A stretch of 64,000 nt of DNA, taken from positions 1 to 64,000 of IMG/VR virus record IMGVR_UViG_3300009609_000001; one strand, given 5' to 3'. Under the pieces are notes generated by a model. It was not told where the DNA came from, did no database searches, and saw only the letters and a list, made by a program, of their open reading frames with translations. Origin of the DNA: a virus. Below, piece by piece: positions 1 to 64,000 of the stretch. How positions within the stretch are numbered: position 1 is the first letter of the stretch; the number at the start of each line of letters is the position of its first letter. The position numbers were made by a program, and so were the translations under genes.

Positions 1-1295
1 CCGCCTCGGGCGGTGTGGGTGGCGCGGCGTCTGCCGCTGCCGGTATCGGCGGCGCGGGCGGCGCTTCTACCGCATCTGGTGGAGCCGGCGGTGCTTCGAC
101 TCATGCCTCTGCCGGAAACGGCGGCGCGGGTGGAGCGACAACTAACTCTGGTGGCGCAGGTGGTGCGACGACGATCGGGTCTGGCGGCGCGGGTGGTGCT
201 CGTGTCGGGTCTGGTGGAGCCGGTGGCGCTGCCTCGGCGGCCGCAGGCATCGGCGGAGCCGGTGGTTCGAACACGATGAACGGTGGTGCTGGTGGTGCTG
301 CGTCGCACGCCTCTGGCGGAAACGCTGGAGCCGGAGGGGCGGTAGCCAATGCCGGTGGAGCCGGTGGAGCTGCCACGGGGACAGGCGCGGCTGCTGGCGG
401 AGTCGGCGGCGCGTGGACTGCTGGCGGCGGCGCGGGCGGTACGGCTGCTGGAACTTCCGCAGCCGGCGCTGGCGGCGATGCCACGTTAACTTCAGGAGCT
501 GGCGGCGCAAAAACCGGCACCGGTGCTGCCGCTGGCGGAGCTGGTGGGTCTCTCATTATCACGGGTGGCGTCGGTGGCGCTACCGCTTCTAGCGGCGCGA
601 ATGCGGGCGGCGCTGGCGGAGCGATTACGGTCACGGCCGGAGCGGGAGGCGCTGCGTCGGCTGGGACTGGCGCAGGTGGAGCCGGTGCCGCAAATTCCTT
701 GATTGGAGGAGCCGGTGGCAACAGTGCAGGCGGCGCGGCCGGTGTTGGCGGAGCGATCGCCATCACAGGCGGTGCGTCCGGAACAGGAACGGCAGCGGCC
801 GGCGGGGCCGTCGCCATTACAGGCGGAGCGGCAAACGCAACCGACGGCGCTGGCGGATCGATCACACTCGTGGGCGGTGCTCCCAACGGCACTGGTGCGC
901 GTGGCACAGTCACGGCAACGGGCCTCATCGCCAAGTCAGCGTCGGCCGCAGCCATTACCACAACCAGAGTGCTCACGGCTGCGGACTCCGGGGGCGTTTT
1001 CAGTGTGGACAAGGGGTCGGCGTACGCCATCACTCTGCCCACGCCCGCGCAAGGCCTCCGGTTCAAGTTCTTGGTTCTCGATACGGGCGCGAACATCGTC
1101 ACCATTTCCGACGGGTCCGCTCACTTGAATGGCATCGTATCGGTCAACAGCGTCGGCACAGTCATGACCGGAACTACGCTCTCCCTCGCCTCTGGCGGTG
1201 CGCTCGGAGATTGGGTGGAGTTCGAGGGCATCGACGCCACCCACTACCTCGTAACAGGTGCCTGCCTCAACGCTGCCGACATCACAATCGCGTAA
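1..1295 (+). CDS. Gly/Ala-rich repeat protein, probable virion adhesin (5' end outside window)
   Basis: The frame is already open at base 3, so the N terminus lies to the left. About the first 300 visible residues are GGAGGA-type hexads separated by 8-14 residue A/S/T-rich segments. The composition then changes to an ordinary C-terminal domain of about 125 residues (starts near RVLTAADSGGVFSV, ends ADITIA). Such Gly-rich arrays form polyglycine-II helix lattices in some phage tail-tip adhesins, which is the basis for the role given here. The C-terminal domain could be a trimerisation or receptor-binding cap. It heads the plus-strand structural module. A stress or cell-wall protein is a less likely alternative. 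Confidence 0.7.
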   Translation, partial: ASGGVGGAASAAAGIGGAGGASTASGGAGGASTHASAGNGGAGGATTNSGGAGGATTIGSGGAGGARVGSGGAGGAASAAAGIGGAGGSNTMNGGAGGAASHASGGNAGAGGAVANAGGAGGAATGTGAAAGGVGGAWTAGGGAGGTAAGTSAAGAGGDATLTSGAGGAKTGTGAAAGGAGGSLIITGGVGGATASSGANAGGAGGAITVTAGAGGAASAGTGAGGAGAANSLIGGAGGNSAGGAAGVGGAIAITGGASGTGTAAAGGAVAITGGAANATDGAGGSITLVGGAPNGTGARGTVTATGLIAKSASAAAITTTRVLTAADSGGVFSVDKGSAYAITLPTPAQGLRFKFLVLDTGANIVTISDGSAHLNGIVSVNSVGTVMTGTTLSLASGGALGDWVEFEGIDATHYLVTGACLNAADITIA

Positions 1296-1348
1296 GCACC
1301 AGGGAAATAGCCCGTGGTCGGACACCGCGTGACGAAAGGAAAACAAAA

Positions 1349-1717
1349 ATGGCATTCCCACTCCCAGCTTCTCCTGCTGAGGCGACGATTCCTCCTCCGG
1401 AGCCATTCGACTTCACGGTTGATTCCCCGCCGATCAGCAAGCAGCAACTTGCGCAGTTGTCGGCCTATCGCGGGCGAGTGAACGACCGGGCCGTCGATCT
1501 CAACGACAAGGAGCATCAACCACGCACCTTGAAGTTCGTAACGTTCGCGGGCGCGCTCGACCTGTCCGACAAACTCTACCACGGCGTGCTGCGGTTCAAG
1601 GAAGTCACTGCCGATGCCGAGGCGGTTGCCTTCGACTTCTCGAACCTGCTTCGCGTCGATGCGCTTCGTTCTCCACCAAGCCCGATTCCGGTTCACTCCG
1701 AACCCATTGAGGAATAG
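1349..1717 (+). CDS. Hypothetical structural-module protein, 122 aa
   Basis: Starts at the ATG preceded by GAAAGGA; the frame is open further upstream but has no better start. The product has a Pro-rich N terminus (PASPAEATIPPPEP), a basic middle and no membrane segment or signal peptide. It lies 53 bases after the Gly-rich protein and 6 bases before the next gene, so it is probably co-transcribed with virion genes. Family not recognised. Confidence 0.75.
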   Translation: MAFPLPASPAEATIPPPEPFDFTVDSPPISKQQLAQLSAYRGRVNDRAVDLNDKEHQPRTLKFVTFAGALDLSDKLYHGVLRFKEVTADAEAVAFDFSNLLRVDALRSPPSPIPVHSEPIEE

Positions 1718-1723
1718 TCAGTC

Positions 1724-2116
1724 ATGGCAACTCATGTTCATAGCCGTGGATTCACTCGCGGTCTTGGGGCCGTGGTTTCCGACGAAACTCTGACAATCCA
1801 GGGGGGCGGAGAGGTTGAGCAGATTACCATCGCCGATGGCGTGACGGACCAGGAAGCCGCCTGCGGCATCGACTTCAGTCAACTGACGAGTCTATACATC
1901 CTGGCATCGGTGGCAATGACCCTGGAAACAAACTCCAGCAGCGCAGCCACGAATACCATCGTACTCAAGGCTGGTATTGCATACCGTTGGACCTCGCCCG
2001 GGAGTTACGATACCTGCAAAATCACGGCCGACGTGACCAAGATTTTCCTCACCAATGCCAGTGGCGGGTCTGGGACATTCGAGATGTATTGGGGCTATGG
2101 AGATGTGACCCCGTAA
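1724..2116 (+). CDS. Hypothetical virion protein, 130 aa
   Basis: Starts at ATG a few bases after the previous stop. The sequence looks beta-rich, with alternating T/V/I and many S/T/G residues (for example TIQGGGEVEQITIADG), as in small phage decoration or tail proteins, but no family is recognised. No cysteine cluster, membrane segment or signal peptide is seen. Confidence 0.72.
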   Translation: MATHVHSRGFTRGLGAVVSDETLTIQGGGEVEQITIADGVTDQEAACGIDFSQLTSLYILASVAMTLETNSSSAATNTIVLKAGIAYRWTSPGSYDTCKITADVTKIFLTNASGGSGTFEMYWGYGDVTP

Positions 2117-2117
2117 A

Positions 2118-2624
2118 ATGGCCAGACTGCATCGCGACCTCAAAACCATTCTGCTGGCCATCGTCGCACGCCTTCGCAACGAAATCGAGTGGTGCAACGA
2201 GTCCACTTGCTATTTCACGCTCAACCCCCGCGCCAAGCCGTCTAACACGGGAGACAGGTGGATAACCGTTTCACCTGGTGGTGGCAAGTTCGACGAAAGC
2301 CAGTTCGCCGGCGGCGGGCGCGTGCTGCTGACTGCAGACAGCAGGTTCACGGTAACGATCCATTCTCCAGTTGCGTTGGACGAGGTTGGTCACGACACCG
2401 AATTCTTAATGAACGAATCTCTGGGCGTGCTGGAAGCGATGGATGAGGTCCTGGAAATCTTCGCGGAGTTCGACCCGCTGGACCCGGATGGCAACGAAAT
2501 GCTGCGACAGCCAATCTGCCCGGACGGCTGGGAGGAACCAGAGCGTCAAAGCGAGTGGCTTGGGTCTCTGGGAGTCGTGTTCCAGATCATGTTCGATTGG
2601 GATTTGTCGGCCACGGTGCCGTAG
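2118..2624 (+). CDS. Hypothetical phage protein, possibly tail-completion type, 168 aa
   Basis: Starts one base after the previous stop. The N terminus is basic and helical (MARLHRDLKTILLAIVARLR); the rest is acidic, with a Gly-rich stretch (VSPGGGKFDESQFAGGG) and a C-terminal IMFDWDLSATVP. Small soluble proteins of this size and position are often tail terminator or completion factors. That is an inference from context, since no motif fixes the function. Confidence 0.72.
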   Translation: MARLHRDLKTILLAIVARLRNEIEWCNESTCYFTLNPRAKPSNTGDRWITVSPGGGKFDESQFAGGGRVLLTADSRFTVTIHSPVALDEVGHDTEFLMNESLGVLEAMDEVLEIFAEFDPLDPDGNEMLRQPICPDGWEEPERQSEWLGSLGVVFQIMFDWDLSATVP

Positions 2625-2632
2625 GGGGCATC

Positions 2633-4378
2633 GTGATTTCTTATGCAGGCGTGCCGCTTCTGCTTCCCGACGAAGACGGCGAGTTGGCGCGCTTCCTCGA
2701 TCACTACTTGCCCCTGGAAGATTTACGGCTGTTTGGCGAGCGTCCCGTATCCGTCGAGAGTAACCGGACGCAGAGCCGAGAAGGGTGCGGAGCAAGAACC
2801 GGGCTTGGGAGGCCGAATTATCCAGCACCTCCGCGGCTCAAGATTAACTCCCTCTATTGGCCGACCGGGGCATCTCGCTGGGCGCACGGCCTGTTTCTTT
2901 GCACTGGCGCGGCACTGCTGGAAATACTACCAACGGTTACGAGTGCATCGGGAAGCACGTCGGCGGTCCTCAAGATGTCAGACGAAGATCGGCAGTCTTT
3001 GTCTACGTCGATGCACCTACTGCCGCCGCGAAAACTTACGGCAGTTGTCGATCCAGACAACGACTCGCTCTGGCTCCTGCCATTAGTTGACGAGCGGTGG
3101 TTCTGGCAACTAAAGAATGCCGGTGATATGGAGGTTACTTCAAGCAGCACGTGGGCCAGCGTTTTCACGGCACTCGGCACGGCGATCGGGTCAACCATTG
3201 AGCATGTCGCAGCGGACGCCGATTACTTCAAACCCGACCCCACGGAGTTAACTAGGCGATATGAGAATGCGGCTGTTCTCATGGATTCCGTGGCGCATTC
3301 TGTTGGTCAGCGGATCGTTCGTGATTTGGACGGTACGGTTTACTCTCTCGATTGGACCACATCGGACGATCGACTGGGAAATAATTTGGATGGTTCATGG
3401 GGTCTGCTGGCTGGTGCGGATTTCTCCGGTACGCGTGATGGCGCTGTAACTCCGCAGTATGTACGAGTAGTGTTCCCAACTTTCATTAACCGGATGCCCG
3501 ACAAGGATCGCGGGGTGTTCTCTGTCATCCGGGAGGCTTCCTCGTATGGCTTTACGGTTTTTAAGGCCAACGCGACAAAAACCATCTTTTCCACGGCAGC
3601 AGCCAATGGCGATAGCACTCCGGACAATGAATCCGATCTAACAACACTGGCAACTCAAATTGCCAGCGATTTTTACGCATCGCTTGTGTCCCGATACGAT
3701 TATGCCTTTGCATCTATTAAGCCGTGGTTGCTTACGGGCTACGACGACCATGTTGAATGGTCGTTTGGATTTCAGCGCAAGGATTTGACCTTCGACGCCA
3801 GGACAAGGGTGCAGAGCGCTCCCTACAACTTCGGCGTGGAGGAAATGCAGCACCAGGTCTTGTCGCCGCTGCTGCCGTGTAGCGAACTACAACTTCTGCG
3901 CCTTGAATCCGACCTCTGCCGCGGCGGCAGCGCGACGGCGCGGATCGTATCCTGCGCGACTTCGTTAACACTGCCAGGCGATACCGTGACCGTGACCGAC
4001 CCGACGAAGGCGGCGTTCTGTAAAGGCTCTGCGGCGGGGTCCGGCAGCACCGGCGGCGACTCTCAGGGACAAGCCAATCTGATTTGGGGCCGGCCGTGTG
4101 GCAGTGCGTACAGGTTCGTCAACGGCGGGACTTACTACCGCTACATCGAGGGCACGCTGGCGGCCGGGCAAATCTCCACTCCCTGGAAGGTGCTGGTCGG
4201 CGCGATCACGGGTTACGACGGCGAGTTTCTCTACGGCATTCAAGCGGGAATCTCTGGCGCATCGGACTACATCACGCTGTCCGGCACGCCCTGCGGTTCG
4301 CCGATGGACGGGCTGGCGTTCGGGGCCGTGGCGCACGACTGCGGGGCGTATCGAGTCATTTGGATGTGCTGCGCGTGA
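2633..4378 (+). CDS. Large hypothetical virion structural protein, 581 aa
   Basis: The GTG at 2633 is chosen because it lies 8 bases after the previous stop and follows TAGGGGG; the frame is open upstream but would overlap the preceding gene. The product mixes aromatic, polar and charged segments and ends in a Gly/Ser-rich region (AAGSGSTGGDSQGQ) followed by a Cys-containing C-terminal domain ending WMCCA. This looks like a large baseplate, tail or fibre component. No enzymatic motif is recognised. The next gene starts three bases later. Confidence 0.78.
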   Translation: MISYAGVPLLLPDEDGELARFLDHYLPLEDLRLFGERPVSVESNRTQSREGCGARTGLGRPNYPAPPRLKINSLYWPTGASRWAHGLFLCTGAALLEILPTVTSASGSTSAVLKMSDEDRQSLSTSMHLLPPRKLTAVVDPDNDSLWLLPLVDERWFWQLKNAGDMEVTSSSTWASVFTALGTAIGSTIEHVAADADYFKPDPTELTRRYENAAVLMDSVAHSVGQRIVRDLDGTVYSLDWTTSDDRLGNNLDGSWGLLAGADFSGTRDGAVTPQYVRVVFPTFINRMPDKDRGVFSVIREASSYGFTVFKANATKTIFSTAAANGDSTPDNESDLTTLATQIASDFYASLVSRYDYAFASIKPWLLTGYDDHVEWSFGFQRKDLTFDARTRVQSAPYNFGVEEMQHQVLSPLLPCSELQLLRLESDLCRGGSATARIVSCATSLTLPGDTVTVTDPTKAAFCKGSAAGSGSTGGDSQGQANLIWGRPCGSAYRFVNGGTYYRYIEGTLAAGQISTPWKVLVGAITGYDGEFLYGIQAGISGASDYITLSGTPCGSPMDGLAFGAVAHDCGAYRVIWMCCA

Positions 4379-4381
4379 GCT

Positions 4382-5593
4382 ATGGCCGGATGCTTTAAGA
4401 CAATGCCGCCGTGCTGCCAGGAATACCCGTGCGCCTGTGTTTACTGTGATGACGAGACCGCGCCGTGCTGCCTATTGATCGAGATCGCCGGAATCAGAAA
4501 TCGTCCATATGACGTGACAAAGCCGAATGGGCTTCAGAGTTGCCATCGCTTCTGCGACCGCTGGAATGGCACATTTCAGCTCAATTACAACGGTTCGTGT
4601 GCATGGTCGAGCAGGTGTGCGTTGTACGAGAGCGGGCCGCCAAATTGCGGCGCGACTCCCGGCACATACATGGCCAACAGGGGCGATGCCGGCCCGGTGT
4701 ACGCGCAACTGGGAATCACCGAGGGCGGCGACTATCTTTTGACGGTTTACCTGGCTTCACCAGCGAGTTCAACGCCAGAACTATGCGGCCGATGGACGTA
4801 CAACTTCGGACCATATAAGCCGGATTGCATGGCGTGGAGTCAACTTGAACTTACTCGCGAAGTTCCCTGTGATGACGATTTCAGTGAAGACGCCGATTGC
4901 GATTTCACTTACGCCACGTGCAAAGTTACTTCGCAGAGCGCGGCGTGTCCGAGCTACGAGTGTGACGAAGCAGCTACGACCGCCTGCGTTCCAGTGGGCA
5001 TCGGCTGCTGCTGCGACTCGGCAGCAAGTTGGGCGGTTGATCTTGGAGACGGCGGCTGGGCGGCCGGCGACGCCTGTCTGGGCGGCTGCGAAGATGTGCA
5101 GGGAATCTATATCGTGGATTGTTGCGGCGGTGATGGCGGCTGCGAAGACGTTGGATTCACCGACTACTACGACTGCTACGAATCGACGTTTTGGGCAGAG
5201 GATTGCGCCTTCGGAACCGACAATCAGTTGCGACTAAGGATCATTGTCCACAATGGAGTAGCCGGAAACGGCATTGGCGGCACGTTCATCGGCGGGCCGG
5301 CGGCGGTCTCTGAAATTATGCATGAGGAATACTGCTGCGCGATCTACGTCGAGATCATGCTGGACATCGGCGTGTTTATCGGAGAAACCTGGATTACTCT
5401 CGGTTATTACTCTTATGCGTGCTATCGCGCAATCAACATTGAGCCTGATGGCTCTGATCTGTGCGTCGGACCTTACACCCTGACGAAAATCTACGAAGAA
5501 CACGTCGGCCTGAATGACCCTGGGCACTTCTGCGACGGGTCCACGGTGTGCATCGGCTATCTCCCCGACACAATCACAGTCCAAGGCGCATGA
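4382..5593 (+). CDS. Extremely cysteine-rich protein, 403 aa (37 Cys), probable virion surface component
   Basis: The product contains 37 cysteines (about 9%), many as pairs or triplets (PPCCQEYPCACVYC, GIGCCCDS, VDCCGGDGGC). No signal peptide is visible. Heavy cysteine loading suggests either a disulfide-stabilised surface protein matured after lysis or a multi-zinc protein. The spacing is irregular and few His residues accompany the Cys, which favours disulfides. It lies between a large structural gene and a GT9-FkbM fusion and overlaps the latter by 4 bases, so a decorated receptor-binding protein is plausible. Family not recognised. Confidence 0.8.
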   Translation: MAGCFKTMPPCCQEYPCACVYCDDETAPCCLLIEIAGIRNRPYDVTKPNGLQSCHRFCDRWNGTFQLNYNGSCAWSSRCALYESGPPNCGATPGTYMANRGDAGPVYAQLGITEGGDYLLTVYLASPASSTPELCGRWTYNFGPYKPDCMAWSQLELTREVPCDDDFSEDADCDFTYATCKVTSQSAACPSYECDEAATTACVPVGIGCCCDSAASWAVDLGDGGWAAGDACLGGCEDVQGIYIVDCCGGDGGCEDVGFTDYYDCYESTFWAEDCAFGTDNQLRLRIIVHNGVAGNGIGGTFIGGPAAVSEIMHEEYCCAIYVEIMLDIGVFIGETWITLGYYSYACYRAINIEPDGSDLCVGPYTLTKIYEEHVGLNDPGHFCDGSTVCIGYLPDTITVQGA

Positions 5594-7668
5594 GTATTTG
5601 CATTCTCACATTGATGCCGGACGGGACGCGCCGCTGTTTCAATTGCGATCAGCCGCCCATCAGCCGTGAGCTATCGGAGCAGGCCGGCGCACGCGGCATC
5701 AAGAGGATGTGCTTTGACCCGAATGCCAAGCCGAAGCCAGCGCAAGAACCAAGTACAATCCGCCGCGCGTTCAATTTCTCCGTAGCCTTGAGCAAGCACG
5801 TCGCCAGCGGAGCCAAGCAGCGCACGAAAGAAGAAATCCTAAACATCCTGGAGACGCATTGCAGTCGCTGCCAGTGGTACAAAAAAGATGGCGACAACGG
5901 CCGCTGCTCGCACGTCAAGTGCGGTTGTTCGGTGAACGGATCGCAGAAATTTCTGAACAAGCTCGCCTGGAAAAGCGAATCGTGTCCTATCGGACTCTGG
6001 GGCGATGTTCGCAAGAGTCCTCCGCCGCGCCCACAAGCTCGCGGCAACAGAGGCGCGGCCAGCCAAGCGGTATCACTTCCGGCATCCGGCGCTATCGCGC
6101 TGCGGTTCACGCACGGCCTAGGGGACGCCGTCCAGTTCGCCACGATCTTGCGATACATCCGCCGCAAGCTGCCGGCATTGCAGCTCACGCTTGGCGCGCA
6201 CCGCGGCTATCCGTCGCTGTTCCGTTGCCTATGCCACGAATCGCTGACGGGTGGAGATCAAACCGTGCAGCAGGTCACCTGGAGCGAGCCGACCGAAGCC
6301 TGGGACGATCGGCCGGCTGGCAAGATCGAGCACTGGCTGAAGCGGCAGGGCTGGGCATTCGAGCCGGACTTGATCGGCTATCACAACCCGATTACCGCCG
6401 ACGCCCTGGCCGCGGCGCGGGCGTGCATGGCGGCTGTTGGCCTGGACGAGCAAGGCTTCTGCCTGTTGCACAACAGCCCCAACACCAACCGCCGCGGCAA
6501 GATTCTCGGCGGGCAAGAGGACAGCGACGAGATGATTGTGCTGTGCAAGTTGATTGCGGTCCGTGGCCTGCGCCCCGTGGTGCTCGATTGGAAGCGCAAG
6601 GCTGGCCGGCTTGCTGAGCACGCCATGATTCTCGGCAGCGGCACGCCGTACCTGTCACCCGAAACCGTAGCCGACGCAGCGACGCTATGCGCCCTTGGCT
6701 CACTGGCGAAACTCTGCATCGGCATTGACACCGGGCCATCACATTGCTTCGTGGCCGGCGGCGCTAACACACTGGTCTACTGGAACACGAATCACCCGGT
6801 GAATTACTTTCAGCCGATGGGCAACGTGCTGCATCTGGTTCCCCAAGGGCACGCCAAGAACGTCCGTGGAGATGACCGATCCAAGGACGTTGGCTCGGCT
6901 TACTTCCACCGCAATTACCTCTACACCGAATACACGAACCTGCGGCCGGCGCTCTTGGATGCCGTGGAAGCCAAGCTGGCGAATCAACCCATCGGTCACA
7001 ATCTAGCGGCACCAACAGAACTAGTGCAGGCCGATCACGGCTTCTGGATTCGCGACGGGCTGAAGCGGGAAGATACCATCGTAGTCAAGGACGTTTACGC
7101 GGGCGACTGCTACGGCCTCAAGTCGCTGGGCTTCACCCCGGAAACGATTCTCGACATTGGCGCGCACATCGGCTGCTTCTCCCGGCTGGCGCACGAGCTT
7201 TTCCCGCAAGCCAAGATCATCGCCGTGGAAGCCAATCCGCGCAACATTCCTGCGCTACAAAAGAACGCCGGCGACTTCGCGGAGATTGTCGAGGCGGCCT
7301 GCACCTACGAGCAAGGCGAACTGTCGCTGGCAAGCACCGTTTACGCGGGCAGCCGCAACAGCGGGGGAAGCGTGCTGATTGCGGGGGACCGGCCAGCGAA
7401 GCGACTGGTGGATGTCTACGAGCCTCTGCCGGTCAAGCGGCGCGTAACGCTGGAAGAGCTTGCGGAGCGCATCGACGTGCTAAAGCTGGATTGCGAGGGA
7501 TCGGAAATCAGCGTGCTCCGAAATTGCGAACTATCGCGCGTCGGCGTGGTTGTCGCGGAGTGGCACGACGATTTGGCGTGGCAAGAATTGCTGGCTGAAA
7601 GGTTCCAGGGATGGACCTGCAAGATGGACCGCGGCAAGCACCTTGCGATATTGCGGAGGCGCGCATGA
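5590..7668 (+). CDS. GT9-type glycosyltransferase fused to FkbM-type methyltransferase, 692 aa
   Basis: The start is the ATG overlapping the previous stop (ATGA). There are three parts: an N-terminal Cys-rich segment (residues ~15-125, CSRCQWYKKDGDNGRCSH); a GT-B glycosyltransferase like family 9 ADP-heptose transferases, with GLGDAVQ near residue 180 and GIDTGPSH near 376; and a C-terminal FkbM-family SAM-dependent O-methyltransferase with DIGAHIGCF near 521 and LKLDCEGSE near 633. It likely transfers a sugar and methylates the glycan or its carrier in the cytoplasm. The sulfotransferase and a second glycosyltransferase follow with overlapping starts, making a glycan-decoration cassette. Whether the target is the virion or the host surface is not known. 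Confidence 0.85.
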   Translation: MSICILTLMPDGTRRCFNCDQPPISRELSEQAGARGIKRMCFDPNAKPKPAQEPSTIRRAFNFSVALSKHVASGAKQRTKEEILNILETHCSRCQWYKKDGDNGRCSHVKCGCSVNGSQKFLNKLAWKSESCPIGLWGDVRKSPPPRPQARGNRGAASQAVSLPASGAIALRFTHGLGDAVQFATILRYIRRKLPALQLTLGAHRGYPSLFRCLCHESLTGGDQTVQQVTWSEPTEAWDDRPAGKIEHWLKRQGWAFEPDLIGYHNPITADALAAARACMAAVGLDEQGFCLLHNSPNTNRRGKILGGQEDSDEMIVLCKLIAVRGLRPVVLDWKRKAGRLAEHAMILGSGTPYLSPETVADAATLCALGSLAKLCIGIDTGPSHCFVAGGANTLVYWNTNHPVNYFQPMGNVLHLVPQGHAKNVRGDDRSKDVGSAYFHRNYLYTEYTNLRPALLDAVEAKLANQPIGHNLAAPTELVQADHGFWIRDGLKREDTIVVKDVYAGDCYGLKSLGFTPETILDIGAHIGCFSRLAHELFPQAKIIAVEANPRNIPALQKNAGDFAEIVEAACTYEQGELSLASTVYAGSRNSGGSVLIAGDRPAKRLVDVYEPLPVKRRVTLEELAERIDVLKLDCEGSEISVLRNCELSRVGVVVAEWHDDLAWQELLAERFQGWTCKMDRGKHLAILRRRA

Positions 7669-8315
7669 GCGACCCCATCATCGTGACCGGCATCGGCCGC
7701 AGCGGGACCACGTTCACGCAGCACTTGCTCTGCCGGCACCCGCACATCTGGATTAGCGGGCAGCCGGTGATTGCGCTGTCCACGCTGAATGGCTGGCTGG
7801 ATCAGCTTGTGAGCAGCGCCGCCAGTGGTGCAGAGCAAAACGAGCGTCTGAATTACTACGTGCCGCACTTCGTTTCACAAGACCCCATAGAGATTGCGGC
7901 CGACTTCGCGGACCTGCTTTATCACCGCTGGGCACCGCAGTGGTACTATCGCCGTCGCTGGGGCATCAAATCGCCGTGGGCTTTCCTGCCGGCGGAGTGC
8001 AAACTGATCGACCGGCTCTGGCCCAATGCCGAATGGATCGTCTGCTTCCGCGATCCGCAACGAGTCTACGAAAGCCTATGCGGCACCGGGCACAGCTTCA
8101 CGCGGGAGCAAGTCCAGGCGATGCACGAGACGGCCAAGGCGTTCGCCGAAGAGCGCGGCGCGCTGACCTTGTTCGTGGACGAGTGGGATGCGGAGTCTCG
8201 CCCCGTCCACGTTGCCAATCTACTGAGGTCGCTGGGCGAAGAAATGACGCCGGAGGTGGCGGCGTTCGTCGAGCGCTGGCCGAGGATTCACGCGCGGGAG
8301 ACGCTGCCATGTTGA
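7665..8315 (+). CDS. PAPS-dependent sulfotransferase, 216 aa
   Basis: The start ATG overlaps the stop of the fusion gene. The N-terminal P-loop-like 5'-phosphosulfate-binding motif GIGRSGTTFTQ (from residue ~9) and the 3'-phosphate-binding motif IVCFRDPQRVYES (~residue 126) are the two signatures of PAPS sulfotransferases. It would move sulfate from PAPS to a hydroxyl, most likely on the glycan made by the flanking glycosyltransferases. At 216 aa it is near the short end of the family. PAPS would have to come from the host. The next start overlaps by 7 bases. Confidence 0.88.
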   Translation: MSDPIIVTGIGRSGTTFTQHLLCRHPHIWISGQPVIALSTLNGWLDQLVSSAASGAEQNERLNYYVPHFVSQDPIEIAADFADLLYHRWAPQWYYRRRWGIKSPWAFLPAECKLIDRLWPNAEWIVCFRDPQRVYESLCGTGHSFTREQVQAMHETAKAFAEERGALTLFVDEWDAESRPVHVANLLRSLGEEMTPEVAAFVERWPRIHARETLPC

Positions 8316-9223
8316 TTGCTGTTCCGCCTGGAATCGGGGACGCCTTTTGGGCGCTCACGAAGATCCCCGCCATGCTACGTGAAGCCGGCGAGAGTAAAGC
8401 CGACTTGATCGTGGCAGACAACGCGCCGCGACGTTCCAAGGAATTCCTTGAGGCGTTCGACTTTATCGGCAAGGTCGAATACAAGCCGTTGCGATTCACG
8501 CTCGGCACGCACAAGTGCGGGCGCTACAACTATTGGCCAACGCGGAGCGTGCATCCCGAATGCGCCGGTGCAATCTGGTTGATCCCGAACGAGCATTTAG
8601 AGCAAGGCTTGCGGCTCGAAACTTGGTTGACGGAATACGAAATAGATTGGCACATCCAAGAGCGGTTCTTGTGGCAGGAATCCGACTTGGACTTTGCCGC
8701 CCAGCTCAAGCAACGGCTCGGGGAATACGTCGTGTTCTACCTCGGGCCAGAAGAGGGAAACACCACAGGCGGGCACAATCGCGGCGGAATCTGGAGTATG
8801 GCCGATTGGGTTACGCTGGGCCTGGAAATCGGCAAGCCAATCGTCGTTGTCGGCGCGGAGTATGACCGCAGCTACAGCAACAAGGTTCTGGACCTGGCCC
8901 ACGCGCGCGGCTCGCACTGGCTGGACTACGTGGGGCGATGGCCGATCGGCAGGACGTTCGCCGTGGTACGCGAGGCTGCCGCGTGTATTTCTTACCAAAG
9001 CGGAATTGGCATCTTCGCGACCTACCTGCGCGTGCCAACCGCGATGTGGTGGCGCGCCTATGGGGACTCGTGCGTGCCCGGCAAGCTGGTGAGCTTTCAC
9101 GAGGATATGCGCACGGCCTGGGTGCCACCGGACATGCTCGACCGCGGGAAGTATCTCGGAATGATTTACGGCAGGTGCGAGCCGGGCACGGTGCTGAAGT
9201 GGAACCAAATCACGAGTTCCTGA
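8309..9223 (+). CDS. GT-B fold glycosyltransferase-like protein, 304 aa
   Basis: Starts at the ATG after GGGAGA, inside the end of the sulfotransferase gene. The N terminus MLIAVPPGIGDAFWAL matches the GxGD loop of GT9/GT-B transferases, and ACISYQSGIGIFATYLRVP resembles the C-terminal nucleotide-sugar site. It probably acts with the upstream fusion enzyme and sulfotransferase. It is the last plus-strand gene of the module and ends in a 14-base convergent overlap with the minus-strand gene 9210-9548. Confidence 0.78.
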   Translation: MLIAVPPGIGDAFWALTKIPAMLREAGESKADLIVADNAPRRSKEFLEAFDFIGKVEYKPLRFTLGTHKCGRYNYWPTRSVHPECAGAIWLIPNEHLEQGLRLETWLTEYEIDWHIQERFLWQESDLDFAAQLKQRLGEYVVFYLGPEEGNTTGGHNRGGIWSMADWVTLGLEIGKPIVVVGAEYDRSYSNKVLDLAHARGSHWLDYVGRWPIGRTFAVVREAAACISYQSGIGIFATYLRVPTAMWWRAYGDSCVPGKLVSFHEDMRTAWVPPDMLDRGKYLGMIYGRCEPGTVLKWNQITSS

Positions 9224-9548
9224 CTTCCAACTGCATGAACCCCTCCAGCGTCTGCGCGGGACTGCTGGTAGTGCCGCACGCCGCCTTGAGGATGTAATCG
9301 GTATCAACCGTGCCTCCGGTAACCTTGAACTGTACCGCCATGCCGATGGGCACGCTGACGCCGTTGATCGTCTTGGCGGCAGTGTTCACGGCTGCACCGC
9401 TGATCGTCGGTCCCGAAGGCGTAGACGTGACCGTGGGGGTGCCGGTCAACAGTTCGCCGGGATCCAGCTTGTTTGCGAACGACACGGCACAGTTGCGGAC
9501 CTCTGCAACAGTCTTACGGTTTACCTGGGGCGCTGTGTTGGTGGCCAT
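9210..9548 (-). CDS. Hypothetical phage structural protein, 112 aa
   Basis: Last gene of the minus-strand structural block. It has a short polar N terminus (MATNTAPQVNRKTV), then a beta-rich, T/V/G-rich body (GELLTGTPTVTSTPSGP, TGGTVDTDYILKAACGT) like immunoglobulin-like or head/tail decoration proteins of phages. No signal peptide. The 3' ends of this gene and 8309-9223 overlap, leaving no room for a terminator between the opposing modules. Confidence 0.72.
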   Translation of the reverse strand: MATNTAPQVNRKTVAEVRNCAVSFANKLDPGELLTGTPTVTSTPSGPTISGAAVNTAAKTINGVSVPIGMAVQFKVTGGTVDTDYILKAACGTTSSPAQTLEGFMQLEVRNS

Positions 9549-9551
9549 GTC

Positions 9552-9740
9552 CTAACCGTCCGCTGGGATGGTGTATTGGATTCGATTTGGCGGCAATATA
9601 GCCCCTACTCGGTTTTCTGACAGCGTCCAGGCGATGCGGTTCGCTGGCAGTGTCCATTCAAGCCCGGGGAATCCCGTTGTTGGCTCTTCGGCACTAAACA
9701 TCCAATCCAGCGCCGGCAAAAACGGCATCAGACCGCCCAT
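9552..9740 (-). CDS. Small repeat protein of the structural block, 62 aa
   Basis: The C-terminal half is a run of about four imperfect 9-residue units (EWTLPANRI, AWTLSENRV, GAILPPNRI, QYTIPADG), suggesting a short beta-solenoid or strand-linker fold. The internal Met5 is an alternative start. It lies between the tail-fibre-like gene and the 112-aa gene. Function unknown. Confidence 0.6.
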   Translation of the reverse strand: MGGLMPFLPALDWMFSAEEPTTGFPGLEWTLPANRIAWTLSENRVGAILPPNRIQYTIPADG

Positions 9741-9757
9741 GCTCTAATCTCCCTTGT

Positions 9758-11857
9758 TCACGTTACGCCGACAACCGGATCGGCCGCCGCGTCAACCGTC
9801 AGCGTTTTCGTCGCGTGCGTAGTCGATCCGTTGGTGCGCTTAATCGTCCAGGTCGTCCCGCTGCGGCTGCTTTCCAGGCTCGCGAGAATGACCGTGCAAA
9901 GCGTGTGCTCGCCCGCCGTTGCCTCGACGTTTGACACGCTGCGAATCAACAGCGCGTCCGCGTTCTCGATGGCCGTTGGAACCGAGGCTGTCACGTCGGC
10001 TGTGGAGATGTCGTTGAATCCGGTGATGCCGGTCCCCTTGGCCAGAACGATGTTCGTCCCGGCGGTCAGCGTGCGTGTAGCGGCGGCCCACACGTCGGCC
10101 GCGCTGTGCGTGCTGAAGCCCGTTGCCGTGTTCCACGCTGCGTCGCCACGGTCCCGCAAGGCTTCCAGGGAATCGCTCGTTTCCAGGTATGCTCCGCTGC
10201 CTGCGCCAGTTGCCCGCAATTCCGTCCTGGCGGTCGAGTCGCCGGTTTGCTTTCCTGCAATCAGTCCAAGCCACTGGGCCAGCGACGTGATTCCTGAGAA
10301 GAGCGTTGACGTGATGCGTGTGACCAGATTTCCAGTGTCCGTCTTGACGGCGGCAATATCCACGCTGATCGATGCCCCAGCAGGTGCTCCAAGCCGAGCG
10401 AACGAGTCCCCTGTCTGCGGAGTGTTGCCCGTGTAGGTCGTGAGTGTGGAGACTGTGCCGACCAGATTGCCGGTGATGTTGCCCGTGATATTCGCCGTCA
10501 GCGTTTGGCCAGCAGTCCCATCCAGCATACTCTCCAGGCTGGCCGCCACGAAAAAGTCATTACTGATGCCCTCGACGTTGGCCCCGATGAATGCCGATCC
10601 TCCAAAGGTATACGACGCCACTTGGGTTCCGCGAATCATCGCCAGGTCAACCCGACCATTCGGCAGGATTTCGTAGGTGACGCCCGCAGCAACCGCCGCT
10701 GGCAGGTCAGGCGTCCAGCTAATTTGATCCGTGCCGGAGTTGAATCCATTGATGAGCCGCGTCAACCCGACGTTCGAGCCGCTGGTGAACTTGATATGCA
10801 TCCCCACCCAATAATCGTCGGGTGATTCGGTGCGCTCGGTGTCTACGAGGTCGCTGATGGTTCCACTGTCAGCCGTGCCGCTGGCGCATGCGTCGGTGGA
10901 TTGCATCTTGCCGTTGAGCAGCGCGGCCGGCAAACGCGATTGAATGTCGTCCGTCTGGCTTTCGATATCAACGAGATTTGCCGCAAGAGTTGCGCCGCTG
11001 CCCAGGTTCGACGGCCCGCCAATCCTGTTCACGACATCGGTTTGAACGAAGTCGTTCAAATCCTGTACGGCGGACCCCAGCGCCAGAGACAGGCCGCTGT
11101 CGCCCTTGACGCGGATATCGTTGCTCACGTGGTCAGCGGTCACAACCCCGGTAAGGGTGGTTGCGCCGCTGACCGTGAGTGTTGCGAATGTCGTGGCCGC
11201 GTTGCTGCCGGCGATGAACACTCCACCTGCGGAGCCGGCAGTCGCGGAAGGCAGGAAGTCGGTCTTAGTCTTAACGGCGTCAACGAGTAGGTCTAACCGT
11301 CCGCCGTCAATCCAGTCCGTGAGCGCCCCCATGCGGGCTGCCGTAACCTCGTTCGTGTTGGCCAGCTTCGCGTCCAAGTCCAGCCCGCCCGCGTCGCTGA
11401 TCGGCAAGCCGCCTGCGGCATCGGCTGCGGCGTTGGGGAGTGCGGTCCCTGCCAGCCCCCGCGTCGTACTCCATGCGTTATCGACAAGCGCGTCATTGAG
11501 CGCAGCCGCTCGGAAGCAGATCGTCGGCCCGCGCCACGGCAGGACGCCGGTCGCCTTTCCGGTGAACCAGCCATAGCCGGCGGTGTTGTTGTTGATCGAC
11601 GCCCCGCCACTCGCGGGAATCTCGATCGTGTACATGCCGCCGTCCTGATGCGCCCAGTCGTAGACTCCTGCGGCAGTCGGCGTGACGACTGTGGCCGAGT
11701 ACGCCCCGGCAGACGTAACGAAATGCCAAATCAGCTCCATGCCGGCGGCATCGAAGGCGACGGCTTCTTCGATGGATACGAAGTCCGTCGAGTCCGTCAA
11801 TGGGACAATGTTCACCGGAACCTCGGCTAGGGCGGCGTCAACATCCATTGCGATCAT
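9758..11857 (-). CDS. Tail-fibre/baseplate-like structural protein, 699 aa
   Basis: The ATG at 11857 overlaps the stop of the lectin-like gene (ATGA); upstream codons of the open frame lie inside that gene. The N-terminal ~150 residues (VPVNIVPLTDSTDFVSIEEA, WHFVTSAGAYSATVV) resemble the baseplate-attachment region of phage fibre proteins. The body is long, low-complexity and rich in A, T, G, D and V, with collagen-like ITGNITGNLVGTV, and ends with an Ig-like segment (TWTIKRTNGSTTHATKTLTV). It likely binds the host surface. The fibre assignment rests on composition and neighbours. Confidence 0.75.
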   Translation of the reverse strand: MIAMDVDAALAEVPVNIVPLTDSTDFVSIEEAVAFDAAGMELIWHFVTSAGAYSATVVTPTAAGVYDWAHQDGGMYTIEIPASGGASINNNTAGYGWFTGKATGVLPWRGPTICFRAAALNDALVDNAWSTTRGLAGTALPNAAADAAGGLPISDAGGLDLDAKLANTNEVTAARMGALTDWIDGGRLDLLVDAVKTKTDFLPSATAGSAGGVFIAGSNAATTFATLTVSGATTLTGVVTADHVSNDIRVKGDSGLSLALGSAVQDLNDFVQTDVVNRIGGPSNLGSGATLAANLVDIESQTDDIQSRLPAALLNGKMQSTDACASGTADSGTISDLVDTERTESPDDYWVGMHIKFTSGSNVGLTRLINGFNSGTDQISWTPDLPAAVAAGVTYEILPNGRVDLAMIRGTQVASYTFGGSAFIGANVEGISNDFFVAASLESMLDGTAGQTLTANITGNITGNLVGTVSTLTTYTGNTPQTGDSFARLGAPAGASISVDIAAVKTDTGNLVTRITSTLFSGITSLAQWLGLIAGKQTGDSTARTELRATGAGSGAYLETSDSLEALRDRGDAAWNTATGFSTHSAADVWAAATRTLTAGTNIVLAKGTGITGFNDISTADVTASVPTAIENADALLIRSVSNVEATAGEHTLCTVILASLESSRSGTTWTIKRTNGSTTHATKTLTVDAAADPVVGVT

Positions 11858-12639
11858 GCGGCGGCCCTCTGCTGAAGATGGTAATACCACGGCGAACCAG
11901 TAACGCCACCCACCGCCGGCGCCATCCACGGCCGGCGAATCCAGTTCAGCGTGTCGGGGTTGCTCTGCCGGGACTCGGCATAATCTGCCGCAACCTCCGC
12001 TGCCGACCAGGGGCGCGACGCGAGAACGATATCGTCTACCGGACCAGGCCACACAAATGACCCATCGACGCGCGCCCCGATTGCCATTTGCAGCGCCGCG
12101 CTTTCGGCGGTGGTCGAGTCGGAGCCCACGCTTACGCCGTCGCGGTATAGCGCAGAGCCTGTTGGACCTGTCGTGGCGATCCAGCGATGCCAGCCGGTAC
12201 CGACATCGGATGTTCCATAGGTGGTGACAAGACGACTGCCGACAATCAACTGCAAGGTGCCCCCGCCCCCTGCTCCACGAATTTCAAGCGCATAACTCGG
12301 AGTCGTTTGAAATGCCACAAGCATCGGGAACGAGCCCGCGCTATCGAGCCGCGCCCATGCACCAAACGTCAGGTTCGCATGGTCTCCTTGAACACTGCCT
12401 ACGCTCACATAGTCGTTGGTCCCGTCCAGCAGCAGCGACCCGAACCCGCCCGTCCGGCCCATCGCGCTCTGCCAGAGTGGCCCGTTGGTCAGCACGCCGT
12501 GATTGCGCATGCACAAATCGCGGAACATGACGCCGCGCTGCTGGTCTGGAAGCGCAAGCCACCTGCTGACCAATCCGCCCTTTTGGTTGAGCGGATGATC
12601 TGGATTTAGGGCGTCACCGATGCAAATTTCGCCGTGCAT
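11854..12639 (-). CDS. LamG/concanavalin-like lectin domain protein, 261 aa
   Basis: The central region has a typical LamG-like jelly-roll pattern: LLLDGTNDYVSVGSV, then LTFGAWARLDSAGSFPMLV, WHRWIATTGPTGSALYRDG and a closing PVDDIVLASRPWSAAEV. Such domains bind carbohydrate and occur in phage tail and capsid-surface proteins. The C terminus (NWIRRPWMAPAVGG) is a typical tail of such proteins. It overlaps the downstream fibre-like gene by 4 bases. No signal peptide. Confidence 0.82.
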   Translation of the reverse strand: MHGEICIGDALNPDHPLNQKGGLVSRWLALPDQQRGVMFRDLCMRNHGVLTNGPLWQSAMGRTGGFGSLLLDGTNDYVSVGSVQGDHANLTFGAWARLDSAGSFPMLVAFQTTPSYALEIRGAGGGGTLQLIVGSRLVTTYGTSDVGTGWHRWIATTGPTGSALYRDGVSVGSDSTTAESAALQMAIGARVDGSFVWPGPVDDIVLASRPWSAAEVAADYAESRQSNPDTLNWIRRPWMAPAVGGVTGSPWYYHLQQRAAA

Positions 12640-12645
12640 TGTTGC

Positions 12646-13353
12646 TCAATCAGTTACTACGCCCGCAAGCGGGCTTACAAGAACGGACATCTCGACGGCA
12701 TCACTGTGCAGTGCCGCCCCTGACTCGTTCCGAACAACCAGCGTTCCATAGCGATGTTTCGGCCGGAACGCGCCGACTCTTGCGATTTGCACCGTGCCTG
12801 TCGCCTGTGCCGTGCAAACGAAATCGCCAATGAATTGCAATTGTTTGATTGCAGCAGCCATGTTGGCCGAGTAGCCGGCGTATGCCGCATCTGCGCCGCC
12901 GACTCCGCCGGGGTTTGCCGTGCCGGCGGTGCCGCTTGGCGACGGTGCCCACCAGAATTCAATCACTTCCCCGGCAGTCGGTGTGGCGGCAATCTCAATC
13001 GCGGCCACAACCTCGTAGACTTCGGCTCGCGTTGCGCCGAGATCCACCTTGTCGGATTGCCTGGCAGCAGCGTCAGCCACGCCGGTCAAGTCGATCTGGG
13101 CTGTGCGCGTGCCAAGATTGTTGGCAGCCGCTGGGGCATGGTCCGTAACGTCCGCGAATACAATTGCGGTTCCGTTCTGGACTAACAGATTGTCGGGCAA
13201 GGCCATTGAGTCACCTGAATAAAGTAGGTCCGCTAATTCGTTCGCCGCCGCCGCAATCGCCGCGCGGATGTCCGATGAATCCCACTCTCGCACGCCGGAT
13301 TTCTCCAGCATCCGCATTGCGAGAACGAGGGCGATTTCTGATTTGCTGGGCAT
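12646..13353 (-). CDS. Hypothetical virion protein, 235 aa
   Basis: The first ~49 residues are helical; then an ATG in the same frame (13206, preceded by AGGTGACTCA) begins MALPDNLLVQNG, so two overlapping initiation sites are possible. The body is beta-rich (AEVYEVVAAIEIAATPTAG, RPKHRYGTLVVRNESGAAL), typical of small coat or decoration proteins. The last codons run through a palindrome (GCCCGC-AA-GCGGGC, 12661-12674). Confidence 0.7.
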   Translation of the reverse strand: MPSKSEIALVLAMRMLEKSGVREWDSSDIRAAIAAAANELADLLYSGDSMALPDNLLVQNGTAIVFADVTDHAPAAANNLGTRTAQIDLTGVADAAARQSDKVDLGATRAEVYEVVAAIEIAATPTAGEVIEFWWAPSPSGTAGTANPGGVGGADAAYAGYSANMAAAIKQLQFIGDFVCTAQATGTVQIARVGAFRPKHRYGTLVVRNESGAALHSDAVEMSVLVSPLAGVVTD

Positions 13354-13356
13354 GGG

Positions 13357-13812
13357 TCATGTAGCGTTTCTGGCGTTGCTAATATCGCTGGGAGTCGCGT
13401 TGCCGCCTTTGCTCAACAGCCCGCCCTTGAACATCTGCGTGATTCTGCTGGCCGGCTCTTTCAAAATCGCCACGAGGTTCGCGCGGCTCTCTGTCCCGGC
13501 CGCAAACAATTGCAGGATGCCTTCGTAGACTTCGCCGCCTTGTTTGGGGTTGATCGTGCCGCCCTGTCCGACTCCAAGAATCCACTGACGATCGCCTGCT
13601 GACATAGCCACGAACTCATCGCGGTCGATGTTCAACATGATCTCCGCCGTAGGAATCGCTTCGCGGTCGATCGATGTGGCTGCGCTGACGACGTTGAGTT
13701 TGTTCGCGTTGGCCTCGTCGTCAGCCGGAACCGTAGTCAGCCCAAGACCCAGCGGGTCGTTAGTTAGCTCCGCCTTAATGCTCAAGAGGTCTGCATTCAG
13801 GGTAAACGCCAT
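13357..13812 (-). CDS. Paralogue A of a tandem structural pair, 151 aa
   Basis: Starts at ATG after AAAGGAG. It aligns along most of its length with the upstream gene 13824-14222: LLSIKAELTNDPLGLGLTTV versus LQALKNELTADPLARGYSGM, then IDREAIPTAEI versus VDRTSITGGEI, MSAGDRQWILGV versus LTAGEQNYVRALI, and GTESRANLVAIL versus GTATRANIIALL. This looks like tandem duplication. The family resembles small conserved phage proteins near tail genes; exact role unknown. Confidence 0.78.
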   Translation of the reverse strand: MAFTLNADLLSIKAELTNDPLGLGLTTVPADDEANANKLNVVSAATSIDREAIPTAEIMLNIDRDEFVAMSAGDRQWILGVGQGGTINPKQGGEVYEGILQLFAAGTESRANLVAILKEPASRITQMFKGGLLSKGGNATPSDISNARNAT

Positions 13813-13823
13813 TGGAATCTCCT

Positions 13824-14222
13824 TTAAGGTAATCGCTTGGCATCCGCGATATCGGACTCAGTGACATGGCCAAGCCCAAGCTCGTCGGCACGGCTGCCGC
13901 TGCGCTTGAGCAACGCAATGATGTTCGCGCGGGTCGCCGTGCCGGCCCCGAATACGGCTCCCACTTCGGTCTTGAAGTTGGCGGTTAGCGGGATAGAGTC
14001 AGCCCCGATCAACGCCCGCACGTAGTTCTGCTCACCTGCGGTCAATGCAGCCAACTCCGCGCGCACAAGGCTGGCTGCAATCTCGCCGCCCGTGATGCTG
14101 GTGCGATCCACCTGCCGGCCGTTGGCGTTGAGGCTGGCGGCGGCTTCTTCGTCGGACATGCCGGAATAGCCGCGCGCCAACGGGTCCGCAGTCAGTTCGT
14201 TTTTGAGTGCTTGTAAGTCCAT
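13824..14222 (-). CDS. Paralogue B of a tandem structural pair, 132 aa
   Basis: Homologous to the next gene downstream (13357-13812); the shared core is an N-terminal helix with ELTxDPL, a middle segment with DR-I--EI and a C-terminal helix with ATRANIIALLKRSGSRADEL. Start at ATG following AGGGATAAATC. Lacks the C-terminal ~20 residues of paralogue A. Likely a soluble structural or assembly protein. Confidence 0.76.
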   Translation of the reverse strand: MDLQALKNELTADPLARGYSGMSDEEAAASLNANGRQVDRTSITGGEIAASLVRAELAALTAGEQNYVRALIGADSIPLTANFKTEVGAVFGAGTATRANIIALLKRSGSRADELGLGHVTESDIADAKRLP

Positions 14223-14263
14223 GATTTATCCCTGCAAAGGTTCCGTTTCGATATGCCGCCCGG

Positions 14264-14662
14264 TCACGTCGTCTCCTCGTTTGCCATCGGCGACGCTTCG
14301 CGCGGTGCCAAGCCAAGCTCCAATGTCGCGGCCACCAGTCTGGCACGCATGGTCGCCAGGTCCGCTGTCTCTTGCTGCTTCTGGCTGACAGGGCTGCTGT
14401 GCTCAGGAATCACGTCTGCCACCTTAGTAAAGTGCTGCTTGCCCTCTGCCCTCAGTTTTCTGTTGGCCGCCTTCTCTAAGTCGTCGATTGCCTCCTCAGC
14501 CATCTCGCGATAGCTGTCCCCGCGGTCCTGCGCCGACTTGATGTGCTGGTCTTTTGCGTCGATGAGCTTTTTGAACAGGATGCCGATTGCGCCCCACAGC
14601 GCGCCCAGCAGCGTGAGGATCACGGTCAACCCCTCGGTTGTGAATGTCACGTCTGCGAACAT
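14264..14662 (-). CDS. Single-TM protein with coiled coil, holin- or spanin-like candidate, 132 aa
   Basis: The ATG at 14662 has GGGGTGA 8 bases upstream and is preferred over the in-frame GTG at 14674. An N-terminal membrane segment (residues ~10-32, LTVILTLLGALWGAIGILF) is followed by a charged helix with heptad-like spacing. One TM plus a long charged tail, together with an adjacent 40-aa membrane protein (14682-14804), resembles a lysis pair, but no specific family is recognised. Confidence 0.65.
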   Translation of the reverse strand: MFADVTFTTEGLTVILTLLGALWGAIGILFKKLIDAKDQHIKSAQDRGDSYREMAEEAIDDLEKAANRKLRAEGKQHFTKVADVIPEHSSPVSQKQQETADLATMRARLVAATLELGLAPREASPMANEETT

Positions 14663-14681
14663 GCGACTGGTCACCCCGGCG

Positions 14682-14804
14682 TTAGTGGCTCACTGCTTTT
14701 GCGGCTAAGTCGATCACGAGCCCAATCAGTCCCCAACCTATTCTCAGGCCCATCCCACAAATGATGGCCCACACGAACGTCTGCCAACTCATGCCGGTAT
14801 TCAT
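14682..14804 (-). CDS. Membrane micro-protein, 40 aa, possible holin partner
   Basis: ATG at 14804 with GGGAG about 8 bases upstream; TAA stop at 14682. The peptide (MNTGMSWQTFVWAIICGMGL...) carries one hydrophobic helix with glycines (IGWGLIGLVI) and a short polar tail. It precedes the single-TM gene 14264-14662 by 19 bases. Placed at the end of the structural block, it could act in lysis; this is inference. Confidence 0.6.
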   Translation of the reverse strand: MNTGMSWQTFVWAIICGMGLRIGWGLIGLVIDLAAKAVSH

Positions 14805-14909
14805 TGGTTGCTCCCTATTTGCGTAGTGCGGACTTTCCCTACTGGTTAAGGGTTGCGCCGCGTCTGTTGTCCGTGTGCTGCTAAGGCTGTGCGTAGCGTT
14901 GACTGGCTC

Positions 14910-15041
14910 TTAGTGACCGCCGGTTTTTATCGAAACATCAGTTGTGGACCCGGACGCAGACCACGTTGCCGCATCTACTAGCGACGCGTTGCCGGGGCAA
15001 ACCCATTGCTGGGAACCACACGTTTCGAGCCTGTCATTCAT
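14910..15041 (-). CDS. Doubtful small ORF, 43 aa
   Basis: ATG at 15041 directly after GGAAGG, TAA at 14910. The translation begins MNDRLETCGSQQWVCPGNAS; it is polar with no recognisable motif. The SD-to-start spacing is almost zero and the region contains hairpins, so this may be non-coding. Confidence 0.22.
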   Translation of the reverse strand: MNDRLETCGSQQWVCPGNASLVDAATWSASGSTTDVSIKTGGH

Positions 15042-15243
15042 CCTTCCGCCTCGCCCCGCACTGCTGCGGGACACTTTTCGGATTACGCTAACTGGGGAGT
15101 TTTTAACCCAGTCCCTTTTCTATCCCGGCTTCTTTTGGTTCAGGTCAACAAGCCGGCCCAAAAACCTGTAGACAACAGAGCGTTCAAAACCTATACTTTG
15201 GTTGCGACGTATACTCCGCTGTCCTCCACACGGACACTCGATT

Positions 15244-15265
15244 GCAGCCGGTTAACCCCGGCTGC
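15244..15265. repeat. Perfect 8-bp hairpin downstream of 15274-15714
   Basis: Arms GCAGCCGG and CCGGCTGC with a TTAACC loop. It lies just 3' of the minus-strand gene 15274-15714. There is no clear T-run on the minus side; T-rich sequence follows on the plus side (TTTCGTTTCT). It may be a weak terminator or an RNA-stabilising 3' hairpin. Confidence 0.5.
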
Positions 15266-15273
15266 TTTCGTTT

Positions 15274-15714
15274 CTACTCCCGATGATTTGCTGCCACCTC
15301 CAGCACCGGCAAGCACACCTTGCACGGCACTTTCCCATCTGCCGCCGCTTCCTCGTGGCTCGCGTACTCGCGCCGATGTGCCATGCTCGCGGCATAGCGG
15401 CAGTCGGCCCGGTGGTAAACGCCCTTGATCGATGAGGCGACGTAGGGATAGTCGATAGTCGGTAATGCACGATGGGTCGTGGATGATGCGTGATCGATGG
15501 TCAGCAGTCGCTGATTGATGGTCGATGGTCCCGCTGACCCCACGCTCACCGCACGCACAACCCGGCTCACGAAATAGATCGCAGCCCACACGACGAACGG
15601 CGACAGCACGATCAATACGGCAATCGGAATCCAGTTGCGGACGGGCTTGATGACGACGTGGTGTGCCATTGCGGTGCGCTTCGGGTGCGGGGTGATTGGG
15701 GTTACGGGACTCAT
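15274..15714 (-). CDS. Membrane-anchored protein with Ada-like Cys cluster, 146 aa
   Basis: The start ATG at 15714 overlaps the stop of 15711-15944 (ATGA). A membrane helix lies near residues 30-52 (WIPIAVLIVLSPFVVWAAIY). The C-terminal part has the pattern of Ada/nuclease-associated metal-binding modules: VYHRADCRYA, then a spacer, then VPCKVCLP, giving H/C...CxxC. It is probably a zinc site outside or just inside the membrane. Function unknown. Confidence 0.74.
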   Translation of the reverse strand: MSPVTPITPHPKRTAMAHHVVIKPVRNWIPIAVLIVLSPFVVWAAIYFVSRVVRAVSVGSAGPSTINQRLLTIDHASSTTHRALPTIDYPYVASSIKGVYHRADCRYAASMAHRREYASHEEAAADGKVPCKVCLPVLEVAANHRE

Positions 15715-15944
15715 TTCGTTTCGCAGGTGCATCCACCTTCGCCTTTGCCATCGTGTCTCGCGCCAACAGCGACAAGCCCATGCACGGCGCACTCGTGCCA
15801 GTTGTGTTTGTTCTTGCACATCGTGTCGCCCAGCATGCAGCGGCAAACCGACATCGCTGGCTCACCGCACGTCGGGCACTTGCTGCCATAGCCGGACAAC
15901 ACCAGCGTTCGCTTGCCGAGATTCTTTGCAGCTTTGGTTTTCAT
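15711..15944 (-). CDS. Small zinc-binding protein, 77 aa
   Basis: Basic N terminus (MKTKAAKNLGKRT), then SKCPTCGEPAMSVCRCMLGD and further Cys/His (MCKNKHNWHECAVH, GGCTCETK), giving several possible metal sites. Overlaps the downstream gene by 4 bases. Role unknown; one of many CxxC proteins in this genome. Confidence 0.72.
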   Translation of the reverse strand: MKTKAAKNLGKRTLVLSGYGSKCPTCGEPAMSVCRCMLGDTMCKNKHNWHECAVHGLVAVGARHDGKGEGGCTCETK

Positions 15945-15945
15945 T

Positions 15946-16194
15946 TCAGCCTAATCCAGCATTTGGAAACAAATCATCGCGTCGCACGGTCCCTGCCTGC
16001 TGCAACGTCGCGAGCATGTCGGCATCGCTCTTGCCCATGAACACGACCATCTCGCGGAAGCCATACTCCGGGCTGCCGTGCTTTGTTTTGGTGAGTCCCT
16101 TGCGCATCTCGGCAATGTCGGATTCGGTTAGCCCGACGATGAGCATGTGCCCGCCATGCAGTTCTCCAGCGGCAACGATCATGTGTAAATGCAC
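15946..16194 (-). CDS. Hypothetical small soluble protein, 82 aa
   Basis: His-rich start (MHLHMIVAAGELHGGHMLIV), then LTESDIAEMRKGLTKTKHGS and a FREMVVFMGKSDADML segment. Compact alpha/beta-like composition, no TM or Cys cluster. It overlaps the 3' end of 16179-16418 by 16 bases. Recurrent phage ORFs of this type exist, but I cannot name the family. Confidence 0.7.
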   Translation of the reverse strand: MHLHMIVAAGELHGGHMLIVGLTESDIAEMRKGLTKTKHGSPEYGFREMVVFMGKSDADMLATLQQAGTVRRDDLFPNAGLG

Positions 16195-16418
16195 TCCGTG
16201 ACCATCCGCAGGTACGGGATGATGTTTTTCGATGGCATCGTGCGTTCGTCGGTCCGATCATCGACGGCGCGAAGCGTCATCAGGTTCACGCCGTTGTGCT
16301 CGATGCGCCGCGTGATTCGCCAGAGCTTTTCGGTTACGTCGCGGCGGTCGCACACCTTGTCTCCCGGCAGGAACGTCGGCCGCTCTGCTGGGTCGTATGG
16401 GTTGACTGGTCGCGTCAT
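16179..16418 (-). CDS. Hypothetical small protein, 79 aa
   Basis: The start (MTRPVNPYDPAERPTF) overlaps the previous stop by 4 bases. It contains LPGDKVCDRRDVTEKLWRI, suggesting a small SH3-like barrel with a PGDxV turn, as in proteins that set spacing or bind nucleic acid. No firm function. Confidence 0.68.
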   Translation of the reverse strand: MTRPVNPYDPAERPTFLPGDKVCDRRDVTEKLWRITRRIEHNGVNLMTLRAVDDRTDERTMPSKNIIPYLRMVTECIYT

Positions 16419-16612
16419 GCGCACCCCCTTATGCAGCGATAGCCGTATAGTCTGTAATGGGCCATGACTCCGCCGCATTTCGGACAACGCAAGCCGGAGC
16501 GTGGAGGCTGTTGCTCCTCGTCCAACTGCCGCAGAATTTCAGCGTATTTGGACTTGGTGTTTTCAGCGCTCAGTTTAACGCCTTGATCGGTTATGTCTGC
16601 TTTGCCTTTCAT
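16415..16612 (-). CDS. Zinc-ribbon protein, 65 aa
   Basis: Helical acidic N-terminal part (MKGKADITDQGVKLSAENTK) and a C-terminal ribbon with LRCPKCGGVMAHYRLYGYRC then IRGC, i.e. CxxC...CxxxC. It starts at the ATG overlapping the previous stop. Probably nucleic-acid or protein binding. Confidence 0.72.
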   Translation of the reverse strand: MKGKADITDQGVKLSAENTKSKYAEILRQLDEEQQPPRSGLRCPKCGGVMAHYRLYGYRCIRGCA

Positions 16613-17028
16613 ATTCCGGCCCCCAAATGCTTCTCGTTCGCCTTGCGTTGCTTCTCCGCGAGATACGCCGCAGCCTCTTCCGCCGTGCTGCCAACCGGCT
16701 CGCCATCGGGCCACTCGAAAGCCGGCTTGAAAATATCTTCGCCCTTCGCTTCTGATGCCGCCCGGTCGTAGTCCACCAAGCGGAAGTGTCGGCCGCAGTG
16801 GCAACAGAACGTGCCGCCGTAGAACTTCGGATTTCGCGCGTACGTCTCGGACAACGCCAAGCCCATCGTTGTCTCTGTGCCGCACGCAAGATGGATATAG
16901 CTGGTCCGCACCGGCCGCACGAATCCCTTTGCCCGCTCCTCATCGCTGAGAACGAGATACGATTCCTGCTGCCCATCGGACTTGATCTTGGCAAGCCCAG
17001 GATCGTTGCGGTCAGTTGTGATTCCCAT
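16609..17028 (-). CDS. Cys/His cluster protein, 139 aa
   Basis: The N-terminal half has YIHLACGTETTMG and GGTFCCHCGRHFRLVDYD, a likely zinc site. The C-terminal half is a charged helix (GSTAEEAAAYLAEKQRKAN). No signal peptide. Overlaps 16415-16612 by 4 bases and starts 2 bases after the stop of 17031-17387. Confidence 0.7.
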   Translation of the reverse strand: MGITTDRNDPGLAKIKSDGQQESYLVLSDEERAKGFVRPVRTSYIHLACGTETTMGLALSETYARNPKFYGGTFCCHCGRHFRLVDYDRAASEAKGEDIFKPAFEWPDGEPVGSTAEEAAAYLAEKQRKANEKHLGAGI

Positions 17029-17030
17029 AT

Positions 17031-17387
17031 CTATTTGAACAACAGGTCAATGAGTTTCAGTCCGATTGACGACAGGATAAAGCCTGCCGCTGCGATCACG
17101 GCTCGCCAGTACATGCGGTTGCGGTACTTCTCTTTTTCGTAATCCTCTTCCAGCTTCTCGTGGTCCGCCTCGACTCGTTTCAGGTGCTCCTCGATGTCGT
17201 GGATTCTGCCGTTCGTCTCCGCTTCAAGTTTCTTGGCTGCCTTGCCCGGTGAATGTCCGTCCGCAACCCGGAACGGCTTGCCGCAGTTGACGCACGGCAC
17301 GCGCGGCTCGCCTCGCGGGTAGTAAGCGCCTTTGGTCCCGCACAGCGGACACCAGAGGTTGACGCTGGAGTCGTGGGTGGTTGACAT
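17031..17387 (-). CDS. Zinc ribbon plus coiled coil plus C-terminal TM anchor, 118 aa
   Basis: Order: zinc ribbon at residues 13-36 (CPLCGTKG..., VPCVNCGKPF), coiled coil ~50-90 (IHDIEEHLKRVEADHEKLEE), and a C-terminal membrane helix ~97-115 (VIAAAGFILSSIGLKLIDLL). The tail-anchored layout suggests a cytoplasmic zinc head tethered to the membrane. The 5' part overlaps frame 17224-17682, so translation of one or the other may be favoured. Confidence 0.74.
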   Translation of the reverse strand: MSTTHDSSVNLWCPLCGTKGAYYPRGEPRVPCVNCGKPFRVADGHSPGKAAKKLEAETNGRIHDIEEHLKRVEADHEKLEEDYEKEKYRNRMYWRAVIAAAGFILSSIGLKLIDLLFK

Positions 17388-17682
17388 TCATTAGTTCGCC
17401 GTTCGTGTTTCTGTTCCTGCCACTGCTCATTACGCCCGCAAGTCGCGGGCACGCTACAGGCGGCGGTCGTGCCATGATGCCGACTGTGCGGCGTTCGGGT
17501 TTCGTTGGTCGCTGTTGCTTCGGGGTTGGTTCGCTTGTGGGTTGCTTCTCTGGTTGCTCTGGTGGCGTGAACGGCGGCGGCTTTTTATCTTCCTCATCAT
17601 GCTCTGCGCACGAATTCCAACTGGTCTCGTAGGTCCAACCAGTCCAGTTAGTCGTGTCGTCTGTTCCGGTCCACGGTGCCAA
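17224..17682 (-). CDS. Pro-rich hypothetical protein with TTG start, C-terminal part doubtful
   Basis: TTG at 17682 lies 6 bases after AAAGGA and follows a leader hairpin (17696-17736). The first ~100 residues look coding (MAPWTGTDDTTNWTGW, then EEDKKPPPFTPPEQPEKQP). After ~17450 the frame crosses a palindromic repeat and then overlaps the zinc-ribbon gene for 164 bases with an Arg-rich translation, so the true end may have been lost through the repeat or an indel. Confidence 0.45.
   Translation of the reverse strand: MAPWTGTDDTTNWTGWTYETSWNSCAEHDEEDKKPPPFTPPEQPEKQPTSEPTPKQQRPTKPERRTVGIMARPPPVACPRLAGVMSSGRNRNTNGELMNVNHPRLQRQPLVSAVRDQRRLLPARRAARAVRQLRQAVPGCGRTFTGQGSQET
17434..17450. repeat. 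Palindromic repeat GCCCGC-AAGTC-GCGGGC
   Basis: The inverted repeat shares the core TACGCCCGCAAG with a similar hairpin at 12659-12674 (GCCCGC-AA-GCGGGC). It sits inside the doubtful C-terminal part of 17224-17682. It may be a short dispersed palindrome of host origin. Confidence 0.5.
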
Positions 17683-17695
17683 TCATGTTCCTTTC

Positions 17696-17736
17696 AAAAA
17701 CCCGCCGGTCCGAAGGGGTATTACGGTCCCGGCGGG
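17696..17736 (-). promoter_or_regulatory. Leader hairpin, U5 run and SD upstream of 17224-17682
   Basis: On the minus strand: CCCGCCGG, a 20-nt loop region, CCGGCGGG, then TTTTT and GAAAGGAAC before the start. It has the form of an intrinsic terminator placed directly before a ribosome site. One of seven similar leaders in the window. Confidence 0.6.
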
Positions 17737-17805
17737 CGCGCGAAGTCCGGGAAGTCCCTCCCGAAACTCTATCGATGTGTCTCCAGTGATTTGATTTTCT
17801 GCATT

Positions 17806-17817
17806 GTGTGATACAAT
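17806..17817 (+). promoter_or_regulatory. Extended -10 promoter candidate for the plus-strand HNH gene
   Basis: TGTGTGATACAAT contains an extended TGn element and TACAAT (5/6 match to the -10 consensus) about 75 bases before the HNH ATG. A TTGATT lies upstream with only 15-base spacing, so the -35 is weak. The leader between has a hairpin, GGCCCG/CGGGCC (17823-17857). Confidence 0.5.
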
Positions 17818-17891
17818 GAAGCGGCCCGAACAGAACGCGCAAACGCTCTGCCGGGCCTAACCACTCCGCAACCTTCACTGGAGGTCACGTC

Positions 17892-18566
17892 ATGGCTAAG
17901 CCAACTATTGCAACGCGCACCAGCCAAATCAAGGTTGGTCAGCAATTTGGGCGATGGACAGTTCTTTCCTGGGTGAGCGGATCCCCTTCTATGGCTATTT
18001 GGCTTTGTCTGTGTGATTGCGGAACAACTAAACCAGTTCGCGCTGCCGGACTCTCGAGGGGCACTAGCCGATCGTGCGGCTGCTTTGCAAAAGAGTTGCA
18101 CGCGAAGAGGAATCATAAGCACGGGCTGTTCTACACTCCCGAGTATGATGTCTGGCACGCAATGAAGGGACGATGCTACAGGCCCAAGCACAAGTGGTAT
18201 CACCGCTACGGTGGACGTGGAATCAAAGTCTGCGACCGCTGGCTCAATTCGCCAGAAAACTTCGTTGCCGACATGGGCAAGCGCCCGTCGCCAGCGCATA
18301 AACTCGAACGCAAAGACAACGATGGCGACTACTGCCCAGAGAATTGCGTGTGGGCTACTCAGGAGCATCAGAACAACAACCGTGGAGAGTACAACAGGAT
18401 CCTTGAGTTCAATGGCGAGACACTGACGCTCTCTCAGTGGGCGCGCCGGGTTGGACTCCGAACGGGAACAATCAGCGAGCGCCTTCGGCATGGGTGGACC
18501 ATTTCCGATGCACTGACTCGTCCGCTTCAATCGCGTCGTCGTCGTATTCATCTCGGAAGTTCCTGA
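17892..18566 (+). CDS. HNH homing-type endonuclease, 224 aa, inserted opposite to its neighbours
   Basis: ATG after GGAGG. N-terminal zinc finger (CLCDCGTTKP ... SCGC), then the characteristic PEYDVWHAMKGRC, YGGRGIKVCDRW, ENFVADMGKRPSP and the HNH core LERKDNDGDY-NCVWAT, followed by a small DNA-binding C terminus (LSQWARRVGLRTGTI). It would nick or cut phage DNA and promote its own spread. It is a plus-strand island within minus-strand genes, has its own promoter-like element and overlaps the 3' end of 18548-18808 by 19 bases. Homologous to 41993-42730. Confidence 0.92.
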   Translation: MAKPTIATRTSQIKVGQQFGRWTVLSWVSGSPSMAIWLCLCDCGTTKPVRAAGLSRGTSRSCGCFAKELHAKRNHKHGLFYTPEYDVWHAMKGRCYRPKHKWYHRYGGRGIKVCDRWLNSPENFVADMGKRPSPAHKLERKDNDGDYCPENCVWATQEHQNNNRGEYNRILEFNGETLTLSQWARRVGLRTGTISERLRHGWTISDALTRPLQSRRRRIHLGSS

Positions 18567-18808
18567 CAACTACAACAGCGGCAGCCACTCCCGCAACTGC
18601 ACCGCTTCGGCGTGTGGATCACATCAGGCATCGCACGCACCAGTGCCGCCATTTCCCGCAACTGCCCTTGCCGCGTCGTGTCGCTGCCGTGTTGCTCACC
18701 GCCCAAGTACGCCGCAAAGCCAACGACGAGCAGCACCATCGCGGCGAGGATCGCTTCAGCGATTCGCCAATCGCGGGGCGCGGGCTCTGGTTTCTGGGTG
18801 AGCTTCAT
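18548..18808 (-). CDS. Single-TM protein with Cys-rich tail, 86 aa
   Basis: Short polar N terminus, one membrane helix near residues 19-38 (AILAAMVLLVVGFAAYLGG), and a tail ending CSCGSGCRCCSCQELPR with six cysteines. The end overlaps the convergent HNH gene, so HNH insertion may have altered the C terminus. Starts in the ATGA overlap with 18805-19104. Confidence 0.68.
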   Translation of the reverse strand: MKLTQKPEPAPRDWRIAEAILAAMVLLVVGFAAYLGGEQHGSDTTRQGQLREMAALVRAMPDVIHTPKRCSCGSGCRCCSCQELPR

Positions 18809-19104
18809 GCAACCTCCGAATCAATCACAGACCGGCTTTCGGCCGACTCCAGCGCGTGACGCTCGGCAAGGGTCTCCGGCTCACCGCCGAATCCGCTGGG
18901 GCCAAATGGCTCGTTGAATGACACCACCGGTACGGCCACCTGCGGCGGGTCAACGTGATACGTGTACGCGATCTTCCGTTTGCCGTCGCTCGTTCCAATC
19001 CGGCTGCCGGCCGTCAGTTCGCGCAGCATCGCGGACACGGCGGAAAGCATGTCAACTTCCGTGTCGGCTTCAATCGCGGCGGTTAGTTGGTGTGAGTGGT
19101 GCAT
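18805..19104 (-). CDS. Hypothetical protein, 99 aa
   Basis: ATG at 19104 with GAGGA upstream; an in-frame TTG at 19116 is less likely. N-terminal MHHSHQLTAAIEADTEVDML and a helix SAVSAMLRELTAGSRIG are followed by beta-like KRKIAYTYHVDPPQVAVPVV. No motif known. Preceded by a hairpin-U6 leader (19115-19164). Confidence 0.7.
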   Translation of the reverse strand: MHHSHQLTAAIEADTEVDMLSAVSAMLRELTAGSRIGTSDGKRKIAYTYHVDPPQVAVPVVSFNEPFGPSGFGGEPETLAERHALESAESRSVIDSEVA

Positions 19105-19114
19105 TCGTATCCTC

Positions 19115-19164
19115 AAAAAACCGGGCGGGCTTCATGCCCTTTGGCGGCTGCGTGCCGTGCCCGG
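19115..19164 (-). promoter_or_regulatory. Leader hairpin, U6 run and SD upstream of 18805-19104
   Basis: On the minus strand: CCGGGC (19164-19159), ~32-nt loop, GCCCGG (19126-19121), then TTTTTT and GAGGATACGA directly before the ATG. Terminator-like in form, but located inside the gene's own leader. Confidence 0.6.
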
Positions 19165-19170
19165 CGTAGT

Positions 19171-19497
19171 TCAAAGAGGCTCCCGCCGGTCGGTGGTGTA
19201 ACTCTGGCAAGTGCCGGCGGGAGCCGTAGGGACCGGCACGGGAACGGGAACCGGAACGCCGAAGTTGCGAACCGGCACTCCGTAGCTGTAGACCGGAACG
19301 CCGAAGTTGAACGACCGAATCTGGGCATTGCGAATCTGCTGGGCGCGAAGGAATGCCAGTTCATTCGCGCGGGCCTGCTGGCGGATAGCCGCTCCTGGAA
19401 ACAGGAATCCACGGCGAACAACTGGCCCGCCAGCCTGGCACATGTCCGCCGCGAGGCAGAGCGCGAGTACGGCGATGAGGGAAATGAGACGCTTCAT
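19171..19497 (-). CDS. Exported protein with GVPV repeats, 108 aa
   Basis: The start at MKRLISLIAVLALCLAADMC gives a signal peptide with cleavage likely after CQA. The mature part has a helix (AIRQQARANELAFLRAQQIR) then FGVPV/YGVPV/FGVPV repeats and a VPVPVPVPTAPA tail. Such short secreted Pro/Val-repeat proteins are common in planctomycetes. Function unknown. Confidence 0.72.
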   Translation of the reverse strand: MKRLISLIAVLALCLAADMCQAGGPVVRRGFLFPGAAIRQQARANELAFLRAQQIRNAQIRSFNFGVPVYSYGVPVRNFGVPVPVPVPVPTAPAGTCQSYTTDRREPL

Positions 19498-19520
19498 GGG
19501 GTTTCTCCTAGGGTTGGTTT

Positions 19521-19757
19521 TCAACGACGTGTTTCGTTGCATTGCTCGAACGTCACGCCGTCCGTTCGACCAAATAACTTTCCATTGACTCGCCAAACCC
19601 TGCCGCCAGACGGGTGTTCTCGTTGTTCGATCAAGCCTTCTTGTGCCATCAGGTCAAGCACTGCGTCAGCTCCATCCCTGCGACTGAATACGCGTGTCCA
19701 GTTCCACTTGAAGTGGTCTGCTAAGTGCGCGACGACTCGCTCTAGTGCCTCACTCAC
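19521..19757 (-). CDS. Small winged-helix-like protein, 78 aa
   Basis: VAHLADHFKWNWTRVFSRRD, then DAVLDLMAQEGLIEQREHPS and VWRVNGKLFG suggest helix-helix-hairpin (winged) topology. Possible DNA-binding role; not certain. No TM or Cys cluster. Confidence 0.62.
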   Translation of the reverse strand: MSEALERVVAHLADHFKWNWTRVFSRRDGADAVLDLMAQEGLIEQREHPSGGRVWRVNGKLFGRTDGVTFEQCNETRR

Positions 19758-19763
19758 AATTGC

Positions 19764-19982
19764 CTACATCTGCGGCCCGCGTCCGGTTAGTTGCTGGTGA
19801 TGCTTCTGTAATAGCTCAACCACGGCGTCGAACTTCGCATTGACCGTGTAGCTGATTCCGTCCTGGCTGATGCTGGTTGTGGTGGCTGACTTCTCGACCG
19901 GCGCGCCGCACGTCAAAGGGTTGAATGCGACGCGCTTGTTGTTGAGTGATCCTGTGGCGTTGATGGTGAAGGTGACGTACAT
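19764..19982 (-). CDS. Hypothetical protein, 72 aa
   Basis: Beta-rich N-terminal part (MYVTFTINATGSLNNKRVAF), CGAPVEKSATTTSIS, and a C-terminal helix (DAVVELLQKHHQQLTG). Tight spacing to both neighbours. Function unknown. Confidence 0.68.
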   Translation of the reverse strand: MYVTFTINATGSLNNKRVAFNPLTCGAPVEKSATTTSISQDGISYTVNAKFDAVVELLQKHHQQLTGRGPQM

Positions 19983-19983
19983 A

Positions 19984-20238
19984 TCAATTCAAAACGGCAA
20001 CGCTGATGCCGGCAATTAGCAGCCCGATGCCAAGTATGCCGAACGGGAACGATCTAGGTTCGGTGGCGATTATGTTGTTGACCTCCATTTGGCGGGCCTC
20101 ATCTCTTGCGTCGAAAAGGAAACCCCTGGACCAGAACACTGAACGAGCCATCAGTCTCCGATAAGAGCCACAGCCGCGCAGGAAATACCCCAGCATCAGG
20201 CATCCGGCGCACATCAGGATTTCGTCTGCGTAGTCCAT
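19984..20238 (-). CDS. Two-TM membrane protein, 84 aa
   Basis: ATG at 20238 begins MDYADEILMCAGCLMLGYFL; a second hydrophobic segment closes the protein (FGILGIGLLIAGISVAVLN). Starts one base after the stop of the NPYASP protein, so the two are probably made together. Function unknown. Confidence 0.68.
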   Translation of the reverse strand: MDYADEILMCAGCLMLGYFLRGCGSYRRLMARSVFWSRGFLFDARDEARQMEVNNIIATEPRSFPFGILGIGLLIAGISVAVLN

Positions 20239-20239
20239 G

Positions 20240-20518
20240 TCACCGTGTCCGTAGTGAGTAAAGTGAAATCCAGAACATAGTCCACAAAAACTGTCCAACC
20301 AGCGACATGGCTGCGAACTGTTTGGCAGACTCAATCACAGCGTCATCTGTAGTTCGTCCCATCCAGTTCGATATGCAACATCCGGCAATACAGGTCAACC
20401 CGGCAATAAACGGTGTAAGAATCCATGCGAGGCCGATCGCGATTGCTCCAATTGTGTCGTCGGGCTTTGCGCCGCTAGTTGCCGGCGAAGCGTATGGATT
20501 CTGGTCGTCAAGTCTCAT
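20240..20518 (-). CDS. NPYASP-motif membrane protein, 92 aa
   Basis: The N terminus MRLDDQNPYASPATSG carries the NPYxSP motif found at the start of many short membrane proteins in Planctomycetes. Two hydrophobic segments follow (IAIGLAWILTPFIAGLTC, LVGQFLWTMFWISL). This is one of the better host clues in the window. Probably captured from or shared with the host. Confidence 0.76.
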   Translation of the reverse strand: MRLDDQNPYASPATSGAKPDDTIGAIAIGLAWILTPFIAGLTCIAGCCISNWMGRTTDDAVIESAKQFAAMSLVGQFLWTMFWISLYSLRTR

Positions 20519-20520
20519 GC

Positions 20521-21477
20521 TTACTTGCCTCCCATCGGCTGTGCTGGTTGCGGCGGCGCGGGCGCCGGGTCCGGCGGTGGCGACGAGCCTTGCACGGACA
20601 CGCCTGATTCGACAATCGCCTCGACCTCATCCAAGATGCCGACTTTCTGCGCTTGTGTTGGTTGCTTTTCTTTAGCCGGCGGCATGGTGATAACCTTGAC
20701 AACTTTCCCGGTTTCGTCCCTCACTTTTTTTCCGCTGGACAATACCTGGCTGATGGTCAAATACTTCGACTGCATGCGTTCATCGCCAATCACAAAGCCG
20801 CCCTTTGCTTCCGTCTGGTCGTGGCAGCGAGTGCAGAACTGCGCGAGCAACGGGTACGGCTGTGGCGGCGGTGCCGTCTCTGCTTGGTACTTTTGGCCGT
20901 TGTAAGGCTGGCCTCCCATGTAACCGTTCGCCTGCCCGTTGATCGCCTGCAATTGCTGCTGGTTCAGCGGGGTGACTTGCACGCCGTTTGCGCTATGCGT
21001 CACGACCACGGCGGACGACTGGCCTTGCGCTTGATAGCCAGGTGTCAGGCCAGCGGCGTTCAAAACCATCGCGGCGCTTTGGCCGACGGCATACTGTTGG
21101 GCGATGGGTGCATCGAGTTCTGCGAACCGCACGGCCTGCGCATCGACGCGCGCCATTGAGGCTGCCCCGACGCTATTGAATGCCAAGAGCAGTTGCTGCT
21201 GGCCGTGCATGAATGCGTTCCTGTCAAAGTACGGGTACGCCCCTTGCTGATAACCGCCGTTGCTCACGCCGAGACTCGCACCCTGCGCGACGAGTGGCGT
21301 TGGTGTGCCGGCATTCTGGATGACATAGACATTGCTTTGCACTTGCTGAAGCGGTGGCGGCGGGACGTAAGCCTTCGGCACGTAGCGGCACGATCGGTAA
21401 TTTCCGCACCGGAAGCAGGCTTGGGCATCAGAAGCAAATCCCAGCAACACGGCGATGGCAAGTAGCGTTCTCATCAA
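20521..21477 (-). CDS. Exported c-type cytochrome-like protein, 318 aa
   Basis: Signal peptide MMRTLLAIAVLLGFASDAQA, then C21-x-x-C24 and C30. A long Gln/Ala-rich linker leads to a heme-binding motif C215-TR-C218-H219 in a small cytochrome c domain with FVIGDERMQ and a plausible axial Met265 in ITMPPAKEKQ. The C terminus is Pro-rich. It would be exported and haem-loaded by host machinery. The ATG overlaps the stop of 21474-23258, another exported CxxCH protein, so they are likely partners. The domain resembles planctomycete secreted cytochrome modules. Confidence 0.83.
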   Translation of the reverse strand: MMRTLLAIAVLLGFASDAQACFRCGNYRSCRYVPKAYVPPPPLQQVQSNVYVIQNAGTPTPLVAQGASLGVSNGGYQQGAYPYFDRNAFMHGQQQLLLAFNSVGAASMARVDAQAVRFAELDAPIAQQYAVGQSAAMVLNAAGLTPGYQAQGQSSAVVVTHSANGVQVTPLNQQQLQAINGQANGYMGGQPYNGQKYQAETAPPPQPYPLLAQFCTRCHDQTEAKGGFVIGDERMQSKYLTISQVLSSGKKVRDETGKVVKVITMPPAKEKQPTQAQKVGILDEVEAIVESGVSVQGSSPPPDPAPAPPQPAQPMGGK

Positions 21478-23258
21478 TTGTTCTCCCCGGCGAAAAGGGT
21501 TCGGTTTGGCAAGGCTCGCCGCATCAAGTCAACGTGCAGCGGGTCGTAATCGTCCGGCTTAATCAGCGCCCCATTTCGCATCAGGCCGATCAGTAAATCT
21601 TCCCCGCTTCCCTTGGGAAGCGCCGGCACGAGCTTCCGCAGCACGGCGGTCCCCTGTCCTTCGGGAACGCGCACGCCGAGGCGCAGGCACACGCCGTCAG
21701 CACTGATCCCGCCGTGAGTCGCAAACACTGGCTTGCCTTCCTTGTCGGACCCAGCGCGGACAGAGGAAGTCGGGTAACGCTGCGAGTGATAGATTTCTTT
21801 GACCTTTTGGCCGAGCCGCTGAACTGGACTCGGCCCATCGGCAATCACGGGGTAGTCGGTGAGATAGGAAACGGCCTTAACGAAGTCCCGCCGGGCACGG
21901 CCAAGGATTCCGTCGCCCAGGTAAATCGGCTCGCCATAGCGGCCGACGACAACGGCCTCGGCTTGCTGCTTGTTGAGCGTGACTTTCTTGCCGCGGCGCG
22001 TGAAGCTGAACTCGTCACCGAAGTAATCCACGTCGCTTCCTAACAACAGTTCCATGTCGTTGCGCTTCGTTTTGTAGCCGTCGTCCGGCGAGTGACAAAC
22101 TACGCACGACATGCCCATTTCCAGTTCTTTTGTGTGGCCGTCTGGCTTCGTCGAGTCCACCACGATATCGGGTGGAGCGGAGCGGAGGATATTTCCCTTG
22201 GCGTCTGTCAGCACGTACTCAAGCAATCCGTTCGTCAGCGGAATGAAAATCTCGTTGGCATCGCTGAACGCCACGAACTCCACAAGGTTGCGGATGAATT
22301 GCTCGTCTGGACGCGTGCGGCTGTCCTTGAAATCGAACGTGATAACCGTAGGTCGCCCGCCTCCAGTCAGCCCGGACAGACACAATACTATGCGGGTTTT
22401 CCCCGTCACATCCGACTGCAAAAGCAGACAGCCCTTGTCGCCCAATCGCTCGATTGACTCCTCCAGGAAGAATCCCCGCTTGTCGAACAGCGATTGGATA
22501 GGTGTTCCCTTCTCCACCTTGAAATCGATCTGGCGGAATTCGGGATACTTCCCGCGAACGCTCGTCAGCAGTTGCTCAAGCAGGAAGTCGGCAGGGTAGA
22601 TGCCGCCCGTCGAGCGAGTGAGTTGCGTAATGAGCACGTCCAACCGCTGGGACTTTTCCGGCTCTGTGACGTGGCGAGCCAATGCGGCTTCCAGATGCGG
22701 AGCCAGCACGAAGATTCGTTTTTTCACCTGCACGGTTTTCTTTTGCTTGACCGGCTGTCGCGTGCGCGGATCGGTGACGGTGACCTCTTGCACCGTGTCA
22801 ACGAGATTGTCTTTAGGGACGTGCAGCCTCGATTCACGCTCTGCCAGGCTGTCCCAGGTCTCGATCAGCCGGGCGCATTGCACCGGGTCGGGCGCGAGCC
22901 GCTGAAGGTTGTAAGCCAGCAAAAAACCACCGGCATGAATATCCGCTTTAACGAGCACTGTAGTCTGCGAGCAACTAGCGTTGACCGCGAAGTTCATCAC
23001 ACCAATCCATTCGGCATCGGCGAACGGTGGAAGCCAAACGAATCTCAGATACGGTAGGACCGATGGATCATTCTCGGCGTATTGAATGAGGGCTGAAAAT
23101 GCCCACCCGACGGCATCCACCTCGGTCGGGAGCAACTCAATCGCCGGAGTAGTAGGCTTTGCCGGTGCCGCAGGCTTTGCGGGTGGCGCAGAAACCTGAC
23201 CGTGCGTGGAACACGAAAGCAAAACAATTGCGGCAATTATGATTAGCTTCGTTTTCAT
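21474..23258 (-). CDS. Lipoprotein with single CxxCH motif, cytochrome-like, 594 aa
   Basis: N-terminal MKTKLIIIAAIVLLSCSTHG is a lipoprotein signal with lipobox LLSC (C16). Conserved-looking segments include FADAEWIGVMNFAVNASCSQ and AYNLQRLAPDPVQCARLIE. The haem motif C385-VV-C388-H389-SPDDG is in the C-terminal third, and no other CxxCH is present. It probably sits on an outer or periplasmic membrane face with the 318-aa cytochrome. No catalytic family recognised. Co-expressed through 4-base overlaps with both neighbours. Confidence 0.78.
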   Translation of the reverse strand: MKTKLIIIAAIVLLSCSTHGQVSAPPAKPAAPAKPTTPAIELLPTEVDAVGWAFSALIQYAENDPSVLPYLRFVWLPPFADAEWIGVMNFAVNASCSQTTVLVKADIHAGGFLLAYNLQRLAPDPVQCARLIETWDSLAERESRLHVPKDNLVDTVQEVTVTDPRTRQPVKQKKTVQVKKRIFVLAPHLEAALARHVTEPEKSQRLDVLITQLTRSTGGIYPADFLLEQLLTSVRGKYPEFRQIDFKVEKGTPIQSLFDKRGFFLEESIERLGDKGCLLLQSDVTGKTRIVLCLSGLTGGGRPTVITFDFKDSRTRPDEQFIRNLVEFVAFSDANEIFIPLTNGLLEYVLTDAKGNILRSAPPDIVVDSTKPDGHTKELEMGMSCVVCHSPDDGYKTKRNDMELLLGSDVDYFGDEFSFTRRGKKVTLNKQQAEAVVVGRYGEPIYLGDGILGRARRDFVKAVSYLTDYPVIADGPSPVQRLGQKVKEIYHSQRYPTSSVRAGSDKEGKPVFATHGGISADGVCLRLGVRVPEGQGTAVLRKLVPALPKGSGEDLLIGLMRNGALIKPDDYDPLHVDLMRRALPNRTLFAGENN

Positions 23259-23794
23259 GCTCGCGGACGCTTCGACTTAGCCCTAAGTTCTGCGACATAT
23301 ATCCGGCTGATGCCAAACTGATTCGCAATGACAGCCTGGCGAATTCCAAGGTCACATTGCCTCCTGATCTCAACGACATCAGCGTTCGACAGTTTTGTGT
23401 TGTAGTGGTCCTCGCCGCTGTGATTGAGTCCGGTGTCGAATGCGTGGCGAATGTTGATCTTTCCCGTAACCCACTCTAGGTTGCTTGGCAAATTATTCGC
23501 CTTGTTGCCGTCCTTGTGATTGATTTCGTGGCCCGATGGGCGTGGCCCAATAAAGGCTTCCGCAACTAAGTGATGCACCTTGCGCGTTGTGTGATTTGGA
23601 GAAATAATGACGTAAGCATATCCGTTTTTGTCAGTTTTTAACTTCAAGACTCGGCCAGGCATTGGGCGAGTGTATGGCTGTCCATGCCAAAGAGACTCAA
23701 TATCGCGATCCAAACTACGAACCCGCCCGAGATCGCTGACTTCGTAAAACTGGTGTCCTACAACTTGACGCCAAACTTCTGCTACGATCTCCAT
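23255..23794 (-). CDS. NUMOD4-HNH homing-type endonuclease, 179 aa
   Basis: ATG at 23794 follows AGGAAAGGA. N-terminal NUMOD4-like WRQVVGHQFYEVSDLGRVRS, then HNH core VHHLVAEAFIGPRPSGHEIN, HKDGNKANNLPSNLEWVT and a C-terminal HTH (LSNADVVEIRRQCDLGIRQ) used for site choice. The frame stays open upstream into a signal-peptide-like segment (23795-23941), so it may be fused to or inserted in another gene. Ends in a 4-base overlap with the lipoprotein gene. Confidence 0.9.
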   Translation of the reverse strand: MEIVAEVWRQVVGHQFYEVSDLGRVRSLDRDIESLWHGQPYTRPMPGRVLKLKTDKNGYAYVIISPNHTTRKVHHLVAEAFIGPRPSGHEINHKDGNKANNLPSNLEWVTGKINIRHAFDTGLNHSGEDHYNTKLSNADVVEIRRQCDLGIRQAVIANQFGISRIYVAELRAKSKRPRA

Positions 23795-23941
23795 TGTCGA
23801 TCCTTTCCTACGAAGGGTTGACCACGCCTCCGGCTGCTTCAACAGCGCGGGGGCACTTTTGTTGTGAATGATATGCACTGCCTGCGCAGCCGCCGGCACG
23901 GCGATAATCAGGGAAGTCAGGATGATGGTTTCGACTTTCAC
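23795..23941 (-). pseudogene. Signal-peptide-bearing gene fragment in frame with the HNH gene
   Basis: GTG at 23941 overlaps a TGA (GTGA) and opens VKVETIILTSLIIAVPAAAQ, a clear export signal, followed by about 30 polar residues. There is no stop before the HNH ATG. The likely reading is an exported protein interrupted by HNH insertion, with its C-terminal part missing. A genuine secreted HNH fusion seems less likely. Confidence 0.45.
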
Positions 23942-24172
23942 TTCAGCACTTCCATCGCGTCGTCCAAATGCCACAACTGTTCCGGCTTGCCATACCAGCA
24001 CCGTTTTCAGATGGAGCACTTTCCCATCGGCCTCTTTCACGACGTGCGCCACGCAGGCCAGGTGCTCATCGTGTTCCGCCGGCCCGACAAGCAGGCCGCA
24101 GACCGGGTGCCCGCCGGCTATGCCGACTACACGGTCACCGATCGTTGCTGCGCGGCCGTTCTTGTATTTCAT
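23938..24172 (-). CDS. Small conserved phage-type protein with probable +1 frameshift
   Basis: Starts MKYKNGRAATIGDRVVG after ATGA overlap with 24169-24549. As written, the frame runs on through a non-native-looking VWQAGTVVAFGRRDG. One base off, a better C terminus appears: CWYGKPEQLWHLDDAMEVLK then TGA at 23938, overlapping the next GTG. The switch maps near an AAAA run (plus strand TTTT 24004-24007). One base fewer would join the frames into a ~77-aa protein like other small phage proteins of this start type. Could be a sequencing error or true frameshift. Confidence 0.55.
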
Positions 24173-24549
24173 GGGTCCAAGACTGTTTTTCGCGTTTGGT
24201 CGAGGCCGCCGATGTCCGACGTGAGGATGAGCGGCGGCCCGAGTGGTCGCTGTGGTTCAATCCTTCTCAGTCGCTCCTGCATATCGCCGACTTGGCCTTG
24301 GAGAATCTGAACGTCAGCGTTCTGACTGCGAATTCTTGTCCCATCCTCCACGGCTTGCGTCCAGTTCCGCTCGTTCTGCTCGCGGTCCAGTCTGCGGACA
24401 TAGTGCCACTGAATGTCCGTGTTGGCCTCAAGCAATCGCAGCCGGTTGATCGTGTCCCGCTGGCTGCGCGTCGCAGTGCCGTAGCCGGCCATCCAGGTTG
24501 CCGTGAGGACGGTAGAAGCCAGCAGGGTTCTGAGCGTGAATTGCATCAT
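24169..24549 (-). CDS. Membrane-anchored coiled-coil protein, 126 aa
   Basis: MMQFTLRTLLASTVLTATWM is an N-terminal TM of the FxLRTLL type frequent in planctomycete proteins. It is followed by an extended helix (TINRLRLLEANTDIQWHYVR, QNADVQILQGQVGDMQERLR). The one-TM plus periplasmic-helix layout is also seen in inner-membrane spanins, but no partner outer-membrane lipoprotein is adjacent. ATG ATG start. Confidence 0.7.
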   Translation of the reverse strand: MMQFTLRTLLASTVLTATWMAGYGTATRSQRDTINRLRLLEANTDIQWHYVRRLDREQNERNWTQAVEDGTRIRSQNADVQILQGQVGDMQERLRRIEPQRPLGPPLILTSDIGGLDQTRKTVLDP

Positions 24550-24552
24550 GGC

Positions 24553-24666
24553 TCACTCGAAACTTGAATTCAGTTGCCCGCTCACGTAATCCCCGGTCGG
24601 TCGCTTGGCGGCTTCGTGCCAGTCAACAAAACATGCTGAAGCACTGAACGCACAATCACCAAGAAT
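24553..24666 (-). CDS. Doubtful 37-codon frame lacking a standard start
   Basis: In the 131-base gap before 24169-24549, one frame ends neatly 3 bases before the next start and reads CFVDWHEAAKRPTGDYVSGQ near its end. No ATG, GTG or TTG opens it; ATT at 24666 is the first codon of interest. A second frame (GTG ~24655, 25 codons) is also open. Neither is secure. Confidence 0.22.
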   Translation of the reverse strand: MLGDCAFSASACFVDWHEAAKRPTGDYVSGQLNSSFE

Positions 24667-24680
24667 TTTACCGTTTCGGG

Positions 24681-24842
24681 CTACCTCCCTCCCCTTTGCA
24701 CGGCAGCCACAACCGCCCGCATGGCCCGCACGATCTGCTCACCGCTGCTCTTAGGAGTTATCTGCGACAGGACAGCGGTGACTTGCCTGCCGAGATTCTG
24801 CGGCGAGCGGTAGGTGGATTTGCAGTGTTTTGATTTGGTCAT
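24681..24842 (-). CDS. Small basic protein, 53 aa
   Basis: ATG at 24842 in ATGA overlap with the 33-aa gene; TAG at 24681. It starts MTKSKHCKSTYRSPQNLGRQ, is basic throughout and ends in a helix with AAVQRGGR. Function unknown. Confidence 0.58.
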   Translation of the reverse strand: MTKSKHCKSTYRSPQNLGRQVTAVLSQITPKSSGEQIVRAMRAVVAAVQRGGR

Positions 24843-24940
24843 TCTCGCATCAGCACAACGCAGCCTCCGATGACCGAGCCCACCATCAGGCTCGCAATTA
24901 TCAGCCCCGCCAGCATCAACGTGATCGCGTTCATTTCCAT
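24839..24940 (-). CDS. Membrane micro-protein, 33 aa
   Basis: ATG at 24940, TGA at 24839, overlapping the next start by 4 bases. Almost the whole peptide is one hydrophobic helix (ITLMLAGLIIASLMVGSVIG). Coupled translation with both neighbours supports it as a real gene. Confidence 0.6.
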   Translation of the reverse strand: MEMNAITLMLAGLIIASLMVGSVIGGCVVLMRE

Positions 24941-24947
24941 AACCCCA

Positions 24948-25121
24948 TCAGATAAACTCTTGGCCAGGAATTCGCTTTAGTTTCTCAAGAAACCGCTGCT
25001 TGCATTCGTCGCACCGGCAGTACATCCCATCTTCACGATACGCGGCAGGCTCCCTGTCCTCCGCGGTGAAGATGAAACTCACGACGGCAGCAAGTCCAAC
25101 GGCGACTAAGATCACTGTCAT
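24948..25121 (-). CDS. Membrane micro-protein with Cys pair, 57 aa
   Basis: ATG at 25121, TGA at 24948. N-terminal TM (MTVILVAVGLAAVVSFIF) and a cytoplasmic or external tail with YCRCDECKQRFLEKLK, a possible metal site. Function unknown. Confidence 0.6.
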   Translation of the reverse strand: MTVILVAVGLAAVVSFIFTAEDREPAAYREDGMYCRCDECKQRFLEKLKRIPGQEFI

Positions 25122-25146
25122 TTCCACAGCCCCAGTTCTTGTTCAC

Positions 25147-25506
25147 TCAGTGAATGTACTCGCGGGCAAAACGACACAGCGCCAGAAAGATTTCATCCTT
25201 GATGCGCTCGGCCGCGTGTAGCTCCTCAAACGGAACCATGTCTGGGTGCGTCTTGGCCTCACGATCGCGAACTGGTCCGTACTTCCAGCCCATTGCCTCA
25301 TAGGCACGCCACCACGAATCATGCTCTGCCTTGGGAGTCGTCTCATACCCATTCGCGCAAATCCGCTCAATGGTGGCAATGAACTGCGTGCGGAAAGCTT
25401 CTTCGCGTTGTTCCCACGGCTCTGGGATAATTGGCCGCTGCGAGGCAACACACTCAATGCGTGCGGCCTCGTAGATGTAGATGGCTCGACGTTCGGTGAG
25501 TGTCAT
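25147..25506 (-). CDS. RyR-domain protein, 119 aa
   Basis: ATG at 25506 overlaps the SGNH gene stop. The C-terminal two-thirds match the RyR (ryanodine-receptor repeat) domain: DSWWRAYEAMGWKYGPVRDR, then KTHPDMVPFEELHAAERIKD and IFLALCRFAREY. Stand-alone RyR domains occur in phages and bacteria and may bind nucleotides or ligands. The N-terminal helix (TLTERRAIYIYEAARIECV) is unassigned. Confidence 0.85.
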   Translation of the reverse strand: MTLTERRAIYIYEAARIECVASQRPIIPEPWEQREEAFRTQFIATIERICANGYETTPKAEHDSWWRAYEAMGWKYGPVRDREAKTHPDMVPFEELHAAERIKDEIFLALCRFAREYIH

Positions 25507-26267
25507 TGCCACAACCCCAGTAGTTCCGTATCGCTGAACAGCCCCGGCTCGATCTCATTCGCCAGCAACCCGTGCGCAATCGCCCCCGGATGCACGCCGT
25601 CAACGGTGACATACTCGCGGCTGCCAAACTTCGGAAAGCCGACCAGTTGCAAGTCGCCGACCTTTGGCGGACTCAACAGCACGCGCTCGTACCAGTCGCC
25701 GAAGTCGATGATGCGAAATCGCGTGCTGGTGCTCAAAAGCTGCCGCAGTTCCTTGTTGAAAAACGCGATGTGGCTATCCGCGCACACGGCTTCATTGAGG
25801 GTCAGCCTGTAGCTCGGCGGCTGCAAGACGTGGAAGCTCGGCAGCGTGGTCAGGAACACCGTGGCCGATTCCGGGATGGCGGCGCAGGCTGTCTTGAGGT
25901 TGCTCACCATGCGGTCCGATAGCTTGTCGGCCTCGACGTGCGAGCCGCGCGCGTGCTGGGTCAGCAGCCCGTCGCGCTTCTTCGACATGCCAACGTCGTT
26001 GACGCCCATGTCCACGAACGCGCAGGTGATTTTTTTCCTGCGCACGGCTGGCATCGCCGTGATACGCTTGGCAATCACCGTTGACGGCGTGCCCGGCATG
26101 GCGAGGTTCTCATACGTGTCGCCGGCCAACTTGCTGCCGAGCTTGCGGAACAGCAGACCGGGCGCGCACTCGCCGAAGTCTTTGGCCTTGCCGATTGGCG
26201 GGAATCGCGCCATGCCCCACAGGCTGTTTCCGACTACCAGAGTGTTGTCGAAGCTCACGCCGTGCAT
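25503..26267 (-). CDS. SGNH/GDSL-type hydrolase, 254 aa
   Basis: Blocks of the SGNH fold in order: VVGNSLW with candidate nucleophile Ser15 (block I), MGVND around N90 (block III), and DGVHPGAIAHGLLAN with D223 and H226 (block V). It could be an esterase acting on an acylated glycan. No signal peptide. Lies among exported-protein genes, so it may be a virion or lysis-related de-acylase. Confidence 0.82.
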   Translation of the reverse strand: MHGVSFDNTLVVGNSLWGMARFPPIGKAKDFGECAPGLLFRKLGSKLAGDTYENLAMPGTPSTVIAKRITAMPAVRRKKITCAFVDMGVNDVGMSKKRDGLLTQHARGSHVEADKLSDRMVSNLKTACAAIPESATVFLTTLPSFHVLQPPSYRLTLNEAVCADSHIAFFNKELRQLLSTSTRFRIIDFGDWYERVLLSPPKVGDLQLVGFPKFGSREYVTVDGVHPGAIAHGLLANEIEPGLFSDTELLGLWQ

Positions 26268-26268
26268 A

Positions 26269-26421
26269 TCAGTTTCCTAACAGCCTCATCAACGCCACGG
26301 TCGCACCCACCAACGCCAAGCCGCCAATCACCCCCAACAGCCCGCCGCAGACCGCGCCCAGGAATCGCCCGGCACGAAGGCCACGGTCGAATTCCAAGTC
26401 GAGGTCTTGTGGTAATGACAT
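26269..26421 (-). CDS. Membrane micro-protein, 50 aa
   Basis: ATG at 26421 with AAGGTGAG upstream, the SD lying inside the end of tnpB. After a polar MSLPQDLDLEFDRGLRAG comes a Gly-rich hydrophobic segment (FLGAVCGGLLGVIGGLALVG). It lies 1 base before the SGNH gene. Function unknown. Confidence 0.62.
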   Translation of the reverse strand: MSLPQDLDLEFDRGLRAGRFLGAVCGGLLGVIGGLALVGATVALMRLLGN

Positions 26422-26425
26422 ATAC

Positions 26426-27652
26426 TCACCTTGTGGCGAGCCTGCCTTCCCGCTTCATCTGGCTTGCTTGATTTTGCGCAACGAGCGCAGAATCAGCGGC
26501 AAGGTCCATCGACGGGCGAATTGCTCCGGTTACCGCCAGAGCGCGAGCTAAGATCACCTGCGCCGCCGCGTGGTCCCTATGGCAGGTCAGGCCACACGCG
26601 CAAGAGTGGGTTCGCTCGGATAGTTTCTTTGGCTTGACCGCTCCACAGTTGGGACATTCTTGGCTGGTGTATCTGGCGTCAACCTCAACCAGTTGCGAGC
26701 CGGCGCATTCTGCCTTGCTTCGCAACTGACTGAGGAAGATCGACCAACCAGCATCGTGAATGCTCTTTCCAAATCGCGAGCGAACCATGCCCGCTACGTT
26801 CAGGTTTTCCACGGCAATCAGATCGTATTTCCGCACCAGTGCCGTGCTGTGCTGGTGGGCAAAGTTCCTGCGCTGGTCGGCTACTTGCTCGTGCTTGCGA
26901 GCCAAGGCGTTGATCGCCTTGCGACGGCGATTGCTGCCTTTCTTCCGGCGCGACACGCGACGCTGCAAGGCTCGCACACTACTGGACGATCTGGCAAGGT
27001 ATCTCGGGTTTTCAATTTGCTCGCCGTCGCTCAGTGTGGCAAAGCTCGCTAGGCCCACGTCGATGCCGATTGCTGACTCAACGTGCCGCTTGTCCGGCAA
27101 CGGCGGCTGCTTGCCATCATCCAGGATTATTTGGGCGTACCATCCTGTGGCACGCTTGATGACGCAGATGCCTTTTTGCAATCCTTCCGGGAGCAGTCGT
27201 CCGCGGCAGCGGATCGTGCCAAAATTCGGCACGCGGATGCGGTCGCCTTTCAGGTAGGTGCTGCTGGAATCCAAACACTCCATTGAATTCCAACGGCTTG
27301 CGGATTTGAATCGCGGGAATCCAGGGTGGTTGCCTGCTTTGAAGCGTCGAAAAAACGCTTTCATCCCACGGTCAACGCGGCGCAGTGCATCGCGTTCAAA
27401 ATCCACTGGCACAGAACGCAATGAAGCAATTCGACCACGCAAATCAGTCAACCATGCGGTTTGCGTGTACAAGCTGACCGACTCGCCGCGTCGTCGATAA
27501 GCCTTGATCCGCATTTCCAGTGCTTGGTTGTGTAACCAACAGCAAGTGCGCAGCCACCGCTCCAGGGTCTTAATCTGGGCTTGGTTGGGGTACAGCTTGT
27601 ACTGGAAAATGCGGATCATAGGTCTTGGCGGGATGGCGGCAGCATGGGTCAT
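26426..27652 (-). CDS. tnpB: TnpB-family RNA-guided nuclease of IS200/IS605 type, 408 aa
   Basis: The core begins MIRIFQYKLYPNQAQI at Met12; an ATG at 27652 overlaps the previous stop. RuvC residues are intact: D198 in GIDVGLASFATL, E282 in AVENLNVAGM and D360 in TCHRDHAAAQVI. A zinc site is formed by CPNCG (333-336) and CACG (351-354). No TnpA is present and no clear element ends are seen. The TGA stop lies within the SD of the next gene, so an omegaRNA would have to overlap the 3' end and the 50-aa gene. Probably a mobile or domesticated copy. Confidence 0.92.
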   Translation of the reverse strand: MTHAAAIPPRPMIRIFQYKLYPNQAQIKTLERWLRTCCWLHNQALEMRIKAYRRRGESVSLYTQTAWLTDLRGRIASLRSVPVDFERDALRRVDRGMKAFFRRFKAGNHPGFPRFKSASRWNSMECLDSSSTYLKGDRIRVPNFGTIRCRGRLLPEGLQKGICVIKRATGWYAQIILDDGKQPPLPDKRHVESAIGIDVGLASFATLSDGEQIENPRYLARSSSSVRALQRRVSRRKKGSNRRRKAINALARKHEQVADQRRNFAHQHSTALVRKYDLIAVENLNVAGMVRSRFGKSIHDAGWSIFLSQLRSKAECAGSQLVEVDARYTSQECPNCGAVKPKKLSERTHSCACGLTCHRDHAAAQVILARALAVTGAIRPSMDLAADSALVAQNQASQMKREGRLATR

Positions 27653-28875
27653 GCACCCAACAGGATCGGCAACAGCTTCGTCAGCACGCTCACCAGCTTG
27701 GCCCAGTCGAACTTCATGGCGGACGCCTTCTGCTGGAAACTGATGGTTCCATCGCCAGTGCCCAGCAGCATGTTGAGCAGGGCCACGAACGCCGTCATGG
27801 CCGCTTGCATGTCGCCAGCCTTGAGTGCGTTCGTCAGTTCAATCACCTTGCCAATCACGCCGCCGATAGCGCTAGCCTTGGCCTCTTCCAACTGAATTCC
27901 GTCGGCCGGGATGCAGGTCTCCAACTCGTCGCCCAAAGCGACCAACTCTGCTTGATTTTCCACGGGGATTTCTCCTTGTGTTGACAACTTCAAAACCTTC
28001 CAACCGGGCGGCAGGCGGAGATGCACCGTCTTGGCCGCAAAATCCATATTCATGTCCAACCCCTTGCCGACCGGAGGCTCCGGCGGCGGGGGCGGCGCTG
28101 TCTGCTTGGGATAAATCTTGGCGACAAAATCGATGTCCTGCGGTGCAATGTCGGAACCGCCGACAATCGGTCTGCCGTCGCGCGTGATGATGCCCGGCAA
28201 GCTGTAGGTCATCACCGATGTTTCGTCGGCATCAGGCGTTCCCATCAACGACGATTCAGCGAGGGGCGTCAGAACTTGCTGTTGCACCATCGTTGCCGAC
28301 CACCCCTGAGTCTGCTTGAAATAAGCGATTGCTTTTGCCGGGTCGATGCGATTGACGATAGCGCTCCGCATGTGCTCGTGCGGGAATCCGAGCGTGTGCC
28401 CGGTTTCATGCCGCACGACACGGCGAAATTCAGCGTCCGATATGCTCATCGTGAACGCCTGCAAGCACATCGTCGCTTCGTTTTTTGGAATGTGGAAAAT
28501 GTCGGTGCCGAGATACGACCAGTAGCCTTCCTGCGAACGGGTGATGCGGACCTGCGAGTCTGTTGGGGAGTAAACGAAATTGACATTCGCGTACTCGCTC
28601 CAGGCATTCATGTGAGCCAGGATGCGTTTTCGCAAATCATCTGGCGTCGGCTCCATAAATCCGACCGTCAAGCGAACGCCCTTTGCACCCCAATACTTCG
28701 ACGTGAGAACTGCGAGGTGATCCGGCGGCAGCACCATGCCGGTGCTTGCGGCAGACTCACCGGCCGGGCGATTGATGGGATTTTGGACGATGGCTGTACG
28801 GGCCGCATCGATCGATACGTCGTAGGGCAAATACTTCGGCGTGCAAGGCAGGTCTAAGGCGGCCGTACTTGGCAT
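27649..28875 (-). CDS. Astacin-like (M12A metzincin) metallopeptidase, 408 aa
   Basis: Zinc-binding motif H156-E157-TG-H160-TLGFP-H166-E167 and Met-turn SVMTY (220-224) are diagnostic of astacin-like metzincins. The catalytic region spans ~residues 50-255, then a Pro-rich linker (APPPPPEPPVG) and a C-terminal domain of ~130 residues ending LLPILLGA. There is no N-terminal signal peptide, so it may be released by lysis or packaged in the virion. Confidence 0.9.
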   Translation of the reverse strand: MPSTAALDLPCTPKYLPYDVSIDAARTAIVQNPINRPAGESAASTGMVLPPDHLAVLTSKYWGAKGVRLTVGFMEPTPDDLRKRILAHMNAWSEYANVNFVYSPTDSQVRITRSQEGYWSYLGTDIFHIPKNEATMCLQAFTMSISDAEFRRVVRHETGHTLGFPHEHMRSAIVNRIDPAKAIAYFKQTQGWSATMVQQQVLTPLAESSLMGTPDADETSVMTYSLPGIITRDGRPIVGGSDIAPQDIDFVAKIYPKQTAPPPPPEPPVGKGLDMNMDFAAKTVHLRLPPGWKVLKLSTQGEIPVENQAELVALGDELETCIPADGIQLEEAKASAIGGVIGKVIELTNALKAGDMQAAMTAFVALLNMLLGTGDGTISFQQKASAMKFDWAKLVSVLTKLLPILLGA

Positions 28876-28894
28876 GATCGCTCCTACTGTTGCG

Positions 28895-29095
28895 TCACTG
28901 GGTATAGCTCACTTTGCCTTGGCATACGGAGCAAACATGATCGCCCGGAATGTTGGCCTTAATTAGTCGCCCCTTGCTTGGCAGCTTCTTGCCGCATTGC
29001 GTCTTTCGTGTTGCATCGGCCACGTAGTGCCAGAGCGAGTTGCCCCACTTCACCCAGGCGGGGAACGTGATTGGTGTTTTCGTGCCCTTAATCAC
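28895..29095 (-). CDS. Small zinc-binding protein, 66 aa
   Basis: GTG at 29095 overlaps the stop of the upstream gene (GTGA). Contains WVKWGNSLWHYVADATRKTQ, then C-G-K-K and DHVCSVCQGKVS. The pattern resembles small SAM- or RNA-associated zinc knuckles; function unknown. Confidence 0.68.
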   Translation of the reverse strand: MIKGTKTPITFPAWVKWGNSLWHYVADATRKTQCGKKLPSKGRLIKANIPGDHVCSVCQGKVSYTQ

Positions 29096-29286
29096 GTATA
29101 TGTCCTTATTGGTTTGGCCTGAGTTTCCCCACGCATCCAAAGCCTTTCGGCCTGGGCGTGGCACTCGTCGCACAAAACAAAACGCTTAACCTGCCCGCCC
29201 GATGCCTTTTCCTTGTGGGCATAGCCCTCGCCCTGTCGGAGCGTTCGATTGCATTCGGGGTTGCCGCAGGTTGTTTCCGCAGACAA
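29092..29286 (-). CDS. Small zinc-finger protein, 64 aa
   Basis: TTG at 29286 opens SAETTCGNPECNRTLRQG, with a second pair in FVLCDECHAQAERL. An ATG 48 bases upstream (29334) is in the same frame but stops after 12 codons at TGA, so TTG is the start here unless the TGA is read through. Confidence 0.62.
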   Translation of the reverse strand: MSAETTCGNPECNRTLRQGEGYAHKEKASGGQVKRFVLCDECHAQAERLWMRGETQAKPIRTYT

Positions 29287-29340
29287 GGTGCAAGATCACC
29301 GCCTTTCTGCTGGCCACTGGCCGGTTAAGTCCATAAACGC

Positions 29341-29386
29341 AAAAAGGCCGGCACTCCCCAGCCCTTGCGAGCGGGAAATGACGGCC
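29341..29386 (-). promoter_or_regulatory. Leader hairpin and U5 run upstream of 29092-29286
   Basis: On the minus strand: GGCCG (29386-29382), ~31-nt loop, CGGCC (29350-29346), TTTTT, then GCGTTT and ATG of a 12-codon frame (29334-29296). Terminator-like hairpin in a leader; a member of the recurrent set. Confidence 0.5.
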
Positions 29387-29423
29387 AGAAGCCAGTTCAA
29401 ATTGTCAAAACGCTGGGGGTAGT

Positions 29424-29615
29424 CTACCCCGCTGGCTTGTTTTTTACAATCTTTCGTTTCCGCACGGGGATCGCGATAACCTCCCCGGCGTCTACAGGTT
29501 CTATCTTGAGCCGTACTTGTGCGGTCGTGCGCTGCTTATCCCTGATGCGCGTCACCTTGCACGCCGGCAGGTGGAACGGTGCATCGACCTCGATTTCAGC
29601 CGGATAGACCAGCAT
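29424..29615 (-). CDS. Hypothetical protein, 63 aa
   Basis: ATG after CAGGAGCAAAAACA. Beta-rich: MLVYPAEIEVDAPFHLPACK, AQVRLKIEPVDAGEVIAIPV and a basic end (RKRKIVKNKPAG). Probably a small barrel protein. Function unknown. Confidence 0.66.
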   Translation of the reverse strand: MLVYPAEIEVDAPFHLPACKVTRIRDKQRTTAQVRLKIEPVDAGEVIAIPVRKRKIVKNKPAG

Positions 29616-29660
29616 TGTTTTTGCTCCTGCGTTTATCCCTGGCCCGCGTGCTGCTGGCCT

Positions 29661-29921
29661 TCAATTTCCGCCACCGTTTCTGCTCGTGGCAAAACTCGAC
29701 TTCCGATGCTGGTGGTCCGTCTGCACTTCCATCACGGTCAACACTTCCTCCACCACGCCGGCCCGCTTGCGCGCCTCTTGCGGCGTCCAGCCTGCTTGCA
29801 ACGCCCGGCAATAGGCTTGGATCTCGTCCGGCGTCGGCGTGTACTTCTGCCCGGTGTCGATGCCTTGGCACTGCGGGCAGACGGCGCTGATGCTGCGGCG
29901 GTTGCAGAAGCGGCAGATCAT
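29661..29921 (-). CDS. Zinc-ribbon protein, 86 aa
   Basis: MICRFCNRRSISAVCPQCQG forms a two-CxxC ribbon; the rest is a helical segment with PTPDEIQAYCRALQAGWTPQ and a polar tail. ATGA overlap with 29918-30142. Perhaps a small DNA- or protein-binding factor. Confidence 0.7.
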   Translation of the reverse strand: MICRFCNRRSISAVCPQCQGIDTGQKYTPTPDEIQAYCRALQAGWTPQEARKRAGVVEEVLTVMEVQTDHQHRKSSFATSRNGGGN

Positions 29922-30142
29922 TTCTCGACAACCTCTACTTTTCGATTCTGCAAAAGCGAACGTAGCAAGTGGTCGATCCACTGATCTCTCGGATACGACG
30001 CTTGCGCCTCCAGAATGAGCGCGGCAAAGAGCATTGCAATCGCCCGCTCCTTTGTTTCGGCGATGCCAACCGGCGGCGTGCCCGGCAAGTCCTTGCAGTC
30101 GGCTCGCCAGTAATCACGTGAATACTCAAGTTCGATTGTCAC
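29918..30142 (-). CDS. HicB-like domain protein, 74 aa
   Basis: GTG at 30142 overlaps the previous stop. The N-terminal VTIELEYSRDYWRADCKDLP followed by GTPPVGIAETKERAIAML is the HicB/DUF1902-like beta-beta-alpha arrangement. There is no HicA-like toxin or DNA-binding tail next to it, so it is probably an orphan domain. Confidence 0.64.
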   Translation of the reverse strand: MTIELEYSRDYWRADCKDLPGTPPVGIAETKERAIAMLFAALILEAQASYPRDQWIDHLLRSLLQNRKVEVVEK

Positions 30143-30468
30143 TTCGGCACCTCCGGCAGGGGCTTGGCGTGGGGGCAGTCGCTGTAATGGTCCGGCAGAA
30201 ATTCGTCGCACGCTCGGCAGCGAGCATCACCGTTGACGACAAATGGTTCTGCATTCCGCACCGCCTCGCACTCTGCGCGAAGCTCGGCGGCGTAGTCGTG
30301 CAGCTTCTCGGCACGCTCCCGCTCGGCAGCCAACAGCGGCTCGATGTGCTTGAGGATGATGGCGGCAAGCCTCTCCGTGCGTTCGTCGAAATTGTGCGGC
30401 GAGCCTGGCGGAAGGAACTGCTGTAACTCCATTGCAGCCTCGCAGGCCGCTTGGGCGGGCGTGGTCAT
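30139..30468 (-). CDS. Helical protein with C-terminal zinc site, 109 aa
   Basis: Long helix (ERLAAIILKHIEPLLAAERE, KLHDYAAELRAECEAV) and a C-terminal CRACDEFLPDHYSDCPH metal site. Common layout of small phage early proteins. Function unknown. Confidence 0.7.
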   Translation of the reverse strand: MTTPAQAACEAAMELQQFLPPGSPHNFDERTERLAAIILKHIEPLLAAERERAEKLHDYAAELRAECEAVRNAEPFVVNGDARCRACDEFLPDHYSDCPHAKPLPEVPK

Positions 30469-30689
30469 GTGCGATCACTTTCAGTATTTGGTCTATATGC
30501 GGACGTTCCGCAGTAGTTCCTCAGAACAAGCACGCCGCTCGCCACCATTTCGTCGATAGTATTACTGCGAACAGTCGCAATGGTCTTTCCGTTACGGCGA
30601 ATGAATTGCGTCCTGAATGAAAAATCATTTTTCGCCAAGTACCCGCCGCTGCTCAAGTGGTTCAAGATGGCACGATGCGACGCTTTCAT
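30465..30689 (-). CDS. Small HTH-like protein, 74 aa
   Basis: MKASHRAILNHLSSGGYLAK and the pattern SNTIDEMVASGVLVLRNY resemble a short winged helix used by phage proteins with repeats of K/R helix-turn-helix. ATGA overlap with 30686-32038. Function inferred weakly. Confidence 0.62.
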   Translation of the reverse strand: MKASHRAILNHLSSGGYLAKNDFSFRTQFIRRNGKTIATVRSNTIDEMVASGVLVLRNYCGTSAYRPNTESDRT

Positions 30690-32038
30690 CGCTTTTCCTC
30701 CATCGCTTTCTTCACGGCCTGCACGGCCTGCTCGCGGGTGGGAAAACACTTTCCCTTGCCCGGCCGTTGCGTGGCTATGTAAAACTCGTCGGGTTCAATG
30801 TGATCGATCAGCAGCCCGTACAGCCCGTCAATCTCGCGTTGCTGGGCTTCGAGCGCGTCCAGGCATTCGTCCAAGAGAGGCGATTTCTTCGGCGTCGGCT
30901 CCAAGAGCTTGCGGCGTTGTAATTCCGCTTTGATGTCCCGCAATGCCGCCTCCAACTGCACGATCCGCTCTTGCTGCCGGCGTGCCTCTGCGGGCGGCTG
31001 AAAGCCGCGGCCAGCGGTGGTGGATAGTGCGGCATCGCGTCTGGCAAGCCATCTATGCCAAGCTGATTCTGGACCGTGGACCACGTTGCTTAATACACTC
31101 CGCATCGCACCGCATGCGGCCTCGCTGGCGGCAAGTTTCTTTTCGTAATTGCCAATCTCATCCACCAGTTGGTTTACTTCGGCGCTTGCTCGCTCCCGCT
31201 CCGCAGTCACGGCCACGAGTTGCTGACGGAATTCGTCACGCTCAGTGGCAATGGCCGCAATCTTCTGTACGGAGATTCGATTAAGGTACTGGACCTGCTG
31301 TTCAAGCTCGGTGATACGTTTCAGTCCGTGAGCGACGTGCCCCAGGTCAGTGGCGTTTACCTGCTGCTCAAGCTCGCGGCAGCGGGCTTCGGCGGCTTCG
31401 GCTTTCTGCTTTTGCTCAAGCCAAATGAAGTAGCCTGCGCCAGCCTGATACGCCTCTCGCCAAGAGGAGAATGGCCCAGTGCTCATGCCACCGTCGATTG
31501 GCTCCCACATCCAGTAGCCGTCGCGGTGCTGCGTGACAACCACTCGCTCCTCGATGTCGTCGGTGAACGGCGTGTTGCATTTTGCTAGCCGCTCGATTTC
31601 AGCCTCAGCGGCTTCGGCTCGCCCTTCGTTTGGGCATGGTAGTTTCATTTCCACTGGAGAATGATTGTCCATTTGGGTGTGCTCAGATATTCGTAGCCCG
31701 CAATGACACACCGCCTCATCCTGTTTCAGCCGCTCTATCTCCGCGTCTCGTTCGGCCAGTGTCGTCTGCTGCTTCTCGTACAACTCCACCAGTTGCCGGG
31801 CGGACGTGATAAGTGCTACGCCGGACGGGGCCAATGTTCGCAGCACGTCCTGTAGCTCATTGGCTTGGGATCGGGTAATGTCGCTGGCTCGTACCGACAA
31901 CTCTTGCGTGAGCCGGGCATGGTCGCGGAGTGCTCGCCAGACTCGCTGCCATGTCTCGCTGGGAACCTCACGTAGCGGAATCTCAGACAAGCTATCAATC
32001 TCGTCGCTCGTCAGCGGCGGGACGTGTTCGGTGGTCAT
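30686..32038 (-). CDS. Long coiled-coil protein with central Cys/His segment, 450 aa
   Basis: ATG at 32038 overlaps the stop of 32035-32514. Coiled coil is predicted for most of the length (ELYEKQQTTLAERDAEIERL, ITELEQQVQYLNRISVQKIA), interrupted by VCHCGLRISEHTQ and a WMWEPIDGGMSTGPFSSW globular segment. A C-terminal FPTREQAVQAVKKAM closes it. Perhaps a scaffold; no enzymatic motif. Confidence 0.72.
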   Translation of the reverse strand: MTTEHVPPLTSDEIDSLSEIPLREVPSETWQRVWRALRDHARLTQELSVRASDITRSQANELQDVLRTLAPSGVALITSARQLVELYEKQQTTLAERDAEIERLKQDEAVCHCGLRISEHTQMDNHSPVEMKLPCPNEGRAEAAEAEIERLAKCNTPFTDDIEERVVVTQHRDGYWMWEPIDGGMSTGPFSSWREAYQAGAGYFIWLEQKQKAEAAEARCRELEQQVNATDLGHVAHGLKRITELEQQVQYLNRISVQKIAAIATERDEFRQQLVAVTAERERASAEVNQLVDEIGNYEKKLAASEAACGAMRSVLSNVVHGPESAWHRWLARRDAALSTTAGRGFQPPAEARRQQERIVQLEAALRDIKAELQRRKLLEPTPKKSPLLDECLDALEAQQREIDGLYGLLIDHIEPDEFYIATQRPGKGKCFPTREQAVQAVKKAMEEKR

Positions 32039-32514
32039 GTAGTGCTCGCTTTCACAAGTTCGTGTCCGACGTGCCCACTTGGAAAAATAAATTCCTTGCC
32101 CCTGACAAGCATCTCTCCGCCCATCACGTCGCACTGGCACATGAAGTCGGATGATGCTCCGATCCGGCGAACTTCGCCCATACAGAAGAACCGGAACAGC
32201 CCCCAGTAATCCGGCATGTAGACTCGCATCCAAGCGTAGACCTCGGCCAGCGATGGCTTAAAGAACACTGATGAGTGATGCTGCGTGATGATCTCGGTGA
32301 TGTTTAGCGGTTCAAACGTGAACTCGTCGCCGGTCGGATTCGCGTTCCACAGAAACGACACGTCGCGCGGGTGCAGCGACTGGCAGCCAGCGATGCGTCG
32401 ATACATGCAAGAGTCGGGCAACTTCAGCACCGGCTCAATGTGCCGCATCTCGGCTATTTGCTCGTCGGTAATTGGCGGCACGCGGTTTACTTTGTCATAA
32501 AGCCAGTCGCTCAT
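32035..32514 (-). CDS. Hypothetical protein, 159 aa
   Basis: Contains VPPITDEQIAEMRHIEPVLK, WNANPTGDEFTFEPLNITEI and aromatic MPDYWGLFRFFCMGEV. Soluble, with four Cys not forming CxxC pairs except MCQC. No family recognised. ATGA coupled to 32511-33731. Confidence 0.7.
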   Translation of the reverse strand: MSDWLYDKVNRVPPITDEQIAEMRHIEPVLKLPDSCMYRRIAGCQSLHPRDVSFLWNANPTGDEFTFEPLNITEIITQHHSSVFFKPSLAEVYAWMRVYMPDYWGLFRFFCMGEVRRIGASSDFMCQCDVMGGEMLVRGKEFIFPSGHVGHELVKASTT

Positions 32515-33731
32515 TTCGGCTCCTTTGGTTTTTCATTAACCGCGTCCAAAACCCTCCACGCCTGCGCACGCGGCAGGCCGGTCAGCACCACACGCCCGTC
32601 TGCCGCCAGGATCGAAGCGATGCCCGGCGAGTCGTCGCGCAGGGTCCAGGGCAGCGGGCATGGCGGGGGTGCTGCCTCCCAGCGTTCGGCTATCGACGGC
32701 CACGGCTCGCCAAGCGCAGCGGCGACGGCGTGTAAGGCATTACGGCACTGCTCGAAATGCAGGTCGTATTGGCCGCACACCGTGTCCAGCGCGGCATCGT
32801 CGTCAGCTATCTCCGCAATTAGCTGCGCGACGGAAAACCGCGTGCCCTTCAGGAGCAGCTTTCCGCCGCACTTGCCGGGTGTGGCCTCCAGGATGTCCGT
32901 GTGGCGTGCCAGGAATTGAGCAGCAGGCGAGCCGTCTTTCGACGTGCTGGGGGTTGACACTCCCAGGGACTCGCCCGCCGCGTGGGCATCGATGTATTCC
33001 GGTTCGTCGCCGGCAGACTCCCGGCGAAACGGACGGATCGACTGGTACAGAGATTCGGTGACAACGATGCCGGGAAAGTCGGTCGGGTACTTTTTCATCT
33101 CCTCGACGATCTTAGTAACCTCTTCCATGCTGTCGTTCGCCCAATGAAATCCCCACCTATACCAAATCTGATAGCGCGGCAAAGGCTTGAGGTTCGCCGC
33201 CTCCACGCATGAGTCTGTCTCTTGGTGAAACGGATTGTCCTGCGGCTCCGGCGGCAATCCCGGCGGCTGGCCCCATTCGCCTAACGCCTTGGCCGCCTGC
33301 CGCACTTCCGCCTGCTGCCGCAGTATTTTCGGGATGTTTTCCATTGGCGTGTCCGATGGCACGCAATCTTGCACCACCGCTGCGGACTTGGGCGCGGCTC
33401 GCTGGGGAGCGACGGTGAACGATCCGCTCGCACTCCCCCAATCGACGCCACACTCAACCGCCGGATGCTCCCGGCAAATCCGCAGCAGTTCCGCCTGGCC
33501 TGCGGGGTAGGTGGCAAGCAGTGTGTGGGCTTCGGCGGGGGTAATTTCCAACAGCCCGCCAGATGAAACGCTTTCCCACGTTACGCGCGTGATTCTTTGT
33601 GCCGGCGCATCGATAAATACGCCGTCACTGTTCGGTGGGATAGCCCAGCAGGTTTGCTTGTAGGCCGGATGGGCAGTGCAATGCCAGCATCGCACGCTCG
33701 TCGGGGGGATGGTCGGGGTGGGGTCGGTCAT
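32511..33731 (-). CDS. DUF433-domain protein, 406 aa
   Basis: The C-terminal part (~residues 278-340) shows a DUF433 helical domain: DILEATPGKCGGKLLLKGTR, FSVAQLIAEIADDDAALDTV and LHFEQCRNALHAVAAALGEP. DUF433 domains are usually small VapB-like antitoxin relatives; fusion to a ~270-residue N-terminal part is unusual. The N-terminal part has VRCWHCTAHPAYKQTCW and a Cys/Trp-rich segment, function unknown. No toxin partner is seen. Confidence 0.7.
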   Translation of the reverse strand: MTDPTPTIPPTSVRCWHCTAHPAYKQTCWAIPPNSDGVFIDAPAQRITRVTWESVSSGGLLEITPAEAHTLLATYPAGQAELLRICREHPAVECGVDWGSASGSFTVAPQRAAPKSAAVVQDCVPSDTPMENIPKILRQQAEVRQAAKALGEWGQPPGLPPEPQDNPFHQETDSCVEAANLKPLPRYQIWYRWGFHWANDSMEEVTKIVEEMKKYPTDFPGIVVTESLYQSIRPFRRESAGDEPEYIDAHAAGESLGVSTPSTSKDGSPAAQFLARHTDILEATPGKCGGKLLLKGTRFSVAQLIAEIADDDAALDTVCGQYDLHFEQCRNALHAVAAALGEPWPSIAERWEAAPPPCPLPWTLRDDSPGIASILAADGRVVLTGLPRAQAWRVLDAVNEKPKEPK

Positions 33732-33928
33732 GGTTGGCTCGCTTTCTTGACTTCATATTTGCCGCACGCACAGAACCGCACGTCAACGTATCGCACGCCG
33801 ATTTGTTTCTGGCTCACCGGGAAAGGTTCACCGCCGATAGTCACAGCCCATATCGGCAGGTCCATTGTTTCCCATTCGGTCCACTCGCATACATGAAAGC
33901 CGCATAGCCTCTTGAGCCAGTCGAACAT
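33728..33928 (-). CDS. Small Cys-containing protein, 66 aa
   Basis: MFDWLKRLCGFHVCEWTEWE at the start and a C-terminal VRFCACGKYEVKKASQP suggest a zinc site of two Cys pairs. The ATG shares one base with the upstream TGA (TGATG). Function unknown. Confidence 0.66.
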   Translation of the reverse strand: MFDWLKRLCGFHVCEWTEWETMDLPIWAVTIGGEPFPVSQKQIGVRYVDVRFCACGKYEVKKASQP

Positions 33929-34140
33929 CACGCACCCCTTTCCGGCCACGTCGGCTCAACGGCCCGCTGGAACTGCCAGCCGGCGAGGTCGGCATAGCAA
34001 TCGCTGCCACTGCACAATAGCAATCCGTCGCGGGCTGTTGAGATGAAGTCACCAGCAAGCACTTCGCCGTCCGGGGCAAGCGCCCAATAGAACACGCCGC
34101 ATTCCACCGGCTTGCCGTCGATGTCGAGAGGTGGGGTCAT
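33928..34140 (-). CDS. Hypothetical protein, 70 aa
   Basis: MTPPLDIDGKPVECGVFYWA, then DGEVLAGDFISTARDGLLLC. Compact beta-rich fold, no metal cluster. 4-base and 1-base overlaps with neighbours. Function unknown. Confidence 0.66.
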   Translation of the reverse strand: MTPPLDIDGKPVECGVFYWALAPDGEVLAGDFISTARDGLLLCSGSDCYADLAGWQFQRAVEPTWPERGA

Positions 34141-34643
34141 AAGTCGCTACTCCAGGCAGTGACGCCCTTGCTTAGTTCAGCCAATCCCGCCTTAGCCGCC
34201 TTGCTCGCCAGCGAATGGCAAAGCGAGTGCGGCCAGTGTCCGTGCTTGCCGCGGCTGGGAAGTATCTCAATGGTCAGGTCCAGGTTGGCGGCGGCGTTGC
34301 GGATCGCGGCGGCCAGCGTGCGGTAGCCGGGATATTTCCAGTTGCCGCGAACGGCATTTCCAGCCTGTAAATAATCCGTCCGCAGAACCACAGTCGCCAC
34401 ACGAATGTCGATCGCCTGCCTCGCTCTCCGTAAACCTTCGTGGATGGCCGTCAATTCGCCAGCCATCGCGGTGTGCCACTCGCCGACGATGCCGGAACTG
34501 CTGCATAACCTGTCGCCGACGCTGTAAAGTTTTGTCGTGTCTCGCTCAGTCAACACGAAGGCCCAGCCAGCAATGCGACGGACGACGGGACCGCCAATCC
34601 CGCAGCCGTCGGTGTAGAGGTAGTGCGTGACGACTTCCGTCAT
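34137..34643 (-). CDS. RNase H-fold protein, 168 aa
   Basis: YLYTDGCG (D12), MAGELTAIHEGLRRA (E63) and VLRTDYLQAGN (D90) match the first three catalytic carboxylates of RNase HI. The fourth position, expected as Asp in the last helix, reads HSLASKAAKAGL (around H143), so a carboxylate is missing or moved. It may degrade RNA in RNA:DNA hybrids, but activity is uncertain. Confidence 0.78.
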   Translation of the reverse strand: MTEVVTHYLYTDGCGIGGPVVRRIAGWAFVLTERDTTKLYSVGDRLCSSSGIVGEWHTAMAGELTAIHEGLRRARQAIDIRVATVVLRTDYLQAGNAVRGNWKYPGYRTLAAAIRNAAANLDLTIEILPSRGKHGHWPHSLCHSLASKAAKAGLAELSKGVTAWSSDL

Positions 34644-34651
34644 GTTCGCTC

Positions 34652-34954
34652 CTATTCGTCGTCACAAACGTCGCAAAAAAGGCTTCTGCCGCAATCGCAT
34701 TTCTTCGGCGCTTTCAGGTCTGCCGCCAACTCGCCGATGAGGTCCAGCGCGGCGCGAAAATGGTTGCGGGCTTCGGCACTCAAGCGATCATCCGCATCGT
34801 CGCGGTCGCCGCAAGCGCCATCCGTCGTGAACAGCACGGCGTTAAGCAACGGCGGGGTGTACTTCCACGGCGCGGGACTCGCCGCTGCTTCAATCGCCAG
34901 CAGCCGCTCGCGGTAGGCGGGATCGAGGAGTAGGGCTTTCAGGTCGGTGGGCAT
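34652..34954 (-). CDS. Hypothetical protein with C-terminal Cys pair, 100 aa
   Basis: MPTDLKALLLDPAYRERLLA starts the product; ASPAPWKYTPPLLNAVLFTT and a helix RNHFRAALDLIGELAADLK precede CDCGRSLFCDVC, a probable zinc site. Overlaps the end of the RusA-like gene by 16 bases. Function unknown. Confidence 0.68.
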   Translation of the reverse strand: MPTDLKALLLDPAYRERLLAIEAAASPAPWKYTPPLLNAVLFTTDGACGDRDDADDRLSAEARNHFRAALDLIGELAADLKAPKKCDCGRSLFCDVCDDE

Positions 34955-35394
34955 GGTTGCTCCTTGAACTTGATACAAACCCAGCAGCCGCGCGGCTCGT
35001 ACCAAAACGGCTTGCGCTGCTCATATCGCCACACGTCAGCCGCGTCGTTGAACTTCGCCAACTCCGCAATCTGGTCACGAATCGCCTTGAATGTCCGTGC
35101 AAGGTTGTCGCTGTCTTGAGGCAACTGCGTCAGCAGAATGAACGTCACGCTTCGCGGAATTCCCCTGCCGACAATCTGCTCACCTAGTGCCTCGACCACG
35201 GCGGCTTTCTGTTCCGCCTTGCGGCGCAGACTGTCGCGGAGCTTTCCGTTGGCGTTTGCCTCGCTGCGAATGCTCATAGTTAGGAATGCCTTGACGGTTT
35301 TGGCTTCGCTGGCTGCGCGCTTCTGGACCTTAACGGCTGTGTTGCCGTGTACCCGGAAGCCCATGCGGCGGAGTTCGCCCTCCGTGATGTTCAT
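34939..35394 (-). CDS. RusA-like Holliday-junction resolvase candidate, 151 aa
   Basis: ATG at 35394 overlaps the previous stop. Central motif SVTFILLTQLPQDSDNLART followed by FKAIRDQIAELAKFNDAADV fits the RusA pattern of Asp-containing D-DNL--x--K/R--D-l and a later D/DxD. N-terminal ~60 residues are basic. Family match is by pattern only; it would resolve branched DNA late in replication. Confidence 0.6.
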   Translation of the reverse strand: MNITEGELRRMGFRVHGNTAVKVQKRAASEAKTVKAFLTMSIRSEANANGKLRDSLRRKAEQKAAVVEALGEQIVGRGIPRSVTFILLTQLPQDSDNLARTFKAIRDQIAELAKFNDAADVWRYEQRKPFWYEPRGCWVCIKFKEQPCPPT

Positions 35395-35582
35395 GCTCGC
35401 CTTCCCTTCGGATAGCACTTCTTACACAACCGCAATCGCTTTTCCGTGCGGTTCCACGCCCACCGATTCCGGTTCTGCCATTGATATTCAGTGACGAGTT
35501 GTGGGTGGTAAATGTACTGGCGGCAAAGCGCTAGCCCGATGCCGCCCGCGTGGACGATGTTGGAATGCGGCGACTTAATCAT
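35391..35582 (-). CDS. Small Cys-pair protein, 63 aa
   Basis: MIKSPHSNIVHAGGIGLALC, aromatic YIYHPQLVTEYQWQNRNRWA and basic end LRLCKKCYPKGRRA with one CxxC. Coupled to the 23-aa membrane peptide gene by ATGA. Function unknown. Confidence 0.66.
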   Translation of the reverse strand: MIKSPHSNIVHAGGIGLALCRQYIYHPQLVTEYQWQNRNRWAWNRTEKRLRLCKKCYPKGRRA

Positions 35583-35650
35583 TTCCGTGCCTCCCATAAG
35601 TGCCACACTTCCCCGACGATGCCCACGGCGATGAAGATGATGATGGTCAT
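35579..35650 (-). CDS. Membrane micro-protein, 23 aa
   Basis: ATG at 35650 overlaps the previous stop, TGA at 35579 overlaps the next ATG. The peptide begins MTIIIFIAVGIVGEV and ends with a charged tail (WEARK), a single short TM. Its position between overlapping genes supports translation. Confidence 0.55.
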   Translation of the reverse strand: MTIIIFIAVGIVGEVWHLWEARK

Positions 35651-35964
35651 TTGCCATCCCTCGCCAGTAACGCATAGCCCGCGCAAATCCGGTCGCCGTG
35701 ATGGCAAGCGAATTCCTCGCCTTCCATCAGGCACTTGATCGCATCGCCCACGGTTTGCAGGCAGCCGTTCGGAATCGAGCCGAGACGGAATGCGCAGTCG
35801 CGGCAGCGCTCGTCAGCCGCTCCGGTCGCGCACTTCTCGGTCACGTAGAACCGCGCGAGATGCTCGCCAAGCTGGCGCCCTTCCTCCGACGGCGCGTTGA
35901 GCGTCATCGGCACTGATGGGTCCGCCTCGCACGCGAACGGCCAAGGCATTTGAATCTTGTTCAT
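35647..35964 (-). CDS. Cys-rich small protein, 105 aa
   Basis: MNKIQMPWPFACEADPSVPM; a central KCATGAADERCRDCAFRLGS and ACHHGDRICAGY give six Cys plus His. Pattern C(x8)C(x2)C...C...C may be a zinc or iron-sulfur site. Function unknown. Confidence 0.68.
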   Translation of the reverse strand: MNKIQMPWPFACEADPSVPMTLNAPSEEGRQLGEHLARFYVTEKCATGAADERCRDCAFRLGSIPNGCLQTVGDAIKCLMEGEEFACHHGDRICAGYALLARDGK

Positions 35965-35976
35965 GGTGAATCTCCG

Positions 35977-36351
35977 TTAAATCCCCCTGCAATCCGGGCA
36001 TCGTCGCTGCCACTCCTCATCGTCATCCTGGAAGCATCGCCAGCCGCGCGCCTTTGCCGCCTCCCATGCGTCGCCGAACGTGCCGCCGGCAATCTCGATT
36101 TCTTCCAGGCACTCGGGGCATATGAACGTGAACAACTGACCGTCTTGCTGAAAGTTCACGACGGGTTTCTTTTCCTTCGGCGCGACGATGGGCAATGGTG
36201 CGCGTTCCAAGGCGTGGTCCCGGATCGCTTTCCAAAACTCATGTATCGCATCGTCGGTTTTCAGCTTGCCGGCTTCGTCGAGTGCCAGTTCCAGCACCGG
36301 CGCGGCGCTCTTGCGGGCCTCTACGCGAGCTGTAATTTCGGCGTCGGTCAT
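35977..36351 (-). CDS. Zinc-binding protein, 124 aa
   Basis: N-terminal helix (MTDAEITARVEARKSAAPVL), then FTFICPECLEEIEIAGGTFG and a C-terminal RRCPDCRGI giving CxxC pairs about 45 residues apart. Coupled to 36348-37022. Function unknown. Confidence 0.7.
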   Translation of the reverse strand: MTDAEITARVEARKSAAPVLELALDEAGKLKTDDAIHEFWKAIRDHALERAPLPIVAPKEKKPVVNFQQDGQLFTFICPECLEEIEIAGGTFGDAWEAAKARGWRCFQDDDEEWQRRCPDCRGI

Positions 36352-37022
36352 GTTGCCTCCATAGCAATCAGCGAACCGGCTGGCTTGCCGGTGGGGCGGC
36401 GGCGCTCAAACTTCCGCGTTCCAACGCCGCCGGCAATCAGTGCTTCCACGATCTTCTTGACGCTGGTTCGCTTGTTCCAGGGCATCGTTACTTCAAACGG
36501 GACGCTCTCGTCCCCGTTAGTGCAACAGCCGCCGAACTTCTCGCGCACAGTCATTGTGGCCGTGCCATCATCGTTGAACCGCAGTCCGCCGAACCTGTAC
36601 CAGTCCTCGTTGGTTTTCCAGAACGCTTTTTTGACCTTCAAGTCAAATTGATGCTTGCCGCCTTCCCAGAGGTCGTGTTCGCTCAGGCCGACGATGCAGT
36701 AGTAGCGCTCGTTGCTCATGCGGCAAGTTCGCTCCGTGCCAATCTCGCGGAGCAGTAGCCCGTGCCAGTCGGGATCGAACTTGTCCACCACAAAGCCAAC
36801 GGTGAAATCGTGAATCCCGCTCGTCTGGCAAATTACCAAGTCGCCGGGTTTGATCTTGTCATACTCGCGGTGCTCAAAATGGACGTACTCCCGGCCAGCG
36901 GAGCGGTCGTGGAAGTCCAGTTGATACGCGCCGCGAGCCAACACAAGCATCGTCTGAAGCTCGCGAATGATGGTCAGCAGGATTCGCTCTTTGTCGGACA
37001 TTTCGGGTGGGGCGATTCTCAT
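36348..37022 (-). CDS. Hypothetical protein, 224 aa
   Basis: Starts MRIAPPEMSDKERILLTIIR; contains YDKIKPGDLVICQTSGIHDF (small barrel with PGDxV) and VTMPWNKRTSVKKIVEALIA. GCCTNGDESVP is a Cys pair. Soluble, function unknown. ATGA overlaps at both ends. Confidence 0.7.
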   Translation of the reverse strand: MRIAPPEMSDKERILLTIIRELQTMLVLARGAYQLDFHDRSAGREYVHFEHREYDKIKPGDLVICQTSGIHDFTVGFVVDKFDPDWHGLLLREIGTERTCRMSNERYYCIVGLSEHDLWEGGKHQFDLKVKKAFWKTNEDWYRFGGLRFNDDGTATMTVREKFGGCCTNGDESVPFEVTMPWNKRTSVKKIVEALIAGGVGTRKFERRRPTGKPAGSLIAMEAT

Positions 37023-37252
37023 GCGTCGTCCTCCAGGGTTATCAAGCAGCCGAACCGACATCCATTGCACCACTCGCCTGGAACGCCGCCGCCCTCGCAT
37101 GGAATCGGCCCGTTCTTATCGAATTCGCTTTTCGCAGCCGCCGTCATTTGGTCCCACGGCTTGAATAGTTCGGGGTCCGCAAAGCACTGCGCCTCTAGTT
37201 CTGCCTTGCGGCGAATCGTGCTGAGCCGGAACTTGTTGGCCTTAGTAGTCAT
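37019..37252 (-). CDS. Hypothetical protein, 77 aa
   Basis: Basic helical start MTTKANKFRLSTIRRKAELE, DPELFKPWDQMTAAAKSEFD and CNGCRFGCLITLEDDA at the end, a possible metal site. Overlaps 37242-37817 by 11 bases. Confidence 0.68.
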   Translation of the reverse strand: MTTKANKFRLSTIRRKAELEAQCFADPELFKPWDQMTAAAKSEFDKNGPIPCEGGGVPGEWCNGCRFGCLITLEDDA

Positions 37253-37817
37253 CGCGTAGCCTTTCCGCGTCTTTCTTCAGTGCCGATATGCTCATTTCCA
37301 GGCTGTCACGCGGCGGCTTGTTCATCCATCCCAGCATGGTGGCAATGCTCTTGACGGTACGCCACTCTTCGTCATACCAGCGCTTCCAGCCTTCAGCCGC
37401 TTCGCGTGCGTTCCCCGGCACCGTGCCGTCCGGGAATTGCAGCCGGCACACGGGCGGGTCGAGTTCGGATTCAAGCGCGGCGATGCGGGCTTTTAGCGTG
37501 CGGTTCTCCTCCCAGACGGCCGTAACGTCGGCGCTGTTCTTCTCGAAGATGTCGCACGCCTCATTGATTCGCTTGTTCTGTTCCTCAAGTTGCTTTATGC
37601 GTCCCTTGTCCTCCGAAGCCGCCTTACAGTACCCCTGCAAGTGCCGGAACTTATCTTCGTTCAGCAGCCGCAACTGTTTGATCTCCGCAGCCGCCAGCGT
37701 GAACACGTCCTGCTCTTGCACGCCGGTCACGCCCAGCGCTTCCCAGAGCTTGTCCAAGCCGGCGTGGTATTGCTCCGGGCTGATGTCGAATTTGGAACGC
37801 ATTGTTTCGTCTCTCAT
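37242..37817 (-). CDS. Coiled-coil protein, 191 aa
   Basis: ATG at 37817 overlaps the 38-aa gene stop. MRDETMRSKFDISPEQYHAG, then a helical stretch (RIKQLEEQNKRINEACDIFE) and a C-terminal EMSISALKKDAERLRDDY. No enzymatic motif. Confidence 0.7.
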   Translation of the reverse strand: MRDETMRSKFDISPEQYHAGLDKLWEALGVTGVQEQDVFTLAAAEIKQLRLLNEDKFRHLQGYCKAASEDKGRIKQLEEQNKRINEACDIFEKNSADVTAVWEENRTLKARIAALESELDPPVCRLQFPDGTVPGNAREAAEGWKRWYDEEWRTVKSIATMLGWMNKPPRDSLEMSISALKKDAERLRDDY

Positions 37818-37930
37818 TGGCAAAGCATCCTGATTGTGTTCTTGAGCCGCAGGAACGCGAGATACCACATTAGCTCTTGCTTCTCGGCGGCCGTGCAGCC
37901 GTTGGATTTGCACCATTCACGGAAGGTCAT
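37814..37930 (-). CDS. Small protein, 38 aa
   Basis: ATG at 37930, TGA at 37814; 4-base overlaps at both ends. Starts MTFREWCKSNGCTAAEKQEL, mostly helical, basic end (NTIRMLCQ). Translationally coupled, so likely real. Confidence 0.55.
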   Translation of the reverse strand: MTFREWCKSNGCTAAEKQELMWYLAFLRLKNTIRMLCQ

Positions 37931-38181
37931 GGCTCGATTCCAAAGGCTGGGTGCCGTGCATCGCAGCGTGAGCACCCAAGGTCGCTAAAGTCATAAATCG
38001 GCTTTCCGCAGTGCGGGCAAATCGGCTCATCTTCTTGCGGCTCGCACGATGCGGCCACGGCGCAGCAACCATCACACGAACCTAATCCAATTGGACAATT
38101 GCACACACTGCACAAATCGTCGTCCGGCGTTCCGCCGCACCATGCCTCTTGCTCGATTCCCCAGTCGTGATGGCTACTCAT
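37927..38181 (-). CDS. Cys-rich zinc protein, 84 aa
   Basis: The second ATG (38181) has GGAAGG 9 bases upstream and is preferred to 38190. Three Cys clusters: DLCSVCNCPIGLGSCDGCC, PICPHCGKPI and CSRCD; a double zinc-ribbon arrangement. Function unknown. Confidence 0.7.
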   Translation of the reverse strand: MSSHHDWGIEQEAWCGGTPDDDLCSVCNCPIGLGSCDGCCAVAASCEPQEDEPICPHCGKPIYDFSDLGCSRCDARHPAFGIEP

Positions 38182-38365
38182 GTTTTTCATCCTTCCAGAG
38201 CGGTCGATTGTCGCTCTCTGGGTTACGCGGCACTTGGCCAGAGCCGGGGCAAACGCTCCGGCATGGCTTTGGGTAATCGTGCGTCGGGATCAACTGGTTG
38301 CGGGCGCTGAATAGCTCGCCGCAGTGCGGGCACATAACGAGCGTGCGTGTGTAGGGTTCGTTCAT
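38174..38365 (-). CDS. Small rubredoxin-like zinc protein, 63 aa
   Basis: TLVMCPHCGELFSARNQLIP then KPCRSVCPGSG gives CxxC-C-C spacing typical of small zinc knuckles. A charged tail (RPLWKDEKHE) follows. Stop overlaps the start of 37927-38181. Confidence 0.68.
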   Translation of the reverse strand: MNEPYTRTLVMCPHCGELFSARNQLIPTHDYPKPCRSVCPGSGQVPRNPESDNRPLWKDEKHE

Positions 38366-38370
38366 TGCGT

Positions 38371-38727
38371 TTACTCCACAAGGTCAATGCAGGAATCGTC
38401 TGGCAACTTGCACGTATCGTCCAACAGAATGAAGCTGGTCGGCTGGCCCGGCGTCACGCGCACCAACCGGCCGACTTCCCAGGTTGCAAACACTGGCGGC
38501 TTGTCGCCGGTTCCGCCGCAATCGGGGCAAACATCCGGCCCAACAATCTCGCCGCCGGAAACGTAGGCCGGTTGATAGCCGCCAGTCCCGTCGCACGCTG
38601 TGCACTTCTCAAGCGGCATGGCCACGTTCTTGCTGTCGCATAGCTTCTCGCCGCAAAGGCTGCAACGCTGGATGATTCGGCCACAGGCTTCGATGCGTGG
38701 GCCGGCGATGTGGGTTGTGCTAGTCAT
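38371..38727 (-). CDS. DnaJ-like CxxCxGxG zinc protein, 118 aa
   Basis: Starts at the ATG sharing a base with the upstream TGA (TGATG). Contains two CxxCxGxG-type repeats, EKCTACDGTGGYQ and DVCPDCGGTGDK, plus CSLCGEKLC, as in DnaJ zinc fingers. No J domain is visible. May act as a small chaperone-like or RNA-binding zinc protein. Confidence 0.74.
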   Translation of the reverse strand: MTSTTHIAGPRIEACGRIIQRCSLCGEKLCDSKNVAMPLEKCTACDGTGGYQPAYVSGGEIVGPDVCPDCGGTGDKPPVFATWEVGRLVRVTPGQPTSFILLDDTCKLPDDSCIDLVE

Positions 38728-38852
38728 CAATTCGCCTCCGCCATTTTTGCTTCCATCTTGTTCGCCAACTCACGCAACGCCTGCGGCATTTCTAGGCGGC
38801 GCACGTCCGCAATCTTAGGACATGGGCCGCTGTAGCCGTGAAACTTGAACAT
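38727..38852 (-). CDS. Small protein or C-terminal part of a frameshifted gene, 41 aa from ATG
   Basis: ATG at 38852 opens MFKFHGYSGPCPKIADVRRL and runs to TGA at 38727, in the TGATG overlap. Upstream in the same frame lies RTICLPRGEE without a start, while the other frame (38815-38973) reads to a poor C terminus. The two may be one protein split by a frameshift near 38895-38900. Confidence 0.55.
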   Translation of the reverse strand: MFKFHGYSGPCPKIADVRRLEMPQALRELANKMEAKMAEAN

Positions 38853-38973
38853 TTCCTCGCCGCGCGGCAGACAGATCGTTCGGTTCTGCCTTGAGCAGCT
38901 TGCGGGCCTTGCGAATTACCTTCCGAATCATGGCATCGCTCGGGCGCTCGTGTTTGTTTGAGTACCGCATCAT
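38815..38973 (-). CDS. Small basic protein or N-terminal part of a frameshifted gene, 52 aa
   Basis: Starts MMRYSNKHERPSDAMIRKVI at the ATG within TGATG overlap of 38970-39173. The basic helix RKVIRKARKLLK is followed by AEPNDLSAARRG and an unconvincing QVSRLQRPMS. A +1 shift near GGCAGAACC gives RTICLPRGEE and joins 38727-38852. See finding. Confidence 0.5.
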   Translation of the reverse strand: MMRYSNKHERPSDAMIRKVIRKARKLLKAEPNDLSAARRGNVQVSRLQRPMS

Positions 38974-39173
38974 TGCTCCGGGTCGTGATACCACCAACTG
39001 ATATGCAACGGGACGCAGGGCAGGAAGCAAATCCACATATCCACGCAATGCCCACTCGTTTTCCAGAATGCGCCAACCCAGCAGTCGGCAAGCTTGAATT
39101 CAAATTGCCAGTGCCAGCCTTCAAAGACAAGTCGCCGGGTTATCGGGCCGTAGCCAAAGAGAAGTCGTTTCAT
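38970..39173 (-). CDS. Small aromatic-rich phage protein, 67 aa
   Basis: MKRLLFGYGPITRRLVFEGW, then WHWQFEFKLADCWVGAFWK and MWICFLPCVPLHISWWYHD. Rich in Trp/Phe with periodic pairs, like small phage proteins of similar sequence that I have seen in tail or host-takeover regions. Function unknown. ATGA to 39170-39499. Confidence 0.7.
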   Translation of the reverse strand: MKRLLFGYGPITRRLVFEGWHWQFEFKLADCWVGAFWKTSGHCVDMWICFLPCVPLHISWWYHDPEQ

Positions 39174-39499
39174 TCAAAGTCTCCACGTTCAGGCTGCGCG
39201 TCGTTCTCGATTTCTGCGCTGCGTTCCGTCGCCTCATCCAACTCATCTTGAATATCCCAAATCGTGGCCGATATTTCCGACGCAGTTGGCGACGGGTCGT
39301 CAATCGACCTCCCAGCCGTGTGCTTATCGCAACCGCCGCTCACCATCTTGCTATAACGATGCGACTCCGGGTTAAGGCACAACGCCTGCATTTCCTGCCC
39401 GCCAATCTGCGCGGCGCATCGCTCACTCCAAAACTTGCAGCCGTCGCAAGTGCCACAGCCCACTGTCTGCATCGCTGATTTCCAGCTTGGGTCGAACAT
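39170..39499 (-). CDS. Cys-cluster protein, 109 aa
   Basis: ATG at 39499 (GAGGG upstream). Cys order: CGTCDGCKFW, RCAAQIGGQEMQALCLNPES and GGCDKH; it could hold zinc or an iron-sulfur centre. The C-terminal half is acidic and helical (ISATIWDIQDELDEATERSA). Function unknown. Confidence 0.68.
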   Translation of the reverse strand: MFDPSWKSAMQTVGCGTCDGCKFWSERCAAQIGGQEMQALCLNPESHRYSKMVSGGCDKHTAGRSIDDPSPTASEISATIWDIQDELDEATERSAEIENDAQPERGDFE

Positions 39500-39503
39500 T
39501 GGA

Positions 39504-39755
39504 TTAACCCTCAAGTTGTTGTCGCTTTCTGAATTCGTGCATCGCCATTGGTTCGCTCAACTCGCCCTGTCGCTCCCGGCATCGGTCGCAAGCCGGCTGT
39601 CCGCCCCACTCTCCCTGCCAGTCATTCGGCAAGATCAAATCTTCGTACATCGGAATCCCGCTCGCGTGCGAATCGTCGCCGCACACTACGCACTCCGCGA
39701 CGATCGGCCAGAGTTCGATGACTTGGACGCGGCCTCTTTCTTCCTTCGTTTCCAT
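39504..39755 (-). CDS. Zinc-binding protein, 83 aa
   Basis: VQVIELWPIVAECVVCGDDS, then GGQPACDRCRERQGELSEP. Two CxxC pairs about 35 residues apart. Overlaps frame 39686-39823 by 70 bases, so one of the two may be favoured. Confidence 0.66.
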   Translation of the reverse strand: METKEERGRVQVIELWPIVAECVVCGDDSHASGIPMYEDLILPNDWQGEWGGQPACDRCRERQGELSEPMAMHEFRKRQQLEG

Positions 39756-39823
39756 GCCAACCTCAATCCTTCGCTGATGCGCCGTTGACGTTCAGTGATG
39801 GGGACACGGCTATTCTTCGTCAT
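39686..39823 (-). CDS. Basic peptide, 45 aa, uncertain
   Basis: ATG at 39823 overlaps the stop of 39810-40010. MTKNSRVPITERQRRISEGL followed by LAWKRRKKEA resembles a short basic nucleic-acid binding peptide (NUMOD3/AT-hook like). It shares bases with 39504-39755 in another frame. Confidence 0.42.
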   Translation of the reverse strand: MTKNSRVPITERQRRISEGLRLAWKRRKKEAASKSSNSGRSSRSA

Positions 39824-40010
39824 CCTCGTCGTCATCCTCGCCCTCGGCCAGTTCGTCCAAATCTTCCGCCAGCGCGTACAGGTCATCCGTGATTCGGTCG
39901 CACTCGTTCTCCTCGTCGTCGCTCATGTGCCGGCGTGTTTCTGCGCTCTGTAGATCGAACGCCACGGATCGAAGCGCTCCAGCAGCAGACGTGATCTTTT
40001 GGTTTTTCAT
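39810..40010 (-). CDS. Acidic-tail small protein, 66 aa
   Basis: MKNQKITSAAGALRSVAFDL, SAETRRHMSDDEENECDRIT and a polyacidic end (GEDDDEDDEE). The start overlaps the TGA of a 12-codon leader frame (40007-40045). DNA-mimic or host-factor binding is possible, but unproven. Confidence 0.66.
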   Translation of the reverse strand: MKNQKITSAAGALRSVAFDLQSAETRRHMSDDEENECDRITDDLYALAEDLDELAEGEDDDEDDEE

Positions 40011-40045
40011 TCGGTTATCGCCTCCCCGGTTTCACAGTCGAACAT

Positions 40046-40333
40046 CTATCGTCCCTCCGTAATCGCACGCGGTTCATCGTCAATCCAAATGTCAATCGGC
40101 AAGCCGCGCTGCTTCATATGCCAGTCCTTCGCGGCCAGGCTGGTGAAGTGAATCGGCACCGGCACCTTGCATTCTTCGTAGTTCTCTGCGGTCGGTCGCC
40201 GGCAGGAGACGCACAAGACAAGATGCCCTCGAGCGCGGGCCAGCGCGATGAAGGCGTCCCATAGCTCGGAATCGGCTGTGTATGTGCCGTCGTAATCGAG
40301 CGCGATGCGCAGGCGCTTGGCTGGTTCGGTCAT
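40046..40333 (-). CDS. HAD-like phosphatase domain protein, 95 aa
   Basis: The start (40333) overlaps the previous stop. RLRIALDYDGTYTADSELWD supplies the DxDGT motif I and PIDIWIDDEPRAI a later acidic motif of a small HAD-fold phosphatase, as in other phage HAD-like proteins. The ~95-aa size means it lacks a cap domain. Substrate unknown. Confidence 0.78.
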   Translation of the reverse strand: MTEPAKRLRIALDYDGTYTADSELWDAFIALARARGHLVLCVSCRRPTAENYEECKVPVPIHFTSLAAKDWHMKQRGLPIDIWIDDEPRAITEGR

Positions 40334-40539
40334 TTCCTGCCGTCGCTTTCTTTTATGGTCGTCGCACCGTGCTCGCGGAGAAACGATTCCGCCTCTTGCT
40401 GCGAGCCGCAGTCGATATGCAAGCCTTTGGTTTGAACCATGTCCACGCACCACAGGCCGTGTAATCCGATGTAGGCGCGGCCCACGTAGACGCCGCGCGC
40501 ATCGAATGCGGTTAGTTCGGTGATGATCGGTTCAGTCAT
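40330..40539 (-). CDS. Hypothetical protein, 69 aa
   Basis: MTEPIITELTAFDARGVYVG, GLHGLWCVDMVQTKGLHIDC and a C-terminal QEAESFLREHGATTIKES. Compact alpha/beta. Coupled to both neighbours. Function unknown. Confidence 0.66.
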   Translation of the reverse strand: MTEPIITELTAFDARGVYVGRAYIGLHGLWCVDMVQTKGLHIDCGSQQEAESFLREHGATTIKESDGRK

Positions 40540-41132
40540 TGGATTCCCTTCTCTTTCAGCAGCCCCGACAACTCGCGGGCTTGTTCCAGAGCGGCGATGC
40601 GGGATTCTGCGGCCTGCAACGCGAGAATCACCCGCTCGTCAAGCGGCATCATGCGACCATCGACGATTGGACCAACACCACGCGAGCGGCAGGTGTCTGC
40701 GATGTTCGCCAGCGTGTTGCCGGCATTGCCGGAGTTGTCCATTTCGAACTGAATATCCTTTCGCAGCCTCTCGATTTCGCAAGCTAGGCACGGCTTTCCG
40801 GCCTGCTTGTCGCGATGGTCCGGGCAGAGATTGTTGGCGAGTGAGTTCCGACACTTCAGGGTCAGCCGCTTGTTTTCTTTTTCGACGGCTTCAAGCGATG
40901 TACGCTCCACCAGCACGTACTTATTTGGGTCAATCGGTTTGCCGCGAACAGACTGAATTGCCTTCTTCGTATAGTCGCTCAGACCAACACATCCGGGATC
41001 GCAAATCACGCTTTGCAGCACGTCACGTAGCCGCTCAATCTCCTGCGCCTCCAAGCCGTCGGGTGAAGGCGCCGCCGTCGCTACGGGCGGGGTGGTGTTG
41101 GGCGGGGTCAGGGCGGGTAGGGTTTGGGTCAT
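40536..41132 (-). CDS. Coiled-coil/Cys protein, 198 aa
   Basis: ATG at 41132 in the ATGA overlap with the DnaB-N gene. Pro-rich start MTQTLPALTPPNTTPPVATA, then helix EIERLRDVLQSVICDPGCVG and LSLANNLCPDHRDK-like Cys/His (CPDHRDKQAGKPCLACEIER). C-terminal helix ILALQAAESRIAALEQAREL. Function unknown. Confidence 0.7.
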   Translation of the reverse strand: MTQTLPALTPPNTTPPVATAAPSPDGLEAQEIERLRDVLQSVICDPGCVGLSDYTKKAIQSVRGKPIDPNKYVLVERTSLEAVEKENKRLTLKCRNSLANNLCPDHRDKQAGKPCLACEIERLRKDIQFEMDNSGNAGNTLANIADTCRSRGVGPIVDGRMMPLDERVILALQAAESRIAALEQARELSGLLKEKGIQ

Positions 41133-41764
41133 TTGATCCTCAAGGGTTCTATCTTTCGCAGTTGCTCGATGCGCTTCGTCGCGAGCGTCAAGAGCGTTTC
41201 TTCCGTGGCTTCCGGTTTGCAACTCGTTTCCGCAATCTCATCAGCCACGGAACGCCAAGCCCGCAACAGCCGGTGCTTTCTCAGGCAGCCGGCGTAGTAT
41301 CCCATGTGCGTACTGACGCATGCGCACGGCCTGAGGATTCCTTCCAGCCAGTCGATTGCGTCGCGCCCGCTCTCGAATCCGCCGGCCGATGCGATCTTCT
41401 TCCACCAGCCGGATTCCTTGAGCCAGTCCCGGAACGCCGCTGGTACGTGCGCTGGTATCGCTTTTTCCTTGGCTTCGATCAGTGCCGCAAACAGCATCGC
41501 ATGCTCCTCCAGAAAGAAGTCTCTCCGCGTCAGTTTCCAAGCAGCGTCGATATCCTTTGACTCCCAGAACACCAGCAGGTTCGCCAGTAACTCCCGCTCC
41601 ATGTCCGTGTCACAAGGCGTTCGTTTCTCCAGCAGTTTCCGATGCCGCCGCTGTTGCTCAATCGCCTGAAAGAACTTGAGCCGTTTGAGTTCGATCTTCT
41701 CCCAGGCTGCTTGGGCTTCCGGGTCGGCAAAGGTTGGTGTTGGGTTTGGCTTCGTTGCTTCCAT
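41129..41764 (-). CDS. DnaB N-domain-like protein, 211 aa
   Basis: After ~50 residues the segment ERELLANLLVFWESKDIDAA, KLTRRDFFLEEHAMLFAALI and EKAIPAHVPAAFRDWL resembles the N-terminal helical domain of replicative DnaB helicases. No ATPase domain follows, so this may be a helicase loader or a detached N domain. It lies between a 228-base gap and the coiled-coil gene. Confidence 0.64.
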   Translation of the reverse strand: MEATKPNPTPTFADPEAQAAWEKIELKRLKFFQAIEQQRRHRKLLEKRTPCDTDMERELLANLLVFWESKDIDAAWKLTRRDFFLEEHAMLFAALIEAKEKAIPAHVPAAFRDWLKESGWWKKIASAGGFESGRDAIDWLEGILRPCACVSTHMGYYAGCLRKHRLLRAWRSVADEIAETSCKPEATEETLLTLATKRIEQLRKIEPLRIK

Positions 41765-41992
41765 TCTTCACCAACCAACGGAAACTCAGGCGCGCACCAC
41801 CACTAGCAAATACGTCTCCAGTAGCAGGTGTGCAAAACGCTCTTTGTGGTGATTTCAGCGGATCGTCGAAACGTATCCGCCGCGGAGTTCGCCCACCGGG
41901 TAGGGCAGCTTCCGTCCACGCCTGGCACAGCGCTATCCGCGTTACCGCCAACAGAGCGGCTATAATCCGGCGCACGGAAGGCCGGAATCCAC
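41765..41992 (-). other. 228-base gap beside HNH gene, no convincing gene
   Basis: Lies between the DnaB-N gene start and the HNH stop. A plus-strand TATAAT (41961-41966) has no -35 nor plus-strand gene. A minus-strand frame reads RRIRFDDPLKSPQRAFCT, but it has no start and overlaps the next gene. I see no conserved intron core. It could be leftover DNA from HNH insertion. Confidence 0.4.
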
Positions 41993-42730
41993 TTAGGAAT
42001 TGGCCTCCACCTGCTTGGCTCGACTTCGCTTGTAACAGCGATTGCAAAGCCCTTTCCTGGTAGGTTTAGTTGGGATTCCACATGACGAGCACGGCGCCGC
42101 CGCCTTTGTTGGGCGCGGCGGTGCATCCATCAGCAATGCCATCGACGGGTCCACCCCGGCATAAATCCTCTTTTGCGTGCTGCTATACGACTTCCCGAGT
42201 TCTTTGCACCACGACTTTAGGCTTTGCTCTCGTCCGCCAATAACAATCCTTATCGTTCGGCGAGTGTTGTTTGACTGCTCAGCCGTGGTCGCCCACCTGC
42301 AATTTCCAGGCTCGTAATTGCCGTCGTTATTTACCCTCTCGATTGAGTGTCGTTCTGATGGGCGATTGCCCATGTCAGCAAGGAAGTTGGCAAACGAGTG
42401 CCGCCAGCGGTCGCAAACACTGATGCCGCGGCCGCCGTATCGATCGTATCCCTTGATGTTCTTTTTCTCACATCGCGCAATCATGCCAACCCAGACATGG
42501 TATTCAGGAGACTTAGAACGCCCATGCGTTCTGGTGCGCCCGCCAGAAATTTCGTTTCTTAGGCATCCGCAGCTCTTCTGCTGGCCAGAAACCATGTCCT
42601 CTCCACGAAATTCTCCTACAGTCCCGCAGGAGCAACGACAGATCCACCACGCCTTGCTTTTTCTCGTTTCGGCGTATCGAACTACCGTAAGCCGCCCGAA
42701 TGTTTTTCCAGTGTGATCGATGCGCTTCAT
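41993..42730 (-). CDS. HNH homing-type endonuclease, 245 aa
   Basis: Same family as 17892-18566: GKTFGRLTVV, CRCSCGTVGEF, KSCGC, SPEYHVWVGMIARC, YGGRGISVCDRWR and HNH core HSIERVNNDGNYEPGNCRWA, with a longer C terminus ending in a zinc knuckle (CSSCGIPTKPTRKGLCNRCY). Starts in TAATG overlap with 42730-43113. Probably a selfish gene inserted before the DnaB-N gene. Confidence 0.92.
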   Translation of the reverse strand: MKRIDHTGKTFGRLTVVRYAETRKSKAWWICRCSCGTVGEFRGEDMVSGQQKSCGCLRNEISGGRTRTHGRSKSPEYHVWVGMIARCEKKNIKGYDRYGGRGISVCDRWRHSFANFLADMGNRPSERHSIERVNNDGNYEPGNCRWATTAEQSNNTRRTIRIVIGGREQSLKSWCKELGKSYSSTQKRIYAGVDPSMALLMDAPPRPTKAAAPCSSCGIPTKPTRKGLCNRCYKRSRAKQVEANS

Positions 42731-43113
42731 TAGTTGCCTCTTACGGAGTTAAGCAATTGCACCCAGGCATGGACTTCTCCCCACGAAATGGCGCCTTGCT
42801 CCCTGTGCCTCAATTTGTTGATCGTGTTCAAGTCGAATAGCTCGCGATCTTCGATGAACTTTATTGCACACTGCACCACGGCTGGCAGCCAAGACAGAAT
42901 AGAGTCGTGGCACTGCCGACACGTCACCAGAAAGTTTTCCTTACAGCACCACTCGCTAGACTTTGACCTCCTCGCAATCTCGTGAATGTCGAGAGTCCGT
43001 TTCTCGCGGCAGACGTGGCAGCGGTCGAAAGCCGCTCCCCACTCCGCGCGTTCCCTGAGCGCATCGGCGCTGGGATATGTCGGGCGGCGGCGGACAAGGG
43101 CACTTCGTTTCAT
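42730..43113 (-). CDS. HNH nuclease-like protein, 127 aa
   Basis: The ATG at 43113 (GGAA 4 bases upstream) is chosen; the frame is open to 43236 but overlaps the helicase end. Key motif: FDRCHVCREKRTLDIHEIAR then ENFLVTCRQCHDSIL, giving CxxC...H...CxxCH, an HNH-like zinc fold. It may be a phage HNH of packaging or recombination type, not clearly a homing enzyme. Confidence 0.74.
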   Translation of the reverse strand: MKRSALVRRRPTYPSADALRERAEWGAAFDRCHVCREKRTLDIHEIARRSKSSEWCCKENFLVTCRQCHDSILSWLPAVVQCAIKFIEDRELFDLNTINKLRHREQGAISWGEVHAWVQLLNSVRGN

Positions 43114-43186
43114 GTCTTCCAGCACTCGCCGAACTGTTGCGACCACAGCCGGCGGGTTTCCAGGGCGGAGGATGAGGGGTACTTTT

Positions 43187-45427
43187 TCAAAAGATGTTCT
43201 TTCGCTTCTCGCGGCCCTTTGCGCAAATCTCGACATACTCTTCGTTGTTGAGGTATCCTGCCTGGCGACTGGCTTTGACCGCGTTCACCAGCACGTCCAG
43301 AGCATCATTGGTTTCCGCCTTGCCGATATCCGACAACAGCGCTTTGGCCACTTCGCGGAACGGCTGCGGGACTGGCTTGCCTTGCTTCACCAAATCAAAA
43401 GCGTTCTTGACCTCGATAGGCGTCATGTCGCGAGCATCGACGCCCGATCGACATAGCGCCCGAAGTTGATTAGGGGTCGGCCCGGATTTCTTCCAACACT
43501 CCCCTGGAATGCGGTTTGTGTGGGCAACCTCTTCCCGGCTCAGCCCCTCTTCTTTCAACTGGCCGATCATTCGTCCGGCCTGGCGCTTGGTTGGTTCCCA
43601 GCCGGTGAAGTCCATCCCCAGCATGTGCAAGAACTTGATTTGCCCTTCGGTCGCCATCGACGGGTCGCGCTGTTCATAATTCGCGGTCCCTACTTCGTGC
43701 GTGGAATACTTCACATCGGCGTCAAGTTTCGCCCGCCTCTCGGCTTCCTCGATTCTCTTTTGACGCTCCGCCTCTCTCGCCAGCCTCAGCCGTTCTTTCT
43801 CTTCTGCGTCCTCTCGCTTGGCTTGCTCGATAGCCGCCTCTGGATCGTCAACTCCGCCAGTCAAGGCAATCTGTTCTGCGCGGGCGACGATTTCATCCGG
43901 CAAGCCATCGGCATAGATTTGCACCGTTGATGCGCAGTCTGCCAGGCCAGTCACGCCCACCAGATCGATGATCAGGCAGTTGGCCTTTTCACTCTTGGCG
44001 ATCGCCGCCAATCTCTCTTCCGGGGTGTCGAGTCCATTGATGCAGTTGCGCAGCGGCCGGCTGCCGCGCCCCTTCATTTGCTCGGCCAGAGATGAGGCTG
44101 CTTTACTGACGGGCCGGAAGATCGTCACGCAAGCGATATCAGGATCGTTGTAGCCCTCGCGACATAGGCCACATACTGAAAGGAATTGGAACTTGTCGCC
44201 CTTGTGGTCGCGGTAGACAAATCGCCTGGACTGCTCCGGGATCTCCCCGTGCAGGCAATGGGCTTGTATTCCTAATTTCGTGACGTTCTCTTTCTTGAGG
44301 AAGTCGCCGCACTCTTTGCACTTGGCCCCGTCGCCAACCAGAAGGGTTGGATACCATCGCTTGCTCGCGCATGATGGGCATTCAACCTCACTGCGGGCGT
44401 TGATGTAATCCGCGACGTTCTGCGCCATCGCCACCGACGGAGAGAATACCAGCGTCTTGCGGTCGCCAACCATGTCGAGCATCGGCTCGCACAACTTGGC
44501 CAACTGACCCTCGATGGCGCAGGCAACCTCCCTGTCCCACTTGCTTTGATCGGTCCCGCATTCATCTTTCAATCGGCGGAAGTCCAGCGACTCGACTTGT
44601 ACGAATCGCTGGAGATACGGTACGGCATAGCCGGCTTTGACCGCGCGGGTGAAAGGGTAATCGAGAGAGATTCCAGGAAAGAGTTTGTAGCCGATGTTTA
44701 CATTGTCGCGCCGCTTCGGGGTAGCGGTCACACCGGATCGTCTGGATTGCGGATTCTGCTCAAACCATTCAACGATGTGCCCGACCGACTTCATCCCCAT
44801 ACTGAATTTATGCGCCTCGTCGCAGGCCAGCAGCCAGTTGTCCCGCCAGTCGAATTTGTACAGCCGCGAGACCCGCTTCATCTTGTGGTCGCAGCGGTAG
44901 TCTGAATTGTGCTCCGCGATGCCGTCTGCGATTTCTTGTAAATCTCCTTCCGCTTGCAGGGCAGCAATCACGCGCCGGGCCGCGGCCTTGGTCAGCAGCC
45001 CGATTTCATTCAACCCGAACTTGCGAAGCTCTTCCCGCTGTTCTTCCGTGGCGAGTTCGTGCGTCATCAGGCTTTGCCGACTGGCAATCACGATCTGCGG
45101 AATGAAGCCGGGCTTGATTTCCTGAGACGCCATTTCGATCTCAAGCGTGAAGTCCGACCCCAGAACGTCCTCTACTTCCTGCGCGAACTGGCGGACCAAC
45201 TCTTGTTCGTAACTCAGAACCATGCACCGATAATTCGGCCCGCGTTCCAGCCAACGCTTGAACTTCAAGCAGGTCATAATCGTTTTGCCGGCCCCCGTAA
45301 AAGCTCGTGTGAGCGTCCCGATGGTCCCGGAGTCCCATAGGTCAAAGGACTTATTTACGTCCTCGACCTGATAGTCTCGCGGAACGATCCCGCTGGCGAT
45401 GGCTTCCGCGCCGAAGAGTCCCATCAT
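43187..45427 (-). CDS. SF2 DEAD/H-type helicase, 746 aa
   Basis: Walker A TGAGKT (44-49), DEAH (203-206), SGVTATPK (motif III, ~231-238) and C-terminal helicase motifs including QMKGRGSRPL. A zinc insert CPSCASKRWYP...CKECG lies between the RecA domains. After a coiled coil (EEKERLRLAREAERQKRI) a C-terminal module ATEGQIKFLHMLGMDFTG is present, as in phage replication helicases. It probably unwinds DNA in replication or recombination. ATGA start with the ParB-like gene. Confidence 0.9.
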   Translation of the reverse strand: MMGLFGAEAIASGIVPRDYQVEDVNKSFDLWDSGTIGTLTRAFTGAGKTIMTCLKFKRWLERGPNYRCMVLSYEQELVRQFAQEVEDVLGSDFTLEIEMASQEIKPGFIPQIVIASRQSLMTHELATEEQREELRKFGLNEIGLLTKAAARRVIAALQAEGDLQEIADGIAEHNSDYRCDHKMKRVSRLYKFDWRDNWLLACDEAHKFSMGMKSVGHIVEWFEQNPQSRRSGVTATPKRRDNVNIGYKLFPGISLDYPFTRAVKAGYAVPYLQRFVQVESLDFRRLKDECGTDQSKWDREVACAIEGQLAKLCEPMLDMVGDRKTLVFSPSVAMAQNVADYINARSEVECPSCASKRWYPTLLVGDGAKCKECGDFLKKENVTKLGIQAHCLHGEIPEQSRRFVYRDHKGDKFQFLSVCGLCREGYNDPDIACVTIFRPVSKAASSLAEQMKGRGSRPLRNCINGLDTPEERLAAIAKSEKANCLIIDLVGVTGLADCASTVQIYADGLPDEIVARAEQIALTGGVDDPEAAIEQAKREDAEEKERLRLAREAERQKRIEEAERRAKLDADVKYSTHEVGTANYEQRDPSMATEGQIKFLHMLGMDFTGWEPTKRQAGRMIGQLKEEGLSREEVAHTNRIPGECWKKSGPTPNQLRALCRSGVDARDMTPIEVKNAFDLVKQGKPVPQPFREVAKALLSDIGKAETNDALDVLVNAVKASRQAGYLNNEEYVEICAKGREKRKNIF

Positions 45428-46407
45428 GTCTTTACCCCCGCGACCTGATCGGCCTTGTACTTGGGCAGGTAGCCGAGTTCGCTACAGTACGCGCAGGCAT
45501 CGCCCTTGCTGTTGACCCCATCCTCGCAAGCCGGACAGAGAACCGAACGCGCCGAACGAAGGGTTGCGCAGCCGGCCTTGACCGATGCCAGCGATGAACC
45601 AATCCGGCCGTCCGCGCTGGTCCAGTGCGTATGGGGTACGTTGTCCTCAAAGAACTTCGTCAGAGACCGGCAGAACGACTCGATCAGCTTGTTGTCGGCC
45701 TCCATCTTCGAGACCGTGGAAGGCTCATCCTCCGGTTCGTTTTCTTCGTCCAGGTCCGCTTTGGCGATGGATTCCTTAATGGCCTTGCCGACGCTCTTAG
45801 CGGCTCCGCTTGTGATTTTTTTTGCGGCGGCCTTTCGTTTCTTTGCCGGGAGACTGGCGAGGGCTGCTAGGTCTTTAGCTGTCGCCTTCACTTCTCCAGA
45901 CAAAACCGCGATCTTGATTTCCTCGCCGGCTGCTTCAGCGGCGGCGTCAACTGCTTTCGCGAACGCTGTATTGTTGTGAACTGTCCTTTCCGAAATACCC
46001 TCTTTTTCCGCGATTTTTGCGGCAGTCGAGCATTCTGCAACGGTTGCAGAATGCTTCCCGCCGATTGGCTTTTTCGGTGCTTCGCGGTACTTCTTCCCAA
46101 TCAAGTAACGCCGCTGCTCCTCCGTTACATTCCGCTTGCTCAATTGATGGTCGATGATCCAATTGTGAGCGGACTGCCGATCCTCAAATGTTATCTTCAC
46201 AGGCGCGGGCATTTTCAATTCTGGATGCCGCGCCTTGATGGCATAGCGACGATGCCCGTCCAGAAGCGTGTTGTGGTGATTGGCCCAAACAACGAGCGGT
46301 TCAAAGATTGCGCCGTCGGAGAGAATCTGCGATTCAAGCTCGCCAGAATCTTCGTTTGGTACGGATGGAATGAGGGCCGAGAATTCCGGGTCTATCTTGA
46401 TCTTCAT
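45424..46407 (-). CDS. ParB-like domain protein with zinc ribbon, 327 aa
   Basis: The N-terminal ParB-type motif TLLDGHRRYAIKA (residues ~48-60) is followed by HNWIIDHQLSKRNVTEEQRR. A HTH segment (AAKIAEKEGISERTVHNNTA), Lys/Ala-rich middle and C-terminal CPACEDGVNSKGDACAYC follow. Such phage proteins act in DNA binding or modification rather than partition. ATG at 46407 after GGGAGTGG. Confidence 0.8.
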   Translation of the reverse strand: MKIKIDPEFSALIPSVPNEDSGELESQILSDGAIFEPLVVWANHHNTLLDGHRRYAIKARHPELKMPAPVKITFEDRQSAHNWIIDHQLSKRNVTEEQRRYLIGKKYREAPKKPIGGKHSATVAECSTAAKIAEKEGISERTVHNNTAFAKAVDAAAEAAGEEIKIAVLSGEVKATAKDLAALASLPAKKRKAAAKKITSGAAKSVGKAIKESIAKADLDEENEPEDEPSTVSKMEADNKLIESFCRSLTKFFEDNVPHTHWTSADGRIGSSLASVKAGCATLRSARSVLCPACEDGVNSKGDACAYCSELGYLPKYKADQVAGVKT

Positions 46408-46487
46408 CGTCGACCACTCCCTTCGCCACGATCCCTTCGTGTCCGATCCATCGCCCCGGCTACGGCGCCAGGGCTGTCCAAAACGCC

Positions 46488-46751
46488 TCAAACCTCCCCC
46501 GAATCCACTCCCAGCGCCCCGTAGAACAAATCCGTCGAGATGTGCTCCGGTACTTTCAGGTCCAGTCGAATTGCGCCGCGAATGACCGGGTTCACAATGC
46601 CATCCTCTGCCGCCAACTTGATCGCTTTCTTCTCCGCCGTCGCAAAGCCGCGGGCCTCGATCACGTAGCGAGCGACAATGGGAACGTCCATAATGCGACG
46701 CTCGTTAGTTCGCGAGCCGATCATTACTTCAATGCGTTTGGTCCGTTTCAT
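46488..46751 (-). CDS. Hypothetical protein, 87 aa
   Basis: MKRTKRIEVMIGSRTNERRI, then DVPIVARYVIEARGFATAEK and VIRGAIRLDLKVPEHIST. Beta-rich small protein. 4-base overlap upstream; 80-base gap to the ParB-like start. Function unknown. Confidence 0.66.
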   Translation of the reverse strand: MKRTKRIEVMIGSRTNERRIMDVPIVARYVIEARGFATAEKKAIKLAAEDGIVNPVIRGAIRLDLKVPEHISTDLFYGALGVDSGEV

Positions 46752-47209
46752 TTCAATTTCCCCAACCCCACCAGCCGCTTCTCGATCGCCAACAACAGGT
46801 CCATGCCCAGCAGTTCCCAGCCTTGGCAGTAGTCCCAATGGACGCCCCTGACGTTGGCAATCCGTTCCGCCAACTGATGCAGCGGCGTGGCCTCGTGCTC
46901 AGCTTGCGCCAGCTCTTCGGCTTCGCGTTCGGCGGCCTCTTGCTGCTCTTTGGCGAGCCGCGCCGCTTCGGCGTCCGCGAGGTGCTTGTCGATAGTGGCG
47001 GGGTCGGTGCTGACGATGTAGTTATCGAAGCCGACTTGTTTGCCGGTGGCTCGCGTGAACAGATCGGTGCCACCATCCGTATGTTTGGCTAACAAATTGT
47101 TCGACGTACTCCAATGCCGTAGCAATTCGATGACTTCCCACACGTCGCCTTTCGAGTCCAGGAACCGCGTGCCCACGGGCAAGTCGTATTTGGGTGGTTT
47201 GGTGGTCAT
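46748..47209 (-). CDS. Hypothetical protein, 153 aa
   Basis: ATG at 47209. MTTKPPKYDLPVGTRFLDSK, a YIVSTDPATIDKHLADAEAA segment and a coiled-coil-like Glu/Ala helix (RLAKEQQEAAEREAEELAQA). Soluble. Function unknown. Confidence 0.68.
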   Translation of the reverse strand: MTTKPPKYDLPVGTRFLDSKGDVWEVIELLRHWSTSNNLLAKHTDGGTDLFTRATGKQVGFDNYIVSTDPATIDKHLADAEAARLAKEQQEAAEREAEELAQAEHEATPLHQLAERIANVRGVHWDYCQGWELLGMDLLLAIEKRLVGLGKLK

Positions 47210-47211
47210 GT

Positions 47212-47499
47212 TCAACTTCTCAAAGCGTTGTCGAGCCGCCCAATCAGCGTGAGCTTCGCGGCCACGTATCGCGGATTTGTCGGCGCGTCCTCAAATCCTT
47301 CGGGTAGTTGCTCGACAAGTTGATTGCGCCACAACTGGACAATCTCCCGAAGCTCCCGCAACTTCTCGCGCAGTGCCGCAATCTCGCCCTCGAAGTCCCT
47401 GCCAAGAATCGCGGCTTCAATCTGCGACCAATGCTTGTGCGTTCGCGCGCATTCCTCGGTCAGCCAACCGGGATTGGGCTTGAAAACTTCAACTTGCAT
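47212..47499 (-). CDS. Helical protein, 95 aa
   Basis: MQVEVFKPNPGWLTEECART, then a heptad-like helix (AALREKLRELREIVQLWRNQ) and TNPRYVAAKLTLIGRL. No motif known. Spaced 2 and 6 bases from neighbours. Confidence 0.66.
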   Translation of the reverse strand: MQVEVFKPNPGWLTEECARTHKHWSQIEAAILGRDFEGEIAALREKLRELREIVQLWRNQLVEQLPEGFEDAPTNPRYVAAKLTLIGRLDNALRS

Positions 47500-47505
47500 T
47501 GATTG

Positions 47506-47730
47506 TTACTCCCCGTGGATCGCTTCCGACGCCAACTCCGTCGCCTCAATCGCCTCTTTGAGCTGCGTCTCAAGTCGCTCGCGGATGTTCGCTGGGAACG
47601 CATCCGGCAGGGCTTCCAGGACGGTTTGCACGTTGCCAACCGCCATACGGCACTCGCTTAGCGCATGCACGACGCACGCGATCCTCGCCTGTAGGCTCTT
47701 GCTCTCCGGGAACTCGTGTCGCTTTGCCAT
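47506..47730 (-). CDS. Hypothetical helical protein, 74 aa
   Basis: MAKRHEFPESKSLQARIACV, VLEALPDAFPANIRERLETQ and LKEAIEATELASEAI. Fully helical, probably dimeric. Function unknown. Confidence 0.66.
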   Translation of the reverse strand: MAKRHEFPESKSLQARIACVVHALSECRMAVGNVQTVLEALPDAFPANIRERLETQLKEAIEATELASEAIHGE

Positions 47731-47735
47731 GTTCG

Positions 47736-48014
47736 TTACTCCCCCGTGACGCTTGTGGCAGACTCGTTCTTTGCTTCAAAATGCGGGTCCACACCGAACT
47801 CTTCGCACAAGCGACATGCACTGGTGCTGCCCAGTCCGCAAAAGTATGCGACCTTGCCCCACGTCGAGCCGCAGAGAATTGGCGGGTCGTCCCCTGGCTT
47901 CCGGTTTCGATGAACCATTCTGGCGAGCGTCGAGACAACGCATCTGACGATTCGCCGCAGCCGCTCGTTGTCCCTGCGAAGTGAATCGATTTCGGCTTGT
48001 TCGTTTGCGATCAT
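47736..48014 (-). CDS. Leucine-rich coiled coil plus Cys segment, 92 aa
   Basis: MIANEQAEIDSLRRDNERLR, RRIVRCVVSTLARMVHR, then LCGSTWGKVAYFCGLGSTSA with CRLC. Resembles short regulatory or zinc-containing phage proteins. Function unknown. Confidence 0.66.
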   Translation of the reverse strand: MIANEQAEIDSLRRDNERLRRIVRCVVSTLARMVHRNRKPGDDPPILCGSTWGKVAYFCGLGSTSACRLCEEFGVDPHFEAKNESATSVTGE

Positions 48015-48075
48015 GTTCTCTGCCAGGCAATGGGGTGGGGGTTAAAGCCTCAACTCCGTTCCGTGTTTCTCGCGG

Positions 48076-48198
48076 CTACTTGCCCTTGCCGCCTTTAACC
48101 TTTTGCAACCAGCAGCCAATTAGGAATCCCACAAATCCACTAACTAGCGCGGCTGCAATCTCAGCTCGAATTAGTTGCTCAAGCGTGTAGTAGTTCAT
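48076..48198 (-). CDS. Membrane micro-protein, 40 aa
   Basis: ATG at 48198 (3 bases after previous stop), TAG at 48076. MNYYTLEQLIRAEIAAALVS, then FVGFLIGCWLQKVKGGKGK; one TM with a basic tail. No known homologue by eye. Confidence 0.6.
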   Translation of the reverse strand: MNYYTLEQLIRAEIAAALVSGFVGFLIGCWLQKVKGGKGK

Positions 48199-48201
48199 GG
48201 G

Positions 48202-48528
48202 CTAGCCCTCAAGCGAATAGACGGGCCAGTCCTCTACGCCTACGCCGTATTCGTTGAGCGCGTTTGCAATCTCAGATTCCATGCCTTCCAGGTCGCACCA
48301 GCGCACGTCGCACAGACCGGGGATTTCGACGATGTAATCCGAGTCGGCGTCGTCGGGGTATTCCTTCTTCGCGGTGGCCAAGAGCGCCTCAACGTCCGCC
48401 TTGGTGACGGTAGCTGGTGTGACCGTCTCAATGCGAGTCAAGACGCATACGCTCTTTCCGGCCACTTCGATAACCTGTCGAACCTTCTCGCCGGTGGTGG
48501 CAGTAAACGTCAGTTTCTTGCGTGCCAT
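48202..48528 (-). CDS. Hypothetical protein downstream of promoter, 108 aa
   Basis: MARKKLTFTATTGEKVRQVI, VLTRIETVTPATVTKADVEA and YIVEIPGLCDVRWCDLEGME. First gene after the promoter-operator 48553-48609, so likely an early or regulated gene. Function unknown. Confidence 0.68.
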   Translation of the reverse strand: MARKKLTFTATTGEKVRQVIEVAGKSVCVLTRIETVTPATVTKADVEALLATAKKEYPDDADSDYIVEIPGLCDVRWCDLEGMESEIANALNEYGVGVEDWPVYSLEG

Positions 48529-48552
48529 TGGATAGCTCCCAAGGTGGTGAAC

Positions 48553-48609
48553 GTCAAGGTTCTTTACTATCGACTCTGGTCGCAAGAATGTCAAGGGTCT
48601 TTACTATCG
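48553..48609 (-). promoter_or_regulatory. Sigma-70-like promoter flanked by a 20-bp direct repeat (operator candidate)
   Basis: Minus strand: TTGACA (6/6), 17-base spacer, GATAGT (4/6). Two 20-bp direct repeats, GTCAAGG(T/G)TCTTTACTATCG on the plus strand, lie at 48553-48572 and 48590-48609 (19/20 identical, 37 bp apart), placing the -10 in one copy and the -35 in the other. The XRE gene lies just upstream. It probably drives 48202-48528 and genes beyond under repressor control. Confidence 0.75.
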
Positions 48610-48613
48610 CAAA

Positions 48614-48931
48614 TCAGGCCGGCGGGAGAATGTGCCGGTAGTCGCTCAAGCCGAACGCCCTGCCCAGCGGCTCAAGCAAATCCTCAGACGGACAACCGCC
48701 GCCGCGCAGCCAGTGCTGGATGGTTGGCTTGCCAATTTCGACGCCTTGCTCGGCAAGCGCCTTGGCAACGTCGGCGGTCTGCCAGCCGCGCGCGTCCATG
48801 AGGGATCGTAGGTGCACGCCGAAGCGCACGGGGAACCGCTTCAAGTCTTTGCGCGTTGGCTGCTTGCGCCGGTTCGGCATCGTCGCGGTCGCTCCAGGTG
48901 TGCGACGATTATCGCCAGAAATGAGGGGCAT
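48614..48931 (-). CDS. XRE-family HTH regulator, 105 aa
   Basis: Start at 48931 (AAGGA upstream); MPNRRKQPTRKDLKRF (48880) is an alternative. HTH_XRE pattern: GVHLRSLMDARGWQTADVAK, ALAEQGVEIGKPTIQHWLRG and a C-terminal LLEPLGRAFGLSDYRHILPP. It sits upstream of its likely operator at 48553-48609 and resembles 56642-57205 at the C terminus. Likely Cro/CI-type repressor. Confidence 0.8.
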   Translation of the reverse strand: MPLISGDNRRTPGATATMPNRRKQPTRKDLKRFPVRFGVHLRSLMDARGWQTADVAKALAEQGVEIGKPTIQHWLRGGGCPSEDLLEPLGRAFGLSDYRHILPPA

Positions 48932-48938
48932 GTGCAAA

Positions 48939-49235
48939 TTATCCTTTCTTCGCGGGGTCGAATGGCTCTTCCTTGGCGACGCGCAGGTAATCCGGGAAGC
49001 ATTCCGGCATCGCCTCATGCAACGCATACTGGCCCGGCGCACGATGGCAAGCCAACGTCAGCACCTTGCGGTATGCGGTCGGCGATGTTGGCTGCGTCCA
49101 CCAGCCGATTTGGAATCTGGTCACGATTTCCGCCTGCGCGAGACACCAGCAGCGCCCGGTATTGCTGTTGCCGCCACGGTTGTAGAAATCGTTTACGCAG
49201 CCAACGCAATACCTCAGTTTATCGTGTGTTTCCAT
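48939..49235 (-). CDS. Small Cys-containing protein, 98 aa
   Basis: [40 protein letters not shown] and [20 protein letters not shown]. Two CxxC/CxC motifs. The 3' end of the HNH gene overlaps its start by 22 bases. Function unknown. Confidence 0.68.
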
Positions 49236-49735
49236 GTTCTCCTCTTCACTACATGCCCAATAGTCGATCGACCAACTTGATACTCTGCGGCAAGTGCCGC
49301 GCCATTCTCACCAAGCGAAAATCTCATCCGTATTTCGGCGACTTGCGATTCCGTTAACCGCGACTGGCAGTGACGTTCTCCATGAGCTACGCGACCCTTG
49401 CGCATGGCATCGTGGCTATTGTCGAGCTTCGTTCCCTCAAAGATGTGCCGAGGGTTTACGCAGAGACGAACATCGCACGAGTGACAGCCTTCACCGTTTG
49501 GCAATCGCCCGTGCGTCAGAAAAAACGCAATCCGGTGAGCGGTTGTCGGTTTCAAGTTGAAGCTGAACTGTCCATAGCCAGTCTTTTTGAAGACTGCTGC
49601 CTGCCATAACCAGCACGCATCGTCACCGCCAGACGCATCAACCTTGCTCCAGAATCGCGCGGCAATGCGATCAAGTTTGCCACGGCAGTAGGGCAACTTG
49701 GCGTCGTGCGTCGTGTCGATTGCGGCGAGGGGCAT
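49214..49735 (-). CDS. HNH homing-type endonuclease, 173 aa
   Basis: Pattern [46 protein letters not shown] then [19 protein letters not shown] and a C-terminal HTH ([20 protein letters not shown]). This is a typical HNH_3 homing endonuclease. It overlaps the upstream end of the neighbouring gene by 22 bases, suggesting insertion at an active gene boundary. Confidence 0.9.
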
Positions 49736-49736
49736 A

Positions 49737-50039
49737 TCAAACCTCCGGGGGTTTAAGCACGGTTTTGGCGTATTCCACGATCATCTTCCATGCCTTTTCG
49801 GATAGCGGGCTGGGCGTCGAAATTAGGACCATTTCATCGCCGTCGTGAACGTGCCATTCGATTCGCTCACGCTTTGGCTTGGCGAGCAGCTTTCCGCGCG
49901 CGAAATCGGACACTGCGACTTTTTCCTTTGCGGCTGCTGCGTTCAGTTGGTCCATTTCCTCTTGGGTCAGCCGGCAGGTCAGCACAACCGTTTTGGCGAA
50001 GCCGGGCTTCATCTTCGGGCGTCCGCGTTGGCGCTTCAT
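49737..50039 (-). CDS. Ribbon-helix-helix-like protein, 100 aa
   Basis: ATG at 50039 in the TGATG junction. [40 protein letters not shown] and [10 protein letters not shown] fit an RHH dimer plus basic arm. C-terminal [18 protein letters not shown]. Likely a DNA-binding regulator. Confidence 0.7.
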
Positions 50040-50425
50040 CAGCATGTCGGTTCCTTTGGCGGCGCGGGCAGGGGTTGCCATGCGGTCACTTCCCGCAGGC
50101 GGCCATTCACGGACCACCACGATTCTGTCAGCCAGCCGATTGCAATTCCATCAGCCGACGCCACGAGCACTTCGTCGTCGCCGGACGGCATCTGTTCCCC
50201 CACAGCGATCCAGCCCCCGGTTCGCTCGCGGGCTTCCGCCTCTTCCGAAGCATCGCATAGCTCAAGCGCGTGCCTGTACAGCAGAGCGTGCAGGTCTTTG
50301 CGAATCTGAAGCAAATCCGGGAACTCTGCCCCCGGTTCCTTCCATGCGTTGAACTCCGAGTGAAGGCGGCGAATCTCGGCGATTGCTTCGGTAAACGGTC
50401 CCGGCGGCAGGTTAGTCGGCGTCAT
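50039..50425 (-). CDS. DUF551-like protein, 128 aa
   Basis: MTPTNLPPGPFTEAIAEIRR, helix DLLQIRKDLHALLYRHALEL, then GGWIAVGEQMPSGDDEVLVA and REVTAWQPLPAPPK, which match the DUF551 pattern of small phage proteins. Function unknown. Confidence 0.74.
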   Translation of the reverse strand: MTPTNLPPGPFTEAIAEIRRLHSEFNAWKEPGAEFPDLLQIRKDLHALLYRHALELCDASEEAEARERTGGWIAVGEQMPSGDDEVLVASADGIAIGWLTESWWSVNGRLREVTAWQPLPAPPKEPTC

Positions 50426-50754
50426 ACCTTCCCCTCGATCTCTTTGTCGCAGTTGCAAAAGTCCGCCTCGTGGTCGAACGGCTCGGTCTCCTTGACCTTG
50501 ACGGCGTACTCGCTCACGTCGGACCAGTCCATGTTGTTGCTAAACCAGTCGGCGAAGTCGTATTCATCAAGGCTGCCAGCGCGCACGGAGCCGACGGTAT
50601 CCTCTCGCTCGTCGGCGTAGTTCGCGTCGCGGTCATCGGCGATGATTTGCAGCGGCACGTCCCACCGCTCGCCATTGGAGAATGAGCATCGCATCATCGC
50701 CGTGGTGGCAAATCGCTTGTAGCCGAGGTCTTTTTGCTGGTAGGTTTTCGCCAT
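50422..50754 (-). CDS. Hypothetical protein, 110 aa
   Basis: ATG at 50754 with AAGGAG upstream. MAKTYQQKDLGYKRFATTAM, SNGERWDVPLQIIADDRDAN and acidic EYDFADWFSNNMDWSDVSEY. Resembles small phage proteins of unknown role. Preceded by the nested hairpin leader 50772-50835. Confidence 0.7.
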   Translation of the reverse strand: MAKTYQQKDLGYKRFATTAMMRCSFSNGERWDVPLQIIADDRDANYADEREDTVGSVRAGSLDEYDFADWFSNNMDWSDVSEYAVKVKETEPFDHEADFCNCDKEIEGKV

Positions 50755-50771
50755 GTTGTCTCCTTTCAAAT

Positions 50772-50835
50772 CCCGGCGCTGCGCCGTGTTGCCACGTTCT
50801 GGACGATGGGGACCGTCCAGGGACGCAGCGCCGGG
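50772..50835 (-). promoter_or_regulatory. Nested 12-bp hairpin leader upstream of 50422-50754
   Basis: Outer arms CCCGGCGCTGCG/CGCAGCGCCGGG (12 bp, perfect) enclose a 40-nt region with an inner 7-bp stem CTGGACG/CGTCCAG (8-nt loop). On the minus strand, ATTTGAAAGGAGACAAC and the ATG follow. No long U-run. Possible RNA switch or RNase III-type site. Confidence 0.6.
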
Positions 50836-50841
50836 GATGGG

Positions 50842-51114
50842 TCAATCTGTTGCGTGTGGCAAGCACATTTCCTCATTTGCCAAGTCAATGACGCGATAAA
50901 CGTGCATCGGGTTGAACGCGCCGCCGGATAGTATCTGGTCCGCCCATTGGTGAGCACTCGTCCAACTCGCCTTGTCATCATCGTTGAAATGCGCAGGCCA
51001 GCCGACGCACTGGAAGCCCCACATCATCCCCAGGATGAACGCAGCCTTGTCGCGGTCGGTTGCGTGTTCCGGGTAGGAGCGTTCGCCAATGGCTGGCTTG
51101 CTCATATGGTTCAT
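50842..51114 (-). CDS. Hypothetical protein, 90 aa
   Basis: ATG at 51114 overlaps the NrdR-like stop. MNHMSKPAIGERSYPEHATD, DKAAFILGMMWGFQCVGWPA and WADQILSGGAFNPMHVYRVI. Soluble; function unknown. Next leader hairpin follows its stop. Confidence 0.68.
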   Translation of the reverse strand: MNHMSKPAIGERSYPEHATDRDKAAFILGMMWGFQCVGWPAHFNDDDKASWTSAHQWADQILSGGAFNPMHVYRVIDLANEEMCLPHATD

Positions 51115-51332
51115 TCCTTCGGCAATTCCGCCGCCAGCTTCACCATCTGTTCTTTGACGGCAAGCACTTTTTCTAATCTCGCAAACACGGTTTCGCTGAC
51201 CTCCAGTGTGGTCCATCTGTGCCGGCACTTTCTTGCGACGCAAATCCGCCTGCGTATCTGTGAGGTATCGTTGCGGTGCGAGCGGCTGTTCTTTACTCGC
51301 GCGCCGGGTTTGCCGCACTTCGGGCACTTCAC
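51111..51332 (-). CDS. NrdR-like zinc-ribbon regulator, 73 aa
   Basis: MKCPKCGKPGARVKNSRSHR, RRRICVARKCRHRWTTLEVS resembles the NrdR N-terminal zinc ribbon; the ATP-cone domain is absent (73 aa versus ~150). Could be a small ogr/delta-like or NrdR-derived transcription factor. Confidence 0.74.
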   Translation of the reverse strand: MKCPKCGKPGARVKNSRSHRNDTSQIRRRICVARKCRHRWTTLEVSETVFARLEKVLAVKEQMVKLAAELPKE

Positions 51333-51335
51333 GGT

Positions 51336-51521
51336 TCACTCATCCTTGGGTAGCGAGTTGATTGCCGCCGCCAGCGCCGACCGCGCCTTACCAGCCGACT
51401 CGATTACGGCATCCGAATCGGATAGCCGGCAAAGATCTGCCAGGATCACGGACGCCTTTTCGAGCGTGCGCACCTCGCTCTTCTCGACGGTCAACTTACG
51501 GCTCTTGGTGTTCAGTCTCAC
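51336..51521 (-). CDS. Small helical protein, 61 aa
   Basis: GTG at 51521 overlaps the upstream TGA. RKLTVEKSEVRTLEKASVIL, DLCRLSDSDAVIESAGKARS. Helical, no motif. Function unknown. Confidence 0.62.
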   Translation of the reverse strand: MRLNTKSRKLTVEKSEVRTLEKASVILADLCRLSDSDAVIESAGKARSALAAAINSLPKDE

Positions 51522-51958
51522 GATTCGTCTCCCTTGGTGTTGGCTTGTCCTTCGTCTCCGAACGTATCCGGCGCCGCATCGAGCGCCGGCTCGTCGGCGT
51601 GGCCATTCGTGGATGGCTTCTTCTCTCGCACGCGAACGCACTCCACCATTTCGCCGAACGCCAGGCAGCGAGTCGGATAGAAAGTGACACGCTTGCCGGT
51701 CCACTTGTCGGCCTCGGGACCGTACAGTTGCGCGATGCTATCCGCGTTCGTCTTATTGCACACGAGCTTCTTCGCGGTCTTTTCAAAGCGAATCACCATC
51801 TTCGCTTTCTTGCTGCCGTCGATCATTTGCAGCGATTCCTTGCTGACGGCCGAGATGGTCAGCGTCACGTCCCTGCCCTTGAACTCGACCGCCGCCAAAT
51901 AATCTGACGGAAACGCTAACTCACCGTTCAGAGTGACCTTACTCCTAGCCTTCGCCAT
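51518..51958 (-). CDS. Conserved phage-type protein beside RecE, 146 aa
   Basis: MAKARSKVTLNGELAFPSDY, LAAVEFKGRDVTLTISAVSK, LVCNKTNADSIAQLYGPEAD and RVTFYPTRCLAFGEMVECVR match a small phage family next to recombinases. It overlaps the RecE gene by 14 bases. Possibly a single-strand annealing accessory; that is inference. Confidence 0.74.
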   Translation of the reverse strand: MAKARSKVTLNGELAFPSDYLAAVEFKGRDVTLTISAVSKESLQMIDGSKKAKMVIRFEKTAKKLVCNKTNADSIAQLYGPEADKWTGKRVTFYPTRCLAFGEMVECVRVREKKPSTNGHADEPALDAAPDTFGDEGQANTKGDES

Positions 51959-52826
51959 CGTCGCCCTCACTTTCTTCTGTGAATGCAGCCCCGCCGCCGA
52001 TCGTCACCACGCTATCCCCTGCGTCCGCCAGCCAGCCGGGCATCTCCAGCGTTACCACTTCGTTGCAGCGGCCAGGCCAGATCCCGGTTTCGCAGCAGAC
52101 CTTGTATTGCTCAAGAATCGCGTAGGCTTGCTGCCGGCCGTAGCGAATCAGCGCCGGCGATAGCTCGAACGCCATCACGTCATAGGGTGGTGTGCCCTCG
52201 ACGGCGATGAAGGCGAACCGCTCCCGCTCGAATAGCTCCAAGTAGACAGCGGCTTGCAGGTTGTAGCCGAACGACAGAACCGTATTCGTGAACGTCCGCA
52301 CGTCGGCGCTACGGACCTTTTTCAAATCGATCAAGGGGTCGGTCGTGAGCGCATCGCACCGGCCCTTCATGCGCACGCCGTTGACCAGCCCGACCTTGCT
52401 GATTTCGACGTGATCGATCTTGGCCGTCCACTCGCGCACGAACGGATGCTTGCGCAGCGACCGGATCATGCCGATTAGGTTCGCGTGCTGGGCCACGGTC
52501 AGGATGATTTTCGTATCGTGCTCATCGCAGAAGCCGTCCCACTCCGCGCCGTAGCGCCTTCCCTGCCGCCAGACGGCGATGCGTTCAGCGGCAAGTTCTG
52601 GTTCAAGGAAGCAGGTATGCAGCGCGCTGCCCAGCGTCATATCGTCGGTGGTTTTCTTGACCAACTCGCGGTCCATCGCGGCTTTCAAGTGGGCCATGCT
52701 CGCGCGGCCCTCCTTGAGCACCGACTGCGACGGGATCGGCCAGCGCAGGTAGTCGGCGTGAGGGACGTGATGGTGCAGGCCATCCGCAATCGCCGTCGCC
52801 GGTTCAAGTTCAAGTTGCTGAGTCAT
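51945..52826 (-). CDS. RecE-like PD-(D/E)XK exonuclease, 293 aa
   Basis: ATG at 52826. MTLGSALHTCFLEPELAAER, GRCDALTTDPLIDLKKVRSA, then DVRTFTNTVLSFGYNLQAAV fit the C-terminal nuclease of RecE and related phage exonucleases (active Asp in IDLKK). It would chew DNA ends for recombination with a single-strand annealing partner, not identified in the window. Confidence 0.84.
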   Translation of the reverse strand: MTQQLELEPATAIADGLHHHVPHADYLRWPIPSQSVLKEGRASMAHLKAAMDRELVKKTTDDMTLGSALHTCFLEPELAAERIAVWRQGRRYGAEWDGFCDEHDTKIILTVAQHANLIGMIRSLRKHPFVREWTAKIDHVEISKVGLVNGVRMKGRCDALTTDPLIDLKKVRSADVRTFTNTVLSFGYNLQAAVYLELFERERFAFIAVEGTPPYDVMAFELSPALIRYGRQQAYAILEQYKVCCETGIWPGRCNEVVTLEMPGWLADAGDSVVTIGGGAAFTEESEGDDGEG

Positions 52827-53104
52827 AGCGCTGTTTCCTTCCGTTGCTGATGCCGCACAAGCCAGTCCCGCATGATCTCCGGGCTGCCCCAACATCCTGC
52901 CGGCGCGTGCGAATCGAACCACAGCAAGATTTCGCGCAGCCGCACGAGGTTGTCGTTGTCCGCGCGAATCACGGCCAAGCGAAGATCGTTGATAATCACC
53001 GCACGCAGGAAGCTGCCGGGCTGGATGCCATGCTCGATGTAGAGTTTCATCCCGTCGCGTAAGAGCGGCGGGAGCTTGTCGTAAGGCAGGCTCATGGTGT
53101 CCAT
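52823..53104 (-). CDS. Hypothetical protein, 93 aa
   Basis: MDTMSLPYDKLPPLLRDGMK, YIEHGIQPGSFLRAVIINDL and RADNDNLVRLREILLWFDSH. No metal cluster. ATGA overlap with the RecE gene. Function unknown. Confidence 0.68.
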   Translation of the reverse strand: MDTMSLPYDKLPPLLRDGMKLYIEHGIQPGSFLRAVIINDLRLAVIRADNDNLVRLREILLWFDSHAPAGCWGSPEIMRDWLVRHQQRKETAL

Positions 53105-53105
53105 T

Positions 53106-53336
53106 TCAATTCATCCTCGCGCTCAATCTCTCAATCCCCTGCTCGAGCGCATCGGCCGCGATCCGGTAGGCATCGATGATCGGCGCTCCGTTGGACTTCA
53201 GTTCACACCGCGAGACAGGCTTGCCGTCCGCTCCAGACTCTTGCTCGATCACCACCAGCACAATGCACACACCCGCTGCGCTGGCGGCTGTGCCCAGGTC
53301 GTTCAGTGCGAGTTGTACGGTGGCCGGGAGGGTCAT
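53106..53336 (-). CDS. Hypothetical protein, 76 aa
   Basis: MTLPATVQLALNDLGTAASA, VCIVLVVIEQESGADGKPVS, then IIDAYRIAADALEQGIERLS. Mixed alpha/beta. Function unknown. Confidence 0.66.
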   Translation of the reverse strand: MTLPATVQLALNDLGTAASAAGVCIVLVVIEQESGADGKPVSRCELKSNGAPIIDAYRIAADALEQGIERLSARMN

Positions 53337-53644
53337 TTCGGCAACGTCTCCCGTTCCTCTTTCACAGTCCGAACCATAATCGCCAGCGCCATCAGCCAGT
53401 CGTCGTAAATCGCCGCTGCATCCCAGCCGCTCGCCTGTGGCACGGGTCGCGGCAACAGCGCCCGCAAAAACCCGTCATCCTCATCAGGTGAGACTTCCGG
53501 CCCGTCGTGACGTGCGCGGCGACCGGAGCCCAGTAGCCCGGCGTCGTCCAGGCGTTGGCGGATTAGCTCGTCCGTCGCGGCCAGGAATCGCTCGGCGTCG
53601 TGGGCTTTGTCTTGCCAGCGGGTGCGGTCGGTGGAGGTAATCAT
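53333..53644 (-). CDS. Hypothetical protein, 103 aa
   Basis: ATG at 53644. MITSTDRTRWQDKAHDAERF, LAATDELIRQRLDDAGLLGS, a disordered acidic loop and YDDWLMALAIMVRTVKEERE. Helical ends. Function unknown. Confidence 0.66.
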   Translation of the reverse strand: MITSTDRTRWQDKAHDAERFLAATDELIRQRLDDAGLLGSGRRARHDGPEVSPDEDDGFLRALLPRPVPQASGWDAAAIYDDWLMALAIMVRTVKEERETLPK

Positions 53645-54144
53645 GTGGCGGTCTCCTCGCATTTCCACTCGTATACCGGCTCGGTTTTCGTGCCGACCTG
53701 CACTCGCTTGCAAATGGCTCCGTCTTTCGTCGGGAACGCCATAACGCGAAGTCTGTACGCGTACCACTCGTTGTGCGTGCGCTCGCCAGTTGCCGGGTTG
53801 ATGGTCGATGTATTTTCTCCGCTGCAAATCAATGCGTAGGTACGTCGCTCGATTTCGTGGTAATCTTCCGGCGGCTTGTCCTTGTCGGTGTGCCAGCCAC
53901 GCGAAGCCAGATCGCGGAATAGCGGAATCAATTCGTCGAAGCTCTTGACGTAAACCATGATCGCAATGAACGGCTCGCGGCACGCCCACTGAGTTACGGA
54001 AACCTTTGGTTCAAACTGCGGGAACAGGTCGGCCACGGCATGTGCCATGCGCGCCACGTCCGACAGCAACTCGGCTTTGATGCGGAGCGCGTCAAGCTCG
54101 TCGAACTTGGCCTGGATAGCAGGAGGGACGGATTTACTTGCCAT
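53641..54144 (-). CDS. Hypothetical protein, 167 aa
   Basis: MASKSVPPAIQAKFDELDAL, RIKAELLSDVARMAHAVADL, then YVKSFDELIPLFRDLASRGW and RRTYALICSGENTSTINPAT. Alpha/beta; no motif. Overlaps 54134-54346 by 11 bases. Confidence 0.7.
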   Translation of the reverse strand: MASKSVPPAIQAKFDELDALRIKAELLSDVARMAHAVADLFPQFEPKVSVTQWACREPFIAIMVYVKSFDELIPLFRDLASRGWHTDKDKPPEDYHEIERRTYALICSGENTSTINPATGERTHNEWYAYRLRVMAFPTKDGAICKRVQVGTKTEPVYEWKCEETAT

Positions 54145-54346
54145 CGTTGTTCTCCAATTCCGCCGCCTTGAGCAGCAGTTGCCGTTGTAGGGCTTCGCAG
54201 TCGGTCGCGGCTTGACGTAGTTCGACGATTGCATCCGCATGGCCACGCCTGCGCAAATCGCTTGCCTTGTCGATGCGACTGCGAATGACGACTGCGCCGT
54301 TGCTGAGCGTGCTGAAGTGGACGCGGGTGGTTAGTTTGGTTGCCAT
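54134..54346 (-). CDS. Small basic protein, 70 aa
   Basis: MATKLTTRVHFSTLSNGAVV, IRSRIDKASDLRRRGHADAI, VELRQAATDCEALQRQLLLK. Basic N-terminal half and helix. First gene downstream of the structured leader 54354-54481. Confidence 0.66.
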   Translation of the reverse strand: MATKLTTRVHFSTLSNGAVVIRSRIDKASDLRRRGHADAIVELRQAATDCEALQRQLLLKAAELENNDGK

Positions 54347-54353
54347 GTTTGTT

Positions 54354-54481
54354 CTAAAAACGCCGCCGCCTTACTCGTGGTTCGTGCCTCACCTTTCGGT
54401 GATTCGGCTAGTTCGGCTTGCGGCTCTTGAGAGCCTATGGGCATTGCGCTTCGGGCTTCAACCTTTTGGGGCGGCGGCGTT
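54354..54481 (-). ncRNA. Structured leader or small RNA upstream of 54134-54346
   Basis: On the minus strand: 12-bp outer stem AACGCCGCCGCC/GGCGGCGGCGTT (54481-54470 with 54370-54359), enclosing ~99 nt with GGCTC-TCAA-GAGCC and TCACC-GAAA-GGTGA (a GNRA tetraloop). The outer stem is followed by TTTTT and AGAACAAACATG. It has the form of a terminator-ended small RNA or a riboswitch-like leader. No known class recognised. Confidence 0.6.
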
Positions 54482-54537
54482 GGTTCCTTTCGTTGGGCCT
54501 CCCGCAGAAGCGCCGCGGGTCGCTTGGGTCGTGGTGG

Positions 54538-54756
54538 CTAGTTCACAGCACACCGCTCATTGGCGAGCTTTACAGCCAGCCTGATTTGAGCGGCCGTCAG
54601 TCCCGCATTGCCGCGGTCAAGAGCGTTCGCAAAGCCAAGTAACTCACCAGCGGCTTGCGGCCATAAGACTTTCCGCTCATGGTCGGTTGATGCCGGGAAG
54701 TCCGGTATCGGCTGTGCAAAAAAATCAGGATTGATAGTTGGTTTTTCTGGCGGCAT
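54538..54756 (-). CDS. Hypothetical protein, 72 aa
   Basis: MPPEKPTINPDFFAQPIPDF, then DHERKVLWPQAAGELLGFAN and GLTAAQIRLAVKLANERCAV. Ends 56 bases before the structured leader. Function unknown. Confidence 0.66.
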   Translation of the reverse strand: MPPEKPTINPDFFAQPIPDFPASTDHERKVLWPQAAGELLGFANALDRGNAGLTAAQIRLAVKLANERCAVN

Positions 54757-54905
54757 CAGTGCGTGACCTTTCCGATACAGGCGAGAATCCCGCGGCGCGC
54801 CAGGAATCGTTGCCTGGCCTGCGCCTCTTCAAGCGTCTGGAATTCGTCGATAGTCGCGCTGTCCACGTCGTCCGACCATCGCAGTTGGTAGAAGGGGAAT
54901 TTCAT
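54756..54905 (-). CDS. Small protein, 49 aa
   Basis: ATG at 54905, TGA shares a base with the next ATG (TGATG). MKFPFYQLRWSDDVDSATID, FQTLEEAQARQRFLARRGIL. Resembles the short R/K-loop proteins found in phages. Function unknown. Confidence 0.55.
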   Translation of the reverse strand: MKFPFYQLRWSDDVDSATIDEFQTLEEAQARQRFLARRGILACIGKVTH

Positions 54906-54958
54906 CGTTTCGTTTTCCTTGTCCTTGCCCCGCGGCCATTGCGGGTGCGGGAGGGGGG

Positions 54959-55870
54959 TTAGGGTGCATCGACGATTCCGCCACTTGCGGCCAAGTCATC
55001 GTAGGATTGCTTGTTAGCTCGGCACTTCCGGCAGAGGGTTTCACCTGCCGAGAACAACTTGAACGGCTCGCTGCATTCGTCGCATTGGGCCATAGGCTGG
55101 CGTGGTGTCAGCCGAACATGCTCGGCAACTTCATCGGGAACCGTGGGGCGGTTGGCTGGCGGTTGGCCACGGGCGCGAGACAGTTCCTTTATGTCCGATT
55201 CGTCCACTGCCGATGCGCGCCATTCGTCCAGTTTGCGGAGCGTCCTTTCTTCGCCACGCTCCAGCAGCAAATGCCACTGATAGGCGTCGGCCGGACTGGC
55301 GTTTCCACCGGCAGCAATGAGAGCGGCAGCCCTCTCTTGGTGCGTCATGCTGTTCCACCACGCCATACCGGCCGCTTCATCGACCACACTTCCGCCAACG
55401 CAAACGTGTTCACGCTGCGGAAGTTCCTCATTCTCCGTGTCTGCCGTGAATTTGCCGCGCGCTACGGACTCTACGATGGCTTCGGCCTGTGCGTTTCCTG
55501 CGTCACGGCACACGTCACACGACCCGTAGCCGATTTGGACCTTGCAGGTACGGCAGTAATCGTCGTCAAAGCATGGGTCATTGTCGGGGTCCGCCTGCGC
55601 GTCCTTGTAGGCCCGGTTGCACGGCTCGCACCAGTCGCCTTCCTTGACGCCGTGCTCGCAGACGCTGCCGCCAATCCAGGAGAACAGCGAGACAACATCG
55701 TCGCCGGATTGTTCCAAGCCAGTGTCGATGTATTCCCAGCGGACGTTCCTGCCTTGTTCGTCTTTGGAGTCGAACCACAGGCCATCTGGCTTGCGGTTCG
55801 TGTTCCTCTCGGTCTTGTCGAGGTGATAAATGGCTCCGTCCATCGGACCATCGACGCATTGAAGAATCAT
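54959..55870 (-). CDS. Large Cys-rich zinc protein, 303 aa
   Basis: ATG at 55870. MILQCVDGPMDGAIYHLDKT, VCEHGVKEGDWCEPCNRAYK, DYCRTCKVQIGYGSCDVCRD, and C-terminal AQCDECSEPFKLFSAGETLC with CRKC. At least four CxxC pairs and His; multiple zinc sites. The middle has WNSMTHQERAAALIAAGG. Function unknown. Confidence 0.74.
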   Translation of the reverse strand: MILQCVDGPMDGAIYHLDKTERNTNRKPDGLWFDSKDEQGRNVRWEYIDTGLEQSGDDVVSLFSWIGGSVCEHGVKEGDWCEPCNRAYKDAQADPDNDPCFDDDYCRTCKVQIGYGSCDVCRDAGNAQAEAIVESVARGKFTADTENEELPQREHVCVGGSVVDEAAGMAWWNSMTHQERAAALIAAGGNASPADAYQWHLLLERGEERTLRKLDEWRASAVDESDIKELSRARGQPPANRPTVPDEVAEHVRLTPRQPMAQCDECSEPFKLFSAGETLCRKCRANKQSYDDLAASGGIVDAP

Positions 55871-56172
55871 GTAGTCCGTCCTTCCAGGGCAGCCGCGCCC
55901 ACCGGCAGGCATCGAGAAAGATTTTCGACTTCGATCTCCAACCGCAAGGCATTGATTTCCTGCGCTATGGGAGATGGCGTGAAATAGCCTTCCGGCTTGT
56001 CGATGCCAAGATGTTTGATCGCCCCGCGAAGCGTACTGTGGGCTTGCGAGTGAGCGTCTGGATAAGTCGGAAAGAAACTCGCGTAGCCGTTCTTTCTGGC
56101 CACGGCCACGATGGCGTTCTCCTGCGATGACAGTTCAGGAAAGCACCACTCAAGCCACCATTGCTTTGACAT
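55867..56172 (-). CDS. Hypothetical protein, 101 aa
   Basis: ATG at 56172 after TTTTTTGGAGAACCTTT. MSKQWWLEWCFPELSSQENA, IKHLGIDKPEGYFTPSPIAQ, EINALRLEIEVENLSRCLPV. Preceded by the leader hairpin 56184-56216. Function unknown. Confidence 0.68.
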   Translation of the reverse strand: MSKQWWLEWCFPELSSQENAIVAVARKNGYASFFPTYPDAHSQAHSTLRGAIKHLGIDKPEGYFTPSPIAQEINALRLEIEVENLSRCLPVGAAALEGRTT

Positions 56173-56183
56173 AAAGGTTCTCC

Positions 56184-56232
56184 AAAAAAGCCTGTCGCCG
56201 GACTTGCCGCACAGGCACTTGGCAAAGCCAAG
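56184..56232 (-). promoter_or_regulatory. Leader with two hairpins, U6 run and SD upstream of 55867-56172
   Basis: On the minus strand: CTTGGC-TTT-GCCAAG (56232-56218), then GCCTGT, 15-nt loop, ACAGGC (56216-56190), TTTTTT and GGAGAACCTTT before ATG. The second hairpin is an intrinsic-terminator look-alike. One of the clearest recurrent leaders. Confidence 0.65.
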
Positions 56233-56243
56233 TCTCGAACGGT

Positions 56244-56531
56244 TTACGACTGGTAATTCATCGGCCAAGCGAACTCTTTCGCGGCCTCGATGCCGGCTTC
56301 TGCCATGATTGCCTTGAAGGTCATTTCGGCCACCTTGTCCATGTGACAGTCGAGGGCGGCCTTCGCGGCGGCCAGAGCCTCCGGCAGCTTGATCTTGCAC
56401 CACGACCGAATACAGGCGGTGGCGGCTTCGTAATCGAGAACCTTCAGGCCGTTGGCTCGGACGTATTCGGCAGCGGCACGCATGGCGGTCTCTGCGGCAA
56501 GCGTTCCCAGGTTGTCGATGTTCGTTGTCAT
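56244..56531 (-). CDS. Hypothetical helical protein, 95 aa
   Basis: MTTNIDNLGTLAAETAMRAA, YVRANGLKVLDYEAATACIR and KIKLPEALAAAKAALDCHMD. Helical, two Cys. Preceded by the operator region 56532-56641. Function unknown. Confidence 0.68.
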   Translation of the reverse strand: MTTNIDNLGTLAAETAMRAAAEYVRANGLKVLDYEAATACIRSWCKIKLPEALAAAKAALDCHMDKVAEMTFKAIMAEAGIEAAKEFAWPMNYQS

Positions 56532-56579
56532 GTTCTTTTCCCTTTGCGTTTGATTCCCGCAAGTCTTGCTTGCGTGCGT

Positions 56580-56601
56580 ATAGTCTAACAGATTAGATTA
56601 T
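56580..56601. promoter_or_regulatory. Palindromic operator candidate near the XRE gene 56642-57205
   Basis: ATAGTCTAA-CAGA-TTAGATTAT: 9-bp arms matching 8/9 around a 4-base centre. A TTGACC (minus strand, 56609-56604) lies beside it and spacer options place GACTAT (18 bp) as a weak -10, so promoter strength is uncertain. The region is AT-rich compared with neighbours. The adjacent XRE protein may bind here and control 56244-56531. Confidence 0.55.
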
Positions 56602-56641
56602 CGGGTCAAGCCCCCACGGGCATATAATCCAAAATACTTGA

Positions 56642-57205
56642 TTACCGTTTCCGCCGCTTATTCCCGCCGATTCCATCAACGAAATCATCCGGCGGAATCA
56701 GGTCGCGGTAGTCGCTTTTCCCTAGAGCCTTGGCAATCAGGTTCAAGTTCTCGACGCTGGGCGACGTGGTGCCGCCCATGTAATTGAAGATCGTCGCGCG
56801 ACTGATGCCGGTTTGCTTGGCAATCTTCGTTGCGTCATCGCCGATGAGGTACTGCAAATAGAGCGCGAGTTGCCCGGCTGGCGTTTTGTGGTCCGGGTTG
56901 TTAGTGCGTTTGCGGCCCATGCGGCTTGCCTTGGTGGGAAGATGGTCCCCCACTCTACGTTCGCAGCCGCGCCGCCGCAACAATTTGTCTGCTCTGACTG
57001 CTTCCATCGCTTTCCTCTTGGCATCTCTCATGGCTTTGTCGCTCACAATTCCCGGCGCAGAAAAACCGATCATCGGGGTATCGGCTTGAAAGTCGAACGC
57101 AGAAGCGTCGCGCCTGCCCAGCGCCTTGCGGAACGCAGCCTGCGCAATGCGGGCATCTCTGCTTTTCCGCCGCAACGTCTCGGGCTTGGGTCGGGTTGTG
57201 CTCAT
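56642..57205 (-). CDS. XRE-family HTH regulator with basic N-terminal extension, 187 aa
   Basis: An N-terminal ~94 residues (MSTTRPKPETLRRKSRDARI...) is basic and unrelated. The HTH part starts near GRKRTNNPDHKTPAGQLALY, then ATKIAKQTGISRATIFNYMG and LNLIAKALGKSDYRDLIPPD. The C-terminal end resembles that of 48614-48931 (SDYRHILPP), so the two are paralogues. It may also be initiated at an internal ATG. Likely regulator of the operator at 56580-56601. Confidence 0.78.
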   Translation of the reverse strand: MSTTRPKPETLRRKSRDARIAQAAFRKALGRRDASAFDFQADTPMIGFSAPGIVSDKAMRDAKRKAMEAVRADKLLRRRGCERRVGDHLPTKASRMGRKRTNNPDHKTPAGQLALYLQYLIGDDATKIAKQTGISRATIFNYMGGTTSPSVENLNLIAKALGKSDYRDLIPPDDFVDGIGGNKRRKR

Positions 57206-57432
57206 GGTGTTAGCCTCTTGAATTCAAACGCCTGAAAGTCAACCGACATAACTTGTGCGAACGCCTGCACGTCGGCCTTGTCGGCAAACTCGATAATCGC
57301 CGCGTGTCTCAGGAGCATCGGTTCCGGCTCGCCGGTGTCCCGATTCAGCGTGAGCAAGCTGCCGTCGTCAAAACGCCCGATGGACAGGATGCGGAAGTTG
57401 ATCGGTTTCTCTCGCGTGGTGGTCGTGCTCAT
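57202..57432 (-). CDS. Hypothetical protein, 76 aa
   Basis: MSTTTTREKPINFRILSIGR, DGSLLTLNRDTGEPEPMLLR, DKADVQAFAQVMSVDFQAFE. Alpha/beta small protein. 4-base overlaps on both sides. Function unknown. Confidence 0.66.
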   Translation of the reverse strand: MSTTTTREKPINFRILSIGRFDDGSLLTLNRDTGEPEPMLLRHAAIIEFADKADVQAFAQVMSVDFQAFEFKRLTP

Positions 57433-57632
57433 GGGCTTGTCGCTTTCTCCGCGTCAATCGCGGTCAAACTCTCCACCCCCAGCACGTCGGCCACGTATGC
57501 CTCGTGGGCCAGGTCCATAGCCGTATACGCGCGCCGCTGGCAGACGAGCAGGGCTTCGCGGAACTTGGCGTGCTCGGCCAGGAACGCGGCTCGTGCTTCG
57601 GGGTAGCCGTAGGCTTCGGTGGTGTAGATCAT
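57429..57632 (-). CDS. Hypothetical protein, 67 aa
   Basis: ATG at 57632. MIYTTEAYGYPEARAAFLAE, HAKFREALLVCQRRAYTAMD. Helical. Coupled to the DUF5131 gene. Function unknown. Confidence 0.66.
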   Translation of the reverse strand: MIYTTEAYGYPEARAAFLAEHAKFREALLVCQRRAYTAMDLAHEAYVADVLGVESLTAIDAEKATSP

Positions 57633-58633
57633 GGCGTCGGCTCCGGTTGGATGGCGGGGAACTCGTCCCACGTGCGACCGTCGAGCAGGCGGCCGGCGGC
57701 TTTTTTGCCAACGCGGAATATCGGACAGCGCTCGTCGTTCGATTCGAGCGGCGGGAACCAGACGCGATCACGCTGATTCGCCGCATGGATTGCGGACACG
57801 CCGCGGCGCTGCGAGTCATCCTGATCCCCTGGTGCCCACTCGCCCCACTGCTTGAAGAAAAACGGCACGCTAGCAGCTTCGCACTGGTCCCGCAGCGAGC
57901 GTGCCCAATCGGGGTGCATCGGGCGTGCGCCGTGGCCCGACTCGCCGCCAACGATTACCCACGAAATTCCGGTCAAATCAATCTCGCCCAAATCCTCAAG
58001 CAGCGGTTCAATCGACAGGAACCGCACAGCGGCAAGCGTATGGCGCAAGTGGTCGATCCGATCGATTCGTTTGCGATCTTCCACGCTCACGCCCAGCCAG
58101 ACGTTCGGCAGTGGCCAGGGTCCGGTATGCACGGCATCGGCGGCAATATCGCCATCCTCCACCATGTTTCCAGCGCAGACGGCAATGGCGAATTTCAGAT
58201 CGACAGGCTCACCAGCGTATTTGCGTTCGCCCTGGAAATACCTTGCCATACGCTCGGCTCTTTTTGTGAGCACCTGAAACGTGTGCTGCGGACAAACGGC
58301 CATCACGCCGAAAACTCGATCGATGAACCAGTCGGGCACATCATCATGGAACAGGTCGCTCATGGAATTGACGAACACCCGCTTTGGCTTTCGCCATTGC
58401 AGCGGAATCGACAGCGCCTCGGCGTTCAAGTTCACCTTGCCGGTCCACAGCACCTTGCCGTTCGTTTTCTTCGTCGTGCCGGAATACTTCGCCTGCCCCA
58501 TCGCCTCAAGGCGGGCCGCGGTGCGCATGGCATAGCAGTTGTGGCAGCCCGGAGAAACGATCGAGCATCCCGCGATTGGATTCCATGTTGCGTCGGTCCA
58601 CTCGATTTGCGAATTAGCTGCCATCGTGTTCAC
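57629..58633 (-). CDS. DUF5131 (phage Gp37/Gp68-like) protein, 334 aa
   Basis: IEWTDATWNPIAGCSIVSPG then CHNCYAMR: the C-(x7)-C-xx-C motif typical of DUF5131, which has been likened to radical SAM/4Fe-4S enzymes. TNGKVLWTGKVNLN, VNSMSDLFHDDVPDWF and VLTKRAERM are further family segments. GTG at 58633 or ATG at 58624 may start it. Sits with three DNA methyltransferase genes, so a DNA-base modification role is a reasonable guess. Confidence 0.85.
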   Translation of the reverse strand: MNTMAANSQIEWTDATWNPIAGCSIVSPGCHNCYAMRTAARLEAMGQAKYSGTTKKTNGKVLWTGKVNLNAEALSIPLQWRKPKRVFVNSMSDLFHDDVPDWFIDRVFGVMAVCPQHTFQVLTKRAERMARYFQGERKYAGEPVDLKFAIAVCAGNMVEDGDIAADAVHTGPWPLPNVWLGVSVEDRKRIDRIDHLRHTLAAVRFLSIEPLLEDLGEIDLTGISWVIVGGESGHGARPMHPDWARSLRDQCEAASVPFFFKQWGEWAPGDQDDSQRRGVSAIHAANQRDRVWFPPLESNDERCPIFRVGKKAAGRLLDGRTWDEFPAIQPEPTP

Positions 58634-58649
58634 CCGTTAGGTTCGGCGT

Positions 58650-59522
58650 TCATGGGGACTCGGCGAATAGCGGGTGTCGCGTCTCTGCGTAGCTGGGTCC
58701 GTTCATCAAAAGGACTTCGACGGCTCGCGTGCTATTTTCTCCGCGATTTCCTAGCTGCCCGTGCGCCATCGACTTCGCCACGTCAAACGTCCGTTTCGTC
58801 CATCCGCTGTAAAGACCATCCAACCGCTCGTGGTCGTAATAACTGACGACAACGCGCGCCGCATGGAACCTTTCCAGCAACGCCGCCAGTCGCTCGTGGT
58901 CTGCGTCCGAAAAGTCGTGGACGTAGTTTCCTTTTTTCACCAAATACGGCGGGTCGCAATAAATCGCGGTGTCACCCGCGTCGTCAATCCGCTCAATGAT
59001 TTCAAAGGCATCGCGGCAAAGGATCGTAACGGCCTGAAGGCGCTTGCGCCATGCCGGAATGCTTTGCACTGCGGAATTCCAGCGGACTCCCTCATGCCCG
59101 CCACCAGTTGTGTATCGCACGCCCGGCTTGTGAATCGTGTCGCTCGTGCCGGAAACTCCATTCCTTCCGAACCACGAGACAACAAAATAGTCGAATGCTC
59201 TTTCAAGTGGAGACTCGCATTCGGCCTGAAGGCGCTCCCAAGAATCTGTCAATTGCTGCTCTGAGAACAAAACACGACGCAAGCGCCGGTACAGTTTCGG
59301 ACCATCGGCGCTTTGAATAACGCGAGCCAAATTGACCAAATCGCCATGCAAATCGTTTACTCTCTCGTGCGACGCGCGCGGCTTGTTAAGCAGGACGGAC
59401 ATCGAACCGCAGAATGGCTCCCAGTAGCCGACGTGCGGCCCAAGTTCGGCAACGATGTCAGCCGCGAGATTTCTCTTGCCGCCAAACCACGGTGCCAGGG
59501 CTGTGATAGTCGGTGCATTCAT
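58650..59522 (-). CDS. D12-class adenine DNA methyltransferase (Dam-like), 290 aa
   Basis: ALAPWFGGKRNLAADIVAEL is the SAM-binding N-terminal block; WEPFCGSMSVLL follows; the catalytic DPPY is in AIYCDPPYLVKKGNYVHDFS. D12 fold, N6-adenine modification. Probably protects phage DNA from host restriction or has a regulatory role. Confidence 0.9.
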   Translation of the reverse strand: MNAPTITALAPWFGGKRNLAADIVAELGPHVGYWEPFCGSMSVLLNKPRASHERVNDLHGDLVNLARVIQSADGPKLYRRLRRVLFSEQQLTDSWERLQAECESPLERAFDYFVVSWFGRNGVSGTSDTIHKPGVRYTTGGGHEGVRWNSAVQSIPAWRKRLQAVTILCRDAFEIIERIDDAGDTAIYCDPPYLVKKGNYVHDFSDADHERLAALLERFHAARVVVSYYDHERLDGLYSGWTKRTFDVAKSMAHGQLGNRGENSTRAVEVLLMNGPSYAETRHPLFAESP

Positions 59523-59728
59523 CGCTTGGCAAACTCCCTCAGCCGCTTAGCAATCTCCGCCTCAGGCATGAGCCACAACGAAGCGCCGACCGCCTCTTGC
59601 AGCAGATCCCGCGCGGCGTCGGTCCCTTGCGGCAGGTTGCGGCTCTCGCGGATGATCTTGCAGCACTTGCCGATGCCGTCGATTTCGACGACCGCGGCGC
59701 AGGCTTGGGCTTCGGTGGGGGTTAGCAT
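59519..59728 (-). CDS. Hypothetical protein, 69 aa
   Basis: MLTPTEAQACAAVVEIDGIG, KCCKIIRESRNLPQGTDAAR and LWLMPEAEIAKRLREFAKR. Overlaps its upstream neighbour by 7 bases and the methyltransferase by 4. Function unknown. Confidence 0.66.
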   Translation of the reverse strand: MLTPTEAQACAAVVEIDGIGKCCKIIRESRNLPQGTDAARDLLQEAVGASLWLMPEAEIAKRLREFAKR

Positions 59729-60111
59729 GCTTGCGATTCCTTTGCTCGTTGACGCCGCTCTTTCAACCGCTCGCGCATCGCAATCCACCGCTTGGCATCT
59801 TCGCCGGGCCTGTATTCGTCCGTGTCGCTGTCGTACTCGGAATCCTCTGCGATGCACTCGTCGAGATATTCCCGCCAACCTCCCGGCCCCAGGCTGACTT
59901 CGTGCGCCTTGCCGAATTCCTTCCTGTCCACGTCGCACGCCATACAGCACTTCTCGTGGTTGGCTTCGCCCTCGAATACGTCGAAGTGGTCAACGTACTT
60001 TTCTCCTGGCTGGATTCTGCCGCCGCACGAGCTGCACTTATGCTGCTTGCGCGCCGTGCGTTCGGTTTCATTCCAGATGGTGCAGTATTCGTCGAAGTCA
60101 ATCACGCACAT
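59722..60111 (-). CDS. Zinc-binding protein, 129 aa
   Basis: ATG at 60111 with TTTTGGAGAGAACC upstream. TARKQHKCSSCGGRIQPGEK, FEGEANHEKCCMACDVDRKE give CxxC-H-CCxxC; the C terminus is highly charged (RERLKERRQRAKESQAC). Sits directly after a leader hairpin (60129-60155). Confidence 0.72.
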   Translation of the reverse strand: MCVIDFDEYCTIWNETERTARKQHKCSSCGGRIQPGEKYVDHFDVFEGEANHEKCCMACDVDRKEFGKAHEVSLGPGGWREYLDECIAEDSEYDSDTDEYRPGEDAKRWIAMRERLKERRQRAKESQAC

Positions 60112-60121
60112 GGTTCTCTCC

Positions 60122-60155
60122 AAAACAAGCCCGGCTTAGATACTCACCACCGGGC
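60122..60155 (-). promoter_or_regulatory. Leader hairpin with U-rich run and SD between csrA and 59722-60111
   Basis: On the minus strand: GCCCGG (60155-60150), 15-nt loop, CCGGGC (60134-60129), TTGTTTT, then GGAGAGAACC and ATG. Near-identical downstream text to 56184-56232 (TTTTGGAGA-ACC). Located between csrA stop (60165) and the start of 59722-60111. Confidence 0.6.
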
Positions 60156-60164
60156 GAGGCTTTC

Positions 60165-60383
60165 CTAACCGGCTTCATGCCCGCCGCTCACTCCAGCGGC
60201 TCCGTCCGATGCGTCTCCACACGCAGCGGTCCTGTCGTGATTCAACTCGCGCCGCAAGACGCTCAGGTCTCGCGGGGCTTGAACGCCGATTCGCACCCGG
60301 TCGCCCTGGATGCGCACGACGCAAATCGAAATATGGCTTCCGATGTCGATGAATTCCCCGGTACGACGCGATAAAACTAAGAT
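60165..60383 (-). CDS. csrA: CsrA/RsmA translational regulator with apparent AUC start, 72 aa
   Basis: Reads LVLSRRTGEFIDIGSHISIC then VVRIQGDRVRIGVQAPRDLS and VLRRELN, a textbook CsrA (conserved L4, VRIG(V/I)xAP and R44). GGAGG ends 6 bases before ATC at 60383, and no ATG, GTG or TTG lies in frame nearby, so ATC is the apparent start. The last ~22 residues (from ACGDASDGAAG) are a Gly/Ala tail beyond the usual end. CsrA binds GGA-rich hairpins to block ribosome entry; it could target phage or host leaders. Confidence 0.85.
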   Translation of the reverse strand: MLVLSRRTGEFIDIGSHISICVVRIQGDRVRIGVQAPRDLSVLRRELNHDRTAACGDASDGAAGVSGGHEAG

Positions 60384-61123
60384 GGGACACCTCCTTGCGA
60401 TGGAAAATTGAGCGATGCAAACTCTCCGTACACCGTGCTGGCGGCAGCGTCATATGCCTTAGCAGCGGCAACCTCATCTGTGAACATTCCCAGGTGGATC
60501 GGCTTCTTGTCCTTGTGCAGACACGCTCGCCACTTGGCGCATTTTGAATTGAAGTGGACGCCCTTGAACTTCGATGTTTTCGCGTCACGTCGCTTGCGAG
60601 TGTTTCGCATCTGCTGAACGCGGGTCGCCCAGCGGCAGTTATCCGGCTCATAATTGCCGTTCACATCCTTACGGTCGATTTCGAGATTCTCCGCGTAGCC
60701 GTTCGCATTGGCCCAATCGCGGAACGCCTCGAAACTAGCCTCCCACTCAGGACAGACACGGATTCCACGCCCACCGTAATACTCGTAAGCCTGCGATGTC
60801 TCGCAATTGCACCTGTTTTTCATGTGGCACCAAATGCCATGCAATCGCGTTTTCGATTCTCCGTGGGTCTGAATATGCGATCCGATCTCAGTCGCCGCAC
60901 ACTCTCTTGAGCAATAAATACGCTCTGCGCTTGGCGAGAATCCAAACTCGCGTCCGCATGCCTTACAGGTTGCCTTAGACGGAGGATGTACACACTTGCG
61001 AGAGCAGTATTTGGCCGTTGCAAGACGCCCAACATGCACCGAGAATGGCGAACCGCACCGCTGGCAGGTTGTCTCAACCTGGGGATTCCGCTTGCGTTCT
61101 GAAAACAGCATTGTCTGTCTCAT
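60377..61123 (-). CDS. HNH-AP2 homing-type endonuclease, 248 aa
   Basis: N-terminal zinc elements (CQRCGSPFSVH, CKACGREFGF), HNH core LHGIWCHMKNRCNCETS, YGGRGIRVCPEWE and LEIDRKDVNGNYEPDNCRWA, then an AP2 DNA-binding domain (FKGVHFNSKCAKWRACLHKD, AAAKAYDAAASTVYGEFASL). Its stop TAG (60379-60377) overlaps the csrA start, and it contains the csrA SD. The gene is inserted between csrA and 61120-61659. Confidence 0.93.
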   Translation of the reverse strand: MRQTMLFSERKRNPQVETTCQRCGSPFSVHVGRLATAKYCSRKCVHPPSKATCKACGREFGFSPSAERIYCSRECAATEIGSHIQTHGESKTRLHGIWCHMKNRCNCETSQAYEYYGGRGIRVCPEWEASFEAFRDWANANGYAENLEIDRKDVNGNYEPDNCRWATRVQQMRNTRKRRDAKTSKFKGVHFNSKCAKWRACLHKDKKPIHLGMFTDEVAAAKAYDAAASTVYGEFASLNFPSQGGVPS

Positions 61124-61659
61124 GCGGATTCCTCCAACAGCGACCTCTGCACGACGGGCGGCGGCTCAGCGTCGATGTGCATTACGATTCCCGTGATGTA
61201 GCTGGACCACGCCCACCCTCTGACTTGCTTCAGCGACTCAACGAAATTCTCGCGCGGAAATATGGCGGCAAGCGACATTAGCGCGCGAACGACGTTTAGC
61301 ATCGCGCCGGCTTCATCTTGGCATTTCGCTGCCGCTTGCAGTGCTTCAAGTGCGGCGGACGAATCACAGGTCGATTCATTTAGGGCTACGACGGGCGATT
61401 CCTTTTTCAGAGACCAAATTGCGAATAGGCAGTTGAGCGTTGCATATGGGCAGTGGATCGCCGGGCATTCTTCAGCCAGTCGCAGCGAATTGATTGCCAT
61501 TCGGATGCTGCTGTGCGCAGACTTGAGACCGGGCTTTTCGTATTTGCGAGGTCCAATCGCGTCGATGAGAAACGCCGATGGAGATTCTCTGGTGCGAGCA
61601 TCGATAAGCACAAACTCGTTGTCCATCACATGCGACTCGAATGGTTTCCAGTAATCCAT
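61120..61659 (-). CDS. Hypothetical protein, 179 aa
   Basis: ATG at 61659 (TGATG). MDYWKPFESHVMDNEFVLID, PRKYEKPGLKSAHSSIRMAI, a Cys-containing CPAIHCPYATLNCLFAIWSL. Helical. Function unknown. Confidence 0.68.
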   Translation of the reverse strand: MDYWKPFESHVMDNEFVLIDARTRESPSAFLIDAIGPRKYEKPGLKSAHSSIRMAINSLRLAEECPAIHCPYATLNCLFAIWSLKKESPVVALNESTCDSSAALEALQAAAKCQDEAGAMLNVVRALMSLAAIFPRENFVESLKQVRGWAWSSYITGIVMHIDAEPPPVVQRSLLEESA

Positions 61660-61880
61660 CACGCTGCCCCCATCGCCGCGTCCAATCGTTCCCCAATCTC
61701 CACACACTCCGCATCGCCGACCATGAAAAGCTCCCGGCAGGTCGTCGCCGCAGCTTCGCGCATGTGCTCCCGTTCGGCCAGCAACTCGCGGAGCATGGCG
61801 GCGGCTTCGTGGAGGTTTGATCCTGGCACGAATTCGCGCTGCGACCACGAGTTGATTTCGGTTAGGCGTTGGGGGGTCAT
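61659..61880 (-). CDS. Helical protein, 73 aa
   Basis: MTPQRLTEINSWSQREFVPG, LHEAAAMLRELLAEREHMRE. Ends sharing a base with the next ATG. Function unknown. Confidence 0.66.
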   Translation of the reverse strand: MTPQRLTEINSWSQREFVPGSNLHEAAAMLRELLAEREHMREAAATTCRELFMVGDAECVEIGERLDAAMGAA

Positions 61881-61882
61881 CG

Positions 61883-62563
61883 TCAGTCCGTGAATTGGAA
61901 TACTTCCTGCTCAAGCCGACGTGCGGCGATTTCGCAATAGCGCTCTTCAATCTCGATTCCAATGGCTTTGCGGCCCAGCAGCTTCGCGGCTTCCAGCGTT
62001 GTCCCGGTGCCAGCCTGCGGATCAATAACGCCGTGGTCGCCATACTGGTTGACCAGCCATTTGACGTGCTCTAGCCGCCGTGGGCTTGGGTGGGGCAGAT
62101 TCTCATAGTCGATGCCGTCCGATGTTCCTTGACCCCTGCCGGTGTGCTGCCGCTTGTTGGAATTGTTCCTTGCCACAATTTCGCCGCTCAACACACGCAA
62201 GCCTTCCCGCGACGGCGGCGGCTCACCGAACACGTAGGCAATGTCTGAGCCAACCAGCACGCGCCCGCGATAGGATGGTCTCGCATACCGCAGCCAGCAC
62301 GCGCGAATGAACGGCAGCGCCGGCGGCACAGCCAAGAGAAATCTGGGGTCGCTCGTGCATCCCATATGGACGACGAGCGTTTTGACGGTCAAGGCATCGC
62401 ACGTCTCGCGAAAAAGCTGCTGCGGGTCGGCAACTCCCGGAAAGACGGAGTTCGGCCATACCGGATCGCAAATGCAAACCGGCGGCTGCTGAATCGACGG
62501 CAGCACCTCACGGCAATCACCGCAATAAATCTCGATGCCGTTCCGTGAGTAGTAAGGGGTCAT
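61883..62563 (-). CDS. N4/N6-type DNA methyltransferase, 226 aa
   Basis: Starts TPYYSRNGIEIYCGDCREVL, with catalytic motif DPVW in VCICDPVWPN (usual DPPY/W), a target-recognition middle and SAM motif VIDPQAGTGTTLEAAKLLGR then AIGIEIEERYCEIAARRL. Motif order (catalytic first, SAM later) fits the beta-class. The DPVW variant deserves a check for activity. Confidence 0.86.
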   Translation of the reverse strand: MTPYYSRNGIEIYCGDCREVLPSIQQPPVCICDPVWPNSVFPGVADPQQLFRETCDALTVKTLVVHMGCTSDPRFLLAVPPALPFIRACWLRYARPSYRGRVLVGSDIAYVFGEPPPSREGLRVLSGEIVARNNSNKRQHTGRGQGTSDGIDYENLPHPSPRRLEHVKWLVNQYGDHGVIDPQAGTGTTLEAAKLLGRKAIGIEIEERYCEIAARRLEQEVFQFTD

Positions 62564-62730
62564 TCGCAGATCCTCACAACAATCGGCTCAGACTCCAGCT
62601 CGTCGACCAGCAGCACCGACAGCGGATAGCCGGTGTCGATGATGCTCAGCACGTCCAGGGCGGGTACGAGCCGCTCGAGCTCGGCGTCTGCCAGGGCGTT
62701 GATGCGGGCGTTGTATTCGGATTCGGTCAT
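62560..62730 (-). CDS. Hypothetical protein, 56 aa
   Basis: MTESEYNARINALADAELER, LVPALDVLSIIDTGYPLSVL. Start overlaps the upstream stop (TGATG). Function unknown. Confidence 0.62.
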   Translation of the reverse strand: MTESEYNARINALADAELERLVPALDVLSIIDTGYPLSVLLVDELESEPIVVRICE

Positions 62731-62966
62731 CAGTTTCGTCCAGCCCTGCGACTTGCCAGCGAGCATTGCAGGTGCTCAATTGCCCGCTCCATTGCGTACT
62801 CTTGCAATTCAGGTTCGGGGACATTGACCCAGAGCGAACAATCGTCCACGCCTTCACGCTGAATAATTCCGACCGTAACCAGCGCGACGCAGTTATCCGC
62901 CGCTACCTCGTGGGTAACTCCAATCGACTCTTGCACGTCGTCCGGTATGTCGTCCATTTCGTTCAT
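62730..62966 (-). CDS. Hypothetical protein, 78 aa
   Basis: ATG at 62966. MNEMDDIPDDVQESIGVTHE, VALVTVGIIQREGVDDCSLW and YAMERAIEHLQCSLAS. Acidic N terminus. Function unknown. Confidence 0.66.
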   Translation of the reverse strand: MNEMDDIPDDVQESIGVTHEVAADNCVALVTVGIIQREGVDDCSLWVNVPEPELQEYAMERAIEHLQCSLASRRAGRN

Positions 62967-63049
62967 GCGTTTCGCTCCCTCACGCACCCAAGCCAGGTAA
63001 TCGCCGCGACGCAAAGGGCACAGAATCCGATAGCGGAGAGCATGGTCAT
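62963..63049 (-). CDS. Membrane micro-protein, 28 aa
   Basis: ATG at 63049 overlaps the stop of 63046-63408; TGA at 62963. MTMLSAIGFCALCVAAITWL is a single TM with a short basic end (CVRERNA). Coupled on both sides, so probably translated. Confidence 0.58.
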   Translation of the reverse strand: MTMLSAIGFCALCVAAITWLGCVRERNA

Positions 63050-63408
63050 ACGACGCACTCCGATAGTAGTTCCCGCAACGTAATCCCCTCCTCGCGCGCC
63101 ATCTTCTCGAAAGCCAGCCGCATCTTTTTCAACGCCCGCAGTTCCGATTTCTGAATTGCTCGCCGGCACACGCCAAAGCGCTGCGCGAGCGATTCGTAGG
63201 TGACGGCGCCGGTTTGCTGGTACGGTCGCTCGACGATCAGCCCCCGCGCGGCCGACGACGAAGCGTGATCGCCGGTCCGCGCGGGTACCCGTTCTTGGCC
63301 GACTTGCTCGTGTTTTGTCGCCGGCAGACGGTGCGCGTCAGGGTTGGGCAGGAAACCTGATTGCGAGCCGCTGCCGGCGGTTGTTGGGGTCGTGGGGACC
63401 ATGCTCAT
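63046..63408 (-). CDS. Sigma region-4-like HTH protein, 120 aa
   Basis: ATG at 63408. A disordered N-terminal half is followed by TYESLAQRFGVCRRAIQKSE and LRALKKMRLAFEKMAREEGI, the sigma-70 region-4 HTH pattern (recognition helix plus K-R basic patch). It may redirect host RNA polymerase or act as an anti-sigma-like or small sigma factor. Its stop overlaps the 28-aa gene. Confidence 0.72.
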   Translation of the reverse strand: MSMVPTTPTTAGSGSQSGFLPNPDAHRLPATKHEQVGQERVPARTGDHASSSAARGLIVERPYQQTGAVTYESLAQRFGVCRRAIQKSELRALKKMRLAFEKMAREEGITLRELLSECVV

Positions 63409-64000
63409 ACTGATTCCATGATTCGACGCCCTATCCACTCCGCGCACGCCGGGAACACGCTGTTGCCGATTCCTCTAATGCGCTCCACGTAATCGGGAAA
63501 CCCTGCGCGGCTTCTAAGTCCGCGGGATGCAAGTAGGTGTGCCCGGTCTGCTGCTTGTACCAGTCGCGGAGATTCAGTGTCCCGCCTTTGGGCCTGCATG
63601 ATTTGCCGCCCTTCCAGTCCGTGGCCGTTGGCGTCGGCAAGTTCGGCGAGCAAGAACACTCGTTCCCGCTCGTGGTCAGCCCCAAAGCAACAGGCGCGCA
63701 GTCGGAAGGGCAGGACAGCGTAACCAAGCGATTCAAGGCCAGCTCGGAATCTCCACCAAGGCCAGGGAGCATCGCGCCGGATGTGCGACGGATTCTCTCG
63801 GACCACAAGGCGCGGGCGAATCGCATCAACAATGCGGAGGAACTCACCGCCGAGGCTCGATTGACTTGCGACACCGTAACCGCGCGCTCCGCTGTTCTCT
63901 TGGCACGGGTCTCCGCCAGCGATGCAGTCAACTCTCCATTGCTCAATTGGCTCTGGCGGGAAGGTTCGCACGTCGTCCCATCGCCGCACGTTGGGCCAAT
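63405..64000 (-). CDS. C5 cytosine DNA methyltransferase, N-terminal part outside window
   Basis: The frame reads WPNVRRWDDVRTF at the right edge and continues outside. Catalytic motif IV GGDPCQENSGA (Cys in PCQ), motif VI-like ENPSHI, VLPFRLRACCFGADHERERV (motif VIII) and C-terminal GIGNSVFPACAEWIGRRI (motifs IX/X) are clear. About 195 residues are visible. It would make m5C in phage DNA. Confidence 0.9.
   Translation of the reverse strand, partial: WPNVRRWDDVRTFPPEPIEQWRVDCIAGGDPCQENSGARGYGVASQSSLGGEFLRIVDAIRPRLVVRENPSHIRRDAPWPWWRFRAGLESLGYAVLPFRLRACCFGADHERERVFLLAELADANGHGLEGRQIMQAQRRDTESPRLVQAADRAHLLASRGLRSRAGFPDYVERIRGIGNSVFPACAEWIGRRIMESV

Follow-up and report, generated by a model that had tools for sequence, protein, structure and literature searches.

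Adjacent genes for two exported c-type cytochromes recur in bacterial viruses as the likely split form of a fused dihaem protein of bacteria

Analysis of a viral DNA stretch of 64,000 nucleotides (positions 1 to 64,000 of the IMG/VR record IMGVR_UViG_3300009609_000001, hereafter the window) revealed two overlapping genes, named here A and B, the products of which are almost certainly genuine c-type cytochromes. In at least nine further bacterial viruses, most of them unrelated, the two genes are again neighbours, and the best reading of the data is that phages have long maintained them as a split dihaem redox unit. Three elements are new in comparison with an earlier note on this DNA, made from the letters of the window: the recurrence of the pair in many phages, its correspondence to a fused cellular dihaem protein, of which it is the split form, and its link with peptidase genes. 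The gene pair has the following features:

21474..23258, minus strand: gene A, 594 aa, exported protein of a CxxCH domain family without earlier description
23193..23258, minus strand: predicted signal sequence of A (translation, by eye)
22092..22106, minus strand: CVVCH haem-attachment motif of A (residues 385-389)
21472..21476, minus strand: TGATG, overlap of the A stop and the B start (read from the sequence)
20521..21474, minus strand: gene B, 317 aa, exported protein with a C-terminal monohaem cytochrome c domain
21415..21474, minus strand: predicted signal sequence of B (translation, by eye)
20821..20835, minus strand: CTRCH haem-attachment motif of B (residues 214-218)
20677..20685, minus strand: MPP of B (residues 264-266), probable axial Met ligand

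The earlier note had described two minus-strand ORFs with one CxxCH motif each, and both were found at the positions and on the strand that it gave. Each protein contains a single CxxCH, where composition alone would predict 0.0016 occurrences for A and 0.0006 for B. Some details had to be revised. The ORF of B was retained with a length of 317 aa instead of 318 aa, its start being most likely the ATG at 21474 rather than the TTG at 21477. For A, the length of 594 aa, the CVVCH motif and the export hold, but its designation as a lipoprotein is doubtful, because the LLSC lipobox is weak and absent from the relatives. Export of both A and B is a safe prediction, and together with the constancy of CxxCH across relatives these signal sequences agree with the earlier description of the two products as exported c-type cytochromes. 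The overlap of the two genes is real, the ATG of B and the TGA stop of A having a single base in common; from the shared strand and this overlap we infer both the co-transcription that had been claimed and translational coupling of A and B.

The source record of the window is a virus record of 100,267 bases, on which the following hallmark genes lie outside the window (record coordinates derived from the offsets of loci L001 and L002):

about 72241-73731 of the record: terminase large subunit
about 79498-81159 of the record: Mu-type portal (PF06074, E 1e-40)
about 88287-89333 of the record: major capsid protein

A tape-measure-like protein and an integrase are encoded on the record as well, also outside the window. 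Judging from this gene content, the 100-kb record represents a tailed phage; the question whether the contig is viral, raised in the earlier note, is answered by terminase, portal, capsid and integrase genes sharing one record with A and B. Sequence relatives indicate that planctomycete bacteria are most likely the host. The planctomycete connection had been drawn before from the style of the neighbouring proteins, and it agrees with the occurrence of the A domain in planctomycete genomes. A search with the portal gene gave one relative (47%) in the 392 sampled genomes, located on a 12-kb contig. Between the terminase and portal genes, a 584-aa protein (L001, 12912-14666) with a weak terminal match to the DnaJ CXXCXGXG motif is encoded.

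Within the window, the neighbours of the pair were recognized as follows:

27649..28875, minus strand: astacin-like metallopeptidase (M12A; PF01400, 27.1 bits, cut-off 22.5)
26426..27652, minus strand: TnpB/OrfB (IS605-type) ORF (PF01385, PF07282)
23255..24172, minus strand: NUMOD4-HNH homing endonuclease ORF (PF13392, PF07463)
19171..19497, minus strand: small exported Val/Pro-rich ORF (translation)

The astacin-like peptidase gene is localized upstream of A on the same strand, 4.4 kb away, with mobile elements and small ORFs between. The stop of the NUMOD4-HNH ORF overlaps the start of A, and the TnpB/OrfB ORF, which overlaps the end of the peptidase gene, sits between this gene and A; this arrangement suggests that mobile elements were inserted into this operon. 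The same minus-strand run contains a GDSL-lipase-like ORF (25503-26267) with a sub-threshold Pfam match. The small Val/Pro-rich ORF may correspond to C, a low-complexity gene located after B in other phages, the likeness being one of composition and weak.

When used alone, A and B of the window each gave no Pfam or PDB match, and their PHROG matches were at chance level; the family signal emerged only with relatives included. In the alignment of 15 widely divergent A members (A5), the C, C and H of the CxxCH motif are identical in all 15, which bears out one half of the motif conservation in relatives that the earlier note had treated as decisive, the other half coming from B. Across the same alignment there is no second conserved His or Met; beyond CxxCH, conservation extends to Y238 (window numbering) and to several charged or polar residues. 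The A5 profile found no cytochrome in PDB up to E 1, and an AlphaFold2 model of A built from nine sequences reached a pLDDT of 40.6, too low for a usable fold. From its sequence pattern, A is a putative haem-protein domain family, not described before, with an invariant CxxCH. Its haem would probably be open or Tyr-ligated, and hence catalytic (peroxide/O2-type chemistry) or sensing.

The B proteins are composed of a Cys-containing N-terminus, a low-complexity middle part and a C-terminal domain with CTRCH and MPP in the window copy. Both CxxCH and MPP are invariant in the nine phage B proteins aligned (alignment A7), where the other invariants are a handful of residues (P, Y, L, P, I). This fits the earlier proposal of a likely Met ligand in B, and the haem ligands are most probably the His of CxxCH and the Met of MPP. 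A profile of the B domain (alignment A8) gave 32 PDB matches up to E 1, nearly all of them to c-type cytochromes, with bc1 cytochrome c as the best (E 0.0015). Cytochrome_CBB3 (PF13442) was matched by eight of the nine members and PSCyt1 (PF07635) by three phage members, in each case below the curated cut-off, and B of the window itself gave no match against Pfam; cellular fusions, e.g., L019 and L030, do exceed the PSCyt1 cut-off, whereas the best phage B stays below it. A PSCyt1 search of the whole record was empty, with the controls equally silent. The structure model of the B domain (pLDDT 65) gave Foldseek matches at chance level only.

Relatives of A were identified in 11 distinct phage loci, the window counted, and in 10 of them B follows directly; L007, L009, L013, L014, L043, L067-L070, L072 and L073, being duplicates or re-fetches, were not counted as separate loci. 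The closest ones come from two IMG/VR contigs (L003 and L004), in which A is 51-53% identical to that of the window and B follows it directly; the pair of L004 lies near a terminase and a lambda-type portal gene, and that of L003 near capsid genes. More distant pairs are present in the 595-kb phage LR756511 (L005), on contigs of 340,934 and 343,421 bases (L006 and L012, respectively), and in L010, L011 and L044. One further phage (L071, 187 kb) was recovered by the scan with the B profile alone, and A is located directly upstream of its B. A prophage-like region of a planctomycete genome (L035) contains A together with a subtilase gene and with genes resembling those for terminase, portal and capsid; it has no B. 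With L003 and L004, the window record clearly has only A and B in common, and with L035 only A. Single-protein scans with window B and with the prophage A each retrieved no relatives. For close pairs dN/dS is 0.08-0.22, and values of about 0.1-0.2 point to strong purifying selection. Taken together with the domain fusion described below, we consider it very probable that A and B form a functional pair.

Two observations concern the surroundings of these loci. A block of six genes is kept in large phages (L005, 4809-10130; L006, 7923-13571; L010; L011; L071) in the order exported protein, papain-like peptidase, small protein, A, B and repeat-rich exported protein, the last one containing NRGFGxNVVV repeats. 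In L003, a capsid-like protein (10054-11121) matches DUF6260 and the encapsulin family Linocin_M18.

Cellular copies of the A domain were found with the profile of the phage A proteins (A4; E down to 1e-18). Among the 392 sampled planctomycete genomes, 12 contain the domain (the genome with the L035 prophage included), and a plasmid of Neorhizobium carries it too. Of 16 cellular copies, 15 have a cytochrome c motif ahead of A on the same polypeptide; the 16th is cut by a contig end and retains the MPP half. Among the phage copies placed on the tree, none of 10 has a preceding CxxCH in its chain. The search of phage and planctomycete sequences, named in the earlier note as a way of checking its claim, showed A-B recurring in the former and A fused to cytochrome c in the latter. 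Where two proteins are fused in one lineage and encoded by neighbouring genes in another, cooperation is usually indicated, and as A and B are fused in cells and adjacent in phages, they likely cooperate. On the unrooted A tree, phage and cellular copies are parted by one branch with a support of 100/100; either fission or fusion fits this split. One planctomycete protein (L039, 7778-10636) is composed of a serine/threonine kinase domain (recognized by eye), cytochrome c and A. It may be a transmembrane haem-sensor kinase, and such a fusion favours a sensing role for A.

The cellular copies are also linked to genes of caspase-family and CHAT-domain proteins. Such a gene lies within 10 kb of eight of the 12 cellular planctomycete copies, where 0.15 would be expected, and within 3 kb in six of these eight (P about 1e-13, a value which assumes random gene placement, ignores any clustering of secreted-protein genes and, as with all E-values and P values of this analysis, comes from small samples). 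The A-bearing planctomycete genomes carry 0-8 caspase and 1-4 CHAT genes each; domain searches of the neighbours of cellular A agree with the linkage, and a caspase-family gene is also present near the Neorhizobium copy. The genomes with caspase or CHAT beside the exported dihaem cytochrome are G292, G334, G122, G239, G025, G362, G001 and G351, and in some of them the linked gene is the only one of its kind. Near phage A neither caspase nor CHAT was found, other peptidase families occurring there instead. These represent five lineages: M12A in the window, M10 matrixin in L004, S8 subtilase in L003 and L035, and C1 papain-like peptidases in L006 and L010 (the match in L010 being slightly below the cut-off); for the L012/L044 lineage, Pfam supported no peptidase near A. 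The link in phages, a matter of proximity with differing families, is suggestive only, since the regions concerned are rich in secreted proteins.

In our opinion, A-B is probably a split dihaem electron-transfer unit. Both proteins would be secreted and supplied with haem by the host: each of the eight planctomycete genomes tested had a cytochrome assembly gene, in accordance with the maturation genes that the earlier note had suggested looking for in the host, and assembly genes were absent from the four phage records tested, so that haem attachment by the host is most likely. Outside the inner membrane, the low-spin haem of B would pass electrons to or from the haem of A, which may carry out peroxide or O2 chemistry, or sense redox state or gases. 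More speculatively, the unit could act in the periplasm or the cell wall of the host with the peptidase encoded nearby, coupling redox state to envelope proteolysis during infection, and lysis, superinfection exclusion or blocking of the host cytochrome-caspase module might be the outcome. As the fused cellular form often lies beside caspase-like genes and phages carry the pair, the viruses seem to retain a ready-made redox unit with which to act on the host's outer layers. Cooperation of A-B with a protease is a tentative proposal, for which the chances seem a little under even, and the explanation as a whole, i.e., an exported split dihaem unit that works in the envelope of the host and may do so with a protease, is in our view about evenly balanced between right and wrong. 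A wider model is rather unlikely: an envelope cytochrome c-caspase/CHAT module of bacteria, above all planctomycetes, in which the dihaem cytochrome controls or feeds the protease, and of which phages keep the split cytochrome half and use their own proteases to run or block envelope proteolysis or cell death.

Other explanations were weighed against the split dihaem unit. A and B could be auxiliary metabolic genes, B shuttling respiratory electrons and A supporting it, so that energy supply is kept up during infection; B is indeed of the periplasmic His/Met monohaem type, and its profile matches bc1 cytochrome c and cbb3 oxidase subunits. However, A resembles no respiratory component, its presence in so few planctomycete genomes argues against core respiration, the deeply separate phage lineage of A is not that of a recent host copy, and genes for an oxidase or another electron-chain component were not recognized beside A-B, which makes this role unlikely. 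The tight linkage of cellular A to caspase/CHAT genes, together with the cytochrome part being kept in phages without the caspase and beside other peptidases, would also suit a decoy or dominant-negative copy of a cytochrome-caspase/CHAT module which, in the envelope of the host, would otherwise kill infected cells. Yet PADLOC models match none of A, B and the cellular fusion, and the cellular module has no known defence role and is missing from most sampled planctomycetes; we regard such counter-defence as quite unlikely.

It is very unlikely that the two are surface or virion-associated structural proteins which the haem stabilises without any redox role, as it is the haem ligands of B, and not its linker, that are chiefly conserved, and A has many conserved polar residues; the long low-complexity middle and Cys-containing N-terminus of B, and the low-complexity exported protein C after B in large phages, are what speaks for it. 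Finally, planctomycete-style secreted proteins and mobile elements are abundant around A-B, as they might be in host DNA or a misassembled contig. This origin, or a chance occurrence of the motifs, is extremely improbable given the hallmark genes on the same record, the phage structural genes that adjoin the pair in both L003 and L004, its presence on phage contigs from different samples, the longest of 595 kb, and the invariance of the CxxCH motifs. Contamination was ruled out by the hallmark genes and the repeated independent loci.

In phages ranging from about 100 to 595 kb, A-B is conserved as a unit of two genes, and the strong genomic link of exported cytochromes with caspase-family proteins in planctomycetes makes a cytochrome-caspase connection directly testable. 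Within a partial coverage of the literature, no work joining caspase, CHAT domain, planctomycetes and cytochrome was found, and intact phage-encoded c-type cytochromes appear almost undocumented, priority being not certain. The cytochromes of Borg elements are multihaem proteins. Borgs resemble our phages in bearing cytochrome genes on large extrachromosomal elements (PMC9605863), and differ in being archaeal and not phages. The main text of the huge-phage paper (PMC7162821) does not mention cytochromes. Viral soxD was described together with other phage-encoded sulfur auxiliary metabolic genes (Kieft et al. 2021, PMC8190135), and is the sole published phage-borne c-type cytochrome found in our partial search; both viral SoxD proteins considered in that work lack cytochrome motifs in part or entirely, whereas those of A-B are invariant, and the A-B family is not SoxD.

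With respect to protein families, the C-terminal domain of B resembles PSCyt1 and Cytochrome_CBB3 in having CxxCH followed by MPP, and differs in that B stands alone as a phage protein whose N-terminal part contains Cys and is of low complexity. Dihaem cytochrome c peroxidase and MauG combine a His/Met electron-transfer haem with a haem having an open or Tyr-ligated site. They may serve as a working analogy for A-B; there is no detectable sequence relation, and the A domain is larger. The nearest counterparts are the cellular dihaem proteins annotated merely as 'c-type cytochrome' (e.g., WP_227705619.1 of Neorhizobium petrolearium), in which an A domain with invariant CxxCH is directly preceded by a cytochrome c domain. 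They differ from A-B (identity about 20-26%) in being one chain in cells as opposed to two in phages, and in having caspase/CHAT neighbours, in contrast to the S8, C1, M10 and M12A peptidases encoded beside the phage pair.

Follow-up and report, generated by a model that had tools for sequence, protein, structure and literature searches.

An Apparent AUC Start Codon in a Phage csrA Gene and the Recurrence of AUU, AUC, and AUA Starts in the csrA Family

We have found that the AUC start of a csrA gene carried by a phage is not a one-off: AUH codons (AUU, AUC, or AUA) recur at the beginning of csrA in differing phage lineages and in one bacterial lineage. The gene lies in the window, the 64,000-nucleotide stretch of DNA analyzed here (positions 1 to 64,000 of IMG/VR virus record IMGVR_UViG_3300009609_000001). 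Judged from its sequence and from its relatives, it is likely that this csrA works and that its translation starts at AUC, a weak AUH start that would be rescued by an extended Shine-Dalgarno (SD) sequence. The odd start is probably real, because other phage csrA genes and one bacterial lineage use AUU, AUC, or AUA, often with strong ribosome-binding sites, and it probably keeps the regulator scarce.

The phage csrA gene and its start region

The features of the region are as follows.

60165 to 60383, minus strand: csrA, 72 codons, with an ATC start at 60383-60381 and a TAG stop at 60167-60165; CsrA family matches
60381 to 60383, minus strand: ATC at the CsrA Met1 position, from sequence and alignment; the same ATC is present in IMGVR_UViG_3300009678_000061
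60388 to 60396, minus strand: extended SD, AAGGAGGTG, ending 4 nt before the ATC; its GGAGG core at 60394-60390 ends 6 nt before the ATC
60165 to 60317, minus strand: internal in-frame GTG open reading frame (ORF) of 50 amino acids, from the ORF list, lacking the N-terminal part of CsrA
60377 to 61123, minus strand: HNH endonuclease-like gene immediately upstream of csrA (PHROG HNH endonuclease, 1.3e-50), without a Pfam family match
59722 to 60111, minus strand: downstream gene, PHROG 7314-like, with an ATG at 60111

The csrA frame (60383-60165, minus strand) reads ILVLSRRTGEFIDIGSHISICVVRIQGDRVRIGVQAPRDLSVLRREL... and ends at TAG. An earlier note, made from the letters alone, had called the CsrA family match strong, and profile searches bear this out: the product matches PF02599 at 6.7e-18 (64.8 bits against a cutoff of 27), with residues 2 to 48 aligned to Pfam positions 2 to 48, the PHROG CsrA-like regulator at 2.3e-14, and CsrA/RsmA chains in the PDB at 7.7e-10 to 4.6e-8. 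In one alignment of the phage protein with nine other CsrA proteins, residues L2, L4, R6, G9, I14, G33, A36, P37, R44, and E46 are invariant, and dimeric binding to GGA-containing RNA is predicted from homology. This is the single CsrA match in the whole 100,267-base virus record.

The ATC stands at the codon homologous to Met1 and has no canonical in-frame start upstream. The frame stays open for 22 codons above the ATC, and none of these is ATG, GTG, or TTG; inside the gene, a GTG at 60317 is the only canonical in-frame start. The window was scanned for ATH codons that follow any of four SD-like cores at a spacing of 4 to 9 nt and begin an open frame of 50 codons or more. Four distinct sites were found, and the csrA ATC alone lacked a canonical in-frame start upstream. 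A phage-encoded initiation factor 3 (IF3) or phage tRNAs were also considered and rejected: there was no IF3_C match in the 100-kb record and no tRNA in the window.

The leader directly before the ATC is AAGGAGGTGTCCC. It contains a 9-nt match to the anti-SD sequence (60396-60388), with AAGGAGG 6 nt before the ATC, and thus provides a strong, extended SD at proper spacing; the coordinates and strand of the gene in the earlier note were right, as was the distance of 6 bases from GGAGG to the ATC. The RNA of the start region is less stably folded than 190 of 200 shuffled sequences (z = +1.5). In its minimum-energy fold, which is weak and represents 3% of the ensemble, the SD is partly paired, and the centroid leaves both the SD and the ATC open. 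CsrA is a global regulator that is translationally autoregulated, with the consensus site RUACARGGAUGU (available text of PMC7652899). By eye, 8 of 12 positions at the csrA SD agree with this consensus, and its GGA core lies outside any stable hairpin loop in the fold. Since the GGA core to which CsrA binds is part of this SD, the protein may also repress its own start site.

Start codons of viral csrA genes

Most csrA homologues begin with ATG. Among 79 viral relatives (the best 80 loci minus L065, whose match begins at residue 2 and which has an in-frame ATG two codons upstream), there were 72 ATG, 2 GTG, 3 ATT, 1 ATA, and 1 ATC starts, a ranking that favors ATH because the query begins with Ile; the single ATC is that of IMGVR_UViG_3300009678_000061. 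In phage and plasmid records, 12 of 13 csrA stretches start with ATG and the thirteenth, L388, is without a clear start, whereas the present csrA begins with ATC. The earlier note had proposed that homologues starting with ATG would reduce the AUC to an artifact. ATG does predominate; by itself this is not proof of an artifact, since close relatives switch between ATG or GTG and ATT.

We scanned a collection of viral contigs with one pattern (GGAG, 3 to 10 nt, a codon, and the CsrA N-terminal motif) in which the start codon alone was varied among the single-base neighbors of ATG. The ATH set gave 27 stretches, every one of which read as csrA (21 ATT, 4 ATC, and 2 ATA); the same pattern with AAG, ACG, or AGG gave 0 in the viral contigs. 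Therefore, AUH codons are tolerated as csrA starts and AAG, ACG, and AGG are not. CTG, GTG, and TTG together gave 117 matches (86 GTG, 31 TTG, and 0 CTG), with 109 (81 GTG and 28 TTG) passing the CsrA filter, and ATG gave at least 120. The visible upstream open frame was free of ATG, GTG, and TTG in 21 of the 27 viral ATH genes, although for one of them, L098, just 6 codons of that frame were visible.

A tree was built from 264 csrA rows, of which 33 have AUH starts. It requires no fewer than 22 changes of start class (21 when the Leptospirillum-type rows are left out), compared with 31 to 33 in five label shuffles; the tree rests on 60 columns, the gene being short, so that the switch count is rough and the number of AUH origins approximate. 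Close relatives that differ in start class (L098/L035, L093/L091, and L110/L265/L173) point to repeated switches. Starts are also retained: in the phage group around L099, the genes L111, L114, L115, and L119 differ from L099 by 3 to 13 synonymous and 1 or 2 nonsynonymous codons and keep ATT or ATC, as seen in a scan that covered ATH starts only.

AUH starts in bacterial csrA genes

When the ATH pattern was run on species genomes, it matched 26 stretches, of which 15 were csrA and 11 were not. Twelve of the 15 carry the label Leptospirillum or Nitrospirae (11 ATT and 1 ATA); in 11 comparisons among these 12 Leptospirillum-type loci, again from the ATH-only scan, the gene and the reference disagree at 25 to 33 of 52 third positions. 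Because the pattern could find ATH starts only, a CsrA family search that was blind to the start codon was run on 61 genomes of one phylum, with the caution that the genome chosen as the center of the sample, G001, itself has an ATT csrA. It found csrA in 34 genomes, with 35 matches starting with ATG (20), ATT (7), ATA (1), GTG (4), and TTG (3). No other rows are as near to a Leptospirillum CsrA as the eight with AUH starts; eight of the nine Leptospirillum-type genes thus begin with AUH, the exception being L444, with ATG. In L374, csrA stands between a gene for a flagellin-N protein and fliW, as checked with Pfam, and in three such genomes csrA was the only member of the family found.

The chromosomal csrA genes of L390, L439, L442, and L445 to L449, of Nitrospirota type, carry ATT or ATA starts, with the ATG gene L444 as a close member of the group that makes a natural pair with them. 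Such genes are probably shortened or overlooked in ordinary gene calling.

Shine-Dalgarno sequences and start codons

The longest anti-SD match averaged 7.05 nt before viral AUH starts (n = 21), 6.03 nt before GTG or TTG starts (n = 72), and 5.73 nt before ATG starts (n = 103, among the matches listed). The difference gave P = 0.001 for AUH versus ATG, again among the ATG matches listed, and P = 0.013 for AUH versus GTG/TTG. A GGAGGTG leader was present in 8 of 21 AUH genes, 12 of 72 GTG/TTG genes, and 1 of 103 ATG genes among the matches listed. The filter applied for this comparison dropped 5 of 120 listed ATG, 8 of 117 CTG/GTG/TTG, 0 of 27 viral ATH, and 11 of 26 genome ATH matches, and the merging of copies identical in their first 25 residues left 103, 72, 21, and 11, respectively.

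A nearly unchanged leader precedes clearly different csrA genes in L105 (GGGAGGTGTCCC-ATC), L107 (AAGGAGGTGTCCC-ATT), L109 (AAGGAGGTGTGCC-ATC), and L380 (AAGGAGGTGTCCA-ATT). The near relatives L110 (ATT), L265 (GTG), and L173 (ATG) have much the same SD, and compensation by the SD is therefore not universal. The csrA of L380 lies near the phage-type genes ERF and YqaJ.

As a control, an ATH scan for HU gave two matches, neither of which was HU by translation. The HU pattern with an SD recognized 3 of 10 sampled HU genes; for the csrA pattern, the figures were 4 of 12 genes in phage and plasmid records and 51 of 79 among the viral loci. Genes other than csrA in the fetched viral loci showed no excess of ATH, with ATT, ATC, and ATA found at SD spacing 15, 20, and 10 times versus an average of 15.3 across 54 other codons, a result with which AUH use of a few percent is compatible; in the same count, there were 187 ATG, 66 GTG, and 12 TTG starts.

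The second phage contig and the neighborhood

A second contig, IMGVR_UViG_3300009678_000061, matches the csrA stretch at 96% over 2.36 kb and is identical to it from approximately position 61664 to 60283 (about 1.38 kb), the ATC included. Since the block around the ATC is identical in both contigs, they represent one ATC event and not two independent ones. In the 3' part of csrA there are four differences, and because the protein is 100% identical between the two contigs, all four are synonymous. This was the single close relative of the gene found, and a scan with the neighboring genes, run in search of closer phage relatives, led only to this contig again. A distant blastn search with 3.1 kb matched in the methylase stretch only, in seven mycobacteriophage records.

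The identical block covers the HNH gene together with the preceding frame and the 5' portion of csrA, and the flanks differ by several percent between the contigs. The block may stem from a recent recombination event, to which the HNH gene is perhaps linked. Elsewhere in the window, positions 57629 to 58633 encode a DUF5131 protein with a strong match to the PADLOC candidate-defense models PDC-M41B/M30B, and three DNA methyltransferase-family genes (D12 class, N6_N4, and C5) lie within 5.4 kb at 58650 to 63989.

Alternative explanations of the ATC

The TAG stop of the HNH gene (60379-60377) overlaps the csrA start in another frame (ATCTTAG). This overlap invites the explanation that csrA is reached by reinitiation of ribosomes finishing the HNH gene and not by attraction of ribosomes de novo, and 10 of 21 dereplicated viral AUH csrA genes do have upstream an ORF of 60 or more codons that ends between -25 and +13. 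However, the share is similar for ATG genes (39 of 106, among the matches listed) and for GTG/TTG genes (40 of 75), so that coupling is no special feature of AUH csrA; this comparison used a looser filter, which left 106 listed ATG, 75 GTG/TTG, 21 viral ATH, and 11 genome ATH matches. The extended SD argues for de novo binding, and coupling would in any case be compatible with AUC as the start codon. We regard translational coupling as the explanation of this start as rather unlikely.

The ATC could also be a point mutation of ATG or an error of sequencing or assembly, in which case the gene would be dead or the database wrong. The prevalence of ATG among csrA homologues fits such an origin, and the identity of the shared block means that the second contig, although it has the same base, gives little independent support; a private sequencing error is unlikely given two contigs, unless both came from the same sample. 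Against error or mutation stand the synonymous character of all four csrA differences between the contigs, without an amino acid change, and the retention of AUH by eight of nine members of a diverged bacterial group in the start-blind search. Error or mutation also predicts equal numbers in the neighbor sets, because each set comprises one transition and two transversions; AAG, ACG, and AGG should then be found about as often as ATA, ATC, and ATT, and the observed numbers were 0 and 27. As a general cause of AUH starts in csrA, error or mutation is thus rejected by the comparison of the nine single-base neighbors of ATG in one pattern, and for the present gene we consider it quite improbable. 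The earlier note had left the matter between a genuine regulator with a poor start and a start lost by mutation; the former is now the better supported, given the recurrence of AUH at Met1, the absence of AAG, ACG, and AGG, the SDs that are stronger on average, and the retention of AUH in the bacterial group.

It is very improbable that csrA is expressed by a frameshift from the upstream HNH frame, giving an HNH-CsrA fusion with the SD as frameshift stimulator. The position of the HNH stop codon and the SD-like sequence just before it would suit this explanation, but no obvious slippery heptamer was seen by eye, and in 11 of the 21 dereplicated viral AUH csrA genes no ORF of 60 or more codons ends near the start. 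Moreover, the TAG arises from conserved Leu-Val codons (TTAGTT), and the overlap of the HNH gene with csrA can therefore be incidental.

That translation begins at the GTG at 60317, with the upstream part untranslated, is so improbable as to be barely worth retaining: this codon is the only canonical in-frame start, but it has no SD before it (by eye), and its use would remove residues 1 to 22, much of the CsrA match (LVLSRR..E..IG), including the N-terminal strand that is used for RNA binding in CsrA structures.

Proposed mechanism and its significance

Initiation at AUC, its sensitivity to IF3, and autoregulation are inferred for this csrA. We propose that the initiator tRNA would read the AUH codon of csrA with a mismatch at the third base. 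IF3 rejects third-base mismatches, which makes AUH codons weak; because of this discrimination, csrA would yield a fraction of what an AUG start gives. By holding the ribosome on the AUC, the extended SD would make the site usable. The cell would in this way receive small amounts of a global RNA-binding regulator that, if abundant, would disturb the host or the mRNAs of the phage itself, and by analogy a strong SD may steady this small output.

A more ambitious reading, which we put forward tentatively and consider possible but doubtful, is that csrA resembles infC as a recurrent AUH-start gene. Phages and the Leptospirillum lineage would repeatedly install AUU, AUC, or AUA, often with an extended SD; CsrA output would follow from discrimination by IF3 and, through it, from the state of translation initiation in the cell, and CsrA would compete for the GGA-containing SD. 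If this is true, a phage-borne global regulator reads the translation status of its host, and a class of genes is missed or truncated by gene callers that are limited to ATG, GTG, and TTG. One small regulator family with repeated AUH switches provides a natural experiment on the reasons for which a gene might adopt a poor start. Where surveys of phage CsrA are based on ordinary gene calls, some of the AUH genes may be overlooked or truncated.

Relation to known systems

To our knowledge, few bacterial genes are known to use an AUH start codon; among them are infC and pcnB of Escherichia coli, which start with AUU or AUA. In these two genes, as in infC, ccpN, and cvfC1 of Staphylococcus aureus, the AUH start is combined with a strong or extended SD, as it is here. 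Unlike the present gene, none of them is csrA or phage borne; in csrA, the switch recurs within one family and includes AUC. The available text of PMC13009471 describes extended SDs for S. aureus infC (AUA), cvfC1 (AUU), and ccpN (AUA), and reports that reporters for cvfC1 (AUU) and for ccpN and citZ (both AUA) gave approximately 10% of the AUG level in poor medium, with ccpN reaching up to 30% in rich medium. The chromosomal csrA genes of Leptospirillum and Nitrospirae, which lie beside fliW, resemble the phage gene in having AUU or AUA behind an SD; they differ from it in belonging to a flagellar locus (Pfam checked in L374 only) and not to a phage, and in using ATT or ATA and not ATC.

The earlier note considered CsrA unusual in a phage, a view that does not stand: csrA is reported in 30 of 2,517 phage genomes (available text of PMC7366521), and we found it in 90 phage records, versus 566 for HU with a different query. 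Phage CsrA has been surveyed in GenBank and IMG/VR and proposed to repress host CRISPR-Cas (available text of PMC8450108), and its packaging in the virion has been suggested from one peptide (available text of PMC9144972). As far as the available text of these three sources describes them, the CsrA/RsmA proteins of Pseudomonas phages F116 and phi297, Vibrio phage D65, and Burkholderia phage JC1 share with the present protein the family, the Met1 position, and the small phage gene. In the open-access literature searched, we found no report of an AUH start for csrA or of AUH recurrence in phages. CsrA in phages and AUU or AUA starts are thus each already known, and the AUH start of csrA is new as far as we could find.

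Two further loci were observed. In L365, a Clostridiaceae metagenome-assembled genome, genes for a flagellin-N protein and fliW precede a csrA with an apparent ATA start. The planctomycete Adhaeretor mobilis (L358 and L389 to L406) has 13 CsrA-family matches, with an internal TGA at one place in these loci, and one of its csrA genes has an apparent ATA start behind AAGGAGGGAAAG.
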